The notes beneath the pieces were generated by a model that worked only from the letters and a program-made list of their open reading frames with translations, was not told where the DNA came from and did no database searches. Positions 1 through 64,000 of a stretch of 64,000 bases of DNA are shown in pieces. The DNA comes from Psychrosphaera sp. F3M07. Lineage in GTDB: Bacteria > Pseudomonadota > Gammaproteobacteria > Enterobacterales > Alteromonadaceae. The position numbers and the translations under genes were made by a program. The stretch lies in NCBI RefSeq assembly GCF_018860345.1, contig NZ_JAHKPJ010000025.1, positions 1 to 64,000 on the forward strand, read 5' to 3'. How positions within the stretch are numbered: position 1 is the first letter of the stretch; each line of letters begins with the position of its first letter.

Positions 1-126
1 ACGTATTTTAGGACGAGACAAACCTAATAAACCCAACATGCTTCGACCGAACCATCGAGTTAATCGATTCCCTAGCCTTGAGTGATGTGTTTGTAATTCA
101 GGTATTGTATTTTTACGTGATGTCAT
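1..126 (-). CDS. Probable lysophospholipid acyltransferase, N-terminal 42 codons only
   Basis: A reading frame on the minus strand starts with ATG at 126-124 and is still open at base 1, so only about 42 residues are visible. The visible part is basic and ends in a segment of the type RW.GRS.L.LLG, which resembles the N-terminus of PlsC-type 1-acyl-glycerol-3-phosphate acyltransferases (a membrane-associated helix before the catalytic HX4D motif). The catalytic motif would lie outside the window, so the call rests on weak similarity remembered from the family. The upstream sequence contains TTAGGTC as a poor ribosome binding site. It is transcribed divergently from the MazG-like gene. It could also be an unrelated small basic protein. 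Confidence 0.45.
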   Translation of the reverse strand, partial: MTSRKNTIPELQTHHSRLGNRLTRWFGRSMLGLLGLSRPKIR

Positions 127-353
127 TTTAACGGACCTAATAATTCGCTTTAAAGTAGGAGTTAACCAATGTGGTTACCATATAGTAAAACCAAATAAGC
201 GGCAAAGTGTTCCTGTGATCTTATTATCAAAAACCGTTAAAAATTAGTATTAATGTGATAAGTCAGCACTAACAAAGTTAACATTGTTGGATTATTTGCC
301 CAAGCTAGGTATGGTGAGCGACATACTTTAATTAATTCCAGTTAGGCAAATAA

Positions 354-638
354 ATGAAAATCAACGACATTGCAAAACAGAACTATGAATGGGTTGAAAA
401 AATGGGATGGCATAATAAAACCACCCTAGAAGCTTTGGCACTCGTTGCATCTGAAGTTGGCGAAGCTATTAACGAATGCAGAAATGAAAAGCCAACCGAT
501 GCCTTTGGTGAAGAACTTGCCGATATAGTATTAAGAGTATTAGACATTGCGCACTGGCAAGGGATAGATCTTGAAAAGGAGATCCACGCCAAAATGCAGA
601 AAAATCAGTTAAGAGGGACTCGGGGAAGAAGTAAATAA
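354..638 (+). CDS. MazG-like nucleotide pyrophosphohydrolase
   Basis: This 94-residue protein has the signature of the all-alpha NTP pyrophosphohydrolase (MazG-like) superfamily. A first acidic pair, E34-x-x-E37, sits in the segment SEVGEA, and a second motif E54-x-x-D57 (EELAD) follows; these residues bind the Mg2+ that holds the triphosphate. Family members hydrolyse nucleoside triphosphates to monophosphate and pyrophosphate, often as house cleaning of non-canonical nucleotides; the substrate cannot be told from sequence. The length fits the short single-domain type, not full MazG. The gene stands alone, divergent from the partial acyltransferase gene, and is followed closely by a rho-independent terminator. 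Confidence 0.8.
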   Translation: MKINDIAKQNYEWVEKMGWHNKTTLEALALVASEVGEAINECRNEKPTDAFGEELADIVLRVLDIAHWQGIDLEKEIHAKMQKNQLRGTRGRSK

Positions 639-656
639 CGTCTTCCCGATTTTTTT
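621..656 (+). terminator. Rho-independent terminator after the MazG-like gene
   Basis: A GGGAAGA / TCTTCCC stem (623-629 with 641-647) is followed by a run of seven T. It overlaps the last codons of the MazG-like gene and separates it from the convergent GGDEF-EAL gene. Confidence 0.85.
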
Positions 657-658
657 AA

Positions 659-3580
659 TTAATCTAACGCCCAATGGTTTGTTTTGCTCAAGGCTTCAAC
701 GTCACCAAGAGGTAAAGGTCTGGCGTATAAGTAACCCTGCCCTTGATCACAACCTAACTCAATTAACAAACTAGCGTGTTCGGATAACTCGATCCCTTCA
801 GCGATAACGGTTAAGTTGAACCCTCTTGCCATATTTATAATCGTTTCAATTAACGCACTATCAGACAAATCTGTATGCATTTCTTTAACAAATGCCTGAT
901 CAATTTTTAATTTATCAATTGGGAAGTGTTTTAAATATGACAACGATGAATAACCAGTTCCAAAGTCATCAATAGCAATGCTTACACCGAGTTCTTTTAG
1001 TTGTTTAAACAAATCCATAATTGCATCAGCCCGTTTCATGATTGCATTTTCAGTTATTTCTAACTCCAATCCTTTAGGGTCAATTCCACTCTTTTCAATC
1101 TGTTGTTTAATGTCATTAAAAAAGTCACCAAAACCAAAATCACGCGGTGAAATATTCAATGACAAACAACCGGTAAAACCACGGCCCTGCCAAACTTTCA
1201 ACTGTTTACAGCCTTGTTCTAACACCCACTTTGAAATGTCATGGATGATTCCACGTTCTTCTGCTAACTCTATAAATTCACTTGCAGCCAACAAGCCTTT
1301 TTCAGGATGATTCCAACGAATTAATGCTTCAACGCCAGTTAAAGCCCCAGTTAATAAATCAACTTGGGGTTGGTAAAACAGTTCGAGCTCATTTTGTTCA
1401 ATCGCATGTTTGAGCTGCACAGACAATTTCAACTTCACGTCTGCTTGTTGCAACAAAGATTCGGTATAAAATGAATAGGTATTACGGCCATTTTGTTTTG
1501 CTCTGTACATTGCCGCATCGGCGAAAGTGACTAAATTCTCTGCGTCTTTTGCATCGTTAGGGAAAATAGATATACCTATACTCGTACCAATAAACACCTC
1601 ATTCTCACCACTGAGCATAAATGGTTTATTGATGTCGTTAATTATATCTTGAGCCACCAAGATCAAATCATCTAAGTGAGCAACGCCTTCAACTAAAAGA
1701 ACAAATTCATCACCACCTATTCTGGAAACGGTATCTGACTGACGCATTCGGTCTGACATTCTATTTGCTACTTGTTTAAGTAATTCGTCCCCTGCAACAT
1801 GACCTAAACTGTCGTTCACAATTTTAAACTTATCTAAATCAATAAATAAAACCGCTAACTTACTTTCTTGTCTTTTCGCTAGTCCAATGGCATGTTTCAA
1901 CCGAGACTTAAGCATCAATCGATTTGGTAACCCCGTTAATGCATCATAATGTGCTAATCTCTCTAACCTTTGCTCTGATTGTTTTAGGCGTGTTATATCA
2001 GAGAAAACCCCCACATAATTAATCAGCTCACCGTATTCATCTTCCACTTTACTGATTGACAATAATTCAGGGTAAACATCGCCATTTTTACGTCTATTCC
2101 AAATTTCGCCACGCCAAAAACCTAAGGTATCCACCTGAGAAAACATCTCAGCAAAAAATTCAGGACCATGTCGATTTGAGCTCAATATTGCAGGCGTCTT
2201 ACCGATAGAGTCCGCTTCTTCATAACCGGTTATCGCCGTAAAACCATGGTTAACAGCAATTATTATTTGATTTGGATCCGTTATTAATACGCCTTCCTGT
2301 GAGTTTTCAAATACTTTTGCATCTAGCTGTAACTTCTTCTCGATTTCAACTCGTTTTGTGATGTCATGAATGATTGAAAATAATATAGGTGTGTCATCGA
2401 CCATCATTGGCGAAGTGTGGACCTCAACTTGCCTAATTGTACCGTCTGCTAATTTATGCGGAAATACGGAAAATTTTTGTTCAATATCAAGCGATCTTGC
2501 ATGTTCAGACTCCGCTTTATCCATTGGAAAACCGCTCAAATCTTGTATGCGTTTTTTACGCAGTTGCTGGTGGCTGTAACCATAGAATTCAATTGCAGAA
2601 TCGTTAGCATCGATAATTTTTCCGGAAGTTTGTTCGATAAGAAACATTACCGAATCATGATCTTTAAAGAAAGTACGGAAACGCTGCTCAGACTCTAATA
2701 GCTTTTTAATCGCATCCCTGTGTAGTAATTCAATATTTTGTTTTTGACGAAGGATCAAAAATGTAATCATAAAGATAACTAACGCTAGAGACCAAACCAC
2801 TATGGTAATGGAATATGTTAGCCAACCTTCTATAGGTTCTGCCGCTATGCGCCAACTGCCATAAGGTAAATTAATGTCGAGTTGTGCTGGCGAAGTATCA
2901 AAGATACCAAGGTCACCAAAAAATATTTCTCCATTGGTCCCACTGGCGTTCTTGCCTCTTAACCCAATCCTAAGGTGATTTTGAGACGTTATCCCACTAT
3001 CTGATAATATACTTTTATAATCTAAAACAATGGAAGCAATGCCCCATAACTCACCAGTAGACGACACAAATATGGGTTGTCTGGCAATGAGTCCAACTCC
3101 ACCTTGGACTAAATTTAAGGGCCCTGCGACTATGATTTTATTTAAATTTACGGATTGAATGGCGGCGAGTTTTTGCTCCAGATTTTTTTTGTAATCTAAA
3201 CCAATTGCTTTTTCATTGCCTGCCATAGGGTACATGTGAGAAATAACGAGATCTTTTGCTAAGGCGATATTACGTATTCGGTTATCACTAATTAATGTCT
3301 CGCGTGCGAACAATTCAAATTGCTGCTGCGTAAGGTCTGGATTTAACGAAGCGTAAGTTATCAATCCTTGAGGTAACTTCAAATTTTCATTAATCAGAAA
3401 TTCAAGGCGAGCTCGAAAGTCAGAAAGCGCACGAGTAACCATAACAACTTGCTCTTGACGATCATGTGTAAATTTCGAATACTCAAAAAAAGCTAAAAAA
3501 CTAAAGATAAGAAAAGAGGCAAAAACGATACTAAGGGTAAACTTCTTCTTAGGATTTTTATAATACTTTTGTTTTTTCAC
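659..3580 (-). CDS. Membrane CHASE-PAS-PAS-GGDEF-EAL c-di-GMP signalling protein
   Basis: This 973-residue protein probably makes or breaks down cyclic di-GMP in response to an extracytoplasmic signal. It begins with a basic stretch and a transmembrane helix (about residues 14-33), then a periplasmic CHASE-type sensor region (about 40-245) and a second membrane helix (about 255-275). Two PAS domains follow (about 295-410 and 420-540). The GGDEF domain (about 545-705) keeps the GGDEF signature and an upstream RQSD that matches the RxxD product-inhibition site. The EAL domain (about 720-965) keeps the EAL motif, the N in LNIS, E in EITE, the DDFGTG loop, the K in KID, the E in AEGIE and the final Q in DQGQGY. 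Both catalytic halves therefore look intact; which one dominates cannot be read from sequence. It stands alone. Confidence 0.93.
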   Translation of the reverse strand: MKKQKYYKNPKKKFTLSIVFASFLIFSFLAFFEYSKFTHDRQEQVVMVTRALSDFRARLEFLINENLKLPQGLITYASLNPDLTQQQFELFARETLISDNRIRNIALAKDLVISHMYPMAGNEKAIGLDYKKNLEQKLAAIQSVNLNKIIVAGPLNLVQGGVGLIARQPIFVSSTGELWGIASIVLDYKSILSDSGITSQNHLRIGLRGKNASGTNGEIFFGDLGIFDTSPAQLDINLPYGSWRIAAEPIEGWLTYSITIVVWSLALVIFMITFLILRQKQNIELLHRDAIKKLLESEQRFRTFFKDHDSVMFLIEQTSGKIIDANDSAIEFYGYSHQQLRKKRIQDLSGFPMDKAESEHARSLDIEQKFSVFPHKLADGTIRQVEVHTSPMMVDDTPILFSIIHDITKRVEIEKKLQLDAKVFENSQEGVLITDPNQIIIAVNHGFTAITGYEEADSIGKTPAILSSNRHGPEFFAEMFSQVDTLGFWRGEIWNRRKNGDVYPELLSISKVEDEYGELINYVGVFSDITRLKQSEQRLERLAHYDALTGLPNRLMLKSRLKHAIGLAKRQESKLAVLFIDLDKFKIVNDSLGHVAGDELLKQVANRMSDRMRQSDTVSRIGGDEFVLLVEGVAHLDDLILVAQDIINDINKPFMLSGENEVFIGTSIGISIFPNDAKDAENLVTFADAAMYRAKQNGRNTYSFYTESLLQQADVKLKLSVQLKHAIEQNELELFYQPQVDLLTGALTGVEALIRWNHPEKGLLAASEFIELAEERGIIHDISKWVLEQGCKQLKVWQGRGFTGCLSLNISPRDFGFGDFFNDIKQQIEKSGIDPKGLELEITENAIMKRADAIMDLFKQLKELGVSIAIDDFGTGYSSLSYLKHFPIDKLKIDQAFVKEMHTDLSDSALIETIINMARGFNLTVIAEGIELSEHASLLIELGCDQGQGYLYARPLPLGDVEALSKTNHWALD

Positions 3581-3650
3581 ACAGATCCAAGTGCACTAAG
3601 TGCTATTAATTAATCGCGTATTTAACCGTAATAGCACTATAAATACCAGT

Positions 3651-3671
3651 GGAAAAACCTTTTGGTTTTCT
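3651..3671 (-). terminator. Possible terminator downstream of the tRNA-linked repeats
   Basis: On the minus strand a GAAAACC / GGTTTTTC hairpin with a four-base loop is followed by a short T-rich stretch. It lies to the left of the tRNA-Phe repeat array, where a leftward tRNA transcript would have to end before the GGDEF-EAL gene. The T tract is short, so the call is tentative. Confidence 0.35.
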
Positions 3672-3864
3672 AAGCTAAAGGGCGTTACAAGCTGAGTTCT
3701 CAACACATTAATTTAATGTGTGAAATCAGTTCCAAATCAGAAGAATAGAATAATCCTCAATATATTCAACATTTAAGCTTAATAATTGAGATTACTTAGC
3801 CAAATGAACCACCCAAAAAACGCAACGCCTGATATTTAAATGATACTTTATATTGCCGTTAATT

Positions 3865-4117
3865 AGGGGGAATATAAATAAGGTGCCTCCCCCGGAAAAA
3901 TTTGTCGGGAACAAATTTTAACAGCCGTAGGCTGGCCGCTTGCGGTGAAATACATGGACGTATTTCATAATCTAACCTCGCGCAGCGAGCGTTCGATTGT
4001 GTCGGGCTTAATTTTAATATCCGCCAATGCATATTGTGCAAACGATAAGCGTGCGAAAAACATTCAGACTGAATAACATTTGAAATTGGCGTTAAATAAT
4101 TGAGGGAATATTAAGAT
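3865..4117 (-). repeat. tRNA-Phe-linked repeat, unit A
   Basis: This unit is a nearly exact copy of unit C (4623-4861): I count four differences over roughly 235 bases. Read on the tRNA strand it ends at the left in a relic of the tRNA-Phe 3' end (TCCGGGGGAGGCACC, complement of 3882-3896; one base missing relative to the other copies). Next to the relic are consecutive hairpins: AAATTTG/CAAATTT, CAGCC/GGCTG, CCGC/GCGG and GAAATAC/GTATTTC. It is the unit furthest from the tRNA genes and presumably the end of the tRNA transcript. Confidence 0.85.
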
Positions 4118-4622
4118 GGTGCCTCGACCCGGAGCATGAATGTCTGGAACATTCATCAACAGCTTTAGCTGGCCCGTAGGGCTTGATGTTGTTCCATTTG
4201 CTTATTTACACAATCAGCAAACCAAAACATGTTTGACTCTCTACTCCGGTTTTTATGCAAAGGTCACTGGTTGAAATAGTTAGTACCTACATCCATTTAA
4301 TTTCTTAAACATGTTTTGTCATGTCTACGATAGGTTTAAAAATCGTTTATGCTTCGCTAAATTGATTTGACGTAGACAGCTATGCCTACAACAATTTATC
4401 TCGACTAAACAATTTTTAATTCCTACTGAATTCGCAAATAAACAAGCGTAACAACATATTCATGTATGTGCTGAGTCATCGAACTGAGCGAAGCGAACGT
4501 TCGATGTGTCGAGAAACTATCTTAGAATTCCCCACGGCATATTGTGCGGACGATAGGCATACGAAAAATATCCAGAATATATAAAATATTAAATTTAATA
4601 ATATAAGAATGGGGAATATTAA
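4118..4622 (-). repeat. tRNA-Phe-linked repeat, unit B, diverged and longer
   Basis: This unit starts at the left with an exact 3' end of tRNA-Phe (complement of 4117-4132) and is about twice as long as units A and C. The three hairpins next to the relic have different sequences but the same layout as in A and C: ATGAATGT/ACATTCAT, CAGCT/AGCTG and CCC/GGG. The right-hand part (about 4488-4622) is an alignable but diverged copy of the right part of A and C, including the shared core CATATTGTGC. The middle, about 4185-4470, is not found in A or C. It contains two copies of the palindrome AAACATGTTT (4225-4234 and 4308-4317) and a GTCTACG/CGTAGAC inverted repeat (4323-4329 and 4371-4377). Confidence 0.75.
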
Positions 4623-4861
4623 GATGGTGCCTCGCCCCGGAAAAATTTGCCGGGAACAAATTTTAACAGCCGTAGGCTGGCCGCTTGCGGTGAAATACAT
4701 GGACGTATTTCATAATCTAACCTCGCGCAGCGAGCGTTCGATTGTGTCGGGCTTAATTTTAATATCCGCCAATGCATATTGTGCAAACGATAAGCGTGCG
4801 AAAAACATTCAGACTGAATCACATTTGAAATTGGCGTTAAATAATTGGGGGAATATTAAGA
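4623..4861 (-). repeat. tRNA-Phe-linked repeat, unit C
   Basis: This unit lies directly downstream of the tRNA-Phe gene at 4862-4937 in the direction of transcription. It ends at 4626-4641 in a relic of the tRNA 3' end (GGTGCCTCGCCCCGG on the plus strand), followed by ATCTTAATATTCCCC, the same sequence that follows the real tRNA-Phe 3' end. It carries the same four hairpins as unit A. The arrangement, tRNA 3' end plus spacer repeated downstream of a tRNA gene, resembles the rtT repeats after E. coli tyrT. Confidence 0.85.
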
Positions 4862-4937
4862 TGGTGCCTCGACCCGGAATCGAACCAGGGACACGAGGAT
4901 TTTCAATCCTCTGCTCTACCGACTGAGCTATCGAGGC
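4862..4937 (-). tRNA. tRNA-Phe (GAA)
   Basis: The minus strand folds as a standard 76-base tRNA. The acceptor stem is GCCTCGA with TCGAGGC, the anticodon loop is TTGAAAA (anticodon GAA), the T loop is TTCGATT and CCA is encoded. It is the last tRNA of a Phe-Thr-Phe operon and is identical to the copies at 5103-5178 and 15963-16038. Its 3' end is the sequence duplicated in the downstream repeat units. Confidence 0.98.
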
Positions 4938-4976
4938 ACATAGTGTGCTTTTTACTTTTGGTACTGTTTAAAAGAG

Positions 4977-5052
<76 letters not shown>

Positions 5053-5102
5053 ACATGATCTTTTAACAAGAACACCGTTAAATTGCCGTATCTATAAAGA
5101 AA

Positions 5103-5178
5103 TGGTGCCTCGACCCGGAATCGAACCAGGGACACGAGGATTTTCAATCCTCTGCTCTACCGACTGAGCTATCGAGGC
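5103..5178 (-). tRNA. tRNA-Phe (GAA)
   Basis: First gene of the Phe-Thr-Phe operon on the minus strand. It has the same 76-base sequence as the other two tRNA-Phe copies in the window, with anticodon GAA and encoded CCA. Confidence 0.98.
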
Positions 5179-5194
5179 AAATTTAACGGCAGGG

Positions 5195-5223
5195 AGGATA
5201 AATAAAATAAGGTCAGATAGCAA
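5195..5223 (-). promoter_or_regulatory. Probable sigma-70 promoter of the Phe-Thr-Phe tRNA operon
   Basis: On the minus strand TTGCTA (5223-5218) and TATCCT (5200-5195) are 17 bases apart and are followed by a GC-rich discriminator (CCCTGCC). Such discriminators are typical of stable-RNA promoters under stringent control. The start site would lie only about ten bases before the first tRNA-Phe. Confidence 0.55.
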
Positions 5224-5438
5224 CTGATATTTAACAAATAACCAACTTACTCATACTGCCTGCTCGAATAACAAACAAGCAGTTAAAAAGTCACTTCAAT
5301 ATGTTACGTCGACAACTTAATATATTTAACTCTCCTTCCGGCAATTTCTAAATATTTTATGCATTTCCATACTTCTTGCACAATTTTTCATTACTACTAG
5401 GTTATAAGTTAATGCGCAAATAATAGAAGAGTATTTTC

Positions 5439-6407
5439 ATGAATAAAGTTATAGCTTTTAGTGCCCCCATATTAAGTATATTTTTACTAATTTCTTGTGG
5501 TAATGATGACAGTGACGATGAGGTAATTGTTGATGATTCATCAAGCTATGCCGTTGATATAACAAAGTTCTCAGCAGCACAAGAAATTGAAGAAGTATCC
5601 TGTACATTATCGAACGGAATCTCATCAACTTGTTATCAAATTACAATTACTGGGTTCCCATCAGACAGAGACGAACTTGGACCATTTTGTCCTCCAAGTA
5701 CCTCTACCGAAGCGGCAGACACAGGTAAGTGGTTTGATGACGGTGTATTATATGATTTAACTGGGGAATTCATTAGTAATTTAGACACATTTTATGGCGA
5801 TAGTTTTTGGCAACTATATGATGAAAATGGCAAGGTGAGTATCACTAACACGCAAGAGTCATGTGAAGCTGCAGCAAGGCCCGATGTTGATGCGGCTTAT
5901 TATAACCATTGTGTTGAATGTGATATTAATTATTACAGTGAAGAAACCGGTCGTGGCGTTTCCTCAACTTACTTAATTCCCGTGACTCCTGTACCTCGTT
6001 CAAACTCAGGATCGATAAATCACAACAGTGTTGGTGTTGCGTTTAATGGTGTTACTTTAGATGCTGCCGCCCCGACTGAAGCAATATTAAGTGCTTACAC
6101 AATTGCAGCGTTCGATGATTGTGTTGGCCATGTAAACCCTTTTGCGGGTTATCATTACCACGGAGCCAACCACGGTGAAGGTACATGTCCAGGCGTTGAA
6201 TATGAAGAAGATGGTCACGCCGGTGCATTTGGATATGCAATGGACGGATATGCCATATACAGTATGTTAGATGAAAACGGCGAGGAAGAAACCGACTTAG
6301 ACTCATGCCGTGGACACACAGACGATATCCGGGGTTATCATTACCACTCTGCAGGCGCTGGTGAAAACATGTTCATTGGTTGTTTTACTGGTGAGACAGC
6401 GGAGTAA
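5439..6407 (+). CDS. YHYH-domain lipoprotein
   Basis: This 322-residue protein has an N-terminal signal with lipobox LISC (Cys20), followed by an Asp-rich linker (about residues 22-34), so it is predicted to be a lipoprotein on the periplasmic or outer side. The C-terminal half carries the motif that names the YHYH family twice: GYHYHGANHGEG near residue 245 and GYHYHSAGAG near residue 305, with GYAMDGYAIY between them. Family members are found in marine bacteria; I know of no established reaction. Multiple Cys suggest disulfides or metal binding, and the His-Tyr motifs could bind a metal, but that is inference. AGAAGAG seven bases before the ATG is a good ribosome binding site. Five bases separate it from the next gene, so the two are probably one operon. 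Confidence 0.85.
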   Translation: MNKVIAFSAPILSIFLLISCGNDDSDDEVIVDDSSSYAVDITKFSAAQEIEEVSCTLSNGISSTCYQITITGFPSDRDELGPFCPPSTSTEAADTGKWFDDGVLYDLTGEFISNLDTFYGDSFWQLYDENGKVSITNTQESCEAAARPDVDAAYYNHCVECDINYYSEETGRGVSSTYLIPVTPVPRSNSGSINHNSVGVAFNGVTLDAAAPTEAILSAYTIAAFDDCVGHVNPFAGYHYHGANHGEGTCPGVEYEEDGHAGAFGYAMDGYAIYSMLDENGEEETDLDSCRGHTDDIRGYHYHSAGAGENMFIGCFTGETAE

Positions 6408-6412
6408 TACGT

Positions 6413-6703
6413 ATGAAGATTAAATTAGCTATTGTTTTGATCGCCTTGCTGTCAAACATTTCTGTAGTAAATGCTCATGACTCACATACACATAAAGCAC
6501 CTTGGCAAGCCTGTGAACAAAAACAAAAAGCTCAACAATGCGCGTATCACAACGGTGTTGGCGATCTCTTTATAGGCACATGCCAATCTTTTAAACAGCA
6601 GTTAACTTGCGTAAGGAACAAACCCATTGTTTATGCTAGCGAACTTGCAACAAAAGCCAAACAAAAAATAAAAAGTAAAGCTGTTGTGATCAGTAAGTAC
6701 TGA
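6413..6703 (+). CDS. Small Cys-rich exported protein in an operon with the YHYH lipoprotein
   Basis: This 96-residue protein starts with a clear Sec signal peptide (predicted cleavage VNA-HD after residue 21), then a His-rich start of the mature part (HDSHTH). A compact core has four Cys (34, 43, 57, 66) in the pattern C-x8-C-x13-C-x8-C, with the segment GVGDLFIGTC in the middle. The pattern suggests a small disulfide-bonded domain, and I have seen similar short domains annotated as hypothetical in other proteobacteria. The basic tail ends at KSKAVVISKY. Function is unknown. The five-base spacing to the YHYH gene suggests the two act in the same exported process. Confidence 0.75.
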   Translation: MKIKLAIVLIALLSNISVVNAHDSHTHKAPWQACEQKQKAQQCAYHNGVGDLFIGTCQSFKQQLTCVRNKPIVYASELATKAKQKIKSKAVVISKY

Positions 6704-6796
6704 GAGACTGAATACTTAAAAGAATTGGTATTATCTGTAACTTACTGTTTATAAATAAGTAACTCGGCGTTATCCGTGACGTACCCAACCTAATAA

Positions 6797-6832
6797 GAAG
6801 TGCATTAATGATTGTTAATGCGCTTCTCATTT
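6797..6832 (+). terminator. Possible terminator after the YHYH operon
   Basis: A stem GAAGTGCATTA/TAATGCGCTTC with one internal mismatch is followed by TCATTTAT. The stem is convincing and the T tract weak. Confidence 0.5.
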
Positions 6833-6877
6833 ATCCCTCTAGTTAATTAAAATCTCAACTTTTCCTGCAACAAAACG

Positions 6878-6906
6878 TTGCGCTGAAAAATTGAATAGCT
6901 TAGTAT
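6878..6906 (+). promoter_or_regulatory. Probable sigma-70 promoter of the thiamine operon
   Basis: TTGCGC (6878-6883) and TAGTAT (6901-6906) are 17 bases apart. The predicted start, about 6912-6915, coincides with the first base of the TPP aptamer P1 stem, which supports the assignment. Confidence 0.55.
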
Positions 6907-6914
6907 CGCCTCGA

Positions 6915-7010
6915 CTTGTCGGAGTGCCAATTACATTTTTGTGTTGGCTGAGATCGCGAAAGCGGGATCCGTAGAACCTGATTCAGACTAATATCTGCGA
7001 AGGAAACAAG
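6915..7010 (+). promoter_or_regulatory. TPP (THI-box) riboswitch
   Basis: The aptamer is recognisable from its conserved blocks: CTGAGA (6948-6953), ACCTGA (6976-6981) and GCGAAGG (6997-7003), closed by a P1 stem CTTGT (6915-6919) with ACAAG (7006-7010). It binds thiamine pyrophosphate and should switch off the downstream thiamine genes when TPP is plentiful. Between aptamer and thiC lie a hairpin TTCACCC/GGGTGAA (7034-7052, no T run) and a hairpin GCTCAA/TTGAGC (7107-7122) just before the ribosome binding site. This suggests control of translation start or Rho-dependent termination, not an intrinsic terminator; that mechanism is inferred. Confidence 0.93.
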
Positions 7011-7061
7011 GGAAATAACACCCGTTTTAGTATTTCACCCGCCCTGGGTGAATCATAGTAA

Positions 7062-9128
<2,067 letters not shown>

Positions 9129-9193
9129 AAGCCGTTTGTAATACATACCTTATAAATATGAGTTACAAAGTACATCAAGGAACGAAATACACA

Positions 9194-10276
9194 ATGAATA
9201 TTGCGGTAGTTGGAGCGGGTTTAATGGGTCGACTCACCGCCTTGTCTTTAACCAGACAAGGTTATCAGGTGAACCTGTTTGACAAGGACGACAAACAAGC
9301 CAAACAGAGTGCAGCTTATGCGGCAGGGGGATTATTAACGCCGCTGGGTGAGTCCATGAGTTGTGAACCTAACATTGTTAAAATGGGGTTTACGTCATTA
9401 ACAATGTGGCCTGAATTACTGTCCACATTAGATGTTAATGTCTATTTTCAACAACGAGGCGCAATCATGGTCAGTCATGAACAGGACAAAGGAGATCACC
9501 AACGTTTTGTTCAACATATCGCCCGTAACTATGCACAACATACCGTAACATCATTAAACAAACAGCAATTGTATTCGCTCGAACCCGAGTTAGCCCAACA
9601 CTTTAACCAAGGTTTGTTTTTACCCGACGAAGGGCAAATTGATAACCGCATGTTATTAACAGCCTTACAACACCAACTCGAGTTGGAACAAGTTAATTGG
9701 GTAACCGAGGCTGAAGTAAGTCAAATAACCAACCAAACAACGCATTGCCAGTTAACGGTGAATGATCAAGTTCAACACTTTGATTTGGTTATTGATTGTC
9801 GAGGGACTGGGGCTAGAGCGAGTTTAGATCCAAACCATCAAGCTTCACCTCTTGACGATTTACGCGCCGTAAGAGGTGAATTGTTCCACTTGTATGCACC
9901 TGAGGTTAATTTAACTCGCCCCGTCAGATTAATGCATCCAAGGTATCAGCTTTATATTGCCCCTAAACCTAATCATGTTTATCTAGTCGGCGCGACCGAA
10001 ATTGAAAGTGATGACTTATCGCCAATGACTGTGCGATCAGCGATGGAGTTACTCAGTGCAGCTTATAGTGTTCACTCGGGTTTTGCAGAAGCAAACATTC
10101 GTCAACACATCAGTCAATTAAGACCTGCATTTAGTGACAACCAACCACAGGTTTTGGTCAAACAACGTTTAATTCAAGTCAATGGTTTGTACCGCCACGG
10201 TTTTCTCATTTCCCCTGTAGTGCTGAAACAAGTGGAATTGGCTGTCGCACGATTAGACAAAAGAGAAATAATATGA
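9194..10276 (+). CDS. thiO: Glycine oxidase ThiO (FAD-dependent)
   Basis: ThiO oxidises glycine to iminoglycine (dehydroglycine), which feeds thiazole formation by ThiG; it replaces the ThiH tyrosine lyase of E. coli. The 360-residue protein begins with a Rossmann FAD-binding motif (VVGAGLMG), followed by AAYAAGGLL and a C-terminal substrate domain of the D-amino-acid oxidase type. The frame is open from an ATG at 9158, but I place the start at 9194: this puts the FAD motif right at the N-terminus and AAGGAA lies upstream, while the 9158 ATG has no ribosome binding site. It ends four bases inside thiS, which suggests translational coupling. Confidence 0.92.
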   Translation: MNIAVVGAGLMGRLTALSLTRQGYQVNLFDKDDKQAKQSAAYAAGGLLTPLGESMSCEPNIVKMGFTSLTMWPELLSTLDVNVYFQQRGAIMVSHEQDKGDHQRFVQHIARNYAQHTVTSLNKQQLYSLEPELAQHFNQGLFLPDEGQIDNRMLLTALQHQLELEQVNWVTEAEVSQITNQTTHCQLTVNDQVQHFDLVIDCRGTGARASLDPNHQASPLDDLRAVRGELFHLYAPEVNLTRPVRLMHPRYQLYIAPKPNHVYLVGATEIESDDLSPMTVRSAMELLSAAYSVHSGFAEANIRQHISQLRPAFSDNQPQVLVKQRLIQVNGLYRHGFLISPVVLKQVELAVARLDKREII

Positions 10277-10500
10277 AAATACATATAAACGGTGAACCGC
10301 TTAATTTACAACAAACCAATAACAAAGACCTTGCTCCTAATATTACTGACGCGCTACGACAGTATTTATCACCAAAGCAGCAAGAAATGAGCTTTGCTTT
10401 GGCACTTAATAGTGATTTTGTTAATAAAAGCCAATATGCATCTACTCGACTAAACGATGGCGATTCAATTGATGTTTTATTCCCAATTCATGGAGGTTAA
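10273..10500 (+). CDS. thiS: Sulfur carrier protein ThiS
   Basis: This 75-residue ubiquitin-like protein ends in the required Gly-Gly (FPIHGG). The C-terminal Gly is adenylated by ThiF and converted to a thiocarboxylate that donates sulfur to the thiazole ring in ThiG. It has a short internal extension relative to the usual 66 residues (around [10 protein letters not shown]). The start overlaps the thiO stop by four bases, and thiG follows after two bases, so the three are tightly coupled. Confidence 0.93.
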
Positions 10501-10502
10501 TC

Positions 10503-11297
10503 ATGAGTTTGACCATCTACGGTGAGAAACTTAACAGCCGACTGTTAATTGGTACTGCCTTGTATCCGTCGCCAGATATTATGAAACAAGCTATTTTGGC
10601 CAGCGGCTCTCAAGTGGTGACTTTGTCATTAAAACGCCAAAATCCGCAAGAACAATCAGGTCAGCAAATTTGGCAATATATACAAGACATAGTTAAACAA
10701 ACTAACGGTTTTTTATTGCCAAATACAGCGGGCTGTAAAACCGCAAAAGAGGTTTATACCTTGGCCCAAATGAGCCGTGAATTGTTTCAAACTTCGTGGT
10801 TAAAACTTGAAGTCATTGGCGATGATTATAACTTGCAACCTGATCCGATTGAGCTACTCAAAGCCACAGATATGTTAATAAAAGCGGGTTTTAACGTATT
10901 ACCTTACTGCACCGACGATTTAGTCTTGTGCCAACGTTTATACGATTTAGGCTGTGAAGTCATCATGCCTTGGGCATCACCAATAGGCACAGGCAAAGGG
11001 TTAATGAATCCTTACAATCTAGAAACGATCCGTACTCGGTTGCCTAACGCCACATTAATTTTAGATGCAGGTATAGGCAAGCCTTCAGACGCTTGTTTGG
11101 CAATGGAAATGGGCTACGACGGTATTTTATTGAATAGCGCAGTAGCACTAGCGGACGATCCGGTTTTAATGGCTCGCGCCTTTGCTAATTCCCTCAACTC
11201 TGGTGAACAAGCTTATCGAGCGGGCATCATGCAACCAAGACAAACCGCGCATCCAAGCACTCCTACATTAGATACGCCTTTTTGGCACCAAAGTTAA
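10503..11297 (+). CDS. thiG: Thiazole synthase ThiG
   Basis: ThiG forms the thiazole phosphate moiety from 1-deoxyxylulose 5-phosphate, iminoglycine (from ThiO) and ThiS thiocarboxylate. The 264-residue sequence has the family features [19 protein letters not shown], the region [27 protein letters not shown] and the phosphate-binding end [22 protein letters not shown] (read in two pieces). K in SLKR is in the position expected for the Schiff-base Lys only approximately. It is the fourth gene of the thiamine operon, with GGAGG before its ATG provided by the end of thiS. Confidence 0.95.
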
Positions 11298-11309
11298 CAG
11301 GATAAACGC

Positions 11310-12890
11310 GTGGAACAAACACATAATCAAGCTATTGTTTGGACAATTGCAGGCAGCGACTGCTCTGGCGGTGCAGGTATTCAAGCGGATACAAAAACCA
11401 TACATAATTTAGGAGCAGAAGTTTGCTCTGTCATCACCGCCGTTACCGCACAGAACTCATTTGGCGTGGAAGCGATTAATCCAATGCCAGAAGACGTGAT
11501 CTTGTCGCAGATAAAAGCGTTAGAACAAGCGAAACCAGCAAGCGTTATTAAAATTGGCTTGTTAGCAAATAACCAACAAGTTGAATTGGTTGCCGCTCAG
11601 ATCACTCGATTTAATCAAGAATGGACGGCCAAACCCTATATCATTTACGACCCTGTCGCCGTTGCCTCAAACGGTGGAGACTTAACAGAAGATGACATAT
11701 TACCAACAATCAAAAAGAGGTTATTACCTTTAGTTGATTTGATAACGCCAAACGGAAAAGAACTACAAAAACTCACCGGTGTATTTGCTTTTTCATGGGA
11801 TTGTTTGACAACGGCAGCACAAAAAATCCTCGCCCTAGGTGTCACTGCCACCATTATCAAAGGGGGGCATATTAAAATAGCGGACAATAAAAGTATCGAT
11901 TTCTGTACCAACGGACAGCACAGTTATTGGTTAAGCAGCAATAGAATTAATACTGAAAACAGTCATGGCACAGGCTGTACTTTTGCCTCTGCGTTAGCGG
12001 CGTTAATTGCCCAAGGTTATGCGTTAAAAGATGCGTTTGTTATCGCTAAAGCTTATATAAACCAAGGACTAGACAAGGTTAAATCGCATCAACATTGTCA
12101 AGATGCCATTTGGCAAGGTGCTTGGCCTAATAACATTAACCATTACCCAGAGGTGTTGGTTAAAGGTTCAACATTAGCCACCGATATCGACTGGTTTGCA
12201 GAAACCTCACAGGAAGAAAGTAGTCACAAAGTAAATGACTTTGATTCAGATTTTTCCGGCGTGGACATAAATAATTTTGGATTATATCCGGTCGTCAATT
12301 CATTAGATTGGTTAGAAAGGTTGTTAAAAACTGGCGTTAAACTTATCCAATACCGAGAGAAGAAATTAGTAGGCGATGACTTAGAACAATCTATTGTCAA
12401 AGCCATAGCCCTTGGCAACCAGTATAACGCCATGTTGTTTATTAATGATCATTGGCAACTTGCCATAAAACATAAAGCCTACGGTGTGCATTTAGGACAA
12501 GAAGATATTGAGCAAGCCGAGTTAACCAACATCAAACAGGCTGGCCTTCGTTTAGGTATTAGTACCCATGGCCATTATGAATTGTTGAAAATAAAACAAT
12601 ATAAACCGTCTTATCTTGCCATAGGTGCCATTTTCCCAACAAAAACTAAAGACATGACAGGCCAAATACAAGGTGTAAAAACCTTAACCGATTTAGTTAA
12701 ATTAACGCCTGATATACCAACGGTCGCTATTGGCGGGATCTCATTAAATCGTGCAAGTGCAGTATTAACAAGCCAAGTAAATTCGATTGCGGTGGTCACG
12801 GCTATCACTGAAGCGCCGGATCCAGAATCTGTAATACAACAATTCCAACAACTCATTCAAACTAGAAAAAATCGAGAGCACCATGCCTGA
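11310..12890 (+). CDS. thiDE: Bifunctional HMP kinase / thiamine-phosphate synthase (ThiD-ThiE fusion)
   Basis: This 526-residue protein joins two consecutive activities. Residues about 1-270 are a ThiD domain (GSDCSGGAGIQAD substrate motif, INTENSHGTGCTFASALAA phosphate loop) that phosphorylates hydroxymethylpyrimidine and its monophosphate. Residues about 320-520 are a ThiE domain (LIQYREK, LFINDHW, GVHLGQED, STH, AIGAIFPT, IGGI) that condenses HMP-PP with thiazole phosphate to give thiamine phosphate. A linker of about 45 residues joins them. Translation appears to start at GTG 11310, with AACAGGATAAA upstream. ThiD-ThiE fusions are known in Alteromonadales. The end overlaps thiF by eight bases. 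Confidence 0.95.
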   Translation: MEQTHNQAIVWTIAGSDCSGGAGIQADTKTIHNLGAEVCSVITAVTAQNSFGVEAINPMPEDVILSQIKALEQAKPASVIKIGLLANNQQVELVAAQITRFNQEWTAKPYIIYDPVAVASNGGDLTEDDILPTIKKRLLPLVDLITPNGKELQKLTGVFAFSWDCLTTAAQKILALGVTATIIKGGHIKIADNKSIDFCTNGQHSYWLSSNRINTENSHGTGCTFASALAALIAQGYALKDAFVIAKAYINQGLDKVKSHQHCQDAIWQGAWPNNINHYPEVLVKGSTLATDIDWFAETSQEESSHKVNDFDSDFSGVDINNFGLYPVVNSLDWLERLLKTGVKLIQYREKKLVGDDLEQSIVKAIALGNQYNAMLFINDHWQLAIKHKAYGVHLGQEDIEQAELTNIKQAGLRLGISTHGHYELLKIKQYKPSYLAIGAIFPTKTKDMTGQIQGVKTLTDLVKLTPDIPTVAIGGISLNRASAVLTSQVNSIAVVTAITEAPDPESVIQQFQQLIQTRKNREHHA

Positions 12891-13653
12891 ACATCATTTA
12901 AACCCCGACATGCATTTGGATTATAAAGAATTTGTTCGTTACAACCGTCATGTCATGACCAATGGCATAGGAGAAGAAGGCCAGCTAGCAATCAAAAGTT
13001 CCCATGTTTTAATTATTGGCCTGGGCGGTTTAGGTTGCCCAGCCAGTCAATATTTAACGGCATCGGGTGTGGGTACTATTACTTTAATTGATCATGACAT
13101 CATTGAAAGCAGTAACTTACAACGACAAGTGTTATTCACAGAGCAAGACATAGGTGAGCAAAAAGTAGATATCGCCCAGTTAAGATTACAAAGTTTAAAC
13201 CCCTTAATTAAAGTCAACGGCATAACCAAATCGATATTAAATATAAACTTAAGCGAATTACTCAATGATGTCGACGTGGTCTTAGACTGCACTGATAATG
13301 CAACCACAAGGCATTTTATAAACGCAACCTGTGTAAAAAACAAAGTGAAATTAGTGTCAGCCTCCGCAATTCAAAGCCAAGGGCAATTGATCAGTTTTGA
13401 CTTTGCCTCGCCTGACTCCCCTTGTTACCAATGTGTATTCCCAAGTGCAGATAACCAAGATTTGAACTGTTCAACCTCAGGTGTATTCAGTCCGGTATTA
13501 GGCGTGTTAGGTAGCCTTCAAGCGACAGAGGCTTTAAGATTAATTTTAGGCAAAACCAATAACTTAAATACCTTGAGTTTATTTGATGCCTGGGGGATGG
13601 CGTTTAAGCGTTTTGCCGTCACTAAAGATCCAAAATGCATTTGCTGTCATTAA
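12883..13653 (+). CDS. thiF: ThiS adenylyltransferase ThiF (HesA/MoeB/ThiF family)
   Basis: ThiF activates the C-terminal Gly of ThiS with ATP. The 256-residue protein shows the E1-like nucleotide-binding motif GLGGLGCPASQYL (about residues 46-58), DHDIIESSNLQRQ, and a zinc site formed by CYQC in the middle and CICC at the C-terminus. MoeB is the closest alternative, but the position in the thiamine operon right after thiDE supports ThiF. The ATG lies inside the end of thiDE, so translation is probably coupled. It is the last gene of the operon; no clear intrinsic terminator follows before the convergent GGDEF-EAL gene. Confidence 0.93.
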   Translation: MPEHHLNPDMHLDYKEFVRYNRHVMTNGIGEEGQLAIKSSHVLIIGLGGLGCPASQYLTASGVGTITLIDHDIIESSNLQRQVLFTEQDIGEQKVDIAQLRLQSLNPLIKVNGITKSILNINLSELLNDVDVVLDCTDNATTRHFINATCVKNKVKLVSASAIQSQGQLISFDFASPDSPCYQCVFPSADNQDLNCSTSGVFSPVLGVLGSLQATEALRLILGKTNNLNTLSLFDAWGMAFKRFAVTKDPKCICCH

Positions 13654-13689
13654 TGACGTTTTAGGCGCGGATGAAAGGTAACAGCATTA

Positions 13690-15621
13690 TTAATTGTCGT
13701 ATTTCTGCGCTAAATAGCTGGCGATGTCTTCCACTTCTATTGGTTTGGAATAATAAAAACCTTGAAGGTAATCAACACCTAACTTAATTAATTCGTCCGC
13801 CTGCATTTCATTTTCAACCCCTTCAGCCACCACTAAAAAGTTTAACGACGAGGCTATATGCATCACTGCAGAAATAATAGCGTCCCCATTGCCCTGGTTA
13901 TTAATTTTGTTAATAAATGAACGATCTATTTTAACGGTATTTACCGCTAAATCTTGCATCACCGACAATGACGAATACCCAGTACCAAAATCATCAATGG
14001 ACACTTTGACACCCATAACTTGTAAGTTTTTAATCTGATTTGATATCACAGTAGGATCAGATGCGAACACAGATTCCGTGATCTCAATATGTAATAACTC
14101 TGCCGGCAGTTGGCTGCTTGAAAGTGTGTCACTGACAATGTCGATAAAGTGTTCGTCTTGCAATTGAATCACTGAAACATTGACACAGACCGCCACCTTT
14201 TGTTGAACATCCCATAATACGGCTTGTTCACATGCTTGTTGTAACACCCAAGCGCCTATTTCATGGATTAAGCCATACTGTTCAGCGATAGGAATAAACT
14301 CATCCGGTGGGATATTGTCATCATCAAGTTGCCATCTAAGGAGGGCTTCAAAGGCTGATATTTTAATATCTCCAGAACCTAATATTGGTTGGAATACTAA
14401 TCTGAGCTGGTTTTTTTCAATTGCAGTAGTAAGACTATTCTTTAATCTTAATTCATAAGAATACAGCTTTTCCATTTGTTCAGAGAAAACACCAACCGTA
14501 GAACGCATTAGTTTTTTCTGATAATACATCGCCATATCGGCTAATTGAATCAAACGATCTTCACTGGTTGCATGTTGCGGATAAAGGGCGATACCTATGG
14601 TCGCACCAACCGATAAGATACTGTTTTCAACAGTATGATTTTTAGAGATGACTTCAATCAAGGCGGTTGATTGCGCTACAGCACTTGTTTCATCAGTATC
14701 TTCTAGTGCAATTAAGAATTCATCGCCTCCCCAACGACACAATAATTGTTTATCTAAGGCAAAATCTTTAAGGCGATCTGCTGTTTTACTTAAAATTTTA
14801 TCGCCAGCTTTATGACCTATAGAATCATTTATTTTTTTAAAACCATCAAGGTCAATAAACAATAGTGCAAAGGGTTTTTGTGAGGCGGCAGTGACCAGTT
14901 TTAATTGTTTCAAAAAAGCGGTTCGGTTATACAACTTAGTTAACGGGTCTAAATTAGATAATTCGTAAATCTTACGTGTTCGTTGTTCTACTTTTTCTTC
15001 CATGCTATGGATCAATACTGAATTTTCATTTTTTAAGAACAGAGTGTGACGAGTGAAATCGGCCGATTGCCTTGAAATAATCAACATTACAATACTAAAC
15101 GCTAATCCTAAAACGCCTAATAACTGCAATGGGTAATTGTCAGAAACTAATAAACCAATTGAGCCTGGGGCTAACAAAATAAAGGGATAAAACATGGCTG
15201 TAAATTTATGAGCAGCAAGAACGGTGGCCGATCCACCAGCCATAGCGGAAATTGTAATAATCGTTGTCGTCAGTTCAATACTGTGGGCTTGGGTCGTGGT
15301 GTAAACTAGATACACAGACCACATGACGGCGGTCACATTGGCACCAACGACAAAATACATTATTGATTTTTCACCGTTAAACTCGGTTTTTTCAACTTTA
15401 TGTTTCCACCACATCACGTCTAAAAAACGTATAGTAAGGAGCGCTGTCATGCCAATCCACCACGCTTTCTTAAACGGATCCACCTCTGGGTAAGTAAATG
15501 CAAAAACTAAAAAACTAGAGGCTATTAGGGTGATTAATATGCCCGCTATCGCGTTGCGATACAGAAGCACAGCGGCGTCACGTTGCATATACTTATTTAA
15601 ATTGGAATTATTATTGTTCAA
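13690..15621 (-). CDS. Multi-pass membrane GGDEF-EAL protein
   Basis: This 643-residue protein has an N-terminal membrane region of about six helices (about residues 20-195) of no type I recognise. A short coiled linker leads into a GGDEF domain (about 220-375) and an EAL domain (about 390-635). The GGDEF signature is intact (RWGGDEF), but the position of the RxxD inhibitory site is not conserved. The EAL domain keeps EALLRW, the N of VNVS, EITES, DDFGTG, the K of KIDRSF, the E of AEGVE and the Q of LQGFYYS. It should therefore be competent for c-di-GMP hydrolysis, perhaps also synthesis. It stands alone, convergent with the thiamine operon. Confidence 0.93.
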   Translation of the reverse strand: MNNNNSNLNKYMQRDAAVLLYRNAIAGILITLIASSFLVFAFTYPEVDPFKKAWWIGMTALLTIRFLDVMWWKHKVEKTEFNGEKSIMYFVVGANVTAVMWSVYLVYTTTQAHSIELTTTIITISAMAGGSATVLAAHKFTAMFYPFILLAPGSIGLLVSDNYPLQLLGVLGLAFSIVMLIISRQSADFTRHTLFLKNENSVLIHSMEEKVEQRTRKIYELSNLDPLTKLYNRTAFLKQLKLVTAASQKPFALLFIDLDGFKKINDSIGHKAGDKILSKTADRLKDFALDKQLLCRWGGDEFLIALEDTDETSAVAQSTALIEVISKNHTVENSILSVGATIGIALYPQHATSEDRLIQLADMAMYYQKKLMRSTVGVFSEQMEKLYSYELRLKNSLTTAIEKNQLRLVFQPILGSGDIKISAFEALLRWQLDDDNIPPDEFIPIAEQYGLIHEIGAWVLQQACEQAVLWDVQQKVAVCVNVSVIQLQDEHFIDIVSDTLSSSQLPAELLHIEITESVFASDPTVISNQIKNLQVMGVKVSIDDFGTGYSSLSVMQDLAVNTVKIDRSFINKINNQGNGDAIISAVMHIASSLNFLVVAEGVENEMQADELIKLGVDYLQGFYYSKPIEVEDIASYLAQKYDN

Positions 15622-15821
15622 TCAGCAGACTTACTACAGCTTTACGAATGTCAAATAAGCTTACACCAAATATTGAAAATATGTTTTTACATAAGAAATT
15701 AACGTATTAACACCTATAAATGCACAAAGTCATAGATTTTTAAGTGAGATTTAAACTATTTGATTTAAAGGAAACAATGTAAATATGGGGATAGTATTTG
15801 GAAGCGCTTTGATATAGAAAA

Positions 15822-15897
<76 letters not shown>

Positions 15898-15962
15898 ACA
15901 TAATCTCTATACAAGAGCATTTTTTAGCAGCGTTATTGTTACAAATAAATGCTAGTAAAAAA

Positions 15963-16038
15963 TGGTGCCTCGACCCGGAATCGAACCAGGGACACGAGGA
16001 TTTTCAATCCTCTGCTCTACCGACTGAGCTATCGAGGC
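15963..16038 (-). tRNA. tRNA-Phe (GAA)
   Basis: A 76-base cloverleaf on the minus strand with anticodon GAA and encoded CCA, identical to the two tRNA-Phe genes near 5 kb. It is the first gene of the second Phe-Thr operon. Confidence 0.98.
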
Positions 16039-16156
16039 ACATGACAATCATACTTGGTATATATGAATGTTTTAGTGCAATTAACTTTATTACAATTAAT
16101 TGTAATCGGTGTTAATTATTACCAACTCAACAAGTGGTACCTTGTCGAGGGCGTGT

Positions 16157-16185
16157 ATTAAACGGATTTTGGGTTTTCAAGTCAA
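16157..16185 (-). promoter_or_regulatory. Probable promoter of the second Phe-Thr tRNA operon
   Basis: On the minus strand TTGACT (16185-16180) and TTTAAT (16162-16157) are 17 bases apart, followed by ACACGCCC. The same ACACGCC discriminator follows the -10 of the Ser-Arg-Arg tRNA promoter at 55824-55851. The leader to the first tRNA would be about 110 bases. Confidence 0.55.
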
Positions 16186-16411
16186 CCTATTTTTTACATA
16201 TTTTTAACTAAACGAACAGTTTTTACACTAAATCGCATATTTAAGGTAAAAACAGAGGTTAACTATCAAACATTTACGCTGTATTGGATAGTTTAATGTT
16301 AAATCTCATTTTAAAATGAGTTTGTAAATAAGGCTTACCTTTAATGTTTTACTCATTTATTTTCATTAGCGATGAAGTAATGCCTTAGCTAATAAAAAAT
16401 AACTAATAAAA
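16186..16411. other. Intergenic stretch between the tRNA promoter and the yggX terminator
   Basis: AT-rich sequence with no gene. It holds a perfect 16-base palindrome CTCATTTTAAAATGAG (16305-16320) and an AACTATC/GATAGTT inverted repeat (16261-16267 with 16287-16293). I cannot assign either to a known element. Confidence 0.5.
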
Positions 16412-16434
16412 AGCCAGCTTTCGCTGGCTTCTGT
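16408..16434 (-). terminator. Rho-independent terminator after yggX
   Basis: An AGCCAGC/GCTGGCT stem with a short loop lies downstream of the mutY-yggX operon. On the minus strand it is followed by a T-rich tract. Confidence 0.85.
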
Positions 16435-16461
16435 TTAATTCTAATCCCAATATCTTCAGGT

Positions 16462-16731
16462 TTATTTTTTTGGTACGTAGCCTTCTACGGTTACGTCTTT
16501 TCCTTCAAACAAAAAGCCTATCATCGCGTCTTCTAATAATTGACGGTCTTCTACTTTCAACATAGACAGCTTATGTTCGTTAATTAACATAACTTGTTTT
16601 TTTTGCCATTCCGCCCACGCTTGTTTTGAAATGCCATTAAAAATTCGTGTGCCTACTTCACCCGGGTACAATTGAAAATCCAACCCATCAGCGTCTTGTT
16701 TTAAATATTCGCAAAAAACCGTTCTAGCCAT
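16462..16731 (-). CDS. yggX: YggX family Fe(2+)-trafficking / oxidative damage protection protein
   Basis: An 89-residue protein that matches YggX throughout: [18 protein letters not shown] at the start with the conserved Cys7, then the [12 protein letters not shown] segment and a C-terminal MIGFLFEG. In E. coli it protects iron-sulfur proteins and binds iron weakly. It lies 49 bases downstream of mutY on the same strand, the same pair as in E. coli, which makes sense because MutY carries an Fe-S cluster. Cytoplasmic. Confidence 0.95.
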
Positions 16732-16780
16732 GATTTAATAACTTCTATAAATTTTAATTGGCAATATTGTAATCAAATTT

Positions 16781-17884
16781 TTAATAAGCACCAGCTTTCA
16801 ATACGTTTAATAACTTTTCTGTCACTGCAGATTTGCCAATTTTAGACATTTCTTCTGCATCATCATTCAACAAATACCAAATATCATTACCGTCATTGAT
16901 CACATTAGGTTTAGATTGGATTGGCAAGATCACAGGCTGAATATCCAAATGGTAATGGCTAAAAGTATGACGGAATAACAGAGCTTCATTAAATTCTAAA
17001 TCGGCCACTGACGAGTCTAACGACTGTTGCTGAAGGTATAGTTCTAATTCAGCTAAATCAGAAAACTCTGGATAAGAATATAAACCGCCCCAAATGCCTG
17101 ACTGAGGTCTTTGGTACATGTAAACTTGATGAGATTTATTTTCATGGCTTAGTAGTAACAACATATAAACAAACTTAACCGGTTTGTCTTTTTTAGGTTT
17201 GGAATATGGAAAATCGGTAGTACGGTTTAATGCATACGCTCGACACTTAGTTTGTAACGGGCATTGTTCACATTTAGGTTTAGATCGAGTACAAATAATT
17301 GCCCCTAAGTCCATCATCACTTGATTAAAGTTATCAATACGCTTAACCGGCGAAAACTGCTCAGCAATTTGCCAAAGTTGATTTTCGACTGTTTTAATCC
17401 CAGGCCAACCTTCAACAGCCATAAAACGCGTTAATACGCGCTTAACATTTCCGTCTAAAATCGCATGATGTTGTCCCAACGATAACGACAATATAGCCCC
17501 TGCGGTGGAACGCCCTATTCCGGGTAAAGCCAACACTTGCTCAAACTCAGTGGGGAATTCACCGTTATAATCTTTTGCAATAATTTGCGCACTTTTATGT
17601 AAATTTCTGGCTCGGGCGTAATACCCTAACCCAGTCCACAAGTGCAACACTTCATCCTGTTTGGCATTGGCCAAATCAGACACTGTTGGAAACAAACTCA
17701 TAAAACGTTCAAAATACGGAATAACCGTGGTTACTTGGGTTTGTTGCAGCATTATCTCTGAAACCCAAACCTTATAAGGCGTCACATCTTGCTGCCAAGG
17801 TAAGTGTTTTCTCCCCTTGTTGTCGTACCAAGTTAATACTGACTTTGAAAACCAAGTTGAGAGTTGTTTATTTACTGCAGACAT
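16781..17884 (-). CDS. mutY: A/G-specific adenine DNA glycosylase MutY
   Basis: MutY removes adenine paired with 8-oxoguanine and so prevents G:C to T:A changes. The 367-residue protein has the helix-hairpin-helix glycosylase domain ([10 protein letters not shown] with the catalytic Glu, then [15 protein letters not shown] for the HhH motif and [11 protein letters not shown] with the catalytic Asp region). The 4Fe-4S cluster ligands C-x6-C-x2-C-x5-C are present in [19 protein letters not shown]-terminal NUDIX-like domain (about 230-360) recognises the oxidised guanine. AAAGGTCTGA precedes the ATG. It forms an operon with yggX and is divergent from trmB. Confidence 0.97.
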
Positions 17885-18084
17885 TCAGACCTTTTTACAC
17901 GTGAAAAGACAAACTTATCTACCGATGATATCAGACTCCTAAAACAAATCCTTTAAATTCAATCTCACCTTTCCTTGTACTTAAGATAGATAAAGCCATT
18001 GAGATGGATAAAGCGCTTGAGCCAAACCGCAGGGTGTAAGATAATGCCGCGGTTAATTGACTGAATATTTAGGTGACCATAAAA

Positions 18085-18810
18085 ATGACTGAACAAAAAC
18101 ATACTTCTGTTGAACAAGCCAAGGCGGACGGTAAATACATCCGCACTATTAAAAGCTTTGTAAAACGTGAAGGTCGCCTAACAAAAGGTCAACAAGCCGC
18201 ACTTGATGCACATTGGCCAACCATGGGCTTAGAGCATAAAAATGGACTAATCGATCCTAAAGCGCTTTTTAACAATGATGGTCAACTGGTATTAGAAATT
18301 GGTTTTGGTATGGGCGCCTCGTTAGTAGAAATGGCGAAAAACGCACCTGAAACCAACTTCATCGGCATTGAAGTTCATCTACCTGGTGTAGGTGCTTGTT
18401 TGTCCTCAGCAAATGAAGCTGAAGTAACAAATTTAAAAGTGTATGAGCACGACGCTATCGAAGTTTTACGTGACTGTGTGCCGGACGAAAGTTTAGATAC
18501 CGTGCAATTATTTTTCCCAGACCCTTGGCACAAAACACGTCACCATAAACGTCGTATCGTACAACCCGCTTTTGTAGAGTCATTACGTACTAAGTTGAAA
18601 ATTGGCGGTGTATTTCATATGGCCACAGATTGGGAAAACTACGCTGAACATATGATAGAGGTCATGAACGCTGCGGATTGTTTTGAAAACATTGCAACCA
18701 ATGGCGATTTTGTTGAACGTCCAGAACATAGGCCATTAACTAAATTTGAACAACGAGGTCATCGTTTAGGTCATGGCGTTTGGGACATCATGTTCAAACG
18801 GATCAAATAA
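18085..18810 (+). CDS. trmB: tRNA (guanine-N7-)-methyltransferase TrmB
   Basis: TrmB methylates G46 of tRNA with S-adenosylmethionine. The 241-residue protein has the SAM motif [11 protein letters not shown], the IGIEVH strand and the family hallmark [15 protein letters not shown], with a C-terminal [12 protein letters not shown] and DTKFE-like [13 protein letters not shown] region. The frame is open from a GTG at 18073, but I choose ATG 18085 because AGGTGA lies eight bases before it and would be inside the gene otherwise. It is divergent from mutY, a common arrangement in gammaproteobacteria. Confidence 0.96.
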
Positions 18811-18857
18811 GAATATCTGTTATACACAACGCCATTTAAGCAAAACAGTGAGTAAAT

Positions 18858-19910
18858 ATGTTATTTGCAGAGAACCAAGTTTTAGAACGTAATATTGAGC
18901 ATTTACCTGCGGGCAATGTGTTGTTATTAGATTTAGTCAATGACAATGCCATTTCAGAGTTTAGTGTCCAACGTACAGACATTAATTGGTTTGGATATAC
19001 GCCTTACTTTGATACGCACCAAATGCATAAAAAACACAATATTTCCTTTGGGGCTTGGTTAACTCAAGAGCAAACGAACAATACAAAGTTTGATGCCGTT
19101 GTTATTTACTTTCCAAAAACAAAATTACGTTTTGATTACTATCTGTCTATGGTGTCAAAGCACCTAAATTCGGGTGCGGTAATTTACGTTGTAGGCGAGA
19201 AAAAAGGTGGTGTGAAAGGCTGTGCAAAAGTACTTGAAACTTATTGTAGTGACACCGCAAAACTAGATTCAGCACGCCACTGCATGTTGTTTGCTGCGAG
19301 TTATAATGACTATGTTTGTAATAAAACTCTGGATGACTGGTTTAGTAAAACAGACGTAACTATTGAAATTGAACAACAATCGGTTTCATTAAAACTCCTT
19401 GCTTTACCTGGCGTATTTAGTGCCAACACGTTAGATAATGGCACGCAGTTATTGTTAAATACAATGACTGAAGTAACTGGTCATGGCTTAGACTTTGGTT
19501 GTGGTTGTGGAGTGATCAGTGCCGCATTAGCAAAACGTTATGATTGTTCATTTACGGCGGTAGATGTTGATGCCTTAGCGGTTGCCAGTAGCAACAAGAC
19601 CTTTGTTGAAAATGATGTAAAGGCCAACGCAATTAGTTCCAACGGACTATCGGCTATTATCAGTTCGGGTGATAAGTACAACTTCATTGTAACCAACCCA
19701 CCTTTCCATACTGGTACAAAAACCGATTACACCATCACCGAACAACTGATCAGTCAAGCGCCTAAATTACTTAAACGTAAATATCAATTTTGGATGGTAG
19801 CAAATTCATTTTTACCTTACCCAGAATTAATAAAGCGCCACTTAAAAGTAGTTGAAATAAAAAACAAAAATAAACGCTTTAACATTTATTACACAGGGAC
19901 TAGTATCTGA
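18858..19910 (+). CDS. rsmC: 16S rRNA (guanine(1207)-N(2))-methyltransferase RsmC
   Basis: RsmC methylates the exocyclic amine of G1207 in 30S subunits. The 350-residue protein has the two-domain layout of the family. The N-terminal half (about 1-165) is a degenerate methyltransferase fold. The C-terminal half (about 185-345) is active, with SAM motif LDFGCGCGVISAAL, VDVDALAV and the catalytic NPPFHTG tetrapeptide region. RsmD or RlmG are possible relatives, but length and layout fit RsmC best. GTGAGT precedes the start. It lies 47 bases after trmB and could be co-transcribed with it. Confidence 0.9.
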   Translation: MLFAENQVLERNIEHLPAGNVLLLDLVNDNAISEFSVQRTDINWFGYTPYFDTHQMHKKHNISFGAWLTQEQTNNTKFDAVVIYFPKTKLRFDYYLSMVSKHLNSGAVIYVVGEKKGGVKGCAKVLETYCSDTAKLDSARHCMLFAASYNDYVCNKTLDDWFSKTDVTIEIEQQSVSLKLLALPGVFSANTLDNGTQLLLNTMTEVTGHGLDFGCGCGVISAALAKRYDCSFTAVDVDALAVASSNKTFVENDVKANAISSNGLSAIISSGDKYNFIVTNPPFHTGTKTDYTITEQLISQAPKLLKRKYQFWMVANSFLPYPELIKRHLKVVEIKNKNKRFNIYYTGTSI

Positions 19911-20000
19911 GTAGAGTCTTACGCTAAGCAATTGGCGTGAGCCATCTACCTGCAGTAAGTCGTCGCAGGCAACTATTTATTTTTTGAAAAAGGATAAGTT

Positions 20001-21227
20001 ATGCCAGGTGTAATTTCGTTAATTTTAGCCGGTGGGGAAGGAACCCGACTGTTTCCCCTAACTCAGAGTCGAAGTAAACCCGCCGTTCCTTTTGCTGGAC
20101 AATATAGACTCATTGATTTTGTCCTCAATAACTTTGTAAATTCCGACCTATTAAAAATATTTATCCTCACCCAATTTAAATCTCAATCTCTTAATGTTCA
20201 CTTGCGTCAAGCTTGGCATATGTCTGGTATCACTGATCGTTTCATTGATCCTGTCCCCGCTCAAATGAGAATGGGAAAACGTTGGTATGAAGGTACTGCA
20301 GACGCCATTTATCAAAACATGCGCATTATCCAGCTGCATGACCCTGATCATGTATGTGTATTTGGCAGCGACCATATTTATAAGATGGACGTTAGACAAA
20401 TGGTCGACTTACATAAAAAGCGCAATGCCAAGTGTTCAGTCGCCGCGATTAAAGTGCCTATTGCCGAAGCCACTGAATTTGGCGTTATTGAAATTAATGA
20501 AGATTGGAAGATGACTGGCTTTGTAGAAAAGCCATTACATCCAACACCTATCCCTGGCGAGCCTGATTTTGCATTAGTAAGTATGGGCAACTATGTATTT
20601 GAAGCAGAAACTTTATATAAAGAGCTAGAACGTGATGCGAAAGTCACGGAAAGTAATCATGACTTTGGCAAAAATATCATTCCTAACCTTTGTAAAAACG
20701 GTGATGTTTTTGTGTATGATTTCACCCGAAATCAAATTGAAAAAGACAATGGCAATCAAATGTACTGGCGCGATGTAGGTACCATTGATAGTTATTGGAA
20801 AACCAATATGGAGCTGTTAGTAAAAGAACCTGAATTAGACTTATACAATCCTCGTTGGCCTATGCGTACTTATCACCCACCAATGCCTCCCGCGCAAATT
20901 AGGTCGTCCAGAGAAGGCAAAGAAAGTGTGATCAAAAATTGCGCTATTTCGGCCGGCTGTGAGATTTTTGGTGCGACCATTGATCACAGTGTTTTAGGTT
21001 ACGACGTAAAAGTAAAAACCAACGCCGACATCTTTGAAACGGTACTCATGGGGCATAACCGTATTGGCAAAGGTGTTGTACTTAATAAATGTGTATTAGA
21101 CAAACACGTACATGTTGCAGATGATGTAAAAATTGGCATCAATCACGAACATGACCGAAAACGTGGATTTACGATTTCGCCAAATGGCATAACTGTCGTG
21201 CCACAAAATACCAAGGTAATTGAATAA
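20001..21227 (+). CDS. glgC: Glucose-1-phosphate adenylyltransferase GlgC
   Basis: GlgC makes ADP-glucose from ATP and glucose 1-phosphate, the committed step of glycogen synthesis. The 408-residue protein begins with the nucleotidyltransferase signature LILAGGEGTRLFPLT and SKPAVPFAGQYRLIDF. FGSDHIY carries the metal-binding Asp, and FVEKP and YWRDVGTIDSYW follow. The C-terminal part (about 295-405) is a left-handed beta-helix of hexapeptide type, usual in this family. AAAGGAT precedes the ATG. glgA follows after four bases, so the two form an operon. No glgB, glgP or glgX is nearby. Confidence 0.96.
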   Translation: MPGVISLILAGGEGTRLFPLTQSRSKPAVPFAGQYRLIDFVLNNFVNSDLLKIFILTQFKSQSLNVHLRQAWHMSGITDRFIDPVPAQMRMGKRWYEGTADAIYQNMRIIQLHDPDHVCVFGSDHIYKMDVRQMVDLHKKRNAKCSVAAIKVPIAEATEFGVIEINEDWKMTGFVEKPLHPTPIPGEPDFALVSMGNYVFEAETLYKELERDAKVTESNHDFGKNIIPNLCKNGDVFVYDFTRNQIEKDNGNQMYWRDVGTIDSYWKTNMELLVKEPELDLYNPRWPMRTYHPPMPPAQIRSSREGKESVIKNCAISAGCEIFGATIDHSVLGYDVKVKTNADIFETVLMGHNRIGKGVVLNKCVLDKHVHVADDVKIGINHEHDRKRGFTISPNGITVVPQNTKVIE

Positions 21228-21231
21228 CAAT

Positions 21232-22674
21232 ATGAAAAACATTCTTTTTGCAGTTTCTGAAATTGAAGGCTTAGTGAAAACAGGGGGATTAGCCGACGTC
21301 GCTAAAGCATTGCCATTAGCGCTCAATAAATTGGGTCATAATGCGAGAATTGTTATCCCTTATTATCAGCAAATAGCTAAAATATTACCAAAAGACAATG
21401 CGATAAAAAGTTACGCTTTCCCACTTAATTTAAATATCACATATCAAGTGAATGTGCATGTTTTTGAGCACACTGGATTAACAATTTACTGTGTAGATAT
21501 TGCCACCTTGTTTGATCGTTCTGGCATTTATGGTGATGATTATCATGCATTTGAAGACAACGGTGAGCGTTTTTCCGTTTTCTCTATTGCCATACTGTAC
21601 TTCTTTCAGCACTTTGCGACTCAATTATCATTCAGTCCGAATATCATCCACTGCAATGATTGGCACACCGCCCTAATTCCTATGTTATTTAAACATGATG
21701 ATTATTGGAAACAGGCCAACTGCGATACTATTTTGACTATTCATAATGGCGCATTTCAAGGCATATTTAGCAAAAAATCAGTACCGTCTTTGATCAGTAA
21801 ACTGGGGACCAGTCACCCCAATTATGAACACGATGTGGTTAACTTTTTAAAACTAGGCATTGTGTTTGCTGGCAGAGTTGTTGCGGTTAGTCCTAATTAT
21901 GCCCAAGAGCTATTAACCGAACTAGGTTCACATCACTTGTTTGATATTTTCCAACAAGTGAAACATAAAACCAGCGGTATTCTAAATGGCTGTGATTATA
22001 AAGATTGGTCACCGGAGCAAGATCAATTAATTCATACCCCTTATGGGCCAAACAGTCTTGAGAAAAAATTAGAAAACAAAAAAGACCTGCAACAACAAGC
22101 CGGATTAACGGTAGATGCTAATATTCCAATTGTGGCTCAAGTCTGCCGTTTGACGGATCAAAAGGGATTAGATTATTTAATTCCTGCTTTACGCGAGTTG
22201 GTTCAACATAAAGTTCAAATATTAGTAGCTGGAACTGGCGACCCTATTTATGTAGATCAGCTTGAATTCTTAGCGCAAAAACACCCAGACAAGTTGCATT
22301 TTCATCACGGTTATAGTGAAAAATTAGCTCATAGTTATATGGCGGGTGCTGATTATTTCTTAGTTCCTTCTCTTTTTGAACCTTGTGGTTTAACACAAAT
22401 GTACGCATTAGCTTATGGTACATTGCCAATTGTGCGTGAAGTAGGTGGATTAAAAGATACGGTCATTGACTTGGCGTTTGATGATGCAACGGGGGTGGTA
22501 TTTTCACAACCTGATTGTTCCCATTTAATTGCGGCGATTAGACGCGGTTTATTATTTTATCGGGAATATCCAGAACGTTATAAAAACTTACAAGTTAGAG
22601 CTATGGATACCAAGTTTTTATGGCATGACAGTGCAAACCAATATTTGGAATTGTATGAAACCTTGCTTCGGTAA
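21232..22674 (+). CDS. glgA: Glycogen synthase GlgA
   Basis: GlgA extends alpha-1,4-glucan chains from ADP-glucose. The 480-residue GT5 enzyme has the N-terminal KTGGLADVAKALP motif that binds ADP-glucose, HCNDWHTALIP, and the C-terminal GT-B domain with QVCRLTDQKGLDYL, the catalytic FEPCGLTQMYAL motif and a G..PIVREVGGLKDTV end. The frame is open from a TTG at 21220, but ATG 21232, directly before KNILFAVSE, matches the family N-terminus. It is coupled to glgC, and its last 20 bases are shared with the next small gene. Confidence 0.95.
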   Translation: MKNILFAVSEIEGLVKTGGLADVAKALPLALNKLGHNARIVIPYYQQIAKILPKDNAIKSYAFPLNLNITYQVNVHVFEHTGLTIYCVDIATLFDRSGIYGDDYHAFEDNGERFSVFSIAILYFFQHFATQLSFSPNIIHCNDWHTALIPMLFKHDDYWKQANCDTILTIHNGAFQGIFSKKSVPSLISKLGTSHPNYEHDVVNFLKLGIVFAGRVVAVSPNYAQELLTELGSHHLFDIFQQVKHKTSGILNGCDYKDWSPEQDQLIHTPYGPNSLEKKLENKKDLQQQAGLTVDANIPIVAQVCRLTDQKGLDYLIPALRELVQHKVQILVAGTGDPIYVDQLEFLAQKHPDKLHFHHGYSEKLAHSYMAGADYFLVPSLFEPCGLTQMYALAYGTLPIVREVGGLKDTVIDLAFDDATGVVFSQPDCSHLIAAIRRGLLFYREYPERYKNLQVRAMDTKFLWHDSANQYLELYETLLR

Positions 22675-22984
22675 ATTACTTACCATTATATATGGATTTA
22701 TGTTCAGCTTTTTCAGTTTACCTGCTTCAGCTGAACAACAAACGCTTCGTTGTTTGCAGTCACCATCTCGTGTGGCTGCTTGTCCTAACATGATCTATCG
22801 GTCTGTATTGGATGACGTAACGCAAAAAAATAAAATGATCTGTTTTTGTAAACGAGACTTTGATTTGTTATTCAACAAAGATGTGACCAAACAACAAGCA
22901 ATATTAAATAAGATGGAATTAAAACAAATCACAGCTGAAACGGGTTTAACCAAACTGCAATTGATAAAAATGGTAAGCCGTTAA
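22655..22984 (+). CDS. Small exported protein overlapping the end of glgA, function unknown
   Basis: A 109-residue frame starts at ATG 22655, 20 bases before the glgA stop in another frame. It has a convincing Sec signal peptide (hydrophobic core about residues 8-22, cleavage at ASA-EQ). The mature part of about 80 residues has four Cys in two clusters (C-x10-C and CFC) and ends in ETGLTKLQLIKMVSR, which looks like a small helical tail. I do not recognise the family. The overlap with glgA suggests coupled translation, yet a periplasmic product has no obvious link to glycogen. The longer open frame upstream of 22655 lies inside glgA and is not used. Confidence 0.7.
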   Translation: MKPCFGKLLTIIYGFMFSFFSLPASAEQQTLRCLQSPSRVAACPNMIYRSVLDDVTQKNKMICFCKRDFDLLFNKDVTKQQAILNKMELKQITAETGLTKLQLIKMVSR

Positions 22985-23115
22985 ATTCATTCTAATAAAT
23001 GCTGATTATCTGGGGAGAATTTATTGCATAACACCTAAACACAGGTTAAGTTTATTGTTAGTCAAAAATTTATTGGCATTTCCCTTGACCAAATTGTTAT
23101 TAAAGAAGAGTTGGT

Positions 23116-24750
23116 GTGGCAAAATTTAAGTCAAACGTATCTCTAAAAGCATCAATTACAACAGCACTTGTATCTATAAGTCTATTGTCATTGCTGTTTT
23201 CAATTCTATCGACCACTTTATACAGTAATGATAAAAACAGTGCTGATGCCACACGTTTTATTAAAACCATTGCTAATATCATTTCATTTAATGCACAACT
23301 GCCACTCGCATTTAATCAACGTAATGGGCTTAACGATTTTTTAACTACCTTACAAAAGATAGATGAAGTCAGTAATATCCATGTGTATCGTGTTAATGAA
23401 GAAACTAAAAATTTAGAATATTTTGTTAGTTTTAATCAAAAAGGTGTTCCCCCTATTTCACCTCAGTTCGATAAAATCAAACAATTATCTAATGCCGTAT
23501 TTACCGACAATGTAGTGGAATATGGCGTACCAGTATTAGATCCATCGACTTCAAAACATATTGGTTTTGTTTATTTAAGAATGCAATTAGCCAGCTACAA
23601 CGACAATTTTTTAAGCTTAGCCACTTATAATATTGCCGTGGGTATACTTATTTCCTTTATCGCCTTTTTTACATCCTTGATACTCAGAAGACGTATTCTG
23701 TCCCCGATCAATACCTTTATAAAAGATATTAAAGATCTTAGTTACAACAAAAACTTTAATACTCAAGTAAGTAGCCCACAACTGACAGAGATGGTGCCGT
23801 TAGCTAATTCTGTTAACGCTATGCTGACCCGAATCTATAAACAAATTAATAAATACACAGACGCAGAAAAAGAGATCACCGAATTAAACCAAAACTTGGA
23901 AGAAAAGGTGGTAATGCGTACTCAAGCGTTGCGAGACTCGAATCAAGAATTGTTAGACGCCCTAGAGCAAGTTCATCAATATCAATCACAAGTTATTCAG
24001 TCTGAAAAAATGGCCTCGTTAGGACAAATGGTTGCCGGTGTTGCCCATGAAGTTAACACGCCTATTGGCTTAGGTGTAACAGCTTCAACTATGATGTCAG
24101 ATAGAATTGATGACATGAAGTCAGAGCTTGAATCTAAAACACTAAGTGCAAAAAAGTTAGGTAAATTTTTAGATGAGAGTAAAGAAAACACGCAGATCAT
24201 TTATCGTAATTTAAGCAGGGCGGCAGACTTAATCAGCTCCTTTAAACAAGTTGCGGTTGACCAAACTGCAGATACGATTAGGCATGTTAAATTTAATGAA
24301 TTTTTACACGAAATCGTTATGTCACTGCATCCAACATTAAAAAAATCCAAACACCAAGTTATTATCAATTGTGATGAATCTTTAGAAGCCGATACAAAGC
24401 CGGGTCCTATTAATCAGATTATTATCAATTTGATTATGAATGCCATTATCCACGGTTTTGAGAAGATGGAAGCGGGTGTAATTAACATTTCAGTAACTCT
24501 TACCCGTAATCAATGCCAAATTAAGCTGACCGATAATGGCAAAGGCATAGAAGAGAAAATAAAACAAAAGATTTTTGATCCTTTTGTGACGACCAAACGT
24601 GGCGAAGGTGGTTCGGGCTTAGGTATGCACTTGGTTTATAACCTAGTCACTCAAGCGTTAAACGGCAGTATTGAAGTTGAAAGTGAATTAGGCCATGGCG
24701 CAAATTTCACAATCCAATTTCCAGTCAACAATATATATGTACAGAATTAA
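23116..24750 (+). CDS. Membrane sensor histidine kinase
   Basis: This 544-residue sensor kinase has a first membrane helix (about residues 15-35), a periplasmic sensor region (about 40-170), a second helix (about 175-195), a HAMP-like segment (about 198-250) and a coiled coil. The DHp helix carries the phosphorylatable His311 (GVAHEVNTPIG), and the HATPase domain (about 430-540) has the N box (NLIMNAIIHG), G1 (DNGKGI) and G2 (GGSGLGMHL). The H-box form with HEVNTP is typical of HPK4-like kinases. The start is GTG with AAGAAGAG upstream. No response regulator is next to it. The following gene encodes a YfiR-like periplasmic protein, suggesting the two work together. Confidence 0.93.
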   Translation: MAKFKSNVSLKASITTALVSISLLSLLFSILSTTLYSNDKNSADATRFIKTIANIISFNAQLPLAFNQRNGLNDFLTTLQKIDEVSNIHVYRVNEETKNLEYFVSFNQKGVPPISPQFDKIKQLSNAVFTDNVVEYGVPVLDPSTSKHIGFVYLRMQLASYNDNFLSLATYNIAVGILISFIAFFTSLILRRRILSPINTFIKDIKDLSYNKNFNTQVSSPQLTEMVPLANSVNAMLTRIYKQINKYTDAEKEITELNQNLEEKVVMRTQALRDSNQELLDALEQVHQYQSQVIQSEKMASLGQMVAGVAHEVNTPIGLGVTASTMMSDRIDDMKSELESKTLSAKKLGKFLDESKENTQIIYRNLSRAADLISSFKQVAVDQTADTIRHVKFNEFLHEIVMSLHPTLKKSKHQVIINCDESLEADTKPGPINQIIINLIMNAIIHGFEKMEAGVINISVTLTRNQCQIKLTDNGKGIEEKIKQKIFDPFVTTKRGEGGSGLGMHLVYNLVTQALNGSIEVESELGHGANFTIQFPVNNIYVQN

Positions 24751-24751
24751 T

Positions 24752-25315
24752 ATGATTTCATATATATCACCTTTTAACTTTTCTACTTTATTCAAGCGCC
24801 TTAGCTTAATTTCTCTAGGTTTTAGCTTATTCACACTACCAACATTGAGCAATGCAGCCAATGCTAATACCGAAACTCAATTAACCGGTGTTCTCATTCA
24901 TAAAATCGCGACATATTTAAATTGGAATAAAAAGTCTAACAAAGAATTAACTTATTGTTTTGTTGGTAACAACAGCCATACCGTGGGTGACTTTTTAACA
25001 TCACAAAAAAACATAGGACGATTGCCTTATCACATCACATTACGTAACTTCACCAATTTAGTGGATTCTAACAATGCCATTTGTGATTTGTTGTACGTTG
25101 ATAAAAGTACCAACTGGGACAGACAAGTATTTAATCAATTAGCAAAATCAACGTTTACTATTACCAATGATAAAGAATTATTAGCTGAAGGATTCGTTGT
25201 CAGTATTGAACTTGATCAGAATAAACCGCAATTAACCTTAAGTAAAAGTAACCTACAAAAAACCAATATTGTTATCGATGCACGCTTCTTATCGGTTGTT
25301 AATGTAGTGGAATAA
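24752..25315 (+). CDS. YfiR-like (DUF4154) periplasmic protein
   Basis: This 187-residue exported protein has a hydrophobic signal region ending near LSNAANA. The body matches the YfiR/DUF4154 family in length and pattern: HKIATYLNWN near the start of the mature part, a central CFVGNN segment, CDLLYV, then a C-terminal LNVVE-like end. YfiR in Pseudomonas is a periplasmic repressor of the diguanylate cyclase YfiN; here the partner is more likely the histidine kinase just upstream, which ends two bases before this ATG. An upstream ATG at 24737 is possible. The family call is from remembered pattern, so moderate. Confidence 0.75.
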   Translation: MISYISPFNFSTLFKRLSLISLGFSLFTLPTLSNAANANTETQLTGVLIHKIATYLNWNKKSNKELTYCFVGNNSHTVGDFLTSQKNIGRLPYHITLRNFTNLVDSNNAICDLLYVDKSTNWDRQVFNQLAKSTFTITNDKELLAEGFVVSIELDQNKPQLTLSKSNLQKTNIVIDARFLSVVNVVE

Positions 25316-25482
25316 CCCTGCTAAAAATTGTGTACAAAATTCCTTCCTAAAATACCCGACTAAATTAATAAGGTATTTCACCTGAATTACTTAATTTACT
25401 GCTTAATATATGTTATAAACGCGCCTGTCATTTAGTAAACGCACAATGAGATAGTGTCTCGACTAAATGCTTATTTAACACT

Positions 25483-25551
25483 ATGAAAGATTTATTCAGC
25501 CCTCTCTTTGACACACGAGGGCATTTAATGCTGACTAAAGATATGACTTAA
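25483..25551 (+). other. Structured leader / possible 22-codon leader ORF upstream of folE2
   Basis: Between the YfiR-like gene and folE2 there is a 22-codon frame (ATG 25483 to TAA 25551, beginning MKDLFSPLF) overlapping a GCCCTC/GAGGGC stem (25499-25504 with 25517-25522) and the palindrome GCATTTAATGC (25521-25531). No ribosome binding site precedes the ATG. It could be a leader peptide, a structured 5' UTR or chance. Confidence 0.25.
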
Positions 25552-25571
25552 TTGTCAAAAATGGAGAATCC

Positions 25572-26492
25572 ATGCCAACCAAAATGCCTGATATAGCAAA
25601 CCAAGCCCAAGCCCAAACAGAGGGTGTTCTAGATTGGGTAGGTATGAGTAATATAGAAATGCCAGTAATGGTAGATATGCAAGGTGAGACTCGTCAGGTT
25701 TCTGCTTTAGTTGAAGCATTCGTGAACTTGAATCAACCTAAAGCAAAAGGCATTCACATGTCTCGCTTATACTTAATGTTGGATGAATTGTCTGTAGAAA
25801 GCAGCCTTAATAAAACAACATTAACGGAATTATTAAATAACTTTATTCACAGCCACGAAGATTTAAGTGACAGTGCGCATGTTAAGTTTGAATTTGATTA
25901 CCATATGCGTAGAAAATCGTTGATCAGTGGTAAACGTGGTTGGAAAGCATACCCTGTTGTTATCACGGGCAATTTAACTCAAGGTGTATTAGATATCGAA
26001 CTTGCGGTTAAAGTACCTTACTCTTCAACATGTCCTTGTTCGGCCGCATTAGCACGACAATTAATACAAAATGCGTTTAACGATAAATTTAGCGGTGACG
26101 TTAGTGCTGAAGATGTGCATCAATGGTTAGGGTCTACCGAAGGTATTGTGGCAACACCACACAGCCAACGCTCTATTGCAGAAGTTAAAGTAAAACTTGC
26201 TGATGAAATTACAGAGTTCCCAATTGTTGATTTAGTTGATGCCATTGAAAATGCACTTCAAACGCCAGTGCAAGCAGCCGTAAAACGTGAAGATGAACAA
26301 GAATTTGCAAGATTAAATGGTCAAAACTTAATGTTTTGTGAAGACGCGGGCCGTAGAATTAAACACGCCTTAAACCTTATTTCAGGTTATCGTGACTTTT
26401 GGTTACGAGTTAACCACTATGAATCATTGCATGCACACGACGCGGTATCTGTTGCAAGTAAGGGTATTCCAAACGGTTACTCTTCAAAATAA
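25572..26492 (+). CDS. folE2: GTP cyclohydrolase FolE2 (type IB)
   Basis: FolE2 converts GTP to 7,8-dihydroneopterin triphosphate, the first step of folate (and queuosine) synthesis, and unlike FolE does not need zinc. The 306-residue protein shows the family segments [21 protein letters not shown] and [17 protein letters not shown] with the conserved active-site Cys, followed by TPHSQRS. Glu and His residues in the C-terminal half ([21 protein letters not shown]) complete the site. GGAGAA precedes the ATG. In many bacteria folE2 is induced under zinc shortage by Zur; upstream I see only a weak half-site like TGTTATA (about 25410). A strong terminator follows. Confidence 0.95.
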
Positions 26493-26507
26493 AATACATA
26501 TATATTC

Positions 26508-26534
26508 AAACACCCTTCGGGGTGTTTTTTTATT
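26508..26534 (+). terminator. Rho-independent terminator after folE2
   Basis: AAACACCC/GGGTGTTT stem with a TTCG loop and a run of seven T. Confidence 0.95.
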
Positions 26535-26659
26535 TTACCCGCCAAAATCATGTAATTTAATTACAAAAAATCAATCATATACAGACAATTTCCCTCTTCT
26601 TATTCCTTTTTATGAAATTTAATTTCTAATTATTCTAGAGTAATTAACCTATTTTACTG

Positions 26660-26688
26660 TTGACCTAGTTTAAAAATCTAGCTATGTT
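26660..26688 (+). promoter_or_regulatory. Possible sigma-70 promoter of gltBD
   Basis: TTGACC (26660-26665) and TATGTT (26683-26688) with a 17-base spacer. The predicted start lies upstream of the ArgR-like boxes. It is one of several possible promoters in this AT-rich stretch. Confidence 0.4.
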
Positions 26689-26720
26689 GTTCGGCCGAAT
26701 GCATTTTAAAAAACCCCAAT

Positions 26721-26759
26721 TGTGAATGTATATTCATATTAACTGCATCCATATTTCAT
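26721..26759 (+). promoter_or_regulatory. Probable tandem ArgR operator upstream of gltB
   Basis: The 18-base segment 26721-26738 contains TGAAT-N4-ATTCA and fits the ARG box consensus at all fixed positions, with one mismatch in the A/T positions. A second, weaker box occupies 26742-26759 (TGCAT-N4-ATTTC). The two are separated by exactly three bases, the spacing used by the hexameric arginine repressor. Confidence 0.65.
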
Positions 26760-26823
26760 ATATACTTAATAAAAGGCGATAAAAAACGTCTAATGGTTGC
26801 TAGGTTTAGAGGAGGACGCCAGA

Positions 26824-29800
26824 TTGAACAACACTGGTTCTAAAAAATTACAATTGATGCACAACAGTCAAGATGTTCGCGAGAACTGCGGCTTTGGTCT
26901 TATCGCTCACCTTGAAGGTGAAGCCAGCCATAAGATAGTGCGCACGGCTATTACTAGCTTAGATAGAATGCAACATCGTGGCGGTATTTCAGCCGACGGT
27001 AAAACCGGTGATGGGTGTGGTCTACTAATACAGAAACCTGAAGCTTTTTTCCGAGCAATTGCTGAGGAAAATGGTTGGCATTTAGGCAAAAAATACGGTG
27101 TCGGCACCATATTTTTAAGCCAAGATCCGATCAAGGCGGCTAGAGCGAAAAAGATCATTGAACAGGAAATCGAAAACGAAACCTTAGAAACAGTTGGTTG
27201 GCGTGTTGTTCCTACTAATCCAGAAGTATTAGGTGAAATTGCCTCTTCCTCTGTGCCTCAAATTGAGCAAATATTTGTTAATGCTCAGTCGGGGTGGCGC
27301 AAAAAAGATTTTGAACGCCGCTTATATATGGCGCGTCGTCGTATCGAAAAGCAACTTGAAGACGATGAAGACTTTTATATTCCAAGTTTAAGTTGTTTGG
27401 TAACTGTCTATAAAGGCTTAGTTATGCCTAAAGACTTACCTAAGTTTTATAAAGACCTTGCAGATATTAGAATGGAAACCGCAATATGTGTGTTCCATCA
27501 GCGTTTCTCCACTAATACAACTCCTCAGTGGCGTTTAGCGCAACCATTTAGATTCTTAGCTCACAATGGTGAAATTAATACCATTAAAGGTAATCGCCAA
27601 TGGGCACAAGCCCGCGAATACAAATTCCGTTCACCATTAATCCCTGATTTAAAAGACGCTTCTCCGTTTGTAAGTAAAACAGGAAGTGACTCAGCTTCAT
27701 TAGATAACATGCTTGAATTGTTCTTAGCCGGTGGCTTAGATTTATTCCGTTCAATGCGTTTATTAGTGCCGCCTGCATATCAAAATCATCCCCAAATGGA
27801 TGATCAGTTAAAAGCATTCTATGAATTTAACTCTATGCACATGGAACCATGGGATGGCCCAGCCGGTATCGTAATGACTAATGGTAGACACGTAGCCTGT
27901 AACTTGGACCGTAATGGTCTTCGTCCTGCTCGTTATACCATTACTAAAGGCAAAATTTTAACCTTAGCGTCTGAATCTGGTATTTGGGATTACACCCCTG
28001 ATGAAGTGATTGAACAAGGCCGTGTAGGTCCAGGTCAAATGTTAGCGGTAGATACTTATACTGGTAAAGTTTGGCATTCTGATGAAATTGATCAGGACTT
28101 AAAAGAACGCCACCCATATAAAGAATGGTTAGATAAAAACATTCAACACTTAAAACCATTCTCTGAATGTGACGGTGATGAAATTGGTCAACGATTATTT
28201 AATGACGAAACCCAAGCGGTGTACCATAAGTTATTTAATTATTCGTTTGAAGAAATTGAACAAGTAATCAAAGTTCTAGCAAAAGACGGTCAAGAAGCAA
28301 CGGGCTCTATGGGTGATGATGCACCTATGGCAGTTATGTCTAAACAAAAACGTAACTTCTATGATTATTTCCGTCAATTGTTTGCCCAAGTAACCAATCC
28401 ACCTATCGATCCATTACGTGAAAATCACGTTATGTCGTTAGCCACTTGTATTGGTCGTGAGCAAAACGTATTTAATGAAACATCAGGGTACGCAAATCGC
28501 GTATTATTTGAATCACCAGTATTAATGTATACCGATTTAGACCAACTAAAAGCGTTTAATGACGAGCATTATCACACTGAGTCGTTATCAATATTATATA
28601 ACCCTGAAGAAACTGATTTAAAAACGGCCATCGAAACCTTATGTGCTGACGCTGTAACGGCGGTTAAAGAGCGCAATACGGTTATCCTTATATTGTCAGA
28701 CCGAGCAGTAGAAAAAGGCTTAGCGCCAATCCCTGCAGCAATGGCGGTTGGTGCCGTACAACAAACATTAGTTGTTAATCAACTTCGTTGTGACTCTAAT
28801 ATCATAGTAGAAACTGCTTCAGCCCGTGATTCGCATCACTTTGCTGTATTATTAGGTCTAGGGGCTACTGCTGTATACCCATATATGGCTTATGAAACCG
28901 TTGAACAATTTGTTGAAAATGGCAGCATAGATATCCCAGTAAAAGACGCTGTTATTAATTACCGTAAAGGCATTAATAAAGGTCTATTTAAGATCATGTC
29001 TAAAATGGGTATCTCAACTATTGCGAGTTATCGTTGTTCAAACTTGTTTGAAGCCGTGGGGCTTGCCTCTGAAATTATGGAACTTTGTTTCCCTAACATC
29101 ACAAGTCGTATTGAAGGCGCTAATTTTGATGATATTCATCAAGAGCAAATGCACAATGCCAAAGTAGCATGGTTAAAACGTAAACCGATTAACCATGGTG
29201 GGTTGCTTAAGTATGTTCACGGTGGTGAATACCATGCTTATAACCCAGATGTTGTGCAAACGTTACAAGTTGCCGTTAAGTCAGGAAACTATTCTGACTA
29301 TCAAAAGTACGCTAATTTAGTGAATAACCGCCCACCGGCTCATTTCCGCGATTTAATGGCACTTAAATCTCAGACGCCTATTTCGATAGACGATGTGGTT
29401 AAACCAACCGAGTTATATCCTCGTTTTGACTCTGCAGCTATGTCTATTGGAGCATTGAGCCCAGAAGCGCATGAAGCGTTAGCTCAAGCGATGAATAAAC
29501 TTGGTGGATTCTCAAACTCTGGCGAAGGTGGTGAAGACCCGCGCCGTTTTGGGACGAATAAGAATTCACGTATTAAACAAATAGCGTCAGGCCGTTTTGG
29601 TGTAACACCGCACTACTTAAGAAATGCAGATGTATTGCAAATTAAAGTAGCGCAAGGTGCAAAACCAGGTGAAGGTGGCCAATTACCGGGTGATAAAGTG
29701 ACTGCAGAAATTGCACAACTTAGATACTCAGTACAAGGTGTTACACTTATTTCACCTCCACCACATCACGACATTTATTCAATTGAAGATTTAGCTCAGC

Positions 29801-31311
29801 TGATCTTTGACTTAAAACAAGTTAATCCAAAAGCATTAGTATCCGTAAAATTAGTTTCTGAACCAGGTGTTGGCACAATTGCCACAGGTGTTGCAAAAGC
29901 AAATGCGGATTTAATTACCATCTCTGGTTTTGACGGCGGTACAGCGGCAAGTCCACTGACTTCTGTTAAGTATGCGGGTAGTCCTTGGGAACTTGGTTTA
30001 TCAGAAACGCATCAAGCACTTGTTGAAAATGGCTTACGTCATAAAGTACGAGTGCAAGTTGACGGTGGTTTAAAAACTGGTATTGACGTTATAAAAGCCG
30101 CTATTTTAGGTGCGGAAAGTTTTGGTTTTGGTACAGGCCCTATGGTTGCTTTAGGTTGTAAGTTCTTACGAATCTGCCACTTAAATAACTGTGCGACAGG
30201 TGTTGCAACTCAAGACGAAACGTTACGTAAAGAATACTTTGCTGGTTTACCGTCTATGGTTGAAAACTACTTTACTTTCATTGCCCAAGAAGTTCGCGAA
30301 ACGATGGCCGCAATTGGTATTAGTAAGTTTGAAGATTTAATTGGTCGTACCGACTTATTAGAATTATTAGATGGCCAAACCCAAAAGCAAAGTCGTTTGG
30401 AATTAAATGGCATATTAGCCTCTAGTGGTGTAACTACCGAGTTCCCTAGTTATTGTGTTGCTAAGAATGAGCCGCTTGATAACGGTGATTTAAACGTTAA
30501 GTTAGTAGCTGATACCGCCGAACAAGTTGCCAATAAAACAGGTGGACAACATTTTTACGACATCCGTAATACTGACCGTTCTGTTGGTGCGACCTTATCT
30601 GGTGAAGTGGCAGATGTTCATGGTAACCAAGGCATGGCAACTGACCCTATCCAGCTTACGTTTACCGGCACTGCGGGTCAAAGCTTTGGGGTTTGGAACG
30701 CTGGCGGTGTGTATTTACACCTAATTGGTGATGCAAACGACTACGTTGGTAAAGGCATGACAGGTGGTAAAATTACCATTAACCCGCCAAAAGGCGTTAG
30801 TTACGTGAGTCACAAGTCTGTGATCATGGGTAACACATGTTTATATGGTGCAACAGGCGGTAAGTTATTAGCGGCTGGTTGTGCAGGTGAACGATTTGCT
30901 GTTCGTAACTCAGGTGCTGTAGCAGTAATTGAGGGTGCAGGCGACAACGTTTGTGAATATATGACAGGTGGTGTTGTTGTTATTTTAGGTGATATCGGGG
31001 TTAACTTCGGTGCCGGTATGACTGGTGGATTCGCTTATTTATTAGATGAATCTGGCGACCTAAATGAACGTATGAATGGTGAATTAATTGAAGCTCTAGA
31101 TATTGATATGACTATTCATATTGAGAATCTACGTGGGTTAATCAACCAACATTTTGAAGAAACTCAAAGTGAACGTTCGCAACAAATCTTAGCTGAGTTT
31201 GATACTTGGTTACCTAAGTTTAAATTGGTTAAACCTAAAACATCTGATGTAAATCAGCTGTTAGGTCATCGTCACCGCTCTTCTGCAGAGCTACGTGTTC
31301 AAGCAATGTAG
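26824..31311 (+). CDS. gltB: Glutamate synthase (NADPH) large subunit GltB
   Basis: GltB makes two glutamates from glutamine and 2-oxoglutarate, with electrons supplied by GltD. The protein is 1495 residues from the start chosen here. A short propeptide (21 residues) precedes Cys22 in ENCGFGLIAH, the N-terminal nucleophile of the class II glutaminase domain (to about 420). A central domain follows (about 450-770), then the FMN-binding synthase barrel (about 830-1200) with GGEGGEDPRRFG and the 3Fe-4S ligands CRICHLNNC, and a beta-helix C-terminal domain. The frame is open from 26797, but a strong GAGGAGG lies eight bases before TTG 26824, which I take as the start. gltD follows after 15 bases. 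Confidence 0.97.
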   Translation: MNNTGSKKLQLMHNSQDVRENCGFGLIAHLEGEASHKIVRTAITSLDRMQHRGGISADGKTGDGCGLLIQKPEAFFRAIAEENGWHLGKKYGVGTIFLSQDPIKAARAKKIIEQEIENETLETVGWRVVPTNPEVLGEIASSSVPQIEQIFVNAQSGWRKKDFERRLYMARRRIEKQLEDDEDFYIPSLSCLVTVYKGLVMPKDLPKFYKDLADIRMETAICVFHQRFSTNTTPQWRLAQPFRFLAHNGEINTIKGNRQWAQAREYKFRSPLIPDLKDASPFVSKTGSDSASLDNMLELFLAGGLDLFRSMRLLVPPAYQNHPQMDDQLKAFYEFNSMHMEPWDGPAGIVMTNGRHVACNLDRNGLRPARYTITKGKILTLASESGIWDYTPDEVIEQGRVGPGQMLAVDTYTGKVWHSDEIDQDLKERHPYKEWLDKNIQHLKPFSECDGDEIGQRLFNDETQAVYHKLFNYSFEEIEQVIKVLAKDGQEATGSMGDDAPMAVMSKQKRNFYDYFRQLFAQVTNPPIDPLRENHVMSLATCIGREQNVFNETSGYANRVLFESPVLMYTDLDQLKAFNDEHYHTESLSILYNPEETDLKTAIETLCADAVTAVKERNTVILILSDRAVEKGLAPIPAAMAVGAVQQTLVVNQLRCDSNIIVETASARDSHHFAVLLGLGATAVYPYMAYETVEQFVENGSIDIPVKDAVINYRKGINKGLFKIMSKMGISTIASYRCSNLFEAVGLASEIMELCFPNITSRIEGANFDDIHQEQMHNAKVAWLKRKPINHGGLLKYVHGGEYHAYNPDVVQTLQVAVKSGNYSDYQKYANLVNNRPPAHFRDLMALKSQTPISIDDVVKPTELYPRFDSAAMSIGALSPEAHEALAQAMNKLGGFSNSGEGGEDPRRFGTNKNSRIKQIASGRFGVTPHYLRNADVLQIKVAQGAKPGEGGQLPGDKVTAEIAQLRYSVQGVTLISPPPHHDIYSIEDLAQLIFDLKQVNPKALVSVKLVSEPGVGTIATGVAKANADLITISGFDGGTAASPLTSVKYAGSPWELGLSETHQALVENGLRHKVRVQVDGGLKTGIDVIKAAILGAESFGFGTGPMVALGCKFLRICHLNNCATGVATQDETLRKEYFAGLPSMVENYFTFIAQEVRETMAAIGISKFEDLIGRTDLLELLDGQTQKQSRLELNGILASSGVTTEFPSYCVAKNEPLDNGDLNVKLVADTAEQVANKTGGQHFYDIRNTDRSVGATLSGEVADVHGNQGMATDPIQLTFTGTAGQSFGVWNAGGVYLHLIGDANDYVGKGMTGGKITINPPKGVSYVSHKSVIMGNTCLYGATGGKLLAAGCAGERFAVRNSGAVAVIEGAGDNVCEYMTGGVVVILGDIGVNFGAGMTGGFAYLLDESGDLNERMNGELIEALDIDMTIHIENLRGLINQHFEETQSERSQQILAEFDTWLPKFKLVKPKTSDVNQLLGHRHRSSAELRVQAM

Positions 31312-32733
<1,422 letters not shown>

Positions 32734-32760
32734 CCGCCCTGATTACTGACATTACATACA

Positions 32761-32789
32761 AAAAACGCATCTATTGATGCGTTTTTTTT
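32761..32789. terminator. Bidirectional terminator between gltD and the diguanylate cyclase gene
   Basis: AAAAAACGCATC/GATGCGTTTTTT stem-loop with eight T on the plus strand and a matching A run on the left, so it can serve both convergent genes. Confidence 0.93.
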
Positions 32790-32825
32790 GCAACAGAGAT
32801 CGCTGTTTTGCTAACTGTTAGCACA

Positions 32826-33932
32826 TTATAATTGACTTACCACGCAGTTTCTCCCAGAACGTTTAGCCTTATATAAAAAGCTATCGGCTCTATCAAGCAA
32901 ACTATCAAAGTCGTCTTGGCTGGTAATATTAGTGACACCGAAACTGACGGTAATAGGCCATGGAATTGAGTCAAATTGATGAGATTCTGTCGCCCTTCTA
33001 ATTCTTTCTACAACTTGGATCGCAGCGTCTAAGTTAGTTCTAGGCATGACAATCACAAATTCTTCACCACCAAACCTAATTTGCACGTCAGAAGTTCGAC
33101 TGTTCGCTTTTAGTATATTGGCAAAAGCAATTAAACAATCATCTCCTGTTAGGTGGCCTAAATTGTCATTAATTTTTTTAAAGTAATCCAGATCGCAAAT
33201 AGCCAAACACAATGGTGCAGCGGTTCTTTTGTAGTCATCAATTTCTCTTTGTAAAAAATCATTTAAGTAACGGCGATTGTATAACGTGGTCAGTGGGTCT
33301 TTGATCGACTCTTCTTGTAACTTAAGGTTTATGTATTCTAGTTGGCTAGATAAATGAACCAACTGTTCTCGATTATTTTCCAGTGACACGGCAATAAAAG
33401 TAGCAATAGTACTAAATGCGAGCACAGGGATAATCAATGAAAAACTATAGTTGTTATCTAAAACAAAGAAGTAGAACAGATTAAAATAAACGAAGGTGAC
33501 AATGACCATCACAAGATATTTAGCTATGCTGGTTCTGTATGCTGTAGCGGCGCCTAATAAGGTAAAGGCATACGCCGTATAGTTGCTTGTGATCGCTAAA
33601 TCTAAAGAAGTTAACGTTGCCGCTGAGATACACATAGTAATAGCAAAGCTAAAAATTAAGTGATCTAATCGTGTTACATTACCCATTGCTTTTACTTTAG
33701 GTAAGGCAACTCTAAATGCAATTGACGCTACAATGAGCGCCAGCCATAATACTAAATATGCATCAGCATGGGTGTGATATGAGTCAGTTACTCTACTGTA
33801 TAAATTGCGCCATAAAAACAATAAGCAGATAACAATTAAAATATAAGGGATGATCATAAATCGATCATAGTTATCTTCAACTTGGTGTTTTAAATATGCC
33901 GCTTCAAAAGACTTTGTTTTTTCCATGTCCAT
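32826..33932 (-). CDS. Membrane diguanylate cyclase (GGDEF)
   Basis: This 368-residue protein probably makes c-di-GMP from two GTP. The N-terminal part (about residues 25-190) is hydrophobic with about five to six membrane helices; a short coiled segment leads to a GGDEF domain (about 205-365). The signature is GGEEF, an active variant, and RTSD five residues upstream matches the RxxD product-inhibition site. No EAL domain is attached. The PAS-only protein gene lies 45 bases upstream on the same strand, so the two are probably co-transcribed and may form a split sensor-output pair. Confidence 0.93.
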   Translation of the reverse strand: MDMEKTKSFEAAYLKHQVEDNYDRFMIIPYILIVICLLFLWRNLYSRVTDSYHTHADAYLVLWLALIVASIAFRVALPKVKAMGNVTRLDHLIFSFAITMCISAATLTSLDLAITSNYTAYAFTLLGAATAYRTSIAKYLVMVIVTFVYFNLFYFFVLDNNYSFSLIIPVLAFSTIATFIAVSLENNREQLVHLSSQLEYINLKLQEESIKDPLTTLYNRRYLNDFLQREIDDYKRTAAPLCLAICDLDYFKKINDNLGHLTGDDCLIAFANILKANSRTSDVQIRFGGEEFVIVMPRTNLDAAIQVVERIRRATESHQFDSIPWPITVSFGVTNITSQDDFDSLLDRADSFLYKAKRSGRNCVVSQL

Positions 33933-33977
33933 GTTACAGTTTTTACCTTTAAATTTGTTCTAACTCATTACCGTCTA

Positions 33978-34391
33978 TTAAATTTTTACTTCTGCGACTA
34001 TACCAATTAATAAATTACCAAGGGCCGTTGTGATCACGCGTTTATTAACAGATAGATAACTTTGAATATCGCCACCTTCGGTTTCTTTTAGTTCAATCGC
34101 GGAATGAATATCACCAATAAAGCTTTTAGCGGGTTGATCACTATCTACACAATCTTGTGCGTCATCTTTGGACATTATATCAAAATCAGTTTTACCAACT
34201 ATGTCACTTTGGCGTAAACAAAAGTATTTCTCAAACTCTTGGTTAACAATCAAATATCGCCCCTCATCATCCTTAACAAAAATAATACTCGGCGATAAAT
34301 CAATAATTGCGATTAATAAATTTAATAATGAACTTTCGTCCATTTCAATATCAAAATTATGTTTAAGCGTTTCTAACAAATGTGCATTCAT
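33978..34391 (-). CDS. PAS-domain protein, stand-alone
   Basis: This 137-residue protein consists almost only of a PAS domain (about residues 20-130): SPSIIFVKDDEGRYLIVNQEFEKYF (read in two parts) and DIVGKTDFDIM are typical PAS_4 features. No output domain and no signal peptide or membrane segment is visible. It is the first gene of a probable operon with the diguanylate cyclase at 32826-33932, so it may sense a ligand for that enzyme; that is inference from position. Confidence 0.82.
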   Translation of the reverse strand: MNAHLLETLKHNFDIEMDESSLLNLLIAIIDLSPSIIFVKDDEGRYLIVNQEFEKYFCLRQSDIVGKTDFDIMSKDDAQDCVDSDQPAKSFIGDIHSAIELKETEGGDIQSYLSVNKRVITTALGNLLIGIVAEVKI

Positions 34392-34503
34392 AATGGCTCC
34401 ATTAACAGTACTACCTATCCTTACAAAGAGCCGGTCATTCAGCGAGTTAATGTACGCTCATGGTTGCAAAAGATCGGTCGACTCAAGTGAAAAAGCCAAA
34501 GCC

Positions 34504-34528
34504 ACTAGACACTAGACACTAGACACTA
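34504..34528. repeat. Short tandem repeat of the heptamer ACTAGAC
   Basis: Three full copies and one partial copy of ACTAGAC in a row, in the gap between the PAS gene and the recA terminator. The rest of this gap (34392-34666) shows no gene. Confidence 0.95.
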
Positions 34529-34664
34529 ACAAATTTCGCTCATTATCCCACCGCAGTCACAACGGTGAATTGACTAAACCTTTATAAAGCTTGGTATAAA
34601 TGCATTTATGGCGGCTAGATTATCACCACTTTTTCAGATTACCAATAATTTACCCGTATTAACG

Positions 34665-34691
34665 AAAAAAGCCGCTTAATGCGGCTTTTAT
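34665..34691 (-). terminator. Rho-independent terminator after recA
   Basis: AAAAGCCGC/GCGGCTTTT stem with a five-base loop, followed on the minus strand by a T run. Confidence 0.93.
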
Positions 34692-34706
34692 TTAGTTATA
34701 TTTAAT

Positions 34707-35738
34707 TTAGCTAGGGTCAGCTACTTCCAAATCATCTTCTTTTATTGTTGCTTTTAACAACAACATATCACGTAATTTTTTCTCGATTTCTTCTGCAATA
34801 TCAACATTCTCTTTTAAATACTTAATGCAGTTTGCCTTACCTTGACCAACCTTGTCACCATTATAGGCATACCAAGCACCAGCTTTATCAACCACACCAT
34901 GTTTAACACCAAGGTCAATTAACTCGCCTTCTTTAGAAATGCCTTTACCATACATGATAATGAATTCTGTTTGTTTAAATGGAGGAGCGACTTTGTTCTT
35001 AACCACTTTAACCCGGGTTTCATTCCCTATGACTTCATCACCTTCTTTAACAGAGCCGATACGACGAATATCTAAACGTACAGAGGCATAGAACTTAAGT
35101 GCATTACCACCTGTGGTTGTCTCAGGGTTACCAAACATTACACCAATCTTCATACGAATTTGGTTAATGAAAATACATAACGTATTTGAACGTTTAATGT
35201 TACCCGTTAATTTACGTAACGCTTGTGACATTAGACGAGCTTGAAGACCCATGTGTGAATCACCCATGTCACCTTCAATCTCTGCTTTTGGTGTTAATGC
35301 TGCTACCGAGTCGACAACTAATACATCTACAGCACCAGAACGAACTAACATATCAGTAATTTCTAAAGCTTGTTCACCAGTGTCTGGTTGCGATACTAAT
35401 AAGTCATCAACGTTAACACCCAATGCTGATGCATAAATAGGGTCTAATGCATGTTCTGCATCAACAAACGCACAAGTCTTACCTTCTTTTTGCGCTTGAG
35501 CAATTACTTGTAATGTTAGGGTTGTTTTACCTGAAGATTCTGGACCGTAAATTTCAACGATACGACCACATGGCAAACCGCCTATACCTAACGCAATATC
35601 CAGTCCTAATGAACCTGTAGAAATGGAATCAATATCCAATGCATTACTATCGCCCAATTTCATTATTGAGCCTTTACCAAACTGTCTTTCAATTTGTTGT
35701 AGTGCTGCGTCTAATGCTTTTTCTTTATTTGCGTCCAT
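34707..35738 (-). CDS. recA: Recombinase RecA
   Basis: RecA forms filaments on single-stranded DNA, pairs homologous strands and triggers LexA self-cleavage. The 343-residue protein has the Walker A motif [11 protein letters not shown], Walker [13 protein letters not shown], the DNA-binding loops around [17 protein letters not shown] and [14 protein letters not shown], and an acidic C-terminus. The frame is open from a TTG at 35750, but GGAGAAA sits right before ATG 35738 and the family starts with MDxNKEKAL, so I use that ATG. It has its own LexA-controlled promoter behind pncC. Confidence 0.99.
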
Positions 35739-35791
35739 TATTTTCTCCAAACATTACTTGTCGTTGATGCTTCAACTTAACTATGCGACAA

Positions 35792-35819
35792 AGTATACTG
35801 TATAATTAAACAGTATCAA
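35792..35819 (-). promoter_or_regulatory. recA promoter with LexA (SOS) box
   Basis: The 20 bases at 35796-35815 are TACTG-N10-CAGTA, a perfect CTG-N10-CAG SOS box. On the minus strand TTGATA (35819-35814) and TATACT (35797-35792) are 16 bases apart, so the LexA box fills the promoter spacer. Confidence 0.95.
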
Positions 35820-35838
35820 TGAAAATTTATATTATTTT

Positions 35839-36351
35839 TTATTTTATTTCATTAATACAGGTCAACGCCATATTTAATGCCGCTTTGATGGCCGACAATC
35901 TAACATCTTCTCGGCCCCCTGAAAAACAAAACCTTTGACTATTGTTGATTGTTTTTGCATTTCCATCCAGTAAGTACTGTATACAAACAGCTATCCAAAC
36001 AGTGCCTACAGGCTTTGATTCTGAACCACCACCAGGTCCTGCAATTCCACTGACTGAAATACCGACTTGAGCTCCGGCATTGATTAGTGCCCCATGCGCC
36101 ATTTCATCGACGGTTTGCTGTGAAACTGCACCGTATTTTTCTAATGTTGTTTGTTGCACATCCACTAATTTTTGTTTTGCGTCATTACTGTAAGTAACAA
36201 ATGCACAATTAAAATAGCTTGAACTACCGGCAATTGCGGTTATCGCTTGGCTAATACCACCACCAGTACAAGACTCAGCGGTGGTAACTGTCCAGCCTTT
36301 TTGTAATAAAGCATCACCAAGTTGTTTACTTAAAGATTCAATTTCAACCAA
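35839..36351 (-). CDS. pncC: Nicotinamide-nucleotide amidase PncC (CinA C-terminal family)
   Basis: PncC hydrolyses nicotinamide mononucleotide to nicotinate mononucleotide in pyridine nucleotide recycling. The 170-residue protein is the stand-alone CinA C-terminal domain: TAESCTGGGISQAIT near the start, SYFNCAFVTYSNDAKQ, YGAVSQQTVDEMA, and SVSGIAGPGGGSESKPVGTVW (given in pieces), plus RFCFSGGREDVR. It lies directly upstream of recA on the same strand, as in E. coli, and is divergent from mutS. Confidence 0.95.
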   Translation of the reverse strand: MVEIESLSKQLGDALLQKGWTVTTAESCTGGGISQAITAIAGSSSYFNCAFVTYSNDAKQKLVDVQQTTLEKYGAVSQQTVDEMAHGALINAGAQVGISVSGIAGPGGGSESKPVGTVWIAVCIQYLLDGNAKTINNSQRFCFSGGREDVRLSAIKAALNMALTCINEIK

Positions 36352-36438
36352 TTGCCCGATTCCTTCTACATTTTACGAGACACTATGCCGATGATCTGTG
36401 ACAATATACAACATTAGTCACAGATATCATTAAGCCAA

Positions 36439-39057
36439 ATGTCGAATTTATTTAGCCCTGAAAATATAGCAAGCCACACTCCAATGATGCAGCAGTTCTT
36501 AAATATGAAAAAAGAACACAAAGACATTTTGCTTTTTTATCGCATGGGTGACTTTTACGAATTATTTTACGACGATGCCAAAAGAGCCTCTGAGTTATTA
36601 GACATTTCCTTAACCAAACGAGGTGCTTCCGCGGGCGAACCTATTCCCATGGCTGGCGTGCCTTATCATGCGGTTGATAACTATTTGGCTAAATTAGTTC
36701 AATTAGGCGAATCGGTTGCCATCTGTGAACAAGTTGGAGACCCTGCCACCAGCAAAGGGCCAGTTGCTAGAAAAGTAGTCCGCATTGTTACTCCTGGAAC
36801 CGTCAGTGACGAAAACTTATTAAATGAACGTTTTGATAACTTAATTTGTGCCGTATTTGCCAATAAACCTCGTGCTACTTCTGTAGAAACTTATGGCATT
36901 GCTTATTTAGACATTAATAGTGGCCGGTTTCTAATTAACCAATTTGAACAAATTGGCGATTTATCGGCAACATTAACGCGCTTGCAACCGGCAGAATTAT
37001 TATACCCAGAAGACTTTTCACAAATGCAGGTATTAAACGGCTTTAAAGGTATAAGACGTAGACCTATTTGGGAGTTTGATTTAGAAACCTGTGAACGAGT
37101 ATTAGTACAGCAATTTGAAACCAAAGATTTACAAGGGTTTGGTATTACCAAAGCGCCCGTAGCCATCTGCGCAGCAGGCTGCTTAATGCAATATGTACGA
37201 GACACACAAAGAACGGCACTGCCACATATTCGCTCAGTAACCCTAGAAGCTATTGATTCCACCATTATTTTAGATGCTTCTACTCGTCGTAATTTAGAGT
37301 TAACTCAAAACCTCTCTGGTGGACAAGACAATACCTTAGCGCAAGTATTAGACAAAACCTCTACCGCGATGGGCAGTCGTTTATTAAAACGTTGGATCCA
37401 TTTACCAAGACGTAATCAATTAGAAGTTAACGCCAGATTAGATGCGGTAGAAGATATTTTAACGGTGGGTAACGATGTTAATTTACAAGAACCACTTAAA
37501 CAAATAGGTGATATTGAGCGTATTGTTGCGCGCTTAGCTTTACGTTCAGCCAGACCTAGAGATTTAGCTCGCTTACGTAATGCGTTACGAGTATTACCAG
37601 AGTTAAAAGCTGAGCTAGAAAATAATAAGTCGGTGCGCTTAGCCTCATTAAATAACAAAATACAGTTATACCCAGAGATCCTAGATTTATTAGAAAGCGC
37701 CATTATAGAGAACCCACCTGTGCTTATTCGTGACGGTGGTGTCATTGCAGCTGGTTATCATGCTGAATTAGATGAATGGCGTGAGTTAAGTGCCGGTGCT
37801 ACCAGTTTTATCGATCAGTTAGAGATATCGGAAAGAGAAAGAACCGGCATAAACACATTAAAAGTTGGCTTTAATAAAGTACACGGCTTCTATATCGACA
37901 TTAGTAAAGCATATTCTGACCGAGTACCTGAAGAATACGTAAGACGCCAAACATTAAAAAACAATGAACGATACATCATTCCTGAACTGAAAAAACACGA
38001 AGAAAAAGTGTTATCAAGTCAAAGCAAAGCGTTAGCATTAGAAAAGCGTTTATACGAAAAAGTATTAGATCAATTAGTTGAAGTTATTGAAGCATTACAA
38101 ATGACCTCGGACGCCATTGCGCAGATAGATGTTCTCACTAACTTTGCTGAACGAGCTGAAAGCTTAAATTACAGCAAACCTGAATTAGTATCAGGCCGTA
38201 TTGTAAAGATTGAAGCAGGTCGTCACCCTGTGGTTGAGCAGGTCATGCAAACACCGTTTATTGCGAATCCGGTGCACTTACATTCAGAACGTAAACTTGC
38301 AGTCATTACTGGACCTAACATGGGTGGTAAATCTACCTTTATGCGCCAAATTGCATTAATAACGTTAATGGCGAATATTGGTTGTTTTGTTCCAGCGCAA
38401 GCTGCACAAATTGGTGAGATAGACCGTATCTTTACTCGTATTGGAGCATCCGACGATTTAGCCTCTGGTCGCTCTACTTTTATGGTAGAAATGACAGAAA
38501 CAGCAAACATAATGCACAACGCGTCAGAAAACAGCTTAGTGTTAATGGATGAAATAGGCCGAGGTACCAGTACTTACGATGGTCTAAGTTTGGCTTGGGC
38601 CAGTGCCCATTATTTATCAACTAAGATAAATGCCCTCACCTTATTTGCAACTCACTATTTTGAATTAACTGAGTTTGCCGATCAGCAAGCTGGGGTGGTT
38701 AATATACATTTAGATGCGCACGAACATGGTGATGATATCGTGTTTATGCACTCAGTCCATGACGGAGCCGCAAGCAAAAGTTTTGGTATTCAAGTGGCTA
38801 AATTAGCTGGTTTACCAATTGAAGTACTTTCCTTTGCTAAATCCAAATTGCAACAACTTGAATTAACAACCGTGCCATCTTCAAGCCCGCAAACTGTTAA
38901 TACTGCATCACCAGAAATACCAAGCCAACAGTTGTCTTTAGTTAATACCGGACAATCTGACGTGATGGATATTATCAACAACACAGATCTAGACGAATTA
39001 TCGCCAAGACAAGCATGGCAATTACTGAGTGAACTTAAAAGTAAATTAAAAAGTTAA
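36439..39057 (+). CDS. mutS: DNA mismatch repair protein MutS
   Basis: MutS recognises base mismatches and small loops and starts repair. The 872-residue protein has the mismatch-contacting Phe39-x-Glu41 (GDFYELF), the connector, lever and clamp regions in the middle, and the C-terminal ABC-type ATPase with Walker [14 protein letters not shown] (about 625), the signature [16 protein letters not shown], Walker [17 protein letters not shown] and the His loop [11 protein letters not shown] short C-terminal tetramerisation tail (after about 820) is present. It is divergent from pncC-recA and in its own transcription unit. Confidence 0.98.
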
Positions 39058-39160
39058 ACCCATAGTTTTTAAAAAAGCTAATAAAATCAAATTGTAGCCC
39101 AGACCTGAAGAATATTTTTTACTGTGATACCCTTGTAACAAATTAATTACGAGGATCTTT

Positions 39161-40648
39161 ATGCATTATTCAACTTACATCACTCTCGGCCTTTATTTTT
39201 TAGTCATGTTAGCGATTGGATTATACTCTTATCGCAAGTCCACATCTGATCTGTCAGGTTATATGTTAGGTGGTCGTTCATTACCACCATCGGTTGCAGC
39301 ATTGTCTGCAGGCGCATCTGATATGAGTGGTTGGATACTAATGGGTTTACCTGGAGCTATGTTTGTTTCTGGTTTAAGTAGTAGCTGGATTGGATTAGGC
39401 TTATTTATCGGTGCTTTTATTAACTATATTGTCGTGGCGCCAAGATTACGGGTTTACACTGAGAAAGCCAAAGATGCCCTTACCGTTCCAGATTATTTTG
39501 CTAAACGTTTTAATGACTCGAGTTTAACTCTTCGTCTAGTTGCCTCTACCGTTATCGTTATTTTCTTCACTTTATATACATCTTCTGGCTTAGTGGCCGG
39601 TGGTAAATTATTTGAAACTTCATTTGGCTTAGATTATTCAATGGGACTTGTTGTTACCGCGAGTGTCGTTGTAGCTTATACCTTATTTGGTGGGTTTTTA
39701 GCGGTAAGTCTTACAGACTTTGTACAAGGCTGCATTATGTTTGTCGCCGTGATCTTGGTGCCTATTATTGCTTTTACTCAGTTTGATAGTTTAGCTGAAT
39801 TGACCTCTATTATATCTGCTATTAATCCAACCTATTTTGACTGGTTCGAAGGATTAAGTTTTATTGCCATAATGTCGAGCATGGCGTGGGGGGTTGGATA
39901 TTTTGGTCAACCTCATATTATTGTGCGTTTTATGGCGCTTCGTTCAGTGAAAGATATGCCAACGATGCGTAATATTGGTATGGGCTGGATGTTTGTTGCA
40001 TTAGTTGGAGCTTTAGCCGTTGGTTTCACTGGTGTTGCTTACGTTAATAAATTTAACTTAGGGGCAATCGATCCTGAAACTATCTTCTTAGTATTCTCTA
40101 ATTTATTATTCCATCCATTAATTACAGGCTTCTTATTAGCGGCAATTTTAGCAGCCATAATGAGTACCATAAGTTCACAATTATTAGTGTCTTCTAGTTC
40201 GTTAACTGACGATTTTTACAAAACCTTTTTAAACCGCGATGCTTCAGATAAAGAATTAGTGTTGGTTGGTCGTATTTCAGTATTCATGGTTGCTGTAGTT
40301 GCTGGTTTATTAGCTTTAGACAGAAACAGCTCAGTACTTAGTTTAGTAAGTAATGCATGGGCAGGATTTGGTGCGGCATTTGGTCCACTGGTCATCTTTA
40401 GTTTGTACTGGAAAAAAATGACTAAACAAGCAGCCCTTGCAGGTATGGTTGTTGGTGCAGCTACGGTCTTAATATGGATATACGCACCACTAACAATTGA
40501 CGGTAAATCATTAAGCAGCTGGATTTATGAAATAGTGCCTGGCTTTATTTGTTCATCAATTGCTATCTATGTTGTGACAATAATGAACCCACAAGAAGAA
40601 CAGGAAGTTTTAGAATTGTTTGACCAAGTTGAACAAGAGTTCAAATAG
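39161..40648 (+). CDS. putP: Sodium/proline symporter PutP
   Basis: This 495-residue inner membrane protein belongs to the SSS (sodium:solute symporter) family, with about 13 membrane helices. It carries the PutP features SAGASDMSGWILMGLPGA near residue 50, VPDYFAKRF, GGFLAVSLTDFVQG and MSTISSQLLVSSSSLTDD, the last two of which contribute to Na+ binding. Length and conserved segments favour proline over other substrates, though pantothenate or sugar symporters are related. No putA is next to it. ACGAGGATC precedes the ATG. A terminator follows. Confidence 0.93.
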   Translation: MHYSTYITLGLYFLVMLAIGLYSYRKSTSDLSGYMLGGRSLPPSVAALSAGASDMSGWILMGLPGAMFVSGLSSSWIGLGLFIGAFINYIVVAPRLRVYTEKAKDALTVPDYFAKRFNDSSLTLRLVASTVIVIFFTLYTSSGLVAGGKLFETSFGLDYSMGLVVTASVVVAYTLFGGFLAVSLTDFVQGCIMFVAVILVPIIAFTQFDSLAELTSIISAINPTYFDWFEGLSFIAIMSSMAWGVGYFGQPHIIVRFMALRSVKDMPTMRNIGMGWMFVALVGALAVGFTGVAYVNKFNLGAIDPETIFLVFSNLLFHPLITGFLLAAILAAIMSTISSQLLVSSSSLTDDFYKTFLNRDASDKELVLVGRISVFMVAVVAGLLALDRNSSVLSLVSNAWAGFGAAFGPLVIFSLYWKKMTKQAALAGMVVGAATVLIWIYAPLTIDGKSLSSWIYEIVPGFICSSIAIYVVTIMNPQEEQEVLELFDQVEQEFK

Positions 40649-40689
40649 TTTTGCCTTCAAACTAGACTCATTTAAATACTCATGTAAAT

Positions 40690-40726
40690 AATAAGCCGAT
40701 GACAGTTAAGATGTCATCGGCTTTTA
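40690..40726. terminator. Terminator after putP
   Basis: AGCCGATGACA/TGTCATCGGCT, an eleven-base stem with a seven-base loop, followed by TTTT on the plus strand. Confidence 0.92.
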
Positions 40727-40837
40727 TCTATCTATCGCTAATATAATCTATTAATCCTACTCTGTGTTACAACGAATCTCCAACAACAACAACACGGCTG
40801 ACACTAAGTTAATATTGAGTTGCTCTTTATTCAATGG

Positions 40838-41377
40838 TTAACGAATTAACTCTAAAATTTGTTTAAATTCAGGTACACGACAATCTTTTACCAACTCATA
40901 TAAACACATCTCTAAACCTGTGATTCCAACCCCACTGTTTTGTAATCGAGTAATAGCAAGCTGTTTATTAGATAAGGTACGAGAAGAAATACAATCACTA
41001 ACTAGTTCAACGTTAAATTCATGTTCAATTAACCCGCTTGCCGTTTGATACACACAAATATGTGCCTCAATACCACAAATAAGCCAAGTATCTACATTTT
41101 TGGTTTTAGCAAAATCTATAAAATCAGGTGTCTCACAGGCATTAAATGTAAACTTGGTGATGGGATCGATATCTTCTAGTAGAGCACTTAGTTTAGTTGT
41201 AGTGCGCCCTAACTTTTGCGGGTTTTGTTCCAGTAATATGATTGGTAATTCAAGCGCGTTAGCGCCTTTAATTAACTTTTCACAGTTTGAAATTAATACA
41301 TCACTATCGTGAACTAGACGGGCAAGTTTTCCTTGTATATCAACCACGATCAGTCCGGTATTCTCTCTCACTAACAT
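40838..41377 (-). CDS. Isochorismatase-family cysteine hydrolase
   Basis: This 179-residue protein has the catalytic triad of the isochorismatase-like hydrolases: Asp13 in VVDIQ, a Lys in the ITKFTFNA segment, and the nucleophile Cys in GIEAHICVYQTA. It is similar in size to YcaC and other single-domain amidohydrolases of unknown substrate. It has no signal peptide. It stands between the putP terminator and the rpoS terminator as its own unit, so context gives no clue to the substrate. Confidence 0.9.
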   Translation of the reverse strand: MLVRENTGLIVVDIQGKLARLVHDSDVLISNCEKLIKGANALELPIILLEQNPQKLGRTTTKLSALLEDIDPITKFTFNACETPDFIDFAKTKNVDTWLICGIEAHICVYQTASGLIEHEFNVELVSDCISSRTLSNKQLAITRLQNSGVGITGLEMCLYELVKDCRVPEFKQILELIR

Positions 41378-41415
41378 TATCTACCCCACACACTACGTAC
41401 AGTATAAAAATGAAT

Positions 41416-41447
41416 TAAAAAAAACCTGCTAATTAGCAGGTTTTTAA
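41416..41447 (-). terminator. Rho-independent terminator after rpoS
   Basis: AAAAACCTGCT/AGCAGGTTTTT stem with an AATT loop; on the minus strand it ends in a long T run. Confidence 0.95.
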
Positions 41448-41469
41448 AATGAACGATTTATTAAACAAA

Positions 41470-42474
41470 CTACACTTCTACTTCAAACAGTGCCGCCATG
41501 TTTAGACCGTCGTGCGTTGCCATATCTTTTAAACGACGTAACGCCTCTACTTGAATTTGACGAACACGTTCACGGGTTAAACCTATTTCAGCACCTACAT
41601 TTTCTAAGGTAGATGGTTCATATCCCAACAAACCAAATCTGCGAGCCAATACTTCTCTTTGTTTAGGATTTAGTTGTTCTAACCAATGCACGATATTGTT
41701 ATTAATGTCATTATCTGTGATCTTTGTTTCTGGCCCTTTTCCAACATCATCTGCAATGATATCTAACAACACTTTGTCAGAATCACCACCGATAGGCGTG
41801 TCTACTGAGCTAATTTTTTCGTTAAGTCGTAACATTTTTGTCACGTCTTCAACGGGTTTATCTAACTTAGCGGCAATGTCCTCTGCTGTCGGTTCATGAT
41901 CTAAAACTTGTGCTAGTTCTCTAGCCGTTCTTAAATATACATTTAATTCTTTAACTACATGTATAGGTAAACGTATGGTTCGGGTTTGATTCATAATGGC
42001 ACGTTCGATGGTTTGACGTATCCACCATGTTGCGTAAGTTGAAAATCTAAAACCACGTTCTGGGTCAAATTTTTCTACTGCTCTGATTAGACCTAAGTTA
42101 CCTTCTTCAATTAAATCTAATAATGCTAAACCACGATTGTTATAACGGCGGGCTATTTTTACAACCAAACGTAAGTTACTTTCGATCATTCGTTTACGAG
42201 AAGCTTCGCAGCCTTTTAATGATTTGCGGGAAAAGAACACTTCTTCTTCAGCGGAAAGTAATGGGGAAAATCCAATTTCACTTAAATATATTTGTGTGGC
42301 ATCTAAGTTTTTGGGTTGTTCGGCACTTGCAATCGTTTCAGCTTTGGCAGCTGATGGTACCTTTTTCGTGGACTTTTTTGCGGCTTTAATAATTTCTTTT
42401 TCAACGGCAGCGTTGATTTCATTATCAATATCTTCAGCATCAAGGGTGATTTCTACAACGATATCTTGATTCAT
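41470..42474 (-). CDS. rpoS: RNA polymerase sigma factor RpoS
   Basis: RpoS directs RNA polymerase to stationary-phase and stress genes. The 334-residue protein has region 1.2 ([21 protein letters not shown], given here only in part as motif), region 2 ([47 protein letters not shown]), region 3 and region 4 ([15 protein letters not shown] and the [20 protein letters not shown]). The N-terminus is a Lys/Ala-rich acidic linker unlike other families. The frame is open from TTG 42486, but GGAG precedes ATG 42474. It lies 64 bases after nlpD, as in other gammaproteobacteria; a promoter inside nlpD would be usual but I did not identify one. Confidence 0.98.
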
Positions 42475-42538
42475 GGGCGACTCCAATTTGGAGCTATTAA
42501 GTTAACCTTAATAGTTCACTTAGCTTAACGATAAGTTC

Positions 42539-43366
42539 TTATCTCCTAGGTAAGTATTTAAGAGGATTAACTGAACGACCTCGGTGTCGGATTTCAAAGT
42601 GTAATTTCACTGAATCCGTACCAGAATCACCCATCTCTGCAATAACTTGCCCAGCTTTAACCCAGTCCTGTTCTTTGACATTAATAGACCGGTTATGAGC
42701 ATAAGCACTCAAATAATCGTTATTGTGTTTAACAATAACTAAATTTCCGTAACCTCTAAGCGCACCACCTGAGTAAACCACTTTGCCATCTGCTGCAGCA
42801 ATAATTGGATCACCCATTTTACCACCAAAATCGAGACCCTTATTACCATTTTCTTTGGTTGAGTATTTCTCGATTATGTTTCCTTTACTCGGATAACGCC
42901 ATTGACGTACCTTCGTAGGGAAAGGATCTTTTTCTTTAGTTATTAATACTTTCCGATCCTGTTGAGTTTTACGGTACTCCCCTGAATTTTCATTTGCAAT
43001 AGTTTTTTTATTATTTATTGCATTTCCAATTCCAGATGTAACTACCTGTTTTTTCGTACCATTATCTGAGCCTTTATCTTTACTGCTCTGCAGAGAGATA
43101 ACCTGCCCAGGAAATATTTGAAATGGTTCATTAATATTATTTAGTCTTGCTAAATGTCGAAAATCGATCCCAGCTTGCCATGCAATCGCATATAAAGTTT
43201 CGCCCGGTTGAACCACATATTGTGAACTCTTCAAGCTACCTTTTGCTGAATTGTCATAAATAGACATGGCATTGCCAATCTTAACAATTGGCGCAGGAGT
43301 GTGCCGAGAAGTACACCCAGACAACAGATAAGTTAACGAAACTAGACAGGCTAAATAATATTTCAT
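42539..43366 (-). CDS. nlpD: Murein hydrolase activator NlpD (LysM-M23 lipoprotein)
   Basis: NlpD is an outer membrane lipoprotein that activates the amidase AmiC during cell separation. The 275-residue protein has a lipobox LSGC (Cys18), a LysM peptidoglycan-binding domain (about residues 50-95, YVVQPGETLYAIAWQAG) and a C-terminal LytM/M23 domain (about 165-270). The M23 metal ligands are degenerate: the segment NKGLDFGG has Asn where active enzymes have His, and KLHFE has Lys in place of the first His of HxH. That is expected for an activator that is not itself a hydrolase. It is between yqaA and rpoS. Confidence 0.95.
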   Translation of the reverse strand: MKYYLACLVSLTYLLSGCTSRHTPAPIVKIGNAMSIYDNSAKGSLKSSQYVVQPGETLYAIAWQAGIDFRHLARLNNINEPFQIFPGQVISLQSSKDKGSDNGTKKQVVTSGIGNAINNKKTIANENSGEYRKTQQDRKVLITKEKDPFPTKVRQWRYPSKGNIIEKYSTKENGNKGLDFGGKMGDPIIAAADGKVVYSGGALRGYGNLVIVKHNNDYLSAYAHNRSINVKEQDWVKAGQVIAEMGDSGTDSVKLHFEIRHRGRSVNPLKYLPRR

Positions 43367-43369
43367 AAT

Positions 43370-43954
43370 CTAATTAAATTGTTTATACACAATAAACGTA
43401 ACAATTAACGCAATGACAATCCAGCCAATAATATCAACGTACTGGCGAATTTTATGCTCCATTTTCTCACCACCCCAATATAAGATCCCAGCGACAAGGA
43501 AAAATCGCATTGAACGCCCGACAGCTGACGCTATTAAGAATGGAAAAAAGGCCATAGATAACATGCCGGCACTGACAGTGAATATTTTATAAGGAATCGG
43601 CGTGAATCCGGCTAAAAACACGATCCACACACCATATTCATTAAAATAACTGGTAATTGTTGCAAACTTGGACTGATATCCCATCATCTCTATAAATGGT
43701 AATACTACAGGTTCGTATAAGTACGCCCCCAATAAATAACCAACAATACCACCTAGTACCGAACTAATACTGGTTAAACTGGCTAACCACCACGCTTTAT
43801 GCGGTCGAGCTAGCACCATAGGCGCTAACATAACATCTGGTGGGATAGGAAAAAATATAGACTCGCAAAACGTCAATAAAGCTAGATAAGTGCTGGCGTA
43901 TTTATGTTTGGCCCAGGTAATACACTTATCATACAAAACGGTAAAAATTTTCAC
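43370..43954 (-). CDS. YqaA-type DedA/SNARE-associated family membrane protein
   Basis: A 194-residue inner membrane protein with about four membrane segments and a central G-rich region (GGIVGYLLGAYLYEP, FLAGFTPIPYKIFTVSAG). This is the YqaA/DedA family (VTT domain). Members are thought to act as lipid transporters or scramblases and affect envelope homeostasis; the substrate of this one is unknown. Its start codon overlaps the pcm stop by one base, so translation is coupled. The location between pcm and nlpD is usual in Vibrio and Alteromonadales. Confidence 0.88.
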   Translation of the reverse strand: MKIFTVLYDKCITWAKHKYASTYLALLTFCESIFFPIPPDVMLAPMVLARPHKAWWLASLTSISSVLGGIVGYLLGAYLYEPVVLPFIEMMGYQSKFATITSYFNEYGVWIVFLAGFTPIPYKIFTVSAGMLSMAFFPFLIASAVGRSMRFFLVAGILYWGGEKMEHKIRQYVDIIGWIVIALIVTFIVYKQFN

Positions 43955-44589
43955 TACAAGGTATCTCCTGATACTAAAGGCACAAACTTCACGGCTTCCC
44001 AGTGTTTTTCTTCAAAACTATCACCTTTGCGTACAACAGTAACTAAGGTTTGAGTTTTGTCTCCAACAGGCAAGACCATTATCCCACCGTCGGCTAACTG
44101 TAGTTTTAACTGTTCAGGAATTGAAACTGGGGCTGCGGTCACGATAATCGCATCAAAGGGCGCTTTAGATTGCCACCCTTGCCAACCATCACCATGTTTC
44201 ATTTGCACATTATATATGTCTAATTGTTGTAACTTTCGTTTGGCATTAAACTGCAGTTGTCTTATACGTTCAACCGAACTCACTTTATCAAATACACGCC
44301 CTAAAATTGCAGCCTGATAACCAGAGCCTGTGCCTATTTCCAATACGTTAGTGGTTACTCCATGCTCAACTAACATTTGGGTCATCTTACCAACTATGTA
44401 TGGTTGAGAAATTGTTTGCCCTTGACCAATAGGCAAGGCTGTATTTTCATAAGCTTTATGAGCCAATATCTGATCGACAAATAAATGACGAGGTACACTA
44501 GATATGGCATTTAACACTGTTGGATTGGTTATCCCTAACAACTTCAGTTGTTGCGCTAACTTGTCTCCGCTTTTTGCAAATTGATTCAT
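43954..44589 (-). CDS. pcm: Protein-L-isoaspartate O-methyltransferase Pcm
   Basis: Pcm methylates isoaspartate that forms in aged proteins and thereby starts its repair. The 211-residue protein has the family segments VPRHLF, GQGQTISQPYIVGKMT, the SAM motif VLEIGTGSGYQAAILG and a conserved DAIIVTAAP strand. It is directly after surE (one base between), as in E. coli, in a run of survival genes leading to rpoS. Confidence 0.96.
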   Translation of the reverse strand: MNQFAKSGDKLAQQLKLLGITNPTVLNAISSVPRHLFVDQILAHKAYENTALPIGQGQTISQPYIVGKMTQMLVEHGVTTNVLEIGTGSGYQAAILGRVFDKVSSVERIRQLQFNAKRKLQQLDIYNVQMKHGDGWQGWQSKAPFDAIIVTAAPVSIPEQLKLQLADGGIMVLPVGDKTQTLVTVVRKGDSFEEKHWEAVKFVPLVSGDTL

Positions 44590-44590
44590 A

Positions 44591-45343
44591 TTAATTACTT
44601 AACTTCTTTACCCAGTCTGCAACATTTTCAATACTTTCAAATGCCGTCATATCTATCTTTAATGGCGTAATAGATACTTTATTGTTGTTAATTGCATGGA
44701 AATCAGTCCCCTCGGTAGCGTCGAGTTCTTGCCCAAGCTTACCATACCAATAAATGTCACGCCCCCATGGGTCTTGTTGTTTTTGCATTAAATCGGCTTT
44801 ATGACGACTACCCAATCGAGTAACTGCAAAACCTTCTAGCTGTTCAAACGGGATATCAGGTACATTTACGTTTAATATCTGATCAGACGGGATTGGGTGT
44901 GTCATTAAGTTTTCCACTACCTGTTTAGCAACTTTTGCTGCACATGATAAATGAGTGTCATCGTGGCTAGTCAACGATACCGCAACAGCCGGTAATCCTA
45001 GATGACGCCCTTCTGCTGCTGCTGCAACAGTGCCACTATAAAAAGTGTCATCGCCTAAGTTAGCGCCATGGTTAACACCAGCTACAACAATATCAGGGGT
45101 AACATCCATTAATTGGCTTATTGCCAGATGTACACAGTCGGTTGGCGTACCATTAACACTATAAAAGCCATTCGGATGTTGTTGTGATCTTAAAGGGTTC
45201 GTTAAAGTGAGTGAACTGCTAGCCCCACTTAAGTTCCGGTCAGGTGCAACTACGGTAACCTTACCCAACTTACATAACTCTTTGTATAAGGCTTCTAATC
45301 CTGGTGCAAAAACACCATCATCATTACTTAATAATATGTTCAT
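44591..45343 (-). CDS. surE: 5'/3'-nucleotidase SurE
   Basis: SurE is a metal-dependent phosphatase acting on nucleoside monophosphates and exopolyphosphate. The 250-residue protein begins with the metal-binding [12 protein letters not shown], then [14 protein letters not shown], and further metal ligands in [22 protein letters not shown]. The start overlaps the end of truD by four bases. It is part of the operon with pcm, which repairs proteins during stationary phase. Confidence 0.97.
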
Positions 45344-46437
45344 GAATATTCCTGAATAAAATCAACACACTCACGCAACACAGAAGTAGCAAAACAGCCA
45401 GTAGCTAAATCAAAACTGATCAACAAATCATTCCCTTTAACTTGCCAAGTTAAGTTCTCAGGATTCAATAAGATACTACGTCGCTCTTGTTTTAACCCTT
45501 GCTCGATTAACATTTGTTGCCAATTAGCATGTTCATTAGCGATCTTAGTCTCAAGTTCTAATATCTGACCTTTAGTTTCAAATTCACCTTTACCAAATAA
45601 AGGCGCAGAGATATGAATGTCATTTTCTAATAAACGTTGCTTAATTTCGTCATCTACATCTTGGCTAAAAAATGAATTAGATCCATTTAAAATAAACACG
45701 TCACCATTAATAGGCGTAGTAAATATATTTTGTTTTAACCTTTCGTTAACCACTTGGTTAAAAATATAAGAACGGCTAGCTGACAGCGCAAAGCCTTTGA
45801 TCTTTTTGTTTTTTATATCTTCGCCATTGGACATTCTGTCTGCCCAATTAAGATTATTACCTTTAAATCCAAAACGCTGTAGACCAAAATAGTTTGGTAC
45901 ACCTTGTTTTATAATTTTCTCTAACTGGCCAATAGTATCTATAACATCGGTAATATCACGTAAAAGAATATCAAAGTGATTTGATTTTAACGCTCCAACC
46001 TTTAATTTTTTAATATGACGAGAATGTTCAATTAACTTAATGTTTTCAGTGCCTAATGTAGACAAATCCACGTCTTGTTTCACATTCATCTGAACGGAAA
46101 ACCATTGACGAGAGACCGACTGTTTGTCTTTTAACCCAGCATAACCAATGTCACGTAATCGACGACCAAAAAATTTAGCTAAGTACTCACATACTTGTTG
46201 CGTATTTAACTGGTTTTTTTCGATTAGCAAAAATACATTTTCGCCTTCACCGGTTAAATCAAACCCTAAGTTTTCAGTCACTACAAAGTCTTCAGGGTAA
46301 GTCTTAAACTTAGCGCTGGCTTTTGGTTTACCATGCAAATATGCCCAATGCTCAAAGGACCAATCTTTAAAAAACTCAGCAGGTGTATTCGGTTCTTCTG
46401 CCGTCGTTTGGGCTTTATTTGTCGTTGTCTCTGTCAT
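45340..46437 (-). CDS. truD: tRNA pseudouridine(13) synthase TruD
   Basis: TruD makes pseudouridine at position 13 of tRNA-Glu. The 365-residue protein shows the TruD-specific catalytic motif [17 protein letters not shown] with the catalytic Asp near residue 90, [17 protein letters not shown] and the insertion domain (about 160-310). It overlaps ispF by one base and surE by four bases. The N-terminal 25 residues, rich in Thr and Glu, are longer than in E. coli; the first Met of the mature core might be further down, but the given ATG is compatible with the overlap. Confidence 0.95.
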
Positions 46438-46916
46438 TATATAGTTTCCATTAAGACAACTGCTTGAACAGAGATCCCTTCTTTGCGACCTTCAAAACCT
46501 AACTTTTCGGTGGTCGTTGCTTTTACCGACACTTGGCTTAAATCTGCATTTAAATCTTGCGCTAATACGCTTCTCATTTGTTCAATATGCGGTGCCATTT
46601 TAGGTGCTTGAGCAACTATAGTTAAATCACAGTTGCCTAACTTAAACCCTTGTTCTTGTGCCAAATTCACTACATGACGCAACAATATTCTACTGTCTAT
46701 ATTTTCATATTGATCAGACGTGTCAGGGAAATGTTTACCAATATCACCTAGTGCAAGTGCCCCTAGGATAGCGTCACATAAAGCATGTATAGCAACATCG
46801 CCATCTGAATGTGCAATAAACCCTTGGAAATAAGGTACTTTTACTCCAGCTAATGTTATTGGGCCGTCACCACCAAATGTATGTACGTCATAACCAAAGC
46901 CAATTTTTATACTCAT
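46437..46916 (-). CDS. ispF: 2-C-methyl-D-erythritol 2,4-cyclodiphosphate synthase IspF
   Basis: IspF closes the cyclodiphosphate ring in the MEP pathway to isoprenoids. The 159-residue protein has the zinc ligands Asp and His in GYDVHTFG, the HSDGDV motif with the second His, [10 protein letters not shown] and the C-terminal [17 protein letters not shown]. Its start overlaps the ispD stop by four bases, so the two consecutive MEP-pathway genes are coupled. Confidence 0.97.
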
Positions 46917-47626
46917 TGTTTTTTACTCTTTATATAATACTCGGCCAATGCTAAATCTTCAGGCTGAGTAATTTTAATATTTTTTGCACTTCCGTTAACT
47001 AATGCAACAGGAAAACCGGCCATCTCAAGTGCTGATGCTTCATCTGTTACCCTTGGATTGATATCGCCTTGTGAGGATATTTGGCTATTGAGTGCTTGAA
47101 ATAACTGACTAACGTTGCTGCATTGTGGCGTAAATGCATGCCATAGTCCGTTTCGCTCTTCGGTATGCTCGATTAAATTGGAATTAGAACCCGCACGTTT
47201 CATTGTATCTCTTACTGGTGAACCTAATATGCCAGCCTGTTTATTAGTGAAACAATGCTGTGCCAGATTTACAATATCGTCTTGCTCTACACATGGTCTC
47301 GCAGCATCATGCACCATGACCCACTGAGTTCCTTTTTCGTATAAATACTGAATACCATTAAAAACCGAATTTGCGCGTTCCTTTCCTCCAATGACCTTAT
47401 GTATCTTGGGATGGTTTGCTATCTTTAAGGTATTAAACATTTCATCGTGCTGGGCAATGACAACCACGACTTCATCCACAAAAGGTAAATCGGTAAAACA
47501 ACCAATAGTGTGTTCAAGCACTGACTTATCCAAAAGGGGTAAATACTGTTTTGGTATTTCAGCTTGCATGCGCTTACCAATACCAGACGCGGGGATCACC
47601 ACAGAAAACATATGGTCTATCACCAT
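46913..47626 (-). CDS. ispD: 2-C-methyl-D-erythritol 4-phosphate cytidylyltransferase IspD
   Basis: IspD couples MEP to CTP in isoprenoid synthesis. The 237-residue protein has the nucleotide-binding motif [25 protein letters not shown], the [11 protein letters not shown] segment and a C-terminal [14 protein letters not shown]. The catalytic Lys/Arg pattern is preserved. The ATG at 47626 directly follows the ftsB stop; a second in-frame ATG five codons later (before FSVVIP) could also be used and would match the usual start more closely. Confidence 0.96.
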
Positions 47627-47914
47627 TTAATTTTGCTCTTTATTGTTTGGTACTAAGCGGAAAAACGTCTCATTTTCTCTGATCATGCCAAGCTCATTTC
47701 TTGCTCTTTCTTCGATACCTTCAAGACCAACCGATAAGTCTTTAACGTCGGCTTCTAATAAGATATTTCGCTTTAATAATTCATCATTGCCAGATTTAAG
47801 TTTGGTTACTTCTGTGCGATTGGCAGTATAAAATTGCAGGCCATTATGCCCAAACCAAAAACGGTATTGGATAAGAATAAAAATGATTATTAAAACTAAA
47901 TTAACAATTCGCAC
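47627..47914 (-). CDS. ftsB: Cell division protein FtsB
   Basis: FtsB is a small bitopic membrane protein that forms the FtsQLB complex of the divisome. The 95-residue protein has one N-terminal membrane helix (about residues 4-20), followed by a coiled coil (about 30-70) with LLKRNILLEADVKDL, and a conserved C-terminal GLEGIEERARNELGMI. The ftsB-ispD-ispF order is the same as in E. coli. Confidence 0.95.
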   Translation of the reverse strand: MRIVNLVLIIIFILIQYRFWFGHNGLQFYTANRTEVTKLKSGNDELLKRNILLEADVKDLSVGLEGIEERARNELGMIRENETFFRLVPNNKEQN

Positions 47915-47996
47915 AATGCCATCACTTAAAACTGATTTGATTTTGTATTATGCAAAGGATATAGCCAGATTGAAAGGTATAGATGGTGATTAAAGG

Positions 47997-48647
47997 TTAT
48001 TTTTTTAAGGTTAATAATTTGGAAAATTGTCGCCAGTTAATTCGACTCGCTAGTAACATTTCACGTAAAGATAATAACCTTGGTGATGTCCTACGTTGGT
48101 TTAACCATTGATGACCACAGCAGGCAGCTGCCATGATTGCTTTACTTGGTTTTAATAACGACTTGGTATAGATAGTTGATTTGGATTGTTCATGTCCGCT
48201 TAGGGTAAACCAGCCGTGTTCATTACAATGAATTTGATCATTGTCTAAATCTATTTCATCAATCGTATCTAATACTATTTGTTCTATTCCATAGTGACTT
48301 ACAGATATAGGAACCACTAATGCCATCTTGGCATGTTCTAGATAAAATATACGTGTTTTATCTGGTTGGGCTTTTATTGAATGGGGTTTCACTGACTGCG
48401 CGCTGATCCAAGAACCATTCTGGCTGTCTAAATCTAACGGGGTATATAATTCGCTGATATGTTCAGCCGCTTTTTTAATGTAAAAAGCCATTGAACCTAA
48501 TCGTTTTTTTAATGCTTCTGCGCTTATATCTGCATCTTGCGATAAACGCATTAATTCTCTTTCATATAAGGCATTCGATAACTCAGCAAATATTTGCTGA
48601 CCCGTTCTATTTTGCCATAAAAAAGTTTGTTCGCGTGAATCTGTCAT
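47997..48647 (-). CDS. Unrecognised 216-residue protein between eno and ftsB
   Basis: I do not recognise this protein. It has no signal peptide or membrane segment and is probably cytoplasmic. The N-terminal third is helical and charged (FLWQNRTGQQIFAELSNALYE in part), the middle has a beta-rich stretch with IFYLEHAKMALVVPIS, and the C-terminus is basic with CCGHQWLNQRRTSPRL. The frame has normal codon use and sits in line with the surrounding operon on the minus strand, with 82 bases to ftsB. A strong eno terminator lies just upstream, so it needs its own promoter or read-through. No ribosome binding site is obvious. Confidence 0.7.
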   Translation of the reverse strand: MTDSREQTFLWQNRTGQQIFAELSNALYERELMRLSQDADISAEALKKRLGSMAFYIKKAAEHISELYTPLDLDSQNGSWISAQSVKPHSIKAQPDKTRIFYLEHAKMALVVPISVSHYGIEQIVLDTIDEIDLDNDQIHCNEHGWFTLSGHEQSKSTIYTKSLLKPSKAIMAAACCGHQWLNQRRTSPRLLSLREMLLASRINWRQFSKLLTLKK

Positions 48648-48684
48648 CGATTTAACTATAGCGCCTAATTTTTAAATGCCCCAA

Positions 48685-48716
48685 TAAAAAAGGAGTGCGA
48701 AATGCACTCCTTTAAT
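48685..48716 (-). terminator. Rho-independent terminator after eno
   Basis: AAAGGAGTGC/GCACTCCTTT stem with a five-base loop, ending in a T run on the minus strand. Confidence 0.95.
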
Positions 48717-48726
48717 TGGACAAGGT

Positions 48727-50028
<1,302 letters not shown>

Positions 50029-50032
50029 TTAT

Positions 50033-50063
50033 CAAAAAAGAACGCAGCTTAGGCTGCGTTTTA
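50033..50063 (-). terminator. Intrinsic terminator between pyrG and eno
   Basis: AACGCAGC/GCTGCGTT stem with a four-base loop, followed on the minus strand by CTTTTTTG. The T run ends about ten bases before the eno ribosome binding site, leaving no room for a promoter between them. Confidence 0.9.
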
Positions 50064-50070
50064 TTATTTA

Positions 50071-51717
<1,647 letters not shown>

Positions 51718-51904
51718 TTAGACTGCTAAACTTGGTACCATCACAAATAACAACTAAAAAAACATCACACGAATGGAAATTCTGCGATTAATTTTTAATG
51801 CTTTTGGATGTGTGGTCAGGATGGGGTGGAAGTATAACAAACGCACACAAATTCAACAATCCAGAATATCAATTTATTCTTGATATTTTAGCTTTAAATT
51901 ATAG

Positions 51905-51941
51905 CAAAAAAGCAGGCTACATTTGCGGTAACCTGCTCTTT
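51905..51941 (-). terminator. Rho-independent terminator after oadB
   Basis: AGCAGG-TAC/GTA-CCTGCT stem with small mismatches; on the minus strand it is followed by a run of six T. Confidence 0.9.
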
Positions 51942-51953
51942 GATTAAGATTGT

Positions 51954-53084
51954 CTAACCAACTAAAGCTAACAATATACCTGCGGCAACGGCTGAACCTA
52001 ATACACCAGCTACATTTGGGCCCATTGCATGCATTAACAAGAAGTTATGCGGGTTTGCTTCCAAACCAACTTTGTTAACGACTCGGGCCGCCATAGGCAC
52101 AGCAGACACACCCGCAGCCCCTAATAATGGGTTAATTGGATCTTTACTAAATTTACCCATTAGCTTAGCCATTAATACACCCGCAGCAGTACCAATACTA
52201 AATGCAATTGCTCCCAATCCTAAGATACCCAAAGTATCTACGGTTAAGAACTTGTCTGCACTTAATTTAGAACCTACCGCTAAGCCTAAAAAGATAGTAA
52301 CAATATTTATCAACTCGTTTTGAGCGGTATTGCTTAATCTGTCAACCGCACCACACTCTTTCATTAAGTTGCCTAAACAGAACATACCAACAAGTGGCGT
52401 TGCAGCTGGTAAAAACAAAGCGGTTAGGAATAAGACTGCAAGAGGGAATATAATTTTTTCTTTCTTGCTTACCGTTCGTAATTCAACCATTTTAATTTTA
52501 CGTTCAGATTCAGTTGTTAGAGCTTTCATAATTGGGGGTTGGATAATTGGAACCAATGCCATATATGAGTATGCAGCAACCGCAATAGCGCCTAATAAAT
52601 CAGGTGCTAATTTAGAAGCTAAGAAAATCGCGGTGGGACCGTCAGCGCCTCCTATGATGGCAATAGCCGACGCATCTTGTAAGCTAAATTCAAAACCTGG
52701 AATAAGGTTTAATAAAATGGCGCCAAATAAGGTAGCAAAAATACCAAATTGAGCTGCAGCACCTAATAACAACATTCTAGGATTGGCAATTAACGCTCCA
52801 AAGTCCGTCATGGCACCAACGCCCATAAATATCAATAATGGGAAAACCCCAGTTTCAATACCCACATGGTAAATATAATAGAGTAATCCACCTTCATCAT
52901 TAAAGCCCGCTAACGGTATGTTGGCTAATATAGCGCCAAAACCAATTGGTAATAATAATAATGGTTCAAACCCTTTTGCTATCGCTAAAAAGAGTAATAA
53001 TAAACCAACCACCATCATGATGAGCTGGCCCATTTCAAAATTTGCAAGGGCTGTAGAAGCCCAAAGCATTTGTAAACCTTCCAT
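51954..53084 (-). CDS. oadB: Oxaloacetate decarboxylase beta subunit OadB (Na+ pump)
   Basis: OadB is the membrane subunit that decarboxylates carboxybiotin and pumps Na+ out of the cell. The 376-residue protein has about nine membrane helices, with the reentrant [19 protein letters not shown] segment carrying the functional Asp, and the conserved helix [21 protein letters not shown] (given in part) at the C-terminus. It is the last gene of the oadGAB operon, six bases after oadA, followed by a terminator. The methylmalonyl-CoA and glutaconyl-CoA decarboxylase beta subunits are close relatives, but oadA identifies the complex. Confidence 0.94.
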
Positions 53085-53090
53085 TGAACT

Positions 53091-54866
53091 CTACCCTAAT
53101 GTAAGTAAGACATCGCCTGTTGAAACAGCGTCGCCTTCTTTGATATTGATTGAGGCTATTGTGCCTGAAGAGGCAGCTCGAATCTCAGTTTCCATTTTCA
53201 TTGCTTCCATGATGATAACTACTTCACCATCTTCCACAACGCTGCCTGGAGACACTAAGATTTTAAATATATTACCCGCTAAAGGTGCGTTAAGAGTTTC
53301 ACTTGCGGTGACCGTTGTATGTTGAGTGTGAGCTTCATCTTTTTGAGCGCCCTGTACAACACTGGTTAACTCACCTGAAGGGGCAACTACAACTTCATAT
53401 ACTTTACCATCAACAGAAACACTATAAGCTTCCGGCGCATCTGGATTAGTTGAAGCTTGTTTAGGAGTTTCTATTTCACCGGTTGGGACTGGTTCAAACG
53501 CAGAAGGATTATTACGATTTTCTAAGAACTTAAGACCGATTTGTGGGAATAAAGCATAGGTTAATACATCATCAATTTTTTCATCGGCAAGATTCAGCCC
53601 TTTTTCCGCGGCAATACCGTCAAGCTCGTCAGTTAATTTAACTAATTCATCTTCAATATTATCCGCTGGACGACAAGTAATTGCTTCACCACCATCTAAC
53701 ACTCTGGCTTGTAATTCAGCATTAACTGGAGCAGCAGTTGCTCCGTATTCACCTTTTAAAACACCAGCGGTTTCTTTAGTGATAGACTTATAACGCTCAC
53801 CTGTTAATACGTTTAATACCGCTTGAGTACCAACAATCTGTGACGTTGGTGTTACTAAAGGAATTTGCCCCAAATCTTTACGAACTTTAGGGATCTCTTT
53901 TAATACTTCATCCATTTTATCTTCAGCGCCCTGCTCGCGAAGTTGGTTTTCCATGTTAGTTAACATGCCACCAGGAACTTGGGCTAATAAAATTCGAGAG
54001 TCGACACCTTTTAAGCTGCCTTCAAATTTAGCGTATTTCTTTCTAACTTCTCTGAAATAAGCTGCTATTTCAGCTAATAGCACTAAATCTAAGCCAGTAT
54101 CTCTATCTGTTCCTTCAACGATCGCAACCATCGTCTCTGTTGGACTGTGGCCGTAAGTCATACTCATTGACGATACTGCAGAATCTAGCATATCGATTCC
54201 AGCATCTATCGCTTTTTGGTAAGTTGCCGTTGAAAGTCCGGTAGTTGCGTGACACTGCATTGCAATTGGTAAATCAACTGTTGCTTTTAAGTTGGTGATT
54301 AATTCTTCACATTCATAAGGTCTTAACAAACCTGCCATATCTTTGATACAAATAGAGTGGCAACCCATATCTTCTAATCGTTTTGCCATGTCTAACCACA
54401 TTTGTAAGTTATGAACCGGGCTAACCGTATATGAAATAGTACCTTGGGCATGAGCGCCAACATCGATGGCTGATTTGACGGCAGTTTCTAAGTTTCTGAT
54501 GTCATTCATCGCATCAAAAATTCTAAATACATCTACACCATTAGTATGTGCACGTTCAACAAATTTACGAACAACATCGTCGGCGTAATGGCGATAACCT
54601 AGTAAGTTTTGGCCACGTAGTAACATTTGTTGTTTTGTATTTGGCATAGCTTGTTTTAAAGCACGAATACGTTCCCAAGGATCTTCACCTAGGTATCGGA
54701 TACAAGAATCAAATGTTGCGCCGCCCCAAGATTCCATTGACCAAAAACCAACTTGATCTAATTTACCCGCGATTGGAAGCATATCTTCCAGACGCATTCG
54801 AGTTGCAAGTAATGACTGATGTGCATCACGCAGCACCAACTCAGTAAGTAACAATGGCTTTTTCAT
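53091..54866 (-). CDS. oadA: Oxaloacetate decarboxylase alpha subunit OadA
   Basis: OadA transfers the carboxyl group of oxaloacetate to biotin. The 591-residue protein has a carboxyltransferase TIM barrel (about residues 5-270) with [13 protein letters not shown], metal ligands around [12 protein letters not shown] and the [14 protein letters not shown] segment. A PYC/OADA domain follows (about 290-470), then a Pro/Ala-rich linker and the biotinyl domain (about 520-590) with EAMKMETEI, whose Lys is biotinylated. It lies between oadG and oadB in the operon. Confidence 0.96.
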
Positions 54867-54876
54867 GTTCCGTCCT

Positions 54877-55122
54877 CTATTTATTTCGCGCTTTATGTTG
54901 TTTTACGGCGGCAGTGATAGCTGCAATCACCTGTGGCGACGTTTTATTAGAATTTATTGGGTTAATTGGTGTGCGAGTGAGTTTCACTGGATCTGGATAG
55001 GCTTCGGCAAATTTGGTTAACAGTTTTATAGCAACAATTAATACCGACAAAAAAAGGAATACAACTAACATTCCTACCGCCATAAGTATGCCAGCCTCAG
55101 CTAGCAGCTCTGATACGTTCAT
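54877..55122 (-). CDS. oadG: Oxaloacetate decarboxylase gamma subunit OadG
   Basis: OadG is the small membrane anchor that assembles the alpha and beta subunits and can bind Zn2+. The 81-residue protein has an N-terminal membrane helix (about residues 10-35, [19 protein letters not shown]) and a polar C-terminal tail of the usual type, ending in a conserved region around [13 protein letters not shown]. It is the first gene of the operon, ten bases before oadA. Confidence 0.92.
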
Positions 55123-55514
55123 AAATTTTAACTACCCGTTTATTATTGTTTATCTTTGATTTGCAAATCGTTTGAAAATGATTTTATTTTTATTTGATCA
55201 TCAGATCTGAAAATCAAATTTAGAGTATTAGCTCTTAAGTAACACAAAAACGTTTCTAATTGAAAGAAAAATTTTAATGATATGGCTTAATTGTCAGCTA
55301 AACACTTAACTTACAGGGTATATTAATATTGAATAAATAATAATTTAATTTGAATAATTATTTGGATAAATGTCAAAAACTTCTAATTTTGAAGTAACAA
55401 AATTAAGATATTTAGCATTAATTAAAGCCAAGATGAGTATAGCTATAAATTTTAAAATAAAAGGGGATGTTTTTTAGATTTGTGGATTTTTACTATTGAG
55501 GTAAGAAGAAGATA
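55123..55514. other. Upstream region of oadGAB and 3' flank of the Arg tRNAs
   Basis: About 390 very AT-rich bases without a gene. They must hold the oadG promoter (minus strand) and the end of the tRNA transcript, but I cannot pick a convincing -35/-10 pair. A small hairpin ACTTC/GAAGT is at about 55379-55395. Confidence 0.5.
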
Positions 55515-55591
55515 TGGCGCGCTCGGGAGGATTCGAACCTCCGACCGCCTGGTTCGTAGCCAGGTACTCTATCCAGCTGAGCTACGAGCGC
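55515..55591 (-). tRNA. tRNA-Arg (ACG)
   Basis: A 77-base cloverleaf on the minus strand with acceptor stem GCGCTCG/CGAGCGC, anticodon loop CTACGAA (anticodon ACG, wobble inosine expected) and encoded CCA. It is the last of a Ser-Arg-Arg operon. Confidence 0.98.
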
Positions 55592-55615
55592 GCAATAAGT
55601 CTTCTTTTGTAATGA

Positions 55616-55692
55616 TGGCGCGCTCGGGAGGATTCGAACCTCCGACCGCCTGGTTCGTAGCCAGGTACTCTATCCAGCTGAGCTACGAGCGC
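55616..55692 (-). tRNA. tRNA-Arg (ACG)
   Basis: Identical 77-base copy of the downstream tRNA-Arg, middle gene of the Ser-Arg-Arg operon on the minus strand, with anticodon ACG and encoded CCA. Confidence 0.98.
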
Positions 55693-55715
55693 GCATTATC
55701 ACAAAATACATTGAA

Positions 55716-55808
55716 TGGCGGAGAAGGGGGGATTCGAACCCCCGATAGGGCTACAAACCCTATACTCCCTTAGCAGGGGAGCGCCTTCAGCCACTCGGCC
55801 ACCTCTCC
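55716..55808 (-). tRNA. tRNA-Ser (GCT)
   Basis: A 93-base class II tRNA on the minus strand with the long variable arm typical of serine tRNAs, anticodon loop CTGCTAA (anticodon GCT) and encoded CCA. It is the first gene of the Ser-Arg-Arg operon; the same kind of cluster lies next to csrA in many gammaproteobacteria. Confidence 0.98.
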
Positions 55809-55823
55809 ATCAATGTGGCGTGT

Positions 55824-55851
55824 ATAGTAATGATCTAAGAATATATGTCAA
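55824..55851 (-). promoter_or_regulatory. Promoter of the Ser-Arg-Arg tRNA operon
   Basis: On the minus strand a consensus TTGACA (55851-55846) and TACTAT (55829-55824) are 16 bases apart, followed by ACACGCC. The same seven-base discriminator follows the -10 of the Phe-Thr promoter at 16157-16185. Confidence 0.7.
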
Positions 55852-55961
55852 ATAAAAACTTTAATTAAATTACTGATTGATTCGAAAATAACCAATATTT
55901 AAATTAACGTTCAATTTTTGTCACTTTTTTGCCTAGATGATTTACTATTTTAGACCTTAAA

Positions 55962-55990
55962 AGAAAAAAACCGGCTTAAAGCCGGTTTAT
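55962..55990 (-). terminator. Rho-independent terminator after csrA
   Basis: AAACCGGC/GCCGGTTT stem with a five-base loop, followed on the minus strand by a long T run. Confidence 0.95.
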
Positions 55991-55992
55991 CG

Positions 55993-56184
55993 CTATTCTG
56001 CGTCAGAGGGTTGACCGCCCTTCTCAGCTTGAATTCGCATGTATATCTCTTCGCGATGAACTGCTACTTCTTTAGGAGCATTAACACCAATTCTTACTTG
56101 GTTGCCCTTTACACCTAAAACCGTAACTGTAACTTCATCACCTACCATTAACGTTTCACCAACACGACGAGTTAGTATAAGCAT
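55993..56184 (-). CDS. csrA: Carbon storage regulator CsrA
   Basis: CsrA is a small RNA-binding dimer that controls translation and stability of mRNAs with GGA motifs. The 63-residue protein has the N-terminal strand [12 protein letters not shown] and the conserved VHREEIY with Arg44, both needed for RNA binding. GGAGC precedes the ATG. It lies upstream of the Ser-Arg-Arg tRNAs, a common neighbourhood. The genes for the glycogen enzymes and c-di-GMP proteins elsewhere in the window are of classes often controlled by CsrA, but no specific sites were identified. Confidence 0.97.
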
Positions 56185-56452
56185 TATTAGCTCCTTTTAT
56201 GCCACTTGCTTATATATAGCTTTATAAAAAGCTCCATTTTCGACTAGGTCGAAGATTCTCATTCTACCTAGACTCAAAGCATCTTACAATTTTTGCAGTT
56301 ATTTTCATCTAAAAAATAACCCTGCTTTGATTAACTGCTCACACAGCGTTACTTATATAATAGCAATAGAATTAAAAACTTGCGTACCCATTTCATAATT
56401 AATTCAGCTTTAATTGCTGTGAATAACAAAGATCTATCACAAGGCGCTGCCG

Positions 56453-57145
56453 TTAAAAGTGATATTGCATTAATAAATTCATATTTCTTTCATCTACACC
56501 GTCTATACCAAATTTATTATTCCAAAACACATACTCTACACCTATAAAAACTTTAGTATCTGAGCCTAAATACTCGGCAATGTCATATTTTAATTGAGAG
56601 GTAAAATTAAGTTGGGCTTGTGTATCACCAAACACCGTATTATCAACACCGGTCGCGAAGTCTATAAAACCACCATAAGTCAAAGGACCGATAGGTAATC
56701 CCCAAACGACTGTAGTTTGAAAGCTCATATCGCCATCAGCATTGTCACGTATATACGCATTTAATTGAAAAAAGTTAAAATTAGGCACCGCTAAATCAGT
56801 CCCGACACCCAACAAATAGTTTGTCCCCGGTCCCATTTCAATAGCAGGGGCAATATACACACTTTTAATAAACCCATCTAAATCTTTAATTTTATAACGT
56901 GGGGCAAACTCACCGTAGGTCTCGACAGAACCATCACTTGATTCCAAACGGTCAAAAAACATAAATGTATCACCCCAAGTTGTGCCCGCCGCATATTCAA
57001 AAGTTATGACTTCCCTCGATGAGTCTCCCACTTCATAACTATCTCCTAATAGGTAACTAATACTGTAATTAGACCAAACTGTTTTAGCATTCACTGACGC
57101 TGTGATTATTAAAAATAAGGATGTAACCATTAATCGCTTTAACAT
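56453..57145 (-). CDS. Tsx-like nucleoside-specific outer membrane channel
   Basis: This 230-residue protein has a signal peptide (cleavage near VNA-KT) and alternating beta-strands that end in the C-terminal YHF typical of outer membrane barrels. The start VWSNYSISYLLGD and the pattern of strands (GDTFMFFDRLES, YGEFAPRY, FKFGVDE-like end) fit the Tsx/OmpK family of nucleoside channels. An ATG at 57196 is also in frame, but 57145 gives a proper signal peptide and has AGAGAGA before it. It is divergent from the purine permease gene, which supports a role in nucleoside or nucleobase uptake. Confidence 0.85.
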   Translation of the reverse strand: MLKRLMVTSLFLIITASVNAKTVWSNYSISYLLGDSYEVGDSSREVITFEYAAGTTWGDTFMFFDRLESSDGSVETYGEFAPRYKIKDLDGFIKSVYIAPAIEMGPGTNYLLGVGTDLAVPNFNFFQLNAYIRDNADGDMSFQTTVVWGLPIGPLTYGGFIDFATGVDNTVFGDTQAQLNFTSQLKYDIAEYLGSDTKVFIGVEYVFWNNKFGIDGVDERNMNLLMQYHF

Positions 57146-57281
57146 GTTTATCTCTCTGTATGTAATTTGGGGCATAAGCGCCGAGATTCTATACAAATGT
57201 AGTTTAATTTCAATTTATTGGTGTAAAAAACAGCAATATTTATTACACTTTCATTTCATTTAAAAATAGAGATATAACAAT

Positions 57282-58574
57282 ATGTTAGAAAGATTATTTA
57301 AACTTTCAGCTCATGGAACAACGGTTAAAACTGAAATGATGGCGGGGTTAACTACGTTTTTAACCATGGCCTACATTATCTTTGTTAATCCATCTATATT
57401 AGCGGACGCTGGTATGGACAAAGGTGCCGTTTTTGTTGCAACCTGCTTAGCTGCAGCCATTGGTTGTTTTATCATGGGCTTTATCGCTAACTACCCAATA
57501 GCGTTAGCACCCGGTATGGGCTTAAACGCATTTTTTACTTATGGCGTCGTTTTAGGCATGGGGCATTCATGGCAAACTGCATTAGGTGCCGTCTTTTTAT
57601 CTGGGGTTATCTTTCTACTTCTGAGCTTATTTAAAGTAAGAGAATGGATCATAAATGCAATTCCAAAGACATTAAAACTAGGTATAGCTACTGGTATAGG
57701 TTCATTTTTAGCGCTTATCGCACTTAAGAATGCAGGGATTATAGTTGCTCACCCTGCAACATTTGTAGCTTTAGGTGATATCACTTCTTTTGTGCCGCTG
57801 ATGAGTATAATTGGATTTTTTCTAATAGCTGCATTCACGGCTCGTAAAATCCCAGGCGCTGTTATGATTGCTATTTTAGCGATGACCGTAGTAGGCGTGA
57901 TTTTCGGCGATGTTACTTATGCAGGTATCGTTTCGGCTCCTCCTTCTCTTGCGCCAACCTTTATGCAAATGGACATCGCATCAGCCGCTGAAATTGGAAT
58001 GTTAAGCGTTGTATTTGCTTTTTTGTTTGTCGATTTGTTTGATACATCAGGTACTTTGATTGCGGTAACACAACGTGCAGGGCTGACTGATGATAAAGGC
58101 AACATTGAGCGTTTGGGAAAAGCATTATCAAGTGATTCAATCGCAACCTTATCTGGTGCAGCCTTAGGCACCTCTACCACAACAAGTTATATTGAAAGCG
58201 CTGCAGGTGTTGCAGAAGGTGGACGAACAGGACTCACAGCCGTAGTTGTAGGTGTTTTGTTTGTATTAAGTATTTTCTTTGCCCCATTAGCAGGCATGAT
58301 CCCTGTTTATGCCACAACCGGTGCTATTTTTTATGTAGCGATATTAATGTTATTCAACTTAAAAGACATTGATTGGGGAGATATTACCGAAGCCGCGCCT
58401 GTTACCGTTATCTTATTATTCACACCACTTACCTTTTCAATTGCACATGGTATTACATTAGCTTTTATTACATACACCTTTACCAAAGCCCTTTGTGGTA
58501 AAGCAAATGAAGTAAGTAAAAGTGTTTGGTTTTTAACTGCCTTGTTTGTCGCCAAAATTGCTTTTGTGGGATAA
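57282..58574 (+). CDS. AzgA-type hypoxanthine/guanine/adenine permease (NCS2 family)
   Basis: A 430-residue inner membrane protein with about 12 to 14 membrane segments. It belongs to the AzgA branch of the nucleobase-cation symporters: KTEMMAGLTTFLTMAYIIFVNP at the start (given in part), ANYPIALAPGMGLNAFFTY, and FVDLFDTSGTLIAVTQRAG in the later half, with GTSTTTSYIESAAGVAEGGRTGL as the substrate-region motif (in part). E. coli relatives (PurP, GhxP) carry adenine or hypoxanthine/guanine, so the exact purine is uncertain. It is divergent from the Tsx-like porin, forming a two-membrane uptake route. An 18-base tandem repeat spans its stop codon. Confidence 0.92.
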   Translation: MLERLFKLSAHGTTVKTEMMAGLTTFLTMAYIIFVNPSILADAGMDKGAVFVATCLAAAIGCFIMGFIANYPIALAPGMGLNAFFTYGVVLGMGHSWQTALGAVFLSGVIFLLLSLFKVREWIINAIPKTLKLGIATGIGSFLALIALKNAGIIVAHPATFVALGDITSFVPLMSIIGFFLIAAFTARKIPGAVMIAILAMTVVGVIFGDVTYAGIVSAPPSLAPTFMQMDIASAAEIGMLSVVFAFLFVDLFDTSGTLIAVTQRAGLTDDKGNIERLGKALSSDSIATLSGAALGTSTTTSYIESAAGVAEGGRTGLTAVVVGVLFVLSIFFAPLAGMIPVYATTGAIFYVAILMLFNLKDIDWGDITEAAPVTVILLFTPLTFSIAHGITLAFITYTFTKALCGKANEVSKSVWFLTALFVAKIAFVG

Positions 58575-58619
58575 CTCACCTTTGTAGGATAGCTCTCCTT
58601 TGTAGGACAACTCCCTAAT
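58566..58619. repeat. Three imperfect 18-base tandem repeats over the permease stop codon
   Basis: Units at 58566-58583, 58584-58601 and 58602-58619 share the pattern GTRGGAYARCTCHCCTTT, with the third unit ending CTAAT. The first unit contains the last codons and the TAA stop of the permease gene. Confidence 0.9.
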
Positions 58620-58654
58620 GTGAAATTAGATTGTAACGTTTAAATAGTAGATAC

Positions 58655-58686
58655 AAAAATGCCGACTTACGTCGGCATTTTTTAAT
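58655..58686. terminator. Bidirectional terminator between the permease gene and lpd
   Basis: AAAATGCCGAC/GTCGGCATTTT stem with a TTAC loop and T runs on both strands. Confidence 0.95.
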
Positions 58687-58750
58687 TCAGGGAAGAATTA
58701 ATGTCAAAGGTACAAGGATGTAATCCCTTTGATTCAATTCTACTATGAAT

Positions 58751-60175
58751 TTATTTTTTCTTCTTTGCTTTTGGGTTTGGCAAATCAGTAATTGAACCTT
58801 CGTACATTTCTGCCGCAAGACCAATTGATTCATTTAATGTTGGATGAGCATGAACCGTTAATGCGATATCTTCCGCATCAGCACCCATTTCAATTGCCAA
58901 GCCAATTTCACCAAGCATTTCACCAGCGTTAATACCAACAATAGCACCACCTAAAATACGGTGCGTGTCTTTATCAAATATTAATTTAGTGAAACCTTCA
59001 GTTCTTGCAGAAGCAATAGCTCGACCAGAAGCAGCCCAAGGGAACTTAGCTGATTCAACATTTAAACCTTTTTCTTTCGCTTCTTTTTCTGTAATACCAA
59101 CCCAAGCCATTTCTGGATCAGTATAAGCGATTGAAGGAATAGCTTGTGGTTCAAAGAAATGTTTCTGACCAGAGATAACTTCAGCAGCAACATGTGCTTC
59201 ATGAACCGCTTTATGCGCTAACATAGGCTGACCAACAACATCACCAATTGCAAAGATATGATTTACGTTAGTACGCAATTGGTTATCAACATTAATGAAA
59301 CCACGTTCATCAACATTAACACCCGCTTTAGTTGCATCCATTAAGTTACCGTTTGGTTTACGACCAACTGCAACTAAAATCTTGTCATAACGTACTGGCT
59401 CAGCAGGCGCTTTTTTACCTTCAAACGTTACATATAGACCATCTTTTTTCGCTTCAACAGCAACCACTTTAGTTGATAACATAATGTTGAAACGATCTTT
59501 ATTGTATTTAGAATAAACTTGAACAACGTCTTTATCAGCAGCTGGTACTAGTTGGTCTAAGAATTCAACAACAGATACTTTAGAACCTAATGCGGCATAA
59601 ACAGTACCCATTTCAAGACCGATGATACCCCCACCTAATACTAACATTTCACCAGGTACGTCTTTAAGCTCTAGTGCACCAGTTGAATCGATTACACGAT
59701 CGTCTTCAGGAATAAATGGCAAATTAACAGGCTCAGAACCGGCTGCGATAATTGCATTATCAAAAGTGATTGTTGTATCGCCTTTTTCACCAGTAACAAC
59801 CATAGTGTTGCTACCGGTAAATTTACCGAAACCGTTAACCACTTTAACTTTACGCATTTTAGACATGCCGTCCAAACCGTTTGTTAATTGTGCTACAACA
59901 CTGTCTTTCCAAGAACGGATCTTATCTAGATCAATTTCAGGAGCGCCAAACGTTACGCCGTGTGAAGCCATATCTTTTGCATCATCAATAACTTTCGCTA
60001 CGTGTAACAATGCTTTAGACGGAATACAACCAACATTCAAACAAACACCACCTAGTGTGGCGCGTTTTTCAACTAATACTACGTCTAATCCTAAATCCGC
60101 TGCACGGTACGCTGCAGAGTATCCACCTGGACCAGCACCAAGAACCACAACCTGGGTTTTAATATCGTTGCTCAT
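58751..60175 (-). CDS. lpd: Dihydrolipoyl dehydrogenase Lpd (E3)
   Basis: Lpd reoxidises the lipoyl groups of the pyruvate and 2-oxoglutarate dehydrogenase complexes and reduces NAD+. The 474-residue flavoprotein has the FAD-binding GAGPGGYSAAYRAADLG, the redox disulfide in LGGVCLNVGCIPSK, the NAD-binding LGGGIIGLEMG, the FAD motif FAIGDV and the C-terminal catalytic HAHPTLNE. AGAGGTTAATA precedes the ATG. It is the third gene of the aceE-aceF-lpd cluster, but a terminator and a long palindrome separate it from aceF, so it may also have its own promoter. Confidence 0.98.
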   Translation of the reverse strand: MSNDIKTQVVVLGAGPGGYSAAYRAADLGLDVVLVEKRATLGGVCLNVGCIPSKALLHVAKVIDDAKDMASHGVTFGAPEIDLDKIRSWKDSVVAQLTNGLDGMSKMRKVKVVNGFGKFTGSNTMVVTGEKGDTTITFDNAIIAAGSEPVNLPFIPEDDRVIDSTGALELKDVPGEMLVLGGGIIGLEMGTVYAALGSKVSVVEFLDQLVPAADKDVVQVYSKYNKDRFNIMLSTKVVAVEAKKDGLYVTFEGKKAPAEPVRYDKILVAVGRKPNGNLMDATKAGVNVDERGFINVDNQLRTNVNHIFAIGDVVGQPMLAHKAVHEAHVAAEVISGQKHFFEPQAIPSIAYTDPEMAWVGITEKEAKEKGLNVESAKFPWAASGRAIASARTEGFTKLIFDKDTHRILGGAIVGINAGEMLGEIGLAIEMGADAEDIALTVHAHPTLNESIGLAAEMYEGSITDLPNPKAKKKK

Positions 60176-60238
60176 TATTAACCTCTATTCACTTGTATGG
60201 TGACGGAATGAAGGTCATCCATTCCATTTCTATAAGGT

Positions 60239-60262
60239 GAACAAACGAATATTCGTCTGTTC
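60239..60262. promoter_or_regulatory. 24-base palindrome between aceF and lpd, possible operator
   Basis: The arms GAACAAACGAAT and ATTCGTCTGTTC match at 11 of 12 positions. It lies after the aceF terminator and 64 bases before the lpd start. It does not match the PdhR, ArcA or Cra consensus that I know. A GGAATG/CATTCC hairpin (60205-60225) follows in the leader. Confidence 0.6.
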
Positions 60263-60289
60263 GAAATTTTGTTGAGTTTATCACTCAAA

Positions 60290-60323
60290 AAATAGAAAGT
60301 CCTGCAACTGCAAGACTTTCTTA
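60290..60323 (-). terminator. Intrinsic terminator between aceF and lpd
   Basis: AGAAAGTC-TGCA/TGCA-GACTTTCT stem with a very small loop, followed on the minus strand by ATTTTTTG. It should reduce read-through from aceEF into lpd, as known for the E. coli operon. Confidence 0.85.
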
Positions 60324-60339
60324 TGATTTTATAACAGTT

Positions 60340-62286
60340 TTATAAAACCAGTTTGCGTATGTCTGACAATACACTTGCCAAATGAACAGTAAAGCGAGCC
60401 GCTAATGCGCCATCGATTACTCTGTGATCATAGGACAACGATAAAGGCAACATCAGTTTAGGTTCAAAATCAGAACCATTCCACTTAGGTTTCATCTCTG
60501 ATTTAGATACACCTAAGATACCAACTTCAGGCGCATTCACTATTGGTGTAAATGCGGTCCCGCCGATACCACCAAGACTAGAGATAGTAAAACAACCACC
60601 TTGCATGTCTTTGGCTGTTAACTTGCCATCACGAGCTTTAGTGGATATTTCCATAAGCTCACGAGATATTTCGTTCACGCCTTTTTTATCAACGTCACGA
60701 ACAACTGGCACCACTAGACCATTTGGAGTATCAACAGCAATACCAATATGCACGTATTTTTTCTTGATCAGGCTCTCACCGTCTAAGCTCAACGATGAAC
60801 AAAATTGCGGGTATGCTAACAAAGCAGACGCGGCCGCTTTCATAATGAAAACTAATGGCGTGATCTTAAGATCTGACTTTTGTTTCGCTAACATTGCGTT
60901 TTGTTCTTTACGGAACGCTTCTAAAGAAGTGATATCCGCTTCATCAAATTGCGTAACATGTGGGATCGTTACCCAGTTACGATGAAGGTTAGGACCAGAA
61001 ATTTTCTGAATACGCGTTAATGGCACTTCTTCAATTTCACCAAACTTAGAGAAATCGACTTTAGGTTGCGCAAGAACTTGTAAACCACCTTCACCAGCCG
61101 CTACACTTGAATTTGCTGTTGCTTTAGGACGCGACAATTCATATTTAACAAATGATTTAACATCATCAGCAAGAATACGACCTTTACGACCAGACCCCGT
61201 TACTTTGGTTAAATCCACACCAAACTCACTGGCTAAACGTCTTACAGACGGTGTAGCGTGAATTTTCTTACCAGATGCTGAAGCACCCGATTGTGATGGA
61301 TGAACTTGTTGTACTGGTGGCGCTTTTTTCGCTGGAGCCGCTGGAGCTGGAGCACTAGGTGCTGCCGCAACAGGCGCAGGACTTGCCGCTGTCGTCGTAA
61401 CCGTTTCAATGGTGGCTATGATAGTTCCAGTAGCAACTTTGCCACCATTGACTACTTTTAACTCTTTGATAACACCAGCAAAAGGCGCTGGAACATCCAT
61501 TGTCGCTTTGTCAGTTTCTAATGTAATTAACCCCTGTTCAGCTTCAACGGTATCACCAACAGCAACTAATACATCGATAACATCAACTTCACCGTCAGTG
61601 CCTATGTCTGGTACTTCAACGTCTTTCACTTCTGATACTGACGTGGCCGCAACAGGCGCTGGAGCAGCTTCCGCTACTGGATCTGGAGCCGTCGTTGGCG
61701 TTTCAACAGGAGCTGACGCGCCAGTTTCAAGTAACAATACCAGTGAACCTTGTCCTACTTGTCCGCCAACAGCGACTTTAATTTCTTTAACTACGCCATC
61801 TTCAGGACAAGGAACGTCCATTGTTGCTTTATCTGTTTCTAATGTAATTAAACCATCTTCTTTAGAAACTGAATCACCAACGGCAACTAACACATCAATA
61901 ATTTCAACTTGATCATCAGTGCCAATATCAGGAACTGTTACTTCAATTACCGCTTTTGATGCTGCAGGCGCTGCGCTTGGTGCCGGTTCAGCAACTACAG
62001 GCGCAGCTTGAGTTTCTTGTGTTACTGCAGTTTCAGCCGGAGCTGCTCCTGCAGCTTCAACTTTAATTAATAAACCGCCTTCAGACACTTTGTCACCAAC
62101 AGATATTGAAATCTCTTTTACAACACCTGAAAATGGTGCTGGGATATCCATCGATGCTTTATCACTTTCTACCGTGATAATTGAATCTTCTTCCGCGATT
62201 GTGTCGCCAACGGCAACACAAACTTCAATTACTTCTACTTCGTCGCCACCAACGTCTGGGACTAGGATGTCTTTTAATTCAGCCAT
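60340..62286 (-). CDS. aceF: Pyruvate dehydrogenase complex dihydrolipoyl acetyltransferase AceF (E2)
   Basis: AceF is the core of the pyruvate dehydrogenase complex and passes the acetyl group to CoA. The 648-residue protein has three lipoyl domains in a row (about residues 1-75, 115-190, 225-300), each with the lipoylated Lys in ESDKAS or ETDKAT (first at Lys43). Ala/Pro-rich linkers join them, then a peripheral subunit-binding domain (about 345-380, ATPSVRRLASEFGVDL) and the catalytic domain (about 415-648) with SYDHRVIDGA carrying the catalytic His. Three lipoyl domains match E. coli. It lies 24 bases after aceE. Confidence 0.98.
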   Translation of the reverse strand: MAELKDILVPDVGGDEVEVIEVCVAVGDTIAEEDSIITVESDKASMDIPAPFSGVVKEISISVGDKVSEGGLLIKVEAAGAAPAETAVTQETQAAPVVAEPAPSAAPAASKAVIEVTVPDIGTDDQVEIIDVLVAVGDSVSKEDGLITLETDKATMDVPCPEDGVVKEIKVAVGGQVGQGSLVLLLETGASAPVETPTTAPDPVAEAAPAPVAATSVSEVKDVEVPDIGTDGEVDVIDVLVAVGDTVEAEQGLITLETDKATMDVPAPFAGVIKELKVVNGGKVATGTIIATIETVTTTAASPAPVAAAPSAPAPAAPAKKAPPVQQVHPSQSGASASGKKIHATPSVRRLASEFGVDLTKVTGSGRKGRILADDVKSFVKYELSRPKATANSSVAAGEGGLQVLAQPKVDFSKFGEIEEVPLTRIQKISGPNLHRNWVTIPHVTQFDEADITSLEAFRKEQNAMLAKQKSDLKITPLVFIMKAAASALLAYPQFCSSLSLDGESLIKKKYVHIGIAVDTPNGLVVPVVRDVDKKGVNEISRELMEISTKARDGKLTAKDMQGGCFTISSLGGIGGTAFTPIVNAPEVGILGVSKSEMKPKWNGSDFEPKLMLPLSLSYDHRVIDGALAARFTVHLASVLSDIRKLVL

Positions 62287-62310
62287 CTTGTTATTCTCCT
62301 AAACCGCTGA

Positions 62311-64000
62311 TTATGCGTAAAGTGGGTTAATTTTATCAGCATCGATACCTAAGTCAGCAATGGCTTTAGTTACCACTGATGCTTTAATATCGCCACTACG
62401 AGCTAGTTCACTAAGTGCGCCTAATACTACGTAATTATGGTCAACTTCAAAGTGACGACGTAAGTTAGGACGACTATCTGAACGACCAAATCCGTCAGTA
62501 CCTAACACTTTATAAGATGCTGGAACGTATGCTCTGATTTGATCTGTATAAGATTTAATGTAGTCAGTCGCTGCGATAACCGGACCAGTTCCATCTTCTA
62601 ATACTTTAGTTACGTGTGCTTTTTGCACTGGCGCTTCAGGGTTCAACATGTTGAAACGGTCACAGTCTTGACCTTCACGAGCCAATTCATTAAATGATGT
62701 CACACTGTATACGTCTGAACTAATACCAAATTGCTCAGCTAAAATTTCAGCCGCTTTACGAACCTGCAATAAAATAGTTCCTGAACCTAATAAACGTACA
62801 TTAGCTTTCGCTTTACCTTTTGGCGTAACGGTATCTAATTTGTAAATACCTTTAATGATGCCTTCTTCAACGCCCTCTGGCATTGCAGGTTGCACGTAGT
62901 TTTCGTTCATTACAGTTAAGTAATAGAAAACGTTTTCTTGTTCACCATACATACGACGCATGCCGTCTTGTACGATAACAGCAAGCTCATAACCATAGGT
63001 TGGATCATAAGTAATACAATTAGGAACTGTACCAAAATGAGAATGTGTATGACCATCTTGGTGTTGTAGACCTTCACCGTTAAGCGTTGTACGACCGGCA
63101 GTACCACCAACTAAGAAACCTCGAGCTTGTGAATCACCAGCAGCCCACACCATGTCACCTACGCGTTGGAAACCAAACATAGAGTAATAGATGTAGAAAG
63201 GTATCATCGGCTCATTATTATTTGAGTAGGATGTTGCTGCGGCTAACCAATCAGACATAGCGCCTAATTCGTTAATTCCTTCTTGTAACACTTGGCCTTT
63301 TTTATCTTCACGATAATAAGCAACTTGGTCAGCATCTTGAGGCGTATATTTTTGGCCTTCGTGGGCATAAATACCAACTTGACGGAATAAACCTTCAAGA
63401 CCAAAGGTACGTGCTTCATCAGGAATGATCGGAACAACGCGTTTACCAATTTGTTTGTCTTTAATAACAACCGATAAAATACGACCAAATGCCATAGTGG
63501 TTGAAATCTCACGACCATTTGAACCTTTAGTGATAGCTTCAAACGCTTTCAGATCAGGTGTATCAACTTCTACATCTGAATTACGACGACGTGCAGGTAA
63601 GTAACCACCTAACGCTTCACGGCGGCCGTGTAAGTATTTATATTCTTCGCTGCCTTCAGGGAAAGTAACATAAGGTACGCTTGGTAAATCTTCATCAGAT
63701 ATTTGTAAATGATGACGATCGCGGTATGCTTTTAATGCATCCAAGTCCATCTTTTTAACACCGTGAGCGATGTTTTTGCCTTCACCCGCGTCACCCATAC
63801 CATAACCTTTAACGGTTTTAGCTAAGATAACTTGTGGACGACCTTTAGTATTTACTGCTCTATCATAAGCGGCATAAACTTTAACTGGATCATGACCACC
63901 ACGGTTTAAACGCCAGATATCGGCGTCAGACATATTGGCAACCATAGCGGCTGTTTCAGGTGTTTTACCAAAGAAGTTATCACGAGTGAACTTGCCACCT
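62311..64000 (-). CDS. aceE: Pyruvate dehydrogenase E1 component AceE, C-terminal part
   Basis: AceE decarboxylates pyruvate with thiamine pyrophosphate and acetylates AceF. About 563 C-terminal residues of the roughly 890 expected are in the window; the frame runs open to base 64000 (FTRDNFFGKTPETAAMVANMSD reads across the apparent ATG at 63945, shown here in part only), so that ATG is internal. Visible features are VDTPDLKAF, the GRTTLNGEGLQHQDGHTH loop (in part), PNCITYDPTYGYELAVI and the C-terminal GTDGFGRSDSRPNLRRHFEVD (in part). First gene of the aceE-aceF-lpd operon within the window; pdhR would be expected outside it. The homodimeric E1 type fits the E. coli-like complex. Confidence 0.98.
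   Translation of the reverse strand, partial: GGKFTRDNFFGKTPETAAMVANMSDADIWRLNRGGHDPVKVYAAYDRAVNTKGRPQVILAKTVKGYGMGDAGEGKNIAHGVKKMDLDALKAYRDRHHLQISDEDLPSVPYVTFPEGSEEYKYLHGRREALGGYLPARRRNSDVEVDTPDLKAFEAITKGSNGREISTTMAFGRILSVVIKDKQIGKRVVPIIPDEARTFGLEGLFRQVGIYAHEGQKYTPQDADQVAYYREDKKGQVLQEGINELGAMSDWLAAATSYSNNNEPMIPFYIYYSMFGFQRVGDMVWAAGDSQARGFLVGGTAGRTTLNGEGLQHQDGHTHSHFGTVPNCITYDPTYGYELAVIVQDGMRRMYGEQENVFYYLTVMNENYVQPAMPEGVEEGIIKGIYKLDTVTPKGKAKANVRLLGSGTILLQVRKAAEILAEQFGISSDVYSVTSFNELAREGQDCDRFNMLNPEAPVQKAHVTKVLEDGTGPVIAATDYIKSYTDQIRAYVPASYKVLGTDGFGRSDSRPNLRRHFEVDHNYVVLGALSELARSGDIKASVVTKAIADLGIDADKINPLYA

Follow-up and report, generated by a model that had tools for sequence, protein, structure and literature searches.

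In Escherichia coli, ArgR directly represses the glutamate synthase operon gltBDF with a Kd of about 1.8 nM; arginine nearly halves expression of this operon and deletion of argR doubles it (Paul et al. 2007, PMC1784095). There the two ArgR boxes occupy −361 to −318 and are further upstream than the Lrp sites (PMC1784095). An ArgR operator consists of two 18-bp boxes at a distance of 3 bp, and such a pair is also present at +29 to +65 of the E. coli lrp gene (PMC6640053). At lrp the effects of ArgR in vivo are small and ArgR was called an inefficient roadblock, while a 25-bp deletion which placed the boxes immediately behind the start resulted in a stronger arginine effect (PMC6640053). Regulon predictions list gltBD as an ArgR target in Shewanella (PMC3223726) and name gltBD among the taxon-specific ArgR targets in Proteobacteria, oadABG being a further predicted target (PMC5343134). 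Thus, the link between ArgR and gltBD is already known, and it is the position of the operator that differs from E. coli in the locus described here. Among the titles surveyed in the ArgR literature, none deals with the position of a gltBD operator in this group, and we claim no priority.

The window analysed is a stretch of 64,000 nucleotides from Psychrosphaera sp. F3M07, which forms part of contig C12 of a genome of 3.87 Mb (G000). Table 1 gives an overview of the features of the gltBD locus, together with the operator of argC. The listed open reading frame of gltB starts at the TTG at position 26797. The TTG at 26824 is probably the better choice, because the motif GAGGAGG (26809-26815) is present 8 bases upstream of it and an ATG is aligned with it in the congener G077. 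Since a terminator-like hairpin follows folE2, gltB probably has a control region of its own. The ARG boxes are located behind this hairpin, 65-103 nt before the TTG at 26824, and therefore within the gltBD control region.

Table 1. Features of the gltBD upstream region and of the argC operator in Psychrosphaera sp. F3M07. Positions refer to the window except where a contig is named.
Feature	Position	Strand	Remarks
folE2, upstream gene	25572-26492		
Terminator-like hairpin behind folE2	26508-26527	+	1 found vs mean 0.0 in shuffles
P1, predicted promoter	26660-26688	+	TTGACC-17-TATGTT; invariant in 3 genus genomes
ARG box 1	26721-26738	+	TGTGAATGTATATTCATA; 10/10 core positions
Spacer between boxes	26739-26741	+	TTA, 3 bp
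P2, possible promoter	26739-26766	+	TTAACT-16-TATACT; consensus match; ARG boxes overlap
ARG box 2, weaker	26742-26759	+	ACTGCATCCATATTTCAT; 7/10 core positions
gltB, glutamate synthase large subunit	26824-31311	+	probable TTG start; NF008730, 2652 bits
gltD, glutamate synthase small subunit	31327-32733	+	TIGR01318, 789 bits
argC operator	C2:37616-37650		72 bp before argC (ArgC: TIGR01850, 340 bits)

The core consensus of an ARG box is TGAAT-N4-ATTCA. The gltB site comprises two 18-bp imperfect palindromes of this type. The first-pass annotation had described a strong box and a weaker one exactly three bases apart, which can be read directly from the core positions and the spacer, and had recognised in them the geometry of known ArgR operators, an assignment which holds for the two 18-bp boxes and 3-bp gap of the published operators (PMC6640053). 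Its remark that E. coli gltBD is under the influence of ArgR is correct, and the influence is the direct repression cited above. The arginine control of ammonia assimilation which the annotation derived from the boxes is a prediction for this organism. Two further genomes of the genus were searched, and both retain the boxes and their spacing. Across the three genus genomes, i.e. including our own, the ten core positions of box 1 are invariant, with variation in its centre and flanks, and box 2 shows a single variable position.

A single match to PF01316 was found in the genome, and hence a single ArgR. The protein was assigned to the equivalog NF003457 (263.7 bits), and 59 of 75 residues of its DNA-binding domain are identical to PDB entry 1aoy, which we take to be E. 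coli ArgR. Judged by its sequence, this ArgR is of the gammaproteobacterial type. The gene next to argR is presumably mdh, as recognised from its translation.

Within the genome, the operator of argC resembles the gltB site in its tandem design and in its second box, which also starts with TGCAT and is degenerate on the right side; the left part of box 2, TGCAT-N4-AT, is shared by both sites. It differs in what it precedes, namely argC and further arginine genes (argB-, argH- and argA-like) on the same stretch of the contig. A pair comparable to these two was not found at the carA locus (best tandem 12/20), at the astA locus, where about 230 bp before astC were scanned (best tandem 13/20), or in the stretch before argR (best tandem 13/20). 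Since carA, ast and argR offer no such pair, the local consensus is that of the argC operator. The check proposed in the annotation, a comparison with the arg genes of this genome, thus shows agreement at argC, the single clear local arg operator found. The argA gene directly follows an ArgH-like gene within the arg cluster and can probably do without a separate operator. In this cluster (L158, 75-1391 and 1408-3342, on contig C2) a protein of 644 amino acids, which we take to be ArgH-like, is followed by a separate, full argA. Part of the 644-aa protein matches N-acetylglutamate synthase with an E of 4e-17, a score below the family cut-off, and the first enzyme seems to be encoded in both its versions side by side.

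For comparison within the family, 98 genomes were searched for GltB, and all except G026, which gave no gltB match, were found to encode it. Of the 97 regions, L101 was dropped (motif absent, too short), which left 96 gltB upstream regions; weak GltB paralogues with 32-40% identity from 6 genomes were excluded. When pairs of boxes were scored against the canonical consensus, a box-to-box distance of 21 yielded 21 of the 96 upstream regions with at least 16/20 and 11 with at least 17/20. The other distances between 14 and 35 gave at most 10 and 3 regions, respectively. So that the test would not be circular, we derived a matrix solely from argC upstream regions, using the 30 genomes that matched best among the 95 with argC. 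With at least 10 bits this argC matrix matched 47 of the 96 gltB upstream regions, from 30 of 52 genera; the remaining 49 family regions were without a match of this strength. In ten dinucleotide-shuffled sets, 10 bits were reached by 1.2 upstream regions on average and by never more than 3; on reversed sequences the number was 3 of 96, including one with 21.0 bits. The case for an ArgR operator at gltB is mainly a comparative one.

With the transcription start of P1 assumed 7 nt after the −10 element, near 26695, the boxes are at about +27 to +65. The operator therefore seems to be located at the very beginning of the transcribed region, unlike the far-upstream position of the E. coli gltBDF sites, with which it shares the regulator, the target, the two ArgR boxes and the expected repression by arginine. 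In position it almost coincides with the E. coli lrp boxes, which are likewise 3 bp apart and differ in the target gene and in the small effects of ArgR in vivo (PMC6640053).

The position relative to P1 recurs in the family. A TTGAC[CG] element at −270 to −110 of the CGFG codon was present in 51 of the 96 gltB upstream regions (33 genera). In 39 of these 51 anchored regions (21 genera) the best matrix match within 150 bp was in a slot at +46 to +65, counted from the first −35 base and picked after seeing an earlier offset profile in which 21 of 49 regions had their peak in the 50-55 bins; in the other 12 the best match was outside the slot. At a threshold of at least 8 bits, 24 of 51 anchored regions (13 genera) had a match in the slot, with 3 matches elsewhere within 150 bp and none for the backward motif. 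Offsets within the slot are 50-55, while those of the genus are 61-62, i.e. about one helical turn further. In our genome the best matrix match is at −166 of the CGFG codon.

Taken together, identity of the site as an ArgR operator is well supported as far as sequence comparison goes, because the genome encodes a single ArgR, the boxes resemble the argC operator, a matrix derived from argC finds operators at gltB across the family, and the position relative to the promoter is fixed in much of the family. We consider it likely, at a probability of about 0.83, that the two boxes form a canonical ArgR operator downstream of P1 through which arginine-bound ArgR would repress gltBD. Points against this reading are the 7/10 core of box 2, the lack of a comparable pair at carA, ast and argR, the 49 family regions below 10 bits, the 12 anchored regions with their best match outside the slot, and the small effects of ArgR at lrp. 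ArgR binding, repression, the response to arginine and the start site at gltBD are what we infer from these comparisons. With an ample supply of arginine, the ArgR hexamer in its arginine-bound form would bind both boxes cooperatively, the strong box 1 anchoring the weak box 2. Binding would lower gltBD transcription and would thus act as feedback on glutamate, a precursor of arginine. Repression might be exerted by a clamp on transcription as it initiates from P1 or shortly thereafter, or by occlusion of the overlapping, possible P2; we favour these two modes because of the behaviour of the E. coli gltBDF and lrp operators. Interference from far upstream, as proposed in E. coli, would not be expected here.

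ArgR could also act at P2, with the boxes blocking the polymerase there and P1 hardly affected, as in the P1/P2 arrangement of E. coli carAB. Relative to the predicted P2 start near 26773 the boxes span about −52 to −14, the TATACT of this promoter-like match is kept in the three genus genomes, and carP1/carP2 of E. coli provide a precedent (PMC6640053). Nevertheless, P2 is a consensus match only, and a weakly founded one, since 6 promoter-like matches were found and 2.3 were expected; moreover, the family regions were searched systematically for the TTGAC element of P1, and it is this element and not P2 that was seen to recur there. We regard an action confined to P2 as possible, with the odds somewhat against it.

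A second question is whether repression from this site would be efficient. ArgR might bind and have little effect on gltBD, as at the lrp operator, whose boxes occupy nearly the same position and gained in arginine effect when the deletion moved them behind the start (PMC6640053). This is unlikely, because an operator turns up in this slot in many genera (39 of 51 best matches, 21 genera), which would not be expected of a useless site.

It appears very improbable to us that these are the boxes of a different regulator which recognises a comparable AT-rich palindrome. The motif is AT-rich indeed, the argC matrix also scores other AT-rich stretches of the window, and LiuR and NtrC are predicted at gltBD of Shewanella (PMC3223726, PMC5343134), but the 21-bp register and the recognition of the gltB sites by a matrix from argC point to ArgR.

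Chance expectation was determined for single and tandem boxes. Single ARG boxes are no more frequent in the window than by chance: with at most 1 mismatch, 8 matches were counted as compared to 5.14 expected, and 15 of 100 shuffles reached 8. With at most 3 of 20 mismatches the tandem gave 1 match in the window and 0 in 100 shuffles. In the whole genome the tandem pattern gave 3 distinct sites, each of them appearing on both strands, versus 1 for the backward pattern. The three are the argC site, the gltB site and C28:308315-308349. The last may be a chance match and is located some 90 bp upstream of an O-acetylhomoserine sulfhydrylase-like gene. Despite the chance frequency of a lone box, a chance palindrome in AT-rich DNA can practically be set aside for the gltB site, being already contradicted by conservation: the tandem is absent from the shuffles, the pair is kept in the genus and its position in much of the family.

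To place the ArgR operator of gltBD in a wider context, positions were compared at 80 named loci, the best 80 of 582, which seem to overlap partly with the family set; the named GltB relatives among them include Rheinheimera, Alteromonas, Thalassotalea and Colwellia, with at most 75% identity. Positions are those of the best matches without a score threshold, relative to the CGFG codon. Among these best 80 of 582, the range −124 to −94 comprised 7 of 8 Colwellia/Thalassotalea loci, 3 of 4 Rheinheimera/Arsukibacterium loci and 1 of 25 others. The range −640 to −590 comprised 29 of 31 Enterobacterales loci, one of the misses having too little upstream sequence, and 1 of the 25 others, of which 14 had their best match at −520 to −450. 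For the 7 Pseudoalteromonas and 5 Aeromonas loci of this set the best match was in none of these three ranges. Tentatively, control of gltBD by ArgR may be old in the gammaproteobacteria and the operator may have moved. It would occupy a far-upstream place in Enterobacterales and a fixed one immediately behind the core promoter, starting at about +16 to +27 and ending by about +65, in the Colwellia-Thalassotalea-Rheinheimera-like part of the family. In the latter a different step would then be affected, namely promoter escape or early transcription by clamping, and not an upstream activation complex by interference; we would put the odds for this scenario below even.

The probable ArgR operator at gltBD supports the view that glutamate synthase is tied to the arginine supply in this marine gammaproteobacterial family. 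It provides a natural comparison in which the same regulator and target have their operator in quite different places, and it makes efficient repression from an ArgR site downstream of the start testable, a point on which the E. coli lrp work left doubt.

Further elements were noted in the gltB upstream region. The inverted repeats between 26490 and 26830 are two overlapping imperfect palindromes, on which no conclusion is based. Upstream of P1 a perfect 15-bp palindrome, TGTAATTTAATTACA (26551-26565), is kept in the three genus genomes, and at the predicted P1 start the palindrome TTCGGCCGAA (26690-26699) is invariant in the same genomes. In the gltB leader of the congener G036 (L007), the interval from TATATACTTA to the ribosome-binding site is longer by about 35 bases, which appear to duplicate the adjoining sequence. 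Two sub-threshold Rfam matches within 26480-26900 (E 0.32 and 0.33), far below the gathering scores, were rejected as chance.

A sequence-only model for the whole genome was built from 29 argC sites (the 30 minus one identical). It recovered argC (E 3.5e-4), and its other matches were mostly short, AT-rich and partial; the gltB site was missing from its 24 matches at E ≤10, for which 150 of the 5670 candidates from the first look had been scored. The model was therefore rejected as a regulon finder, and its outcome counts against the gltB site.

Within the window the top score of the argC matrix was 17.7 bits at 55328-55366, above the gltB site with 13.8 bits, which likewise counts against the latter. 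This ARG-like tandem precedes oadG-oadA (minus strand, 54877-55122 and 53091-54866) by about 200 bp, corresponding to the predicted target oadABG mentioned above. At family oadA loci, the best upstream match reached at least 10 bits in 16 of 30 scanned, a count taken without a shuffle control. Close to this site, a 97-aa open reading frame with repeated motifs (55480-55773) is probably spurious, because it overlies tRNA genes, two for tRNA-Arg and one for tRNA-Ser on the minus strand.
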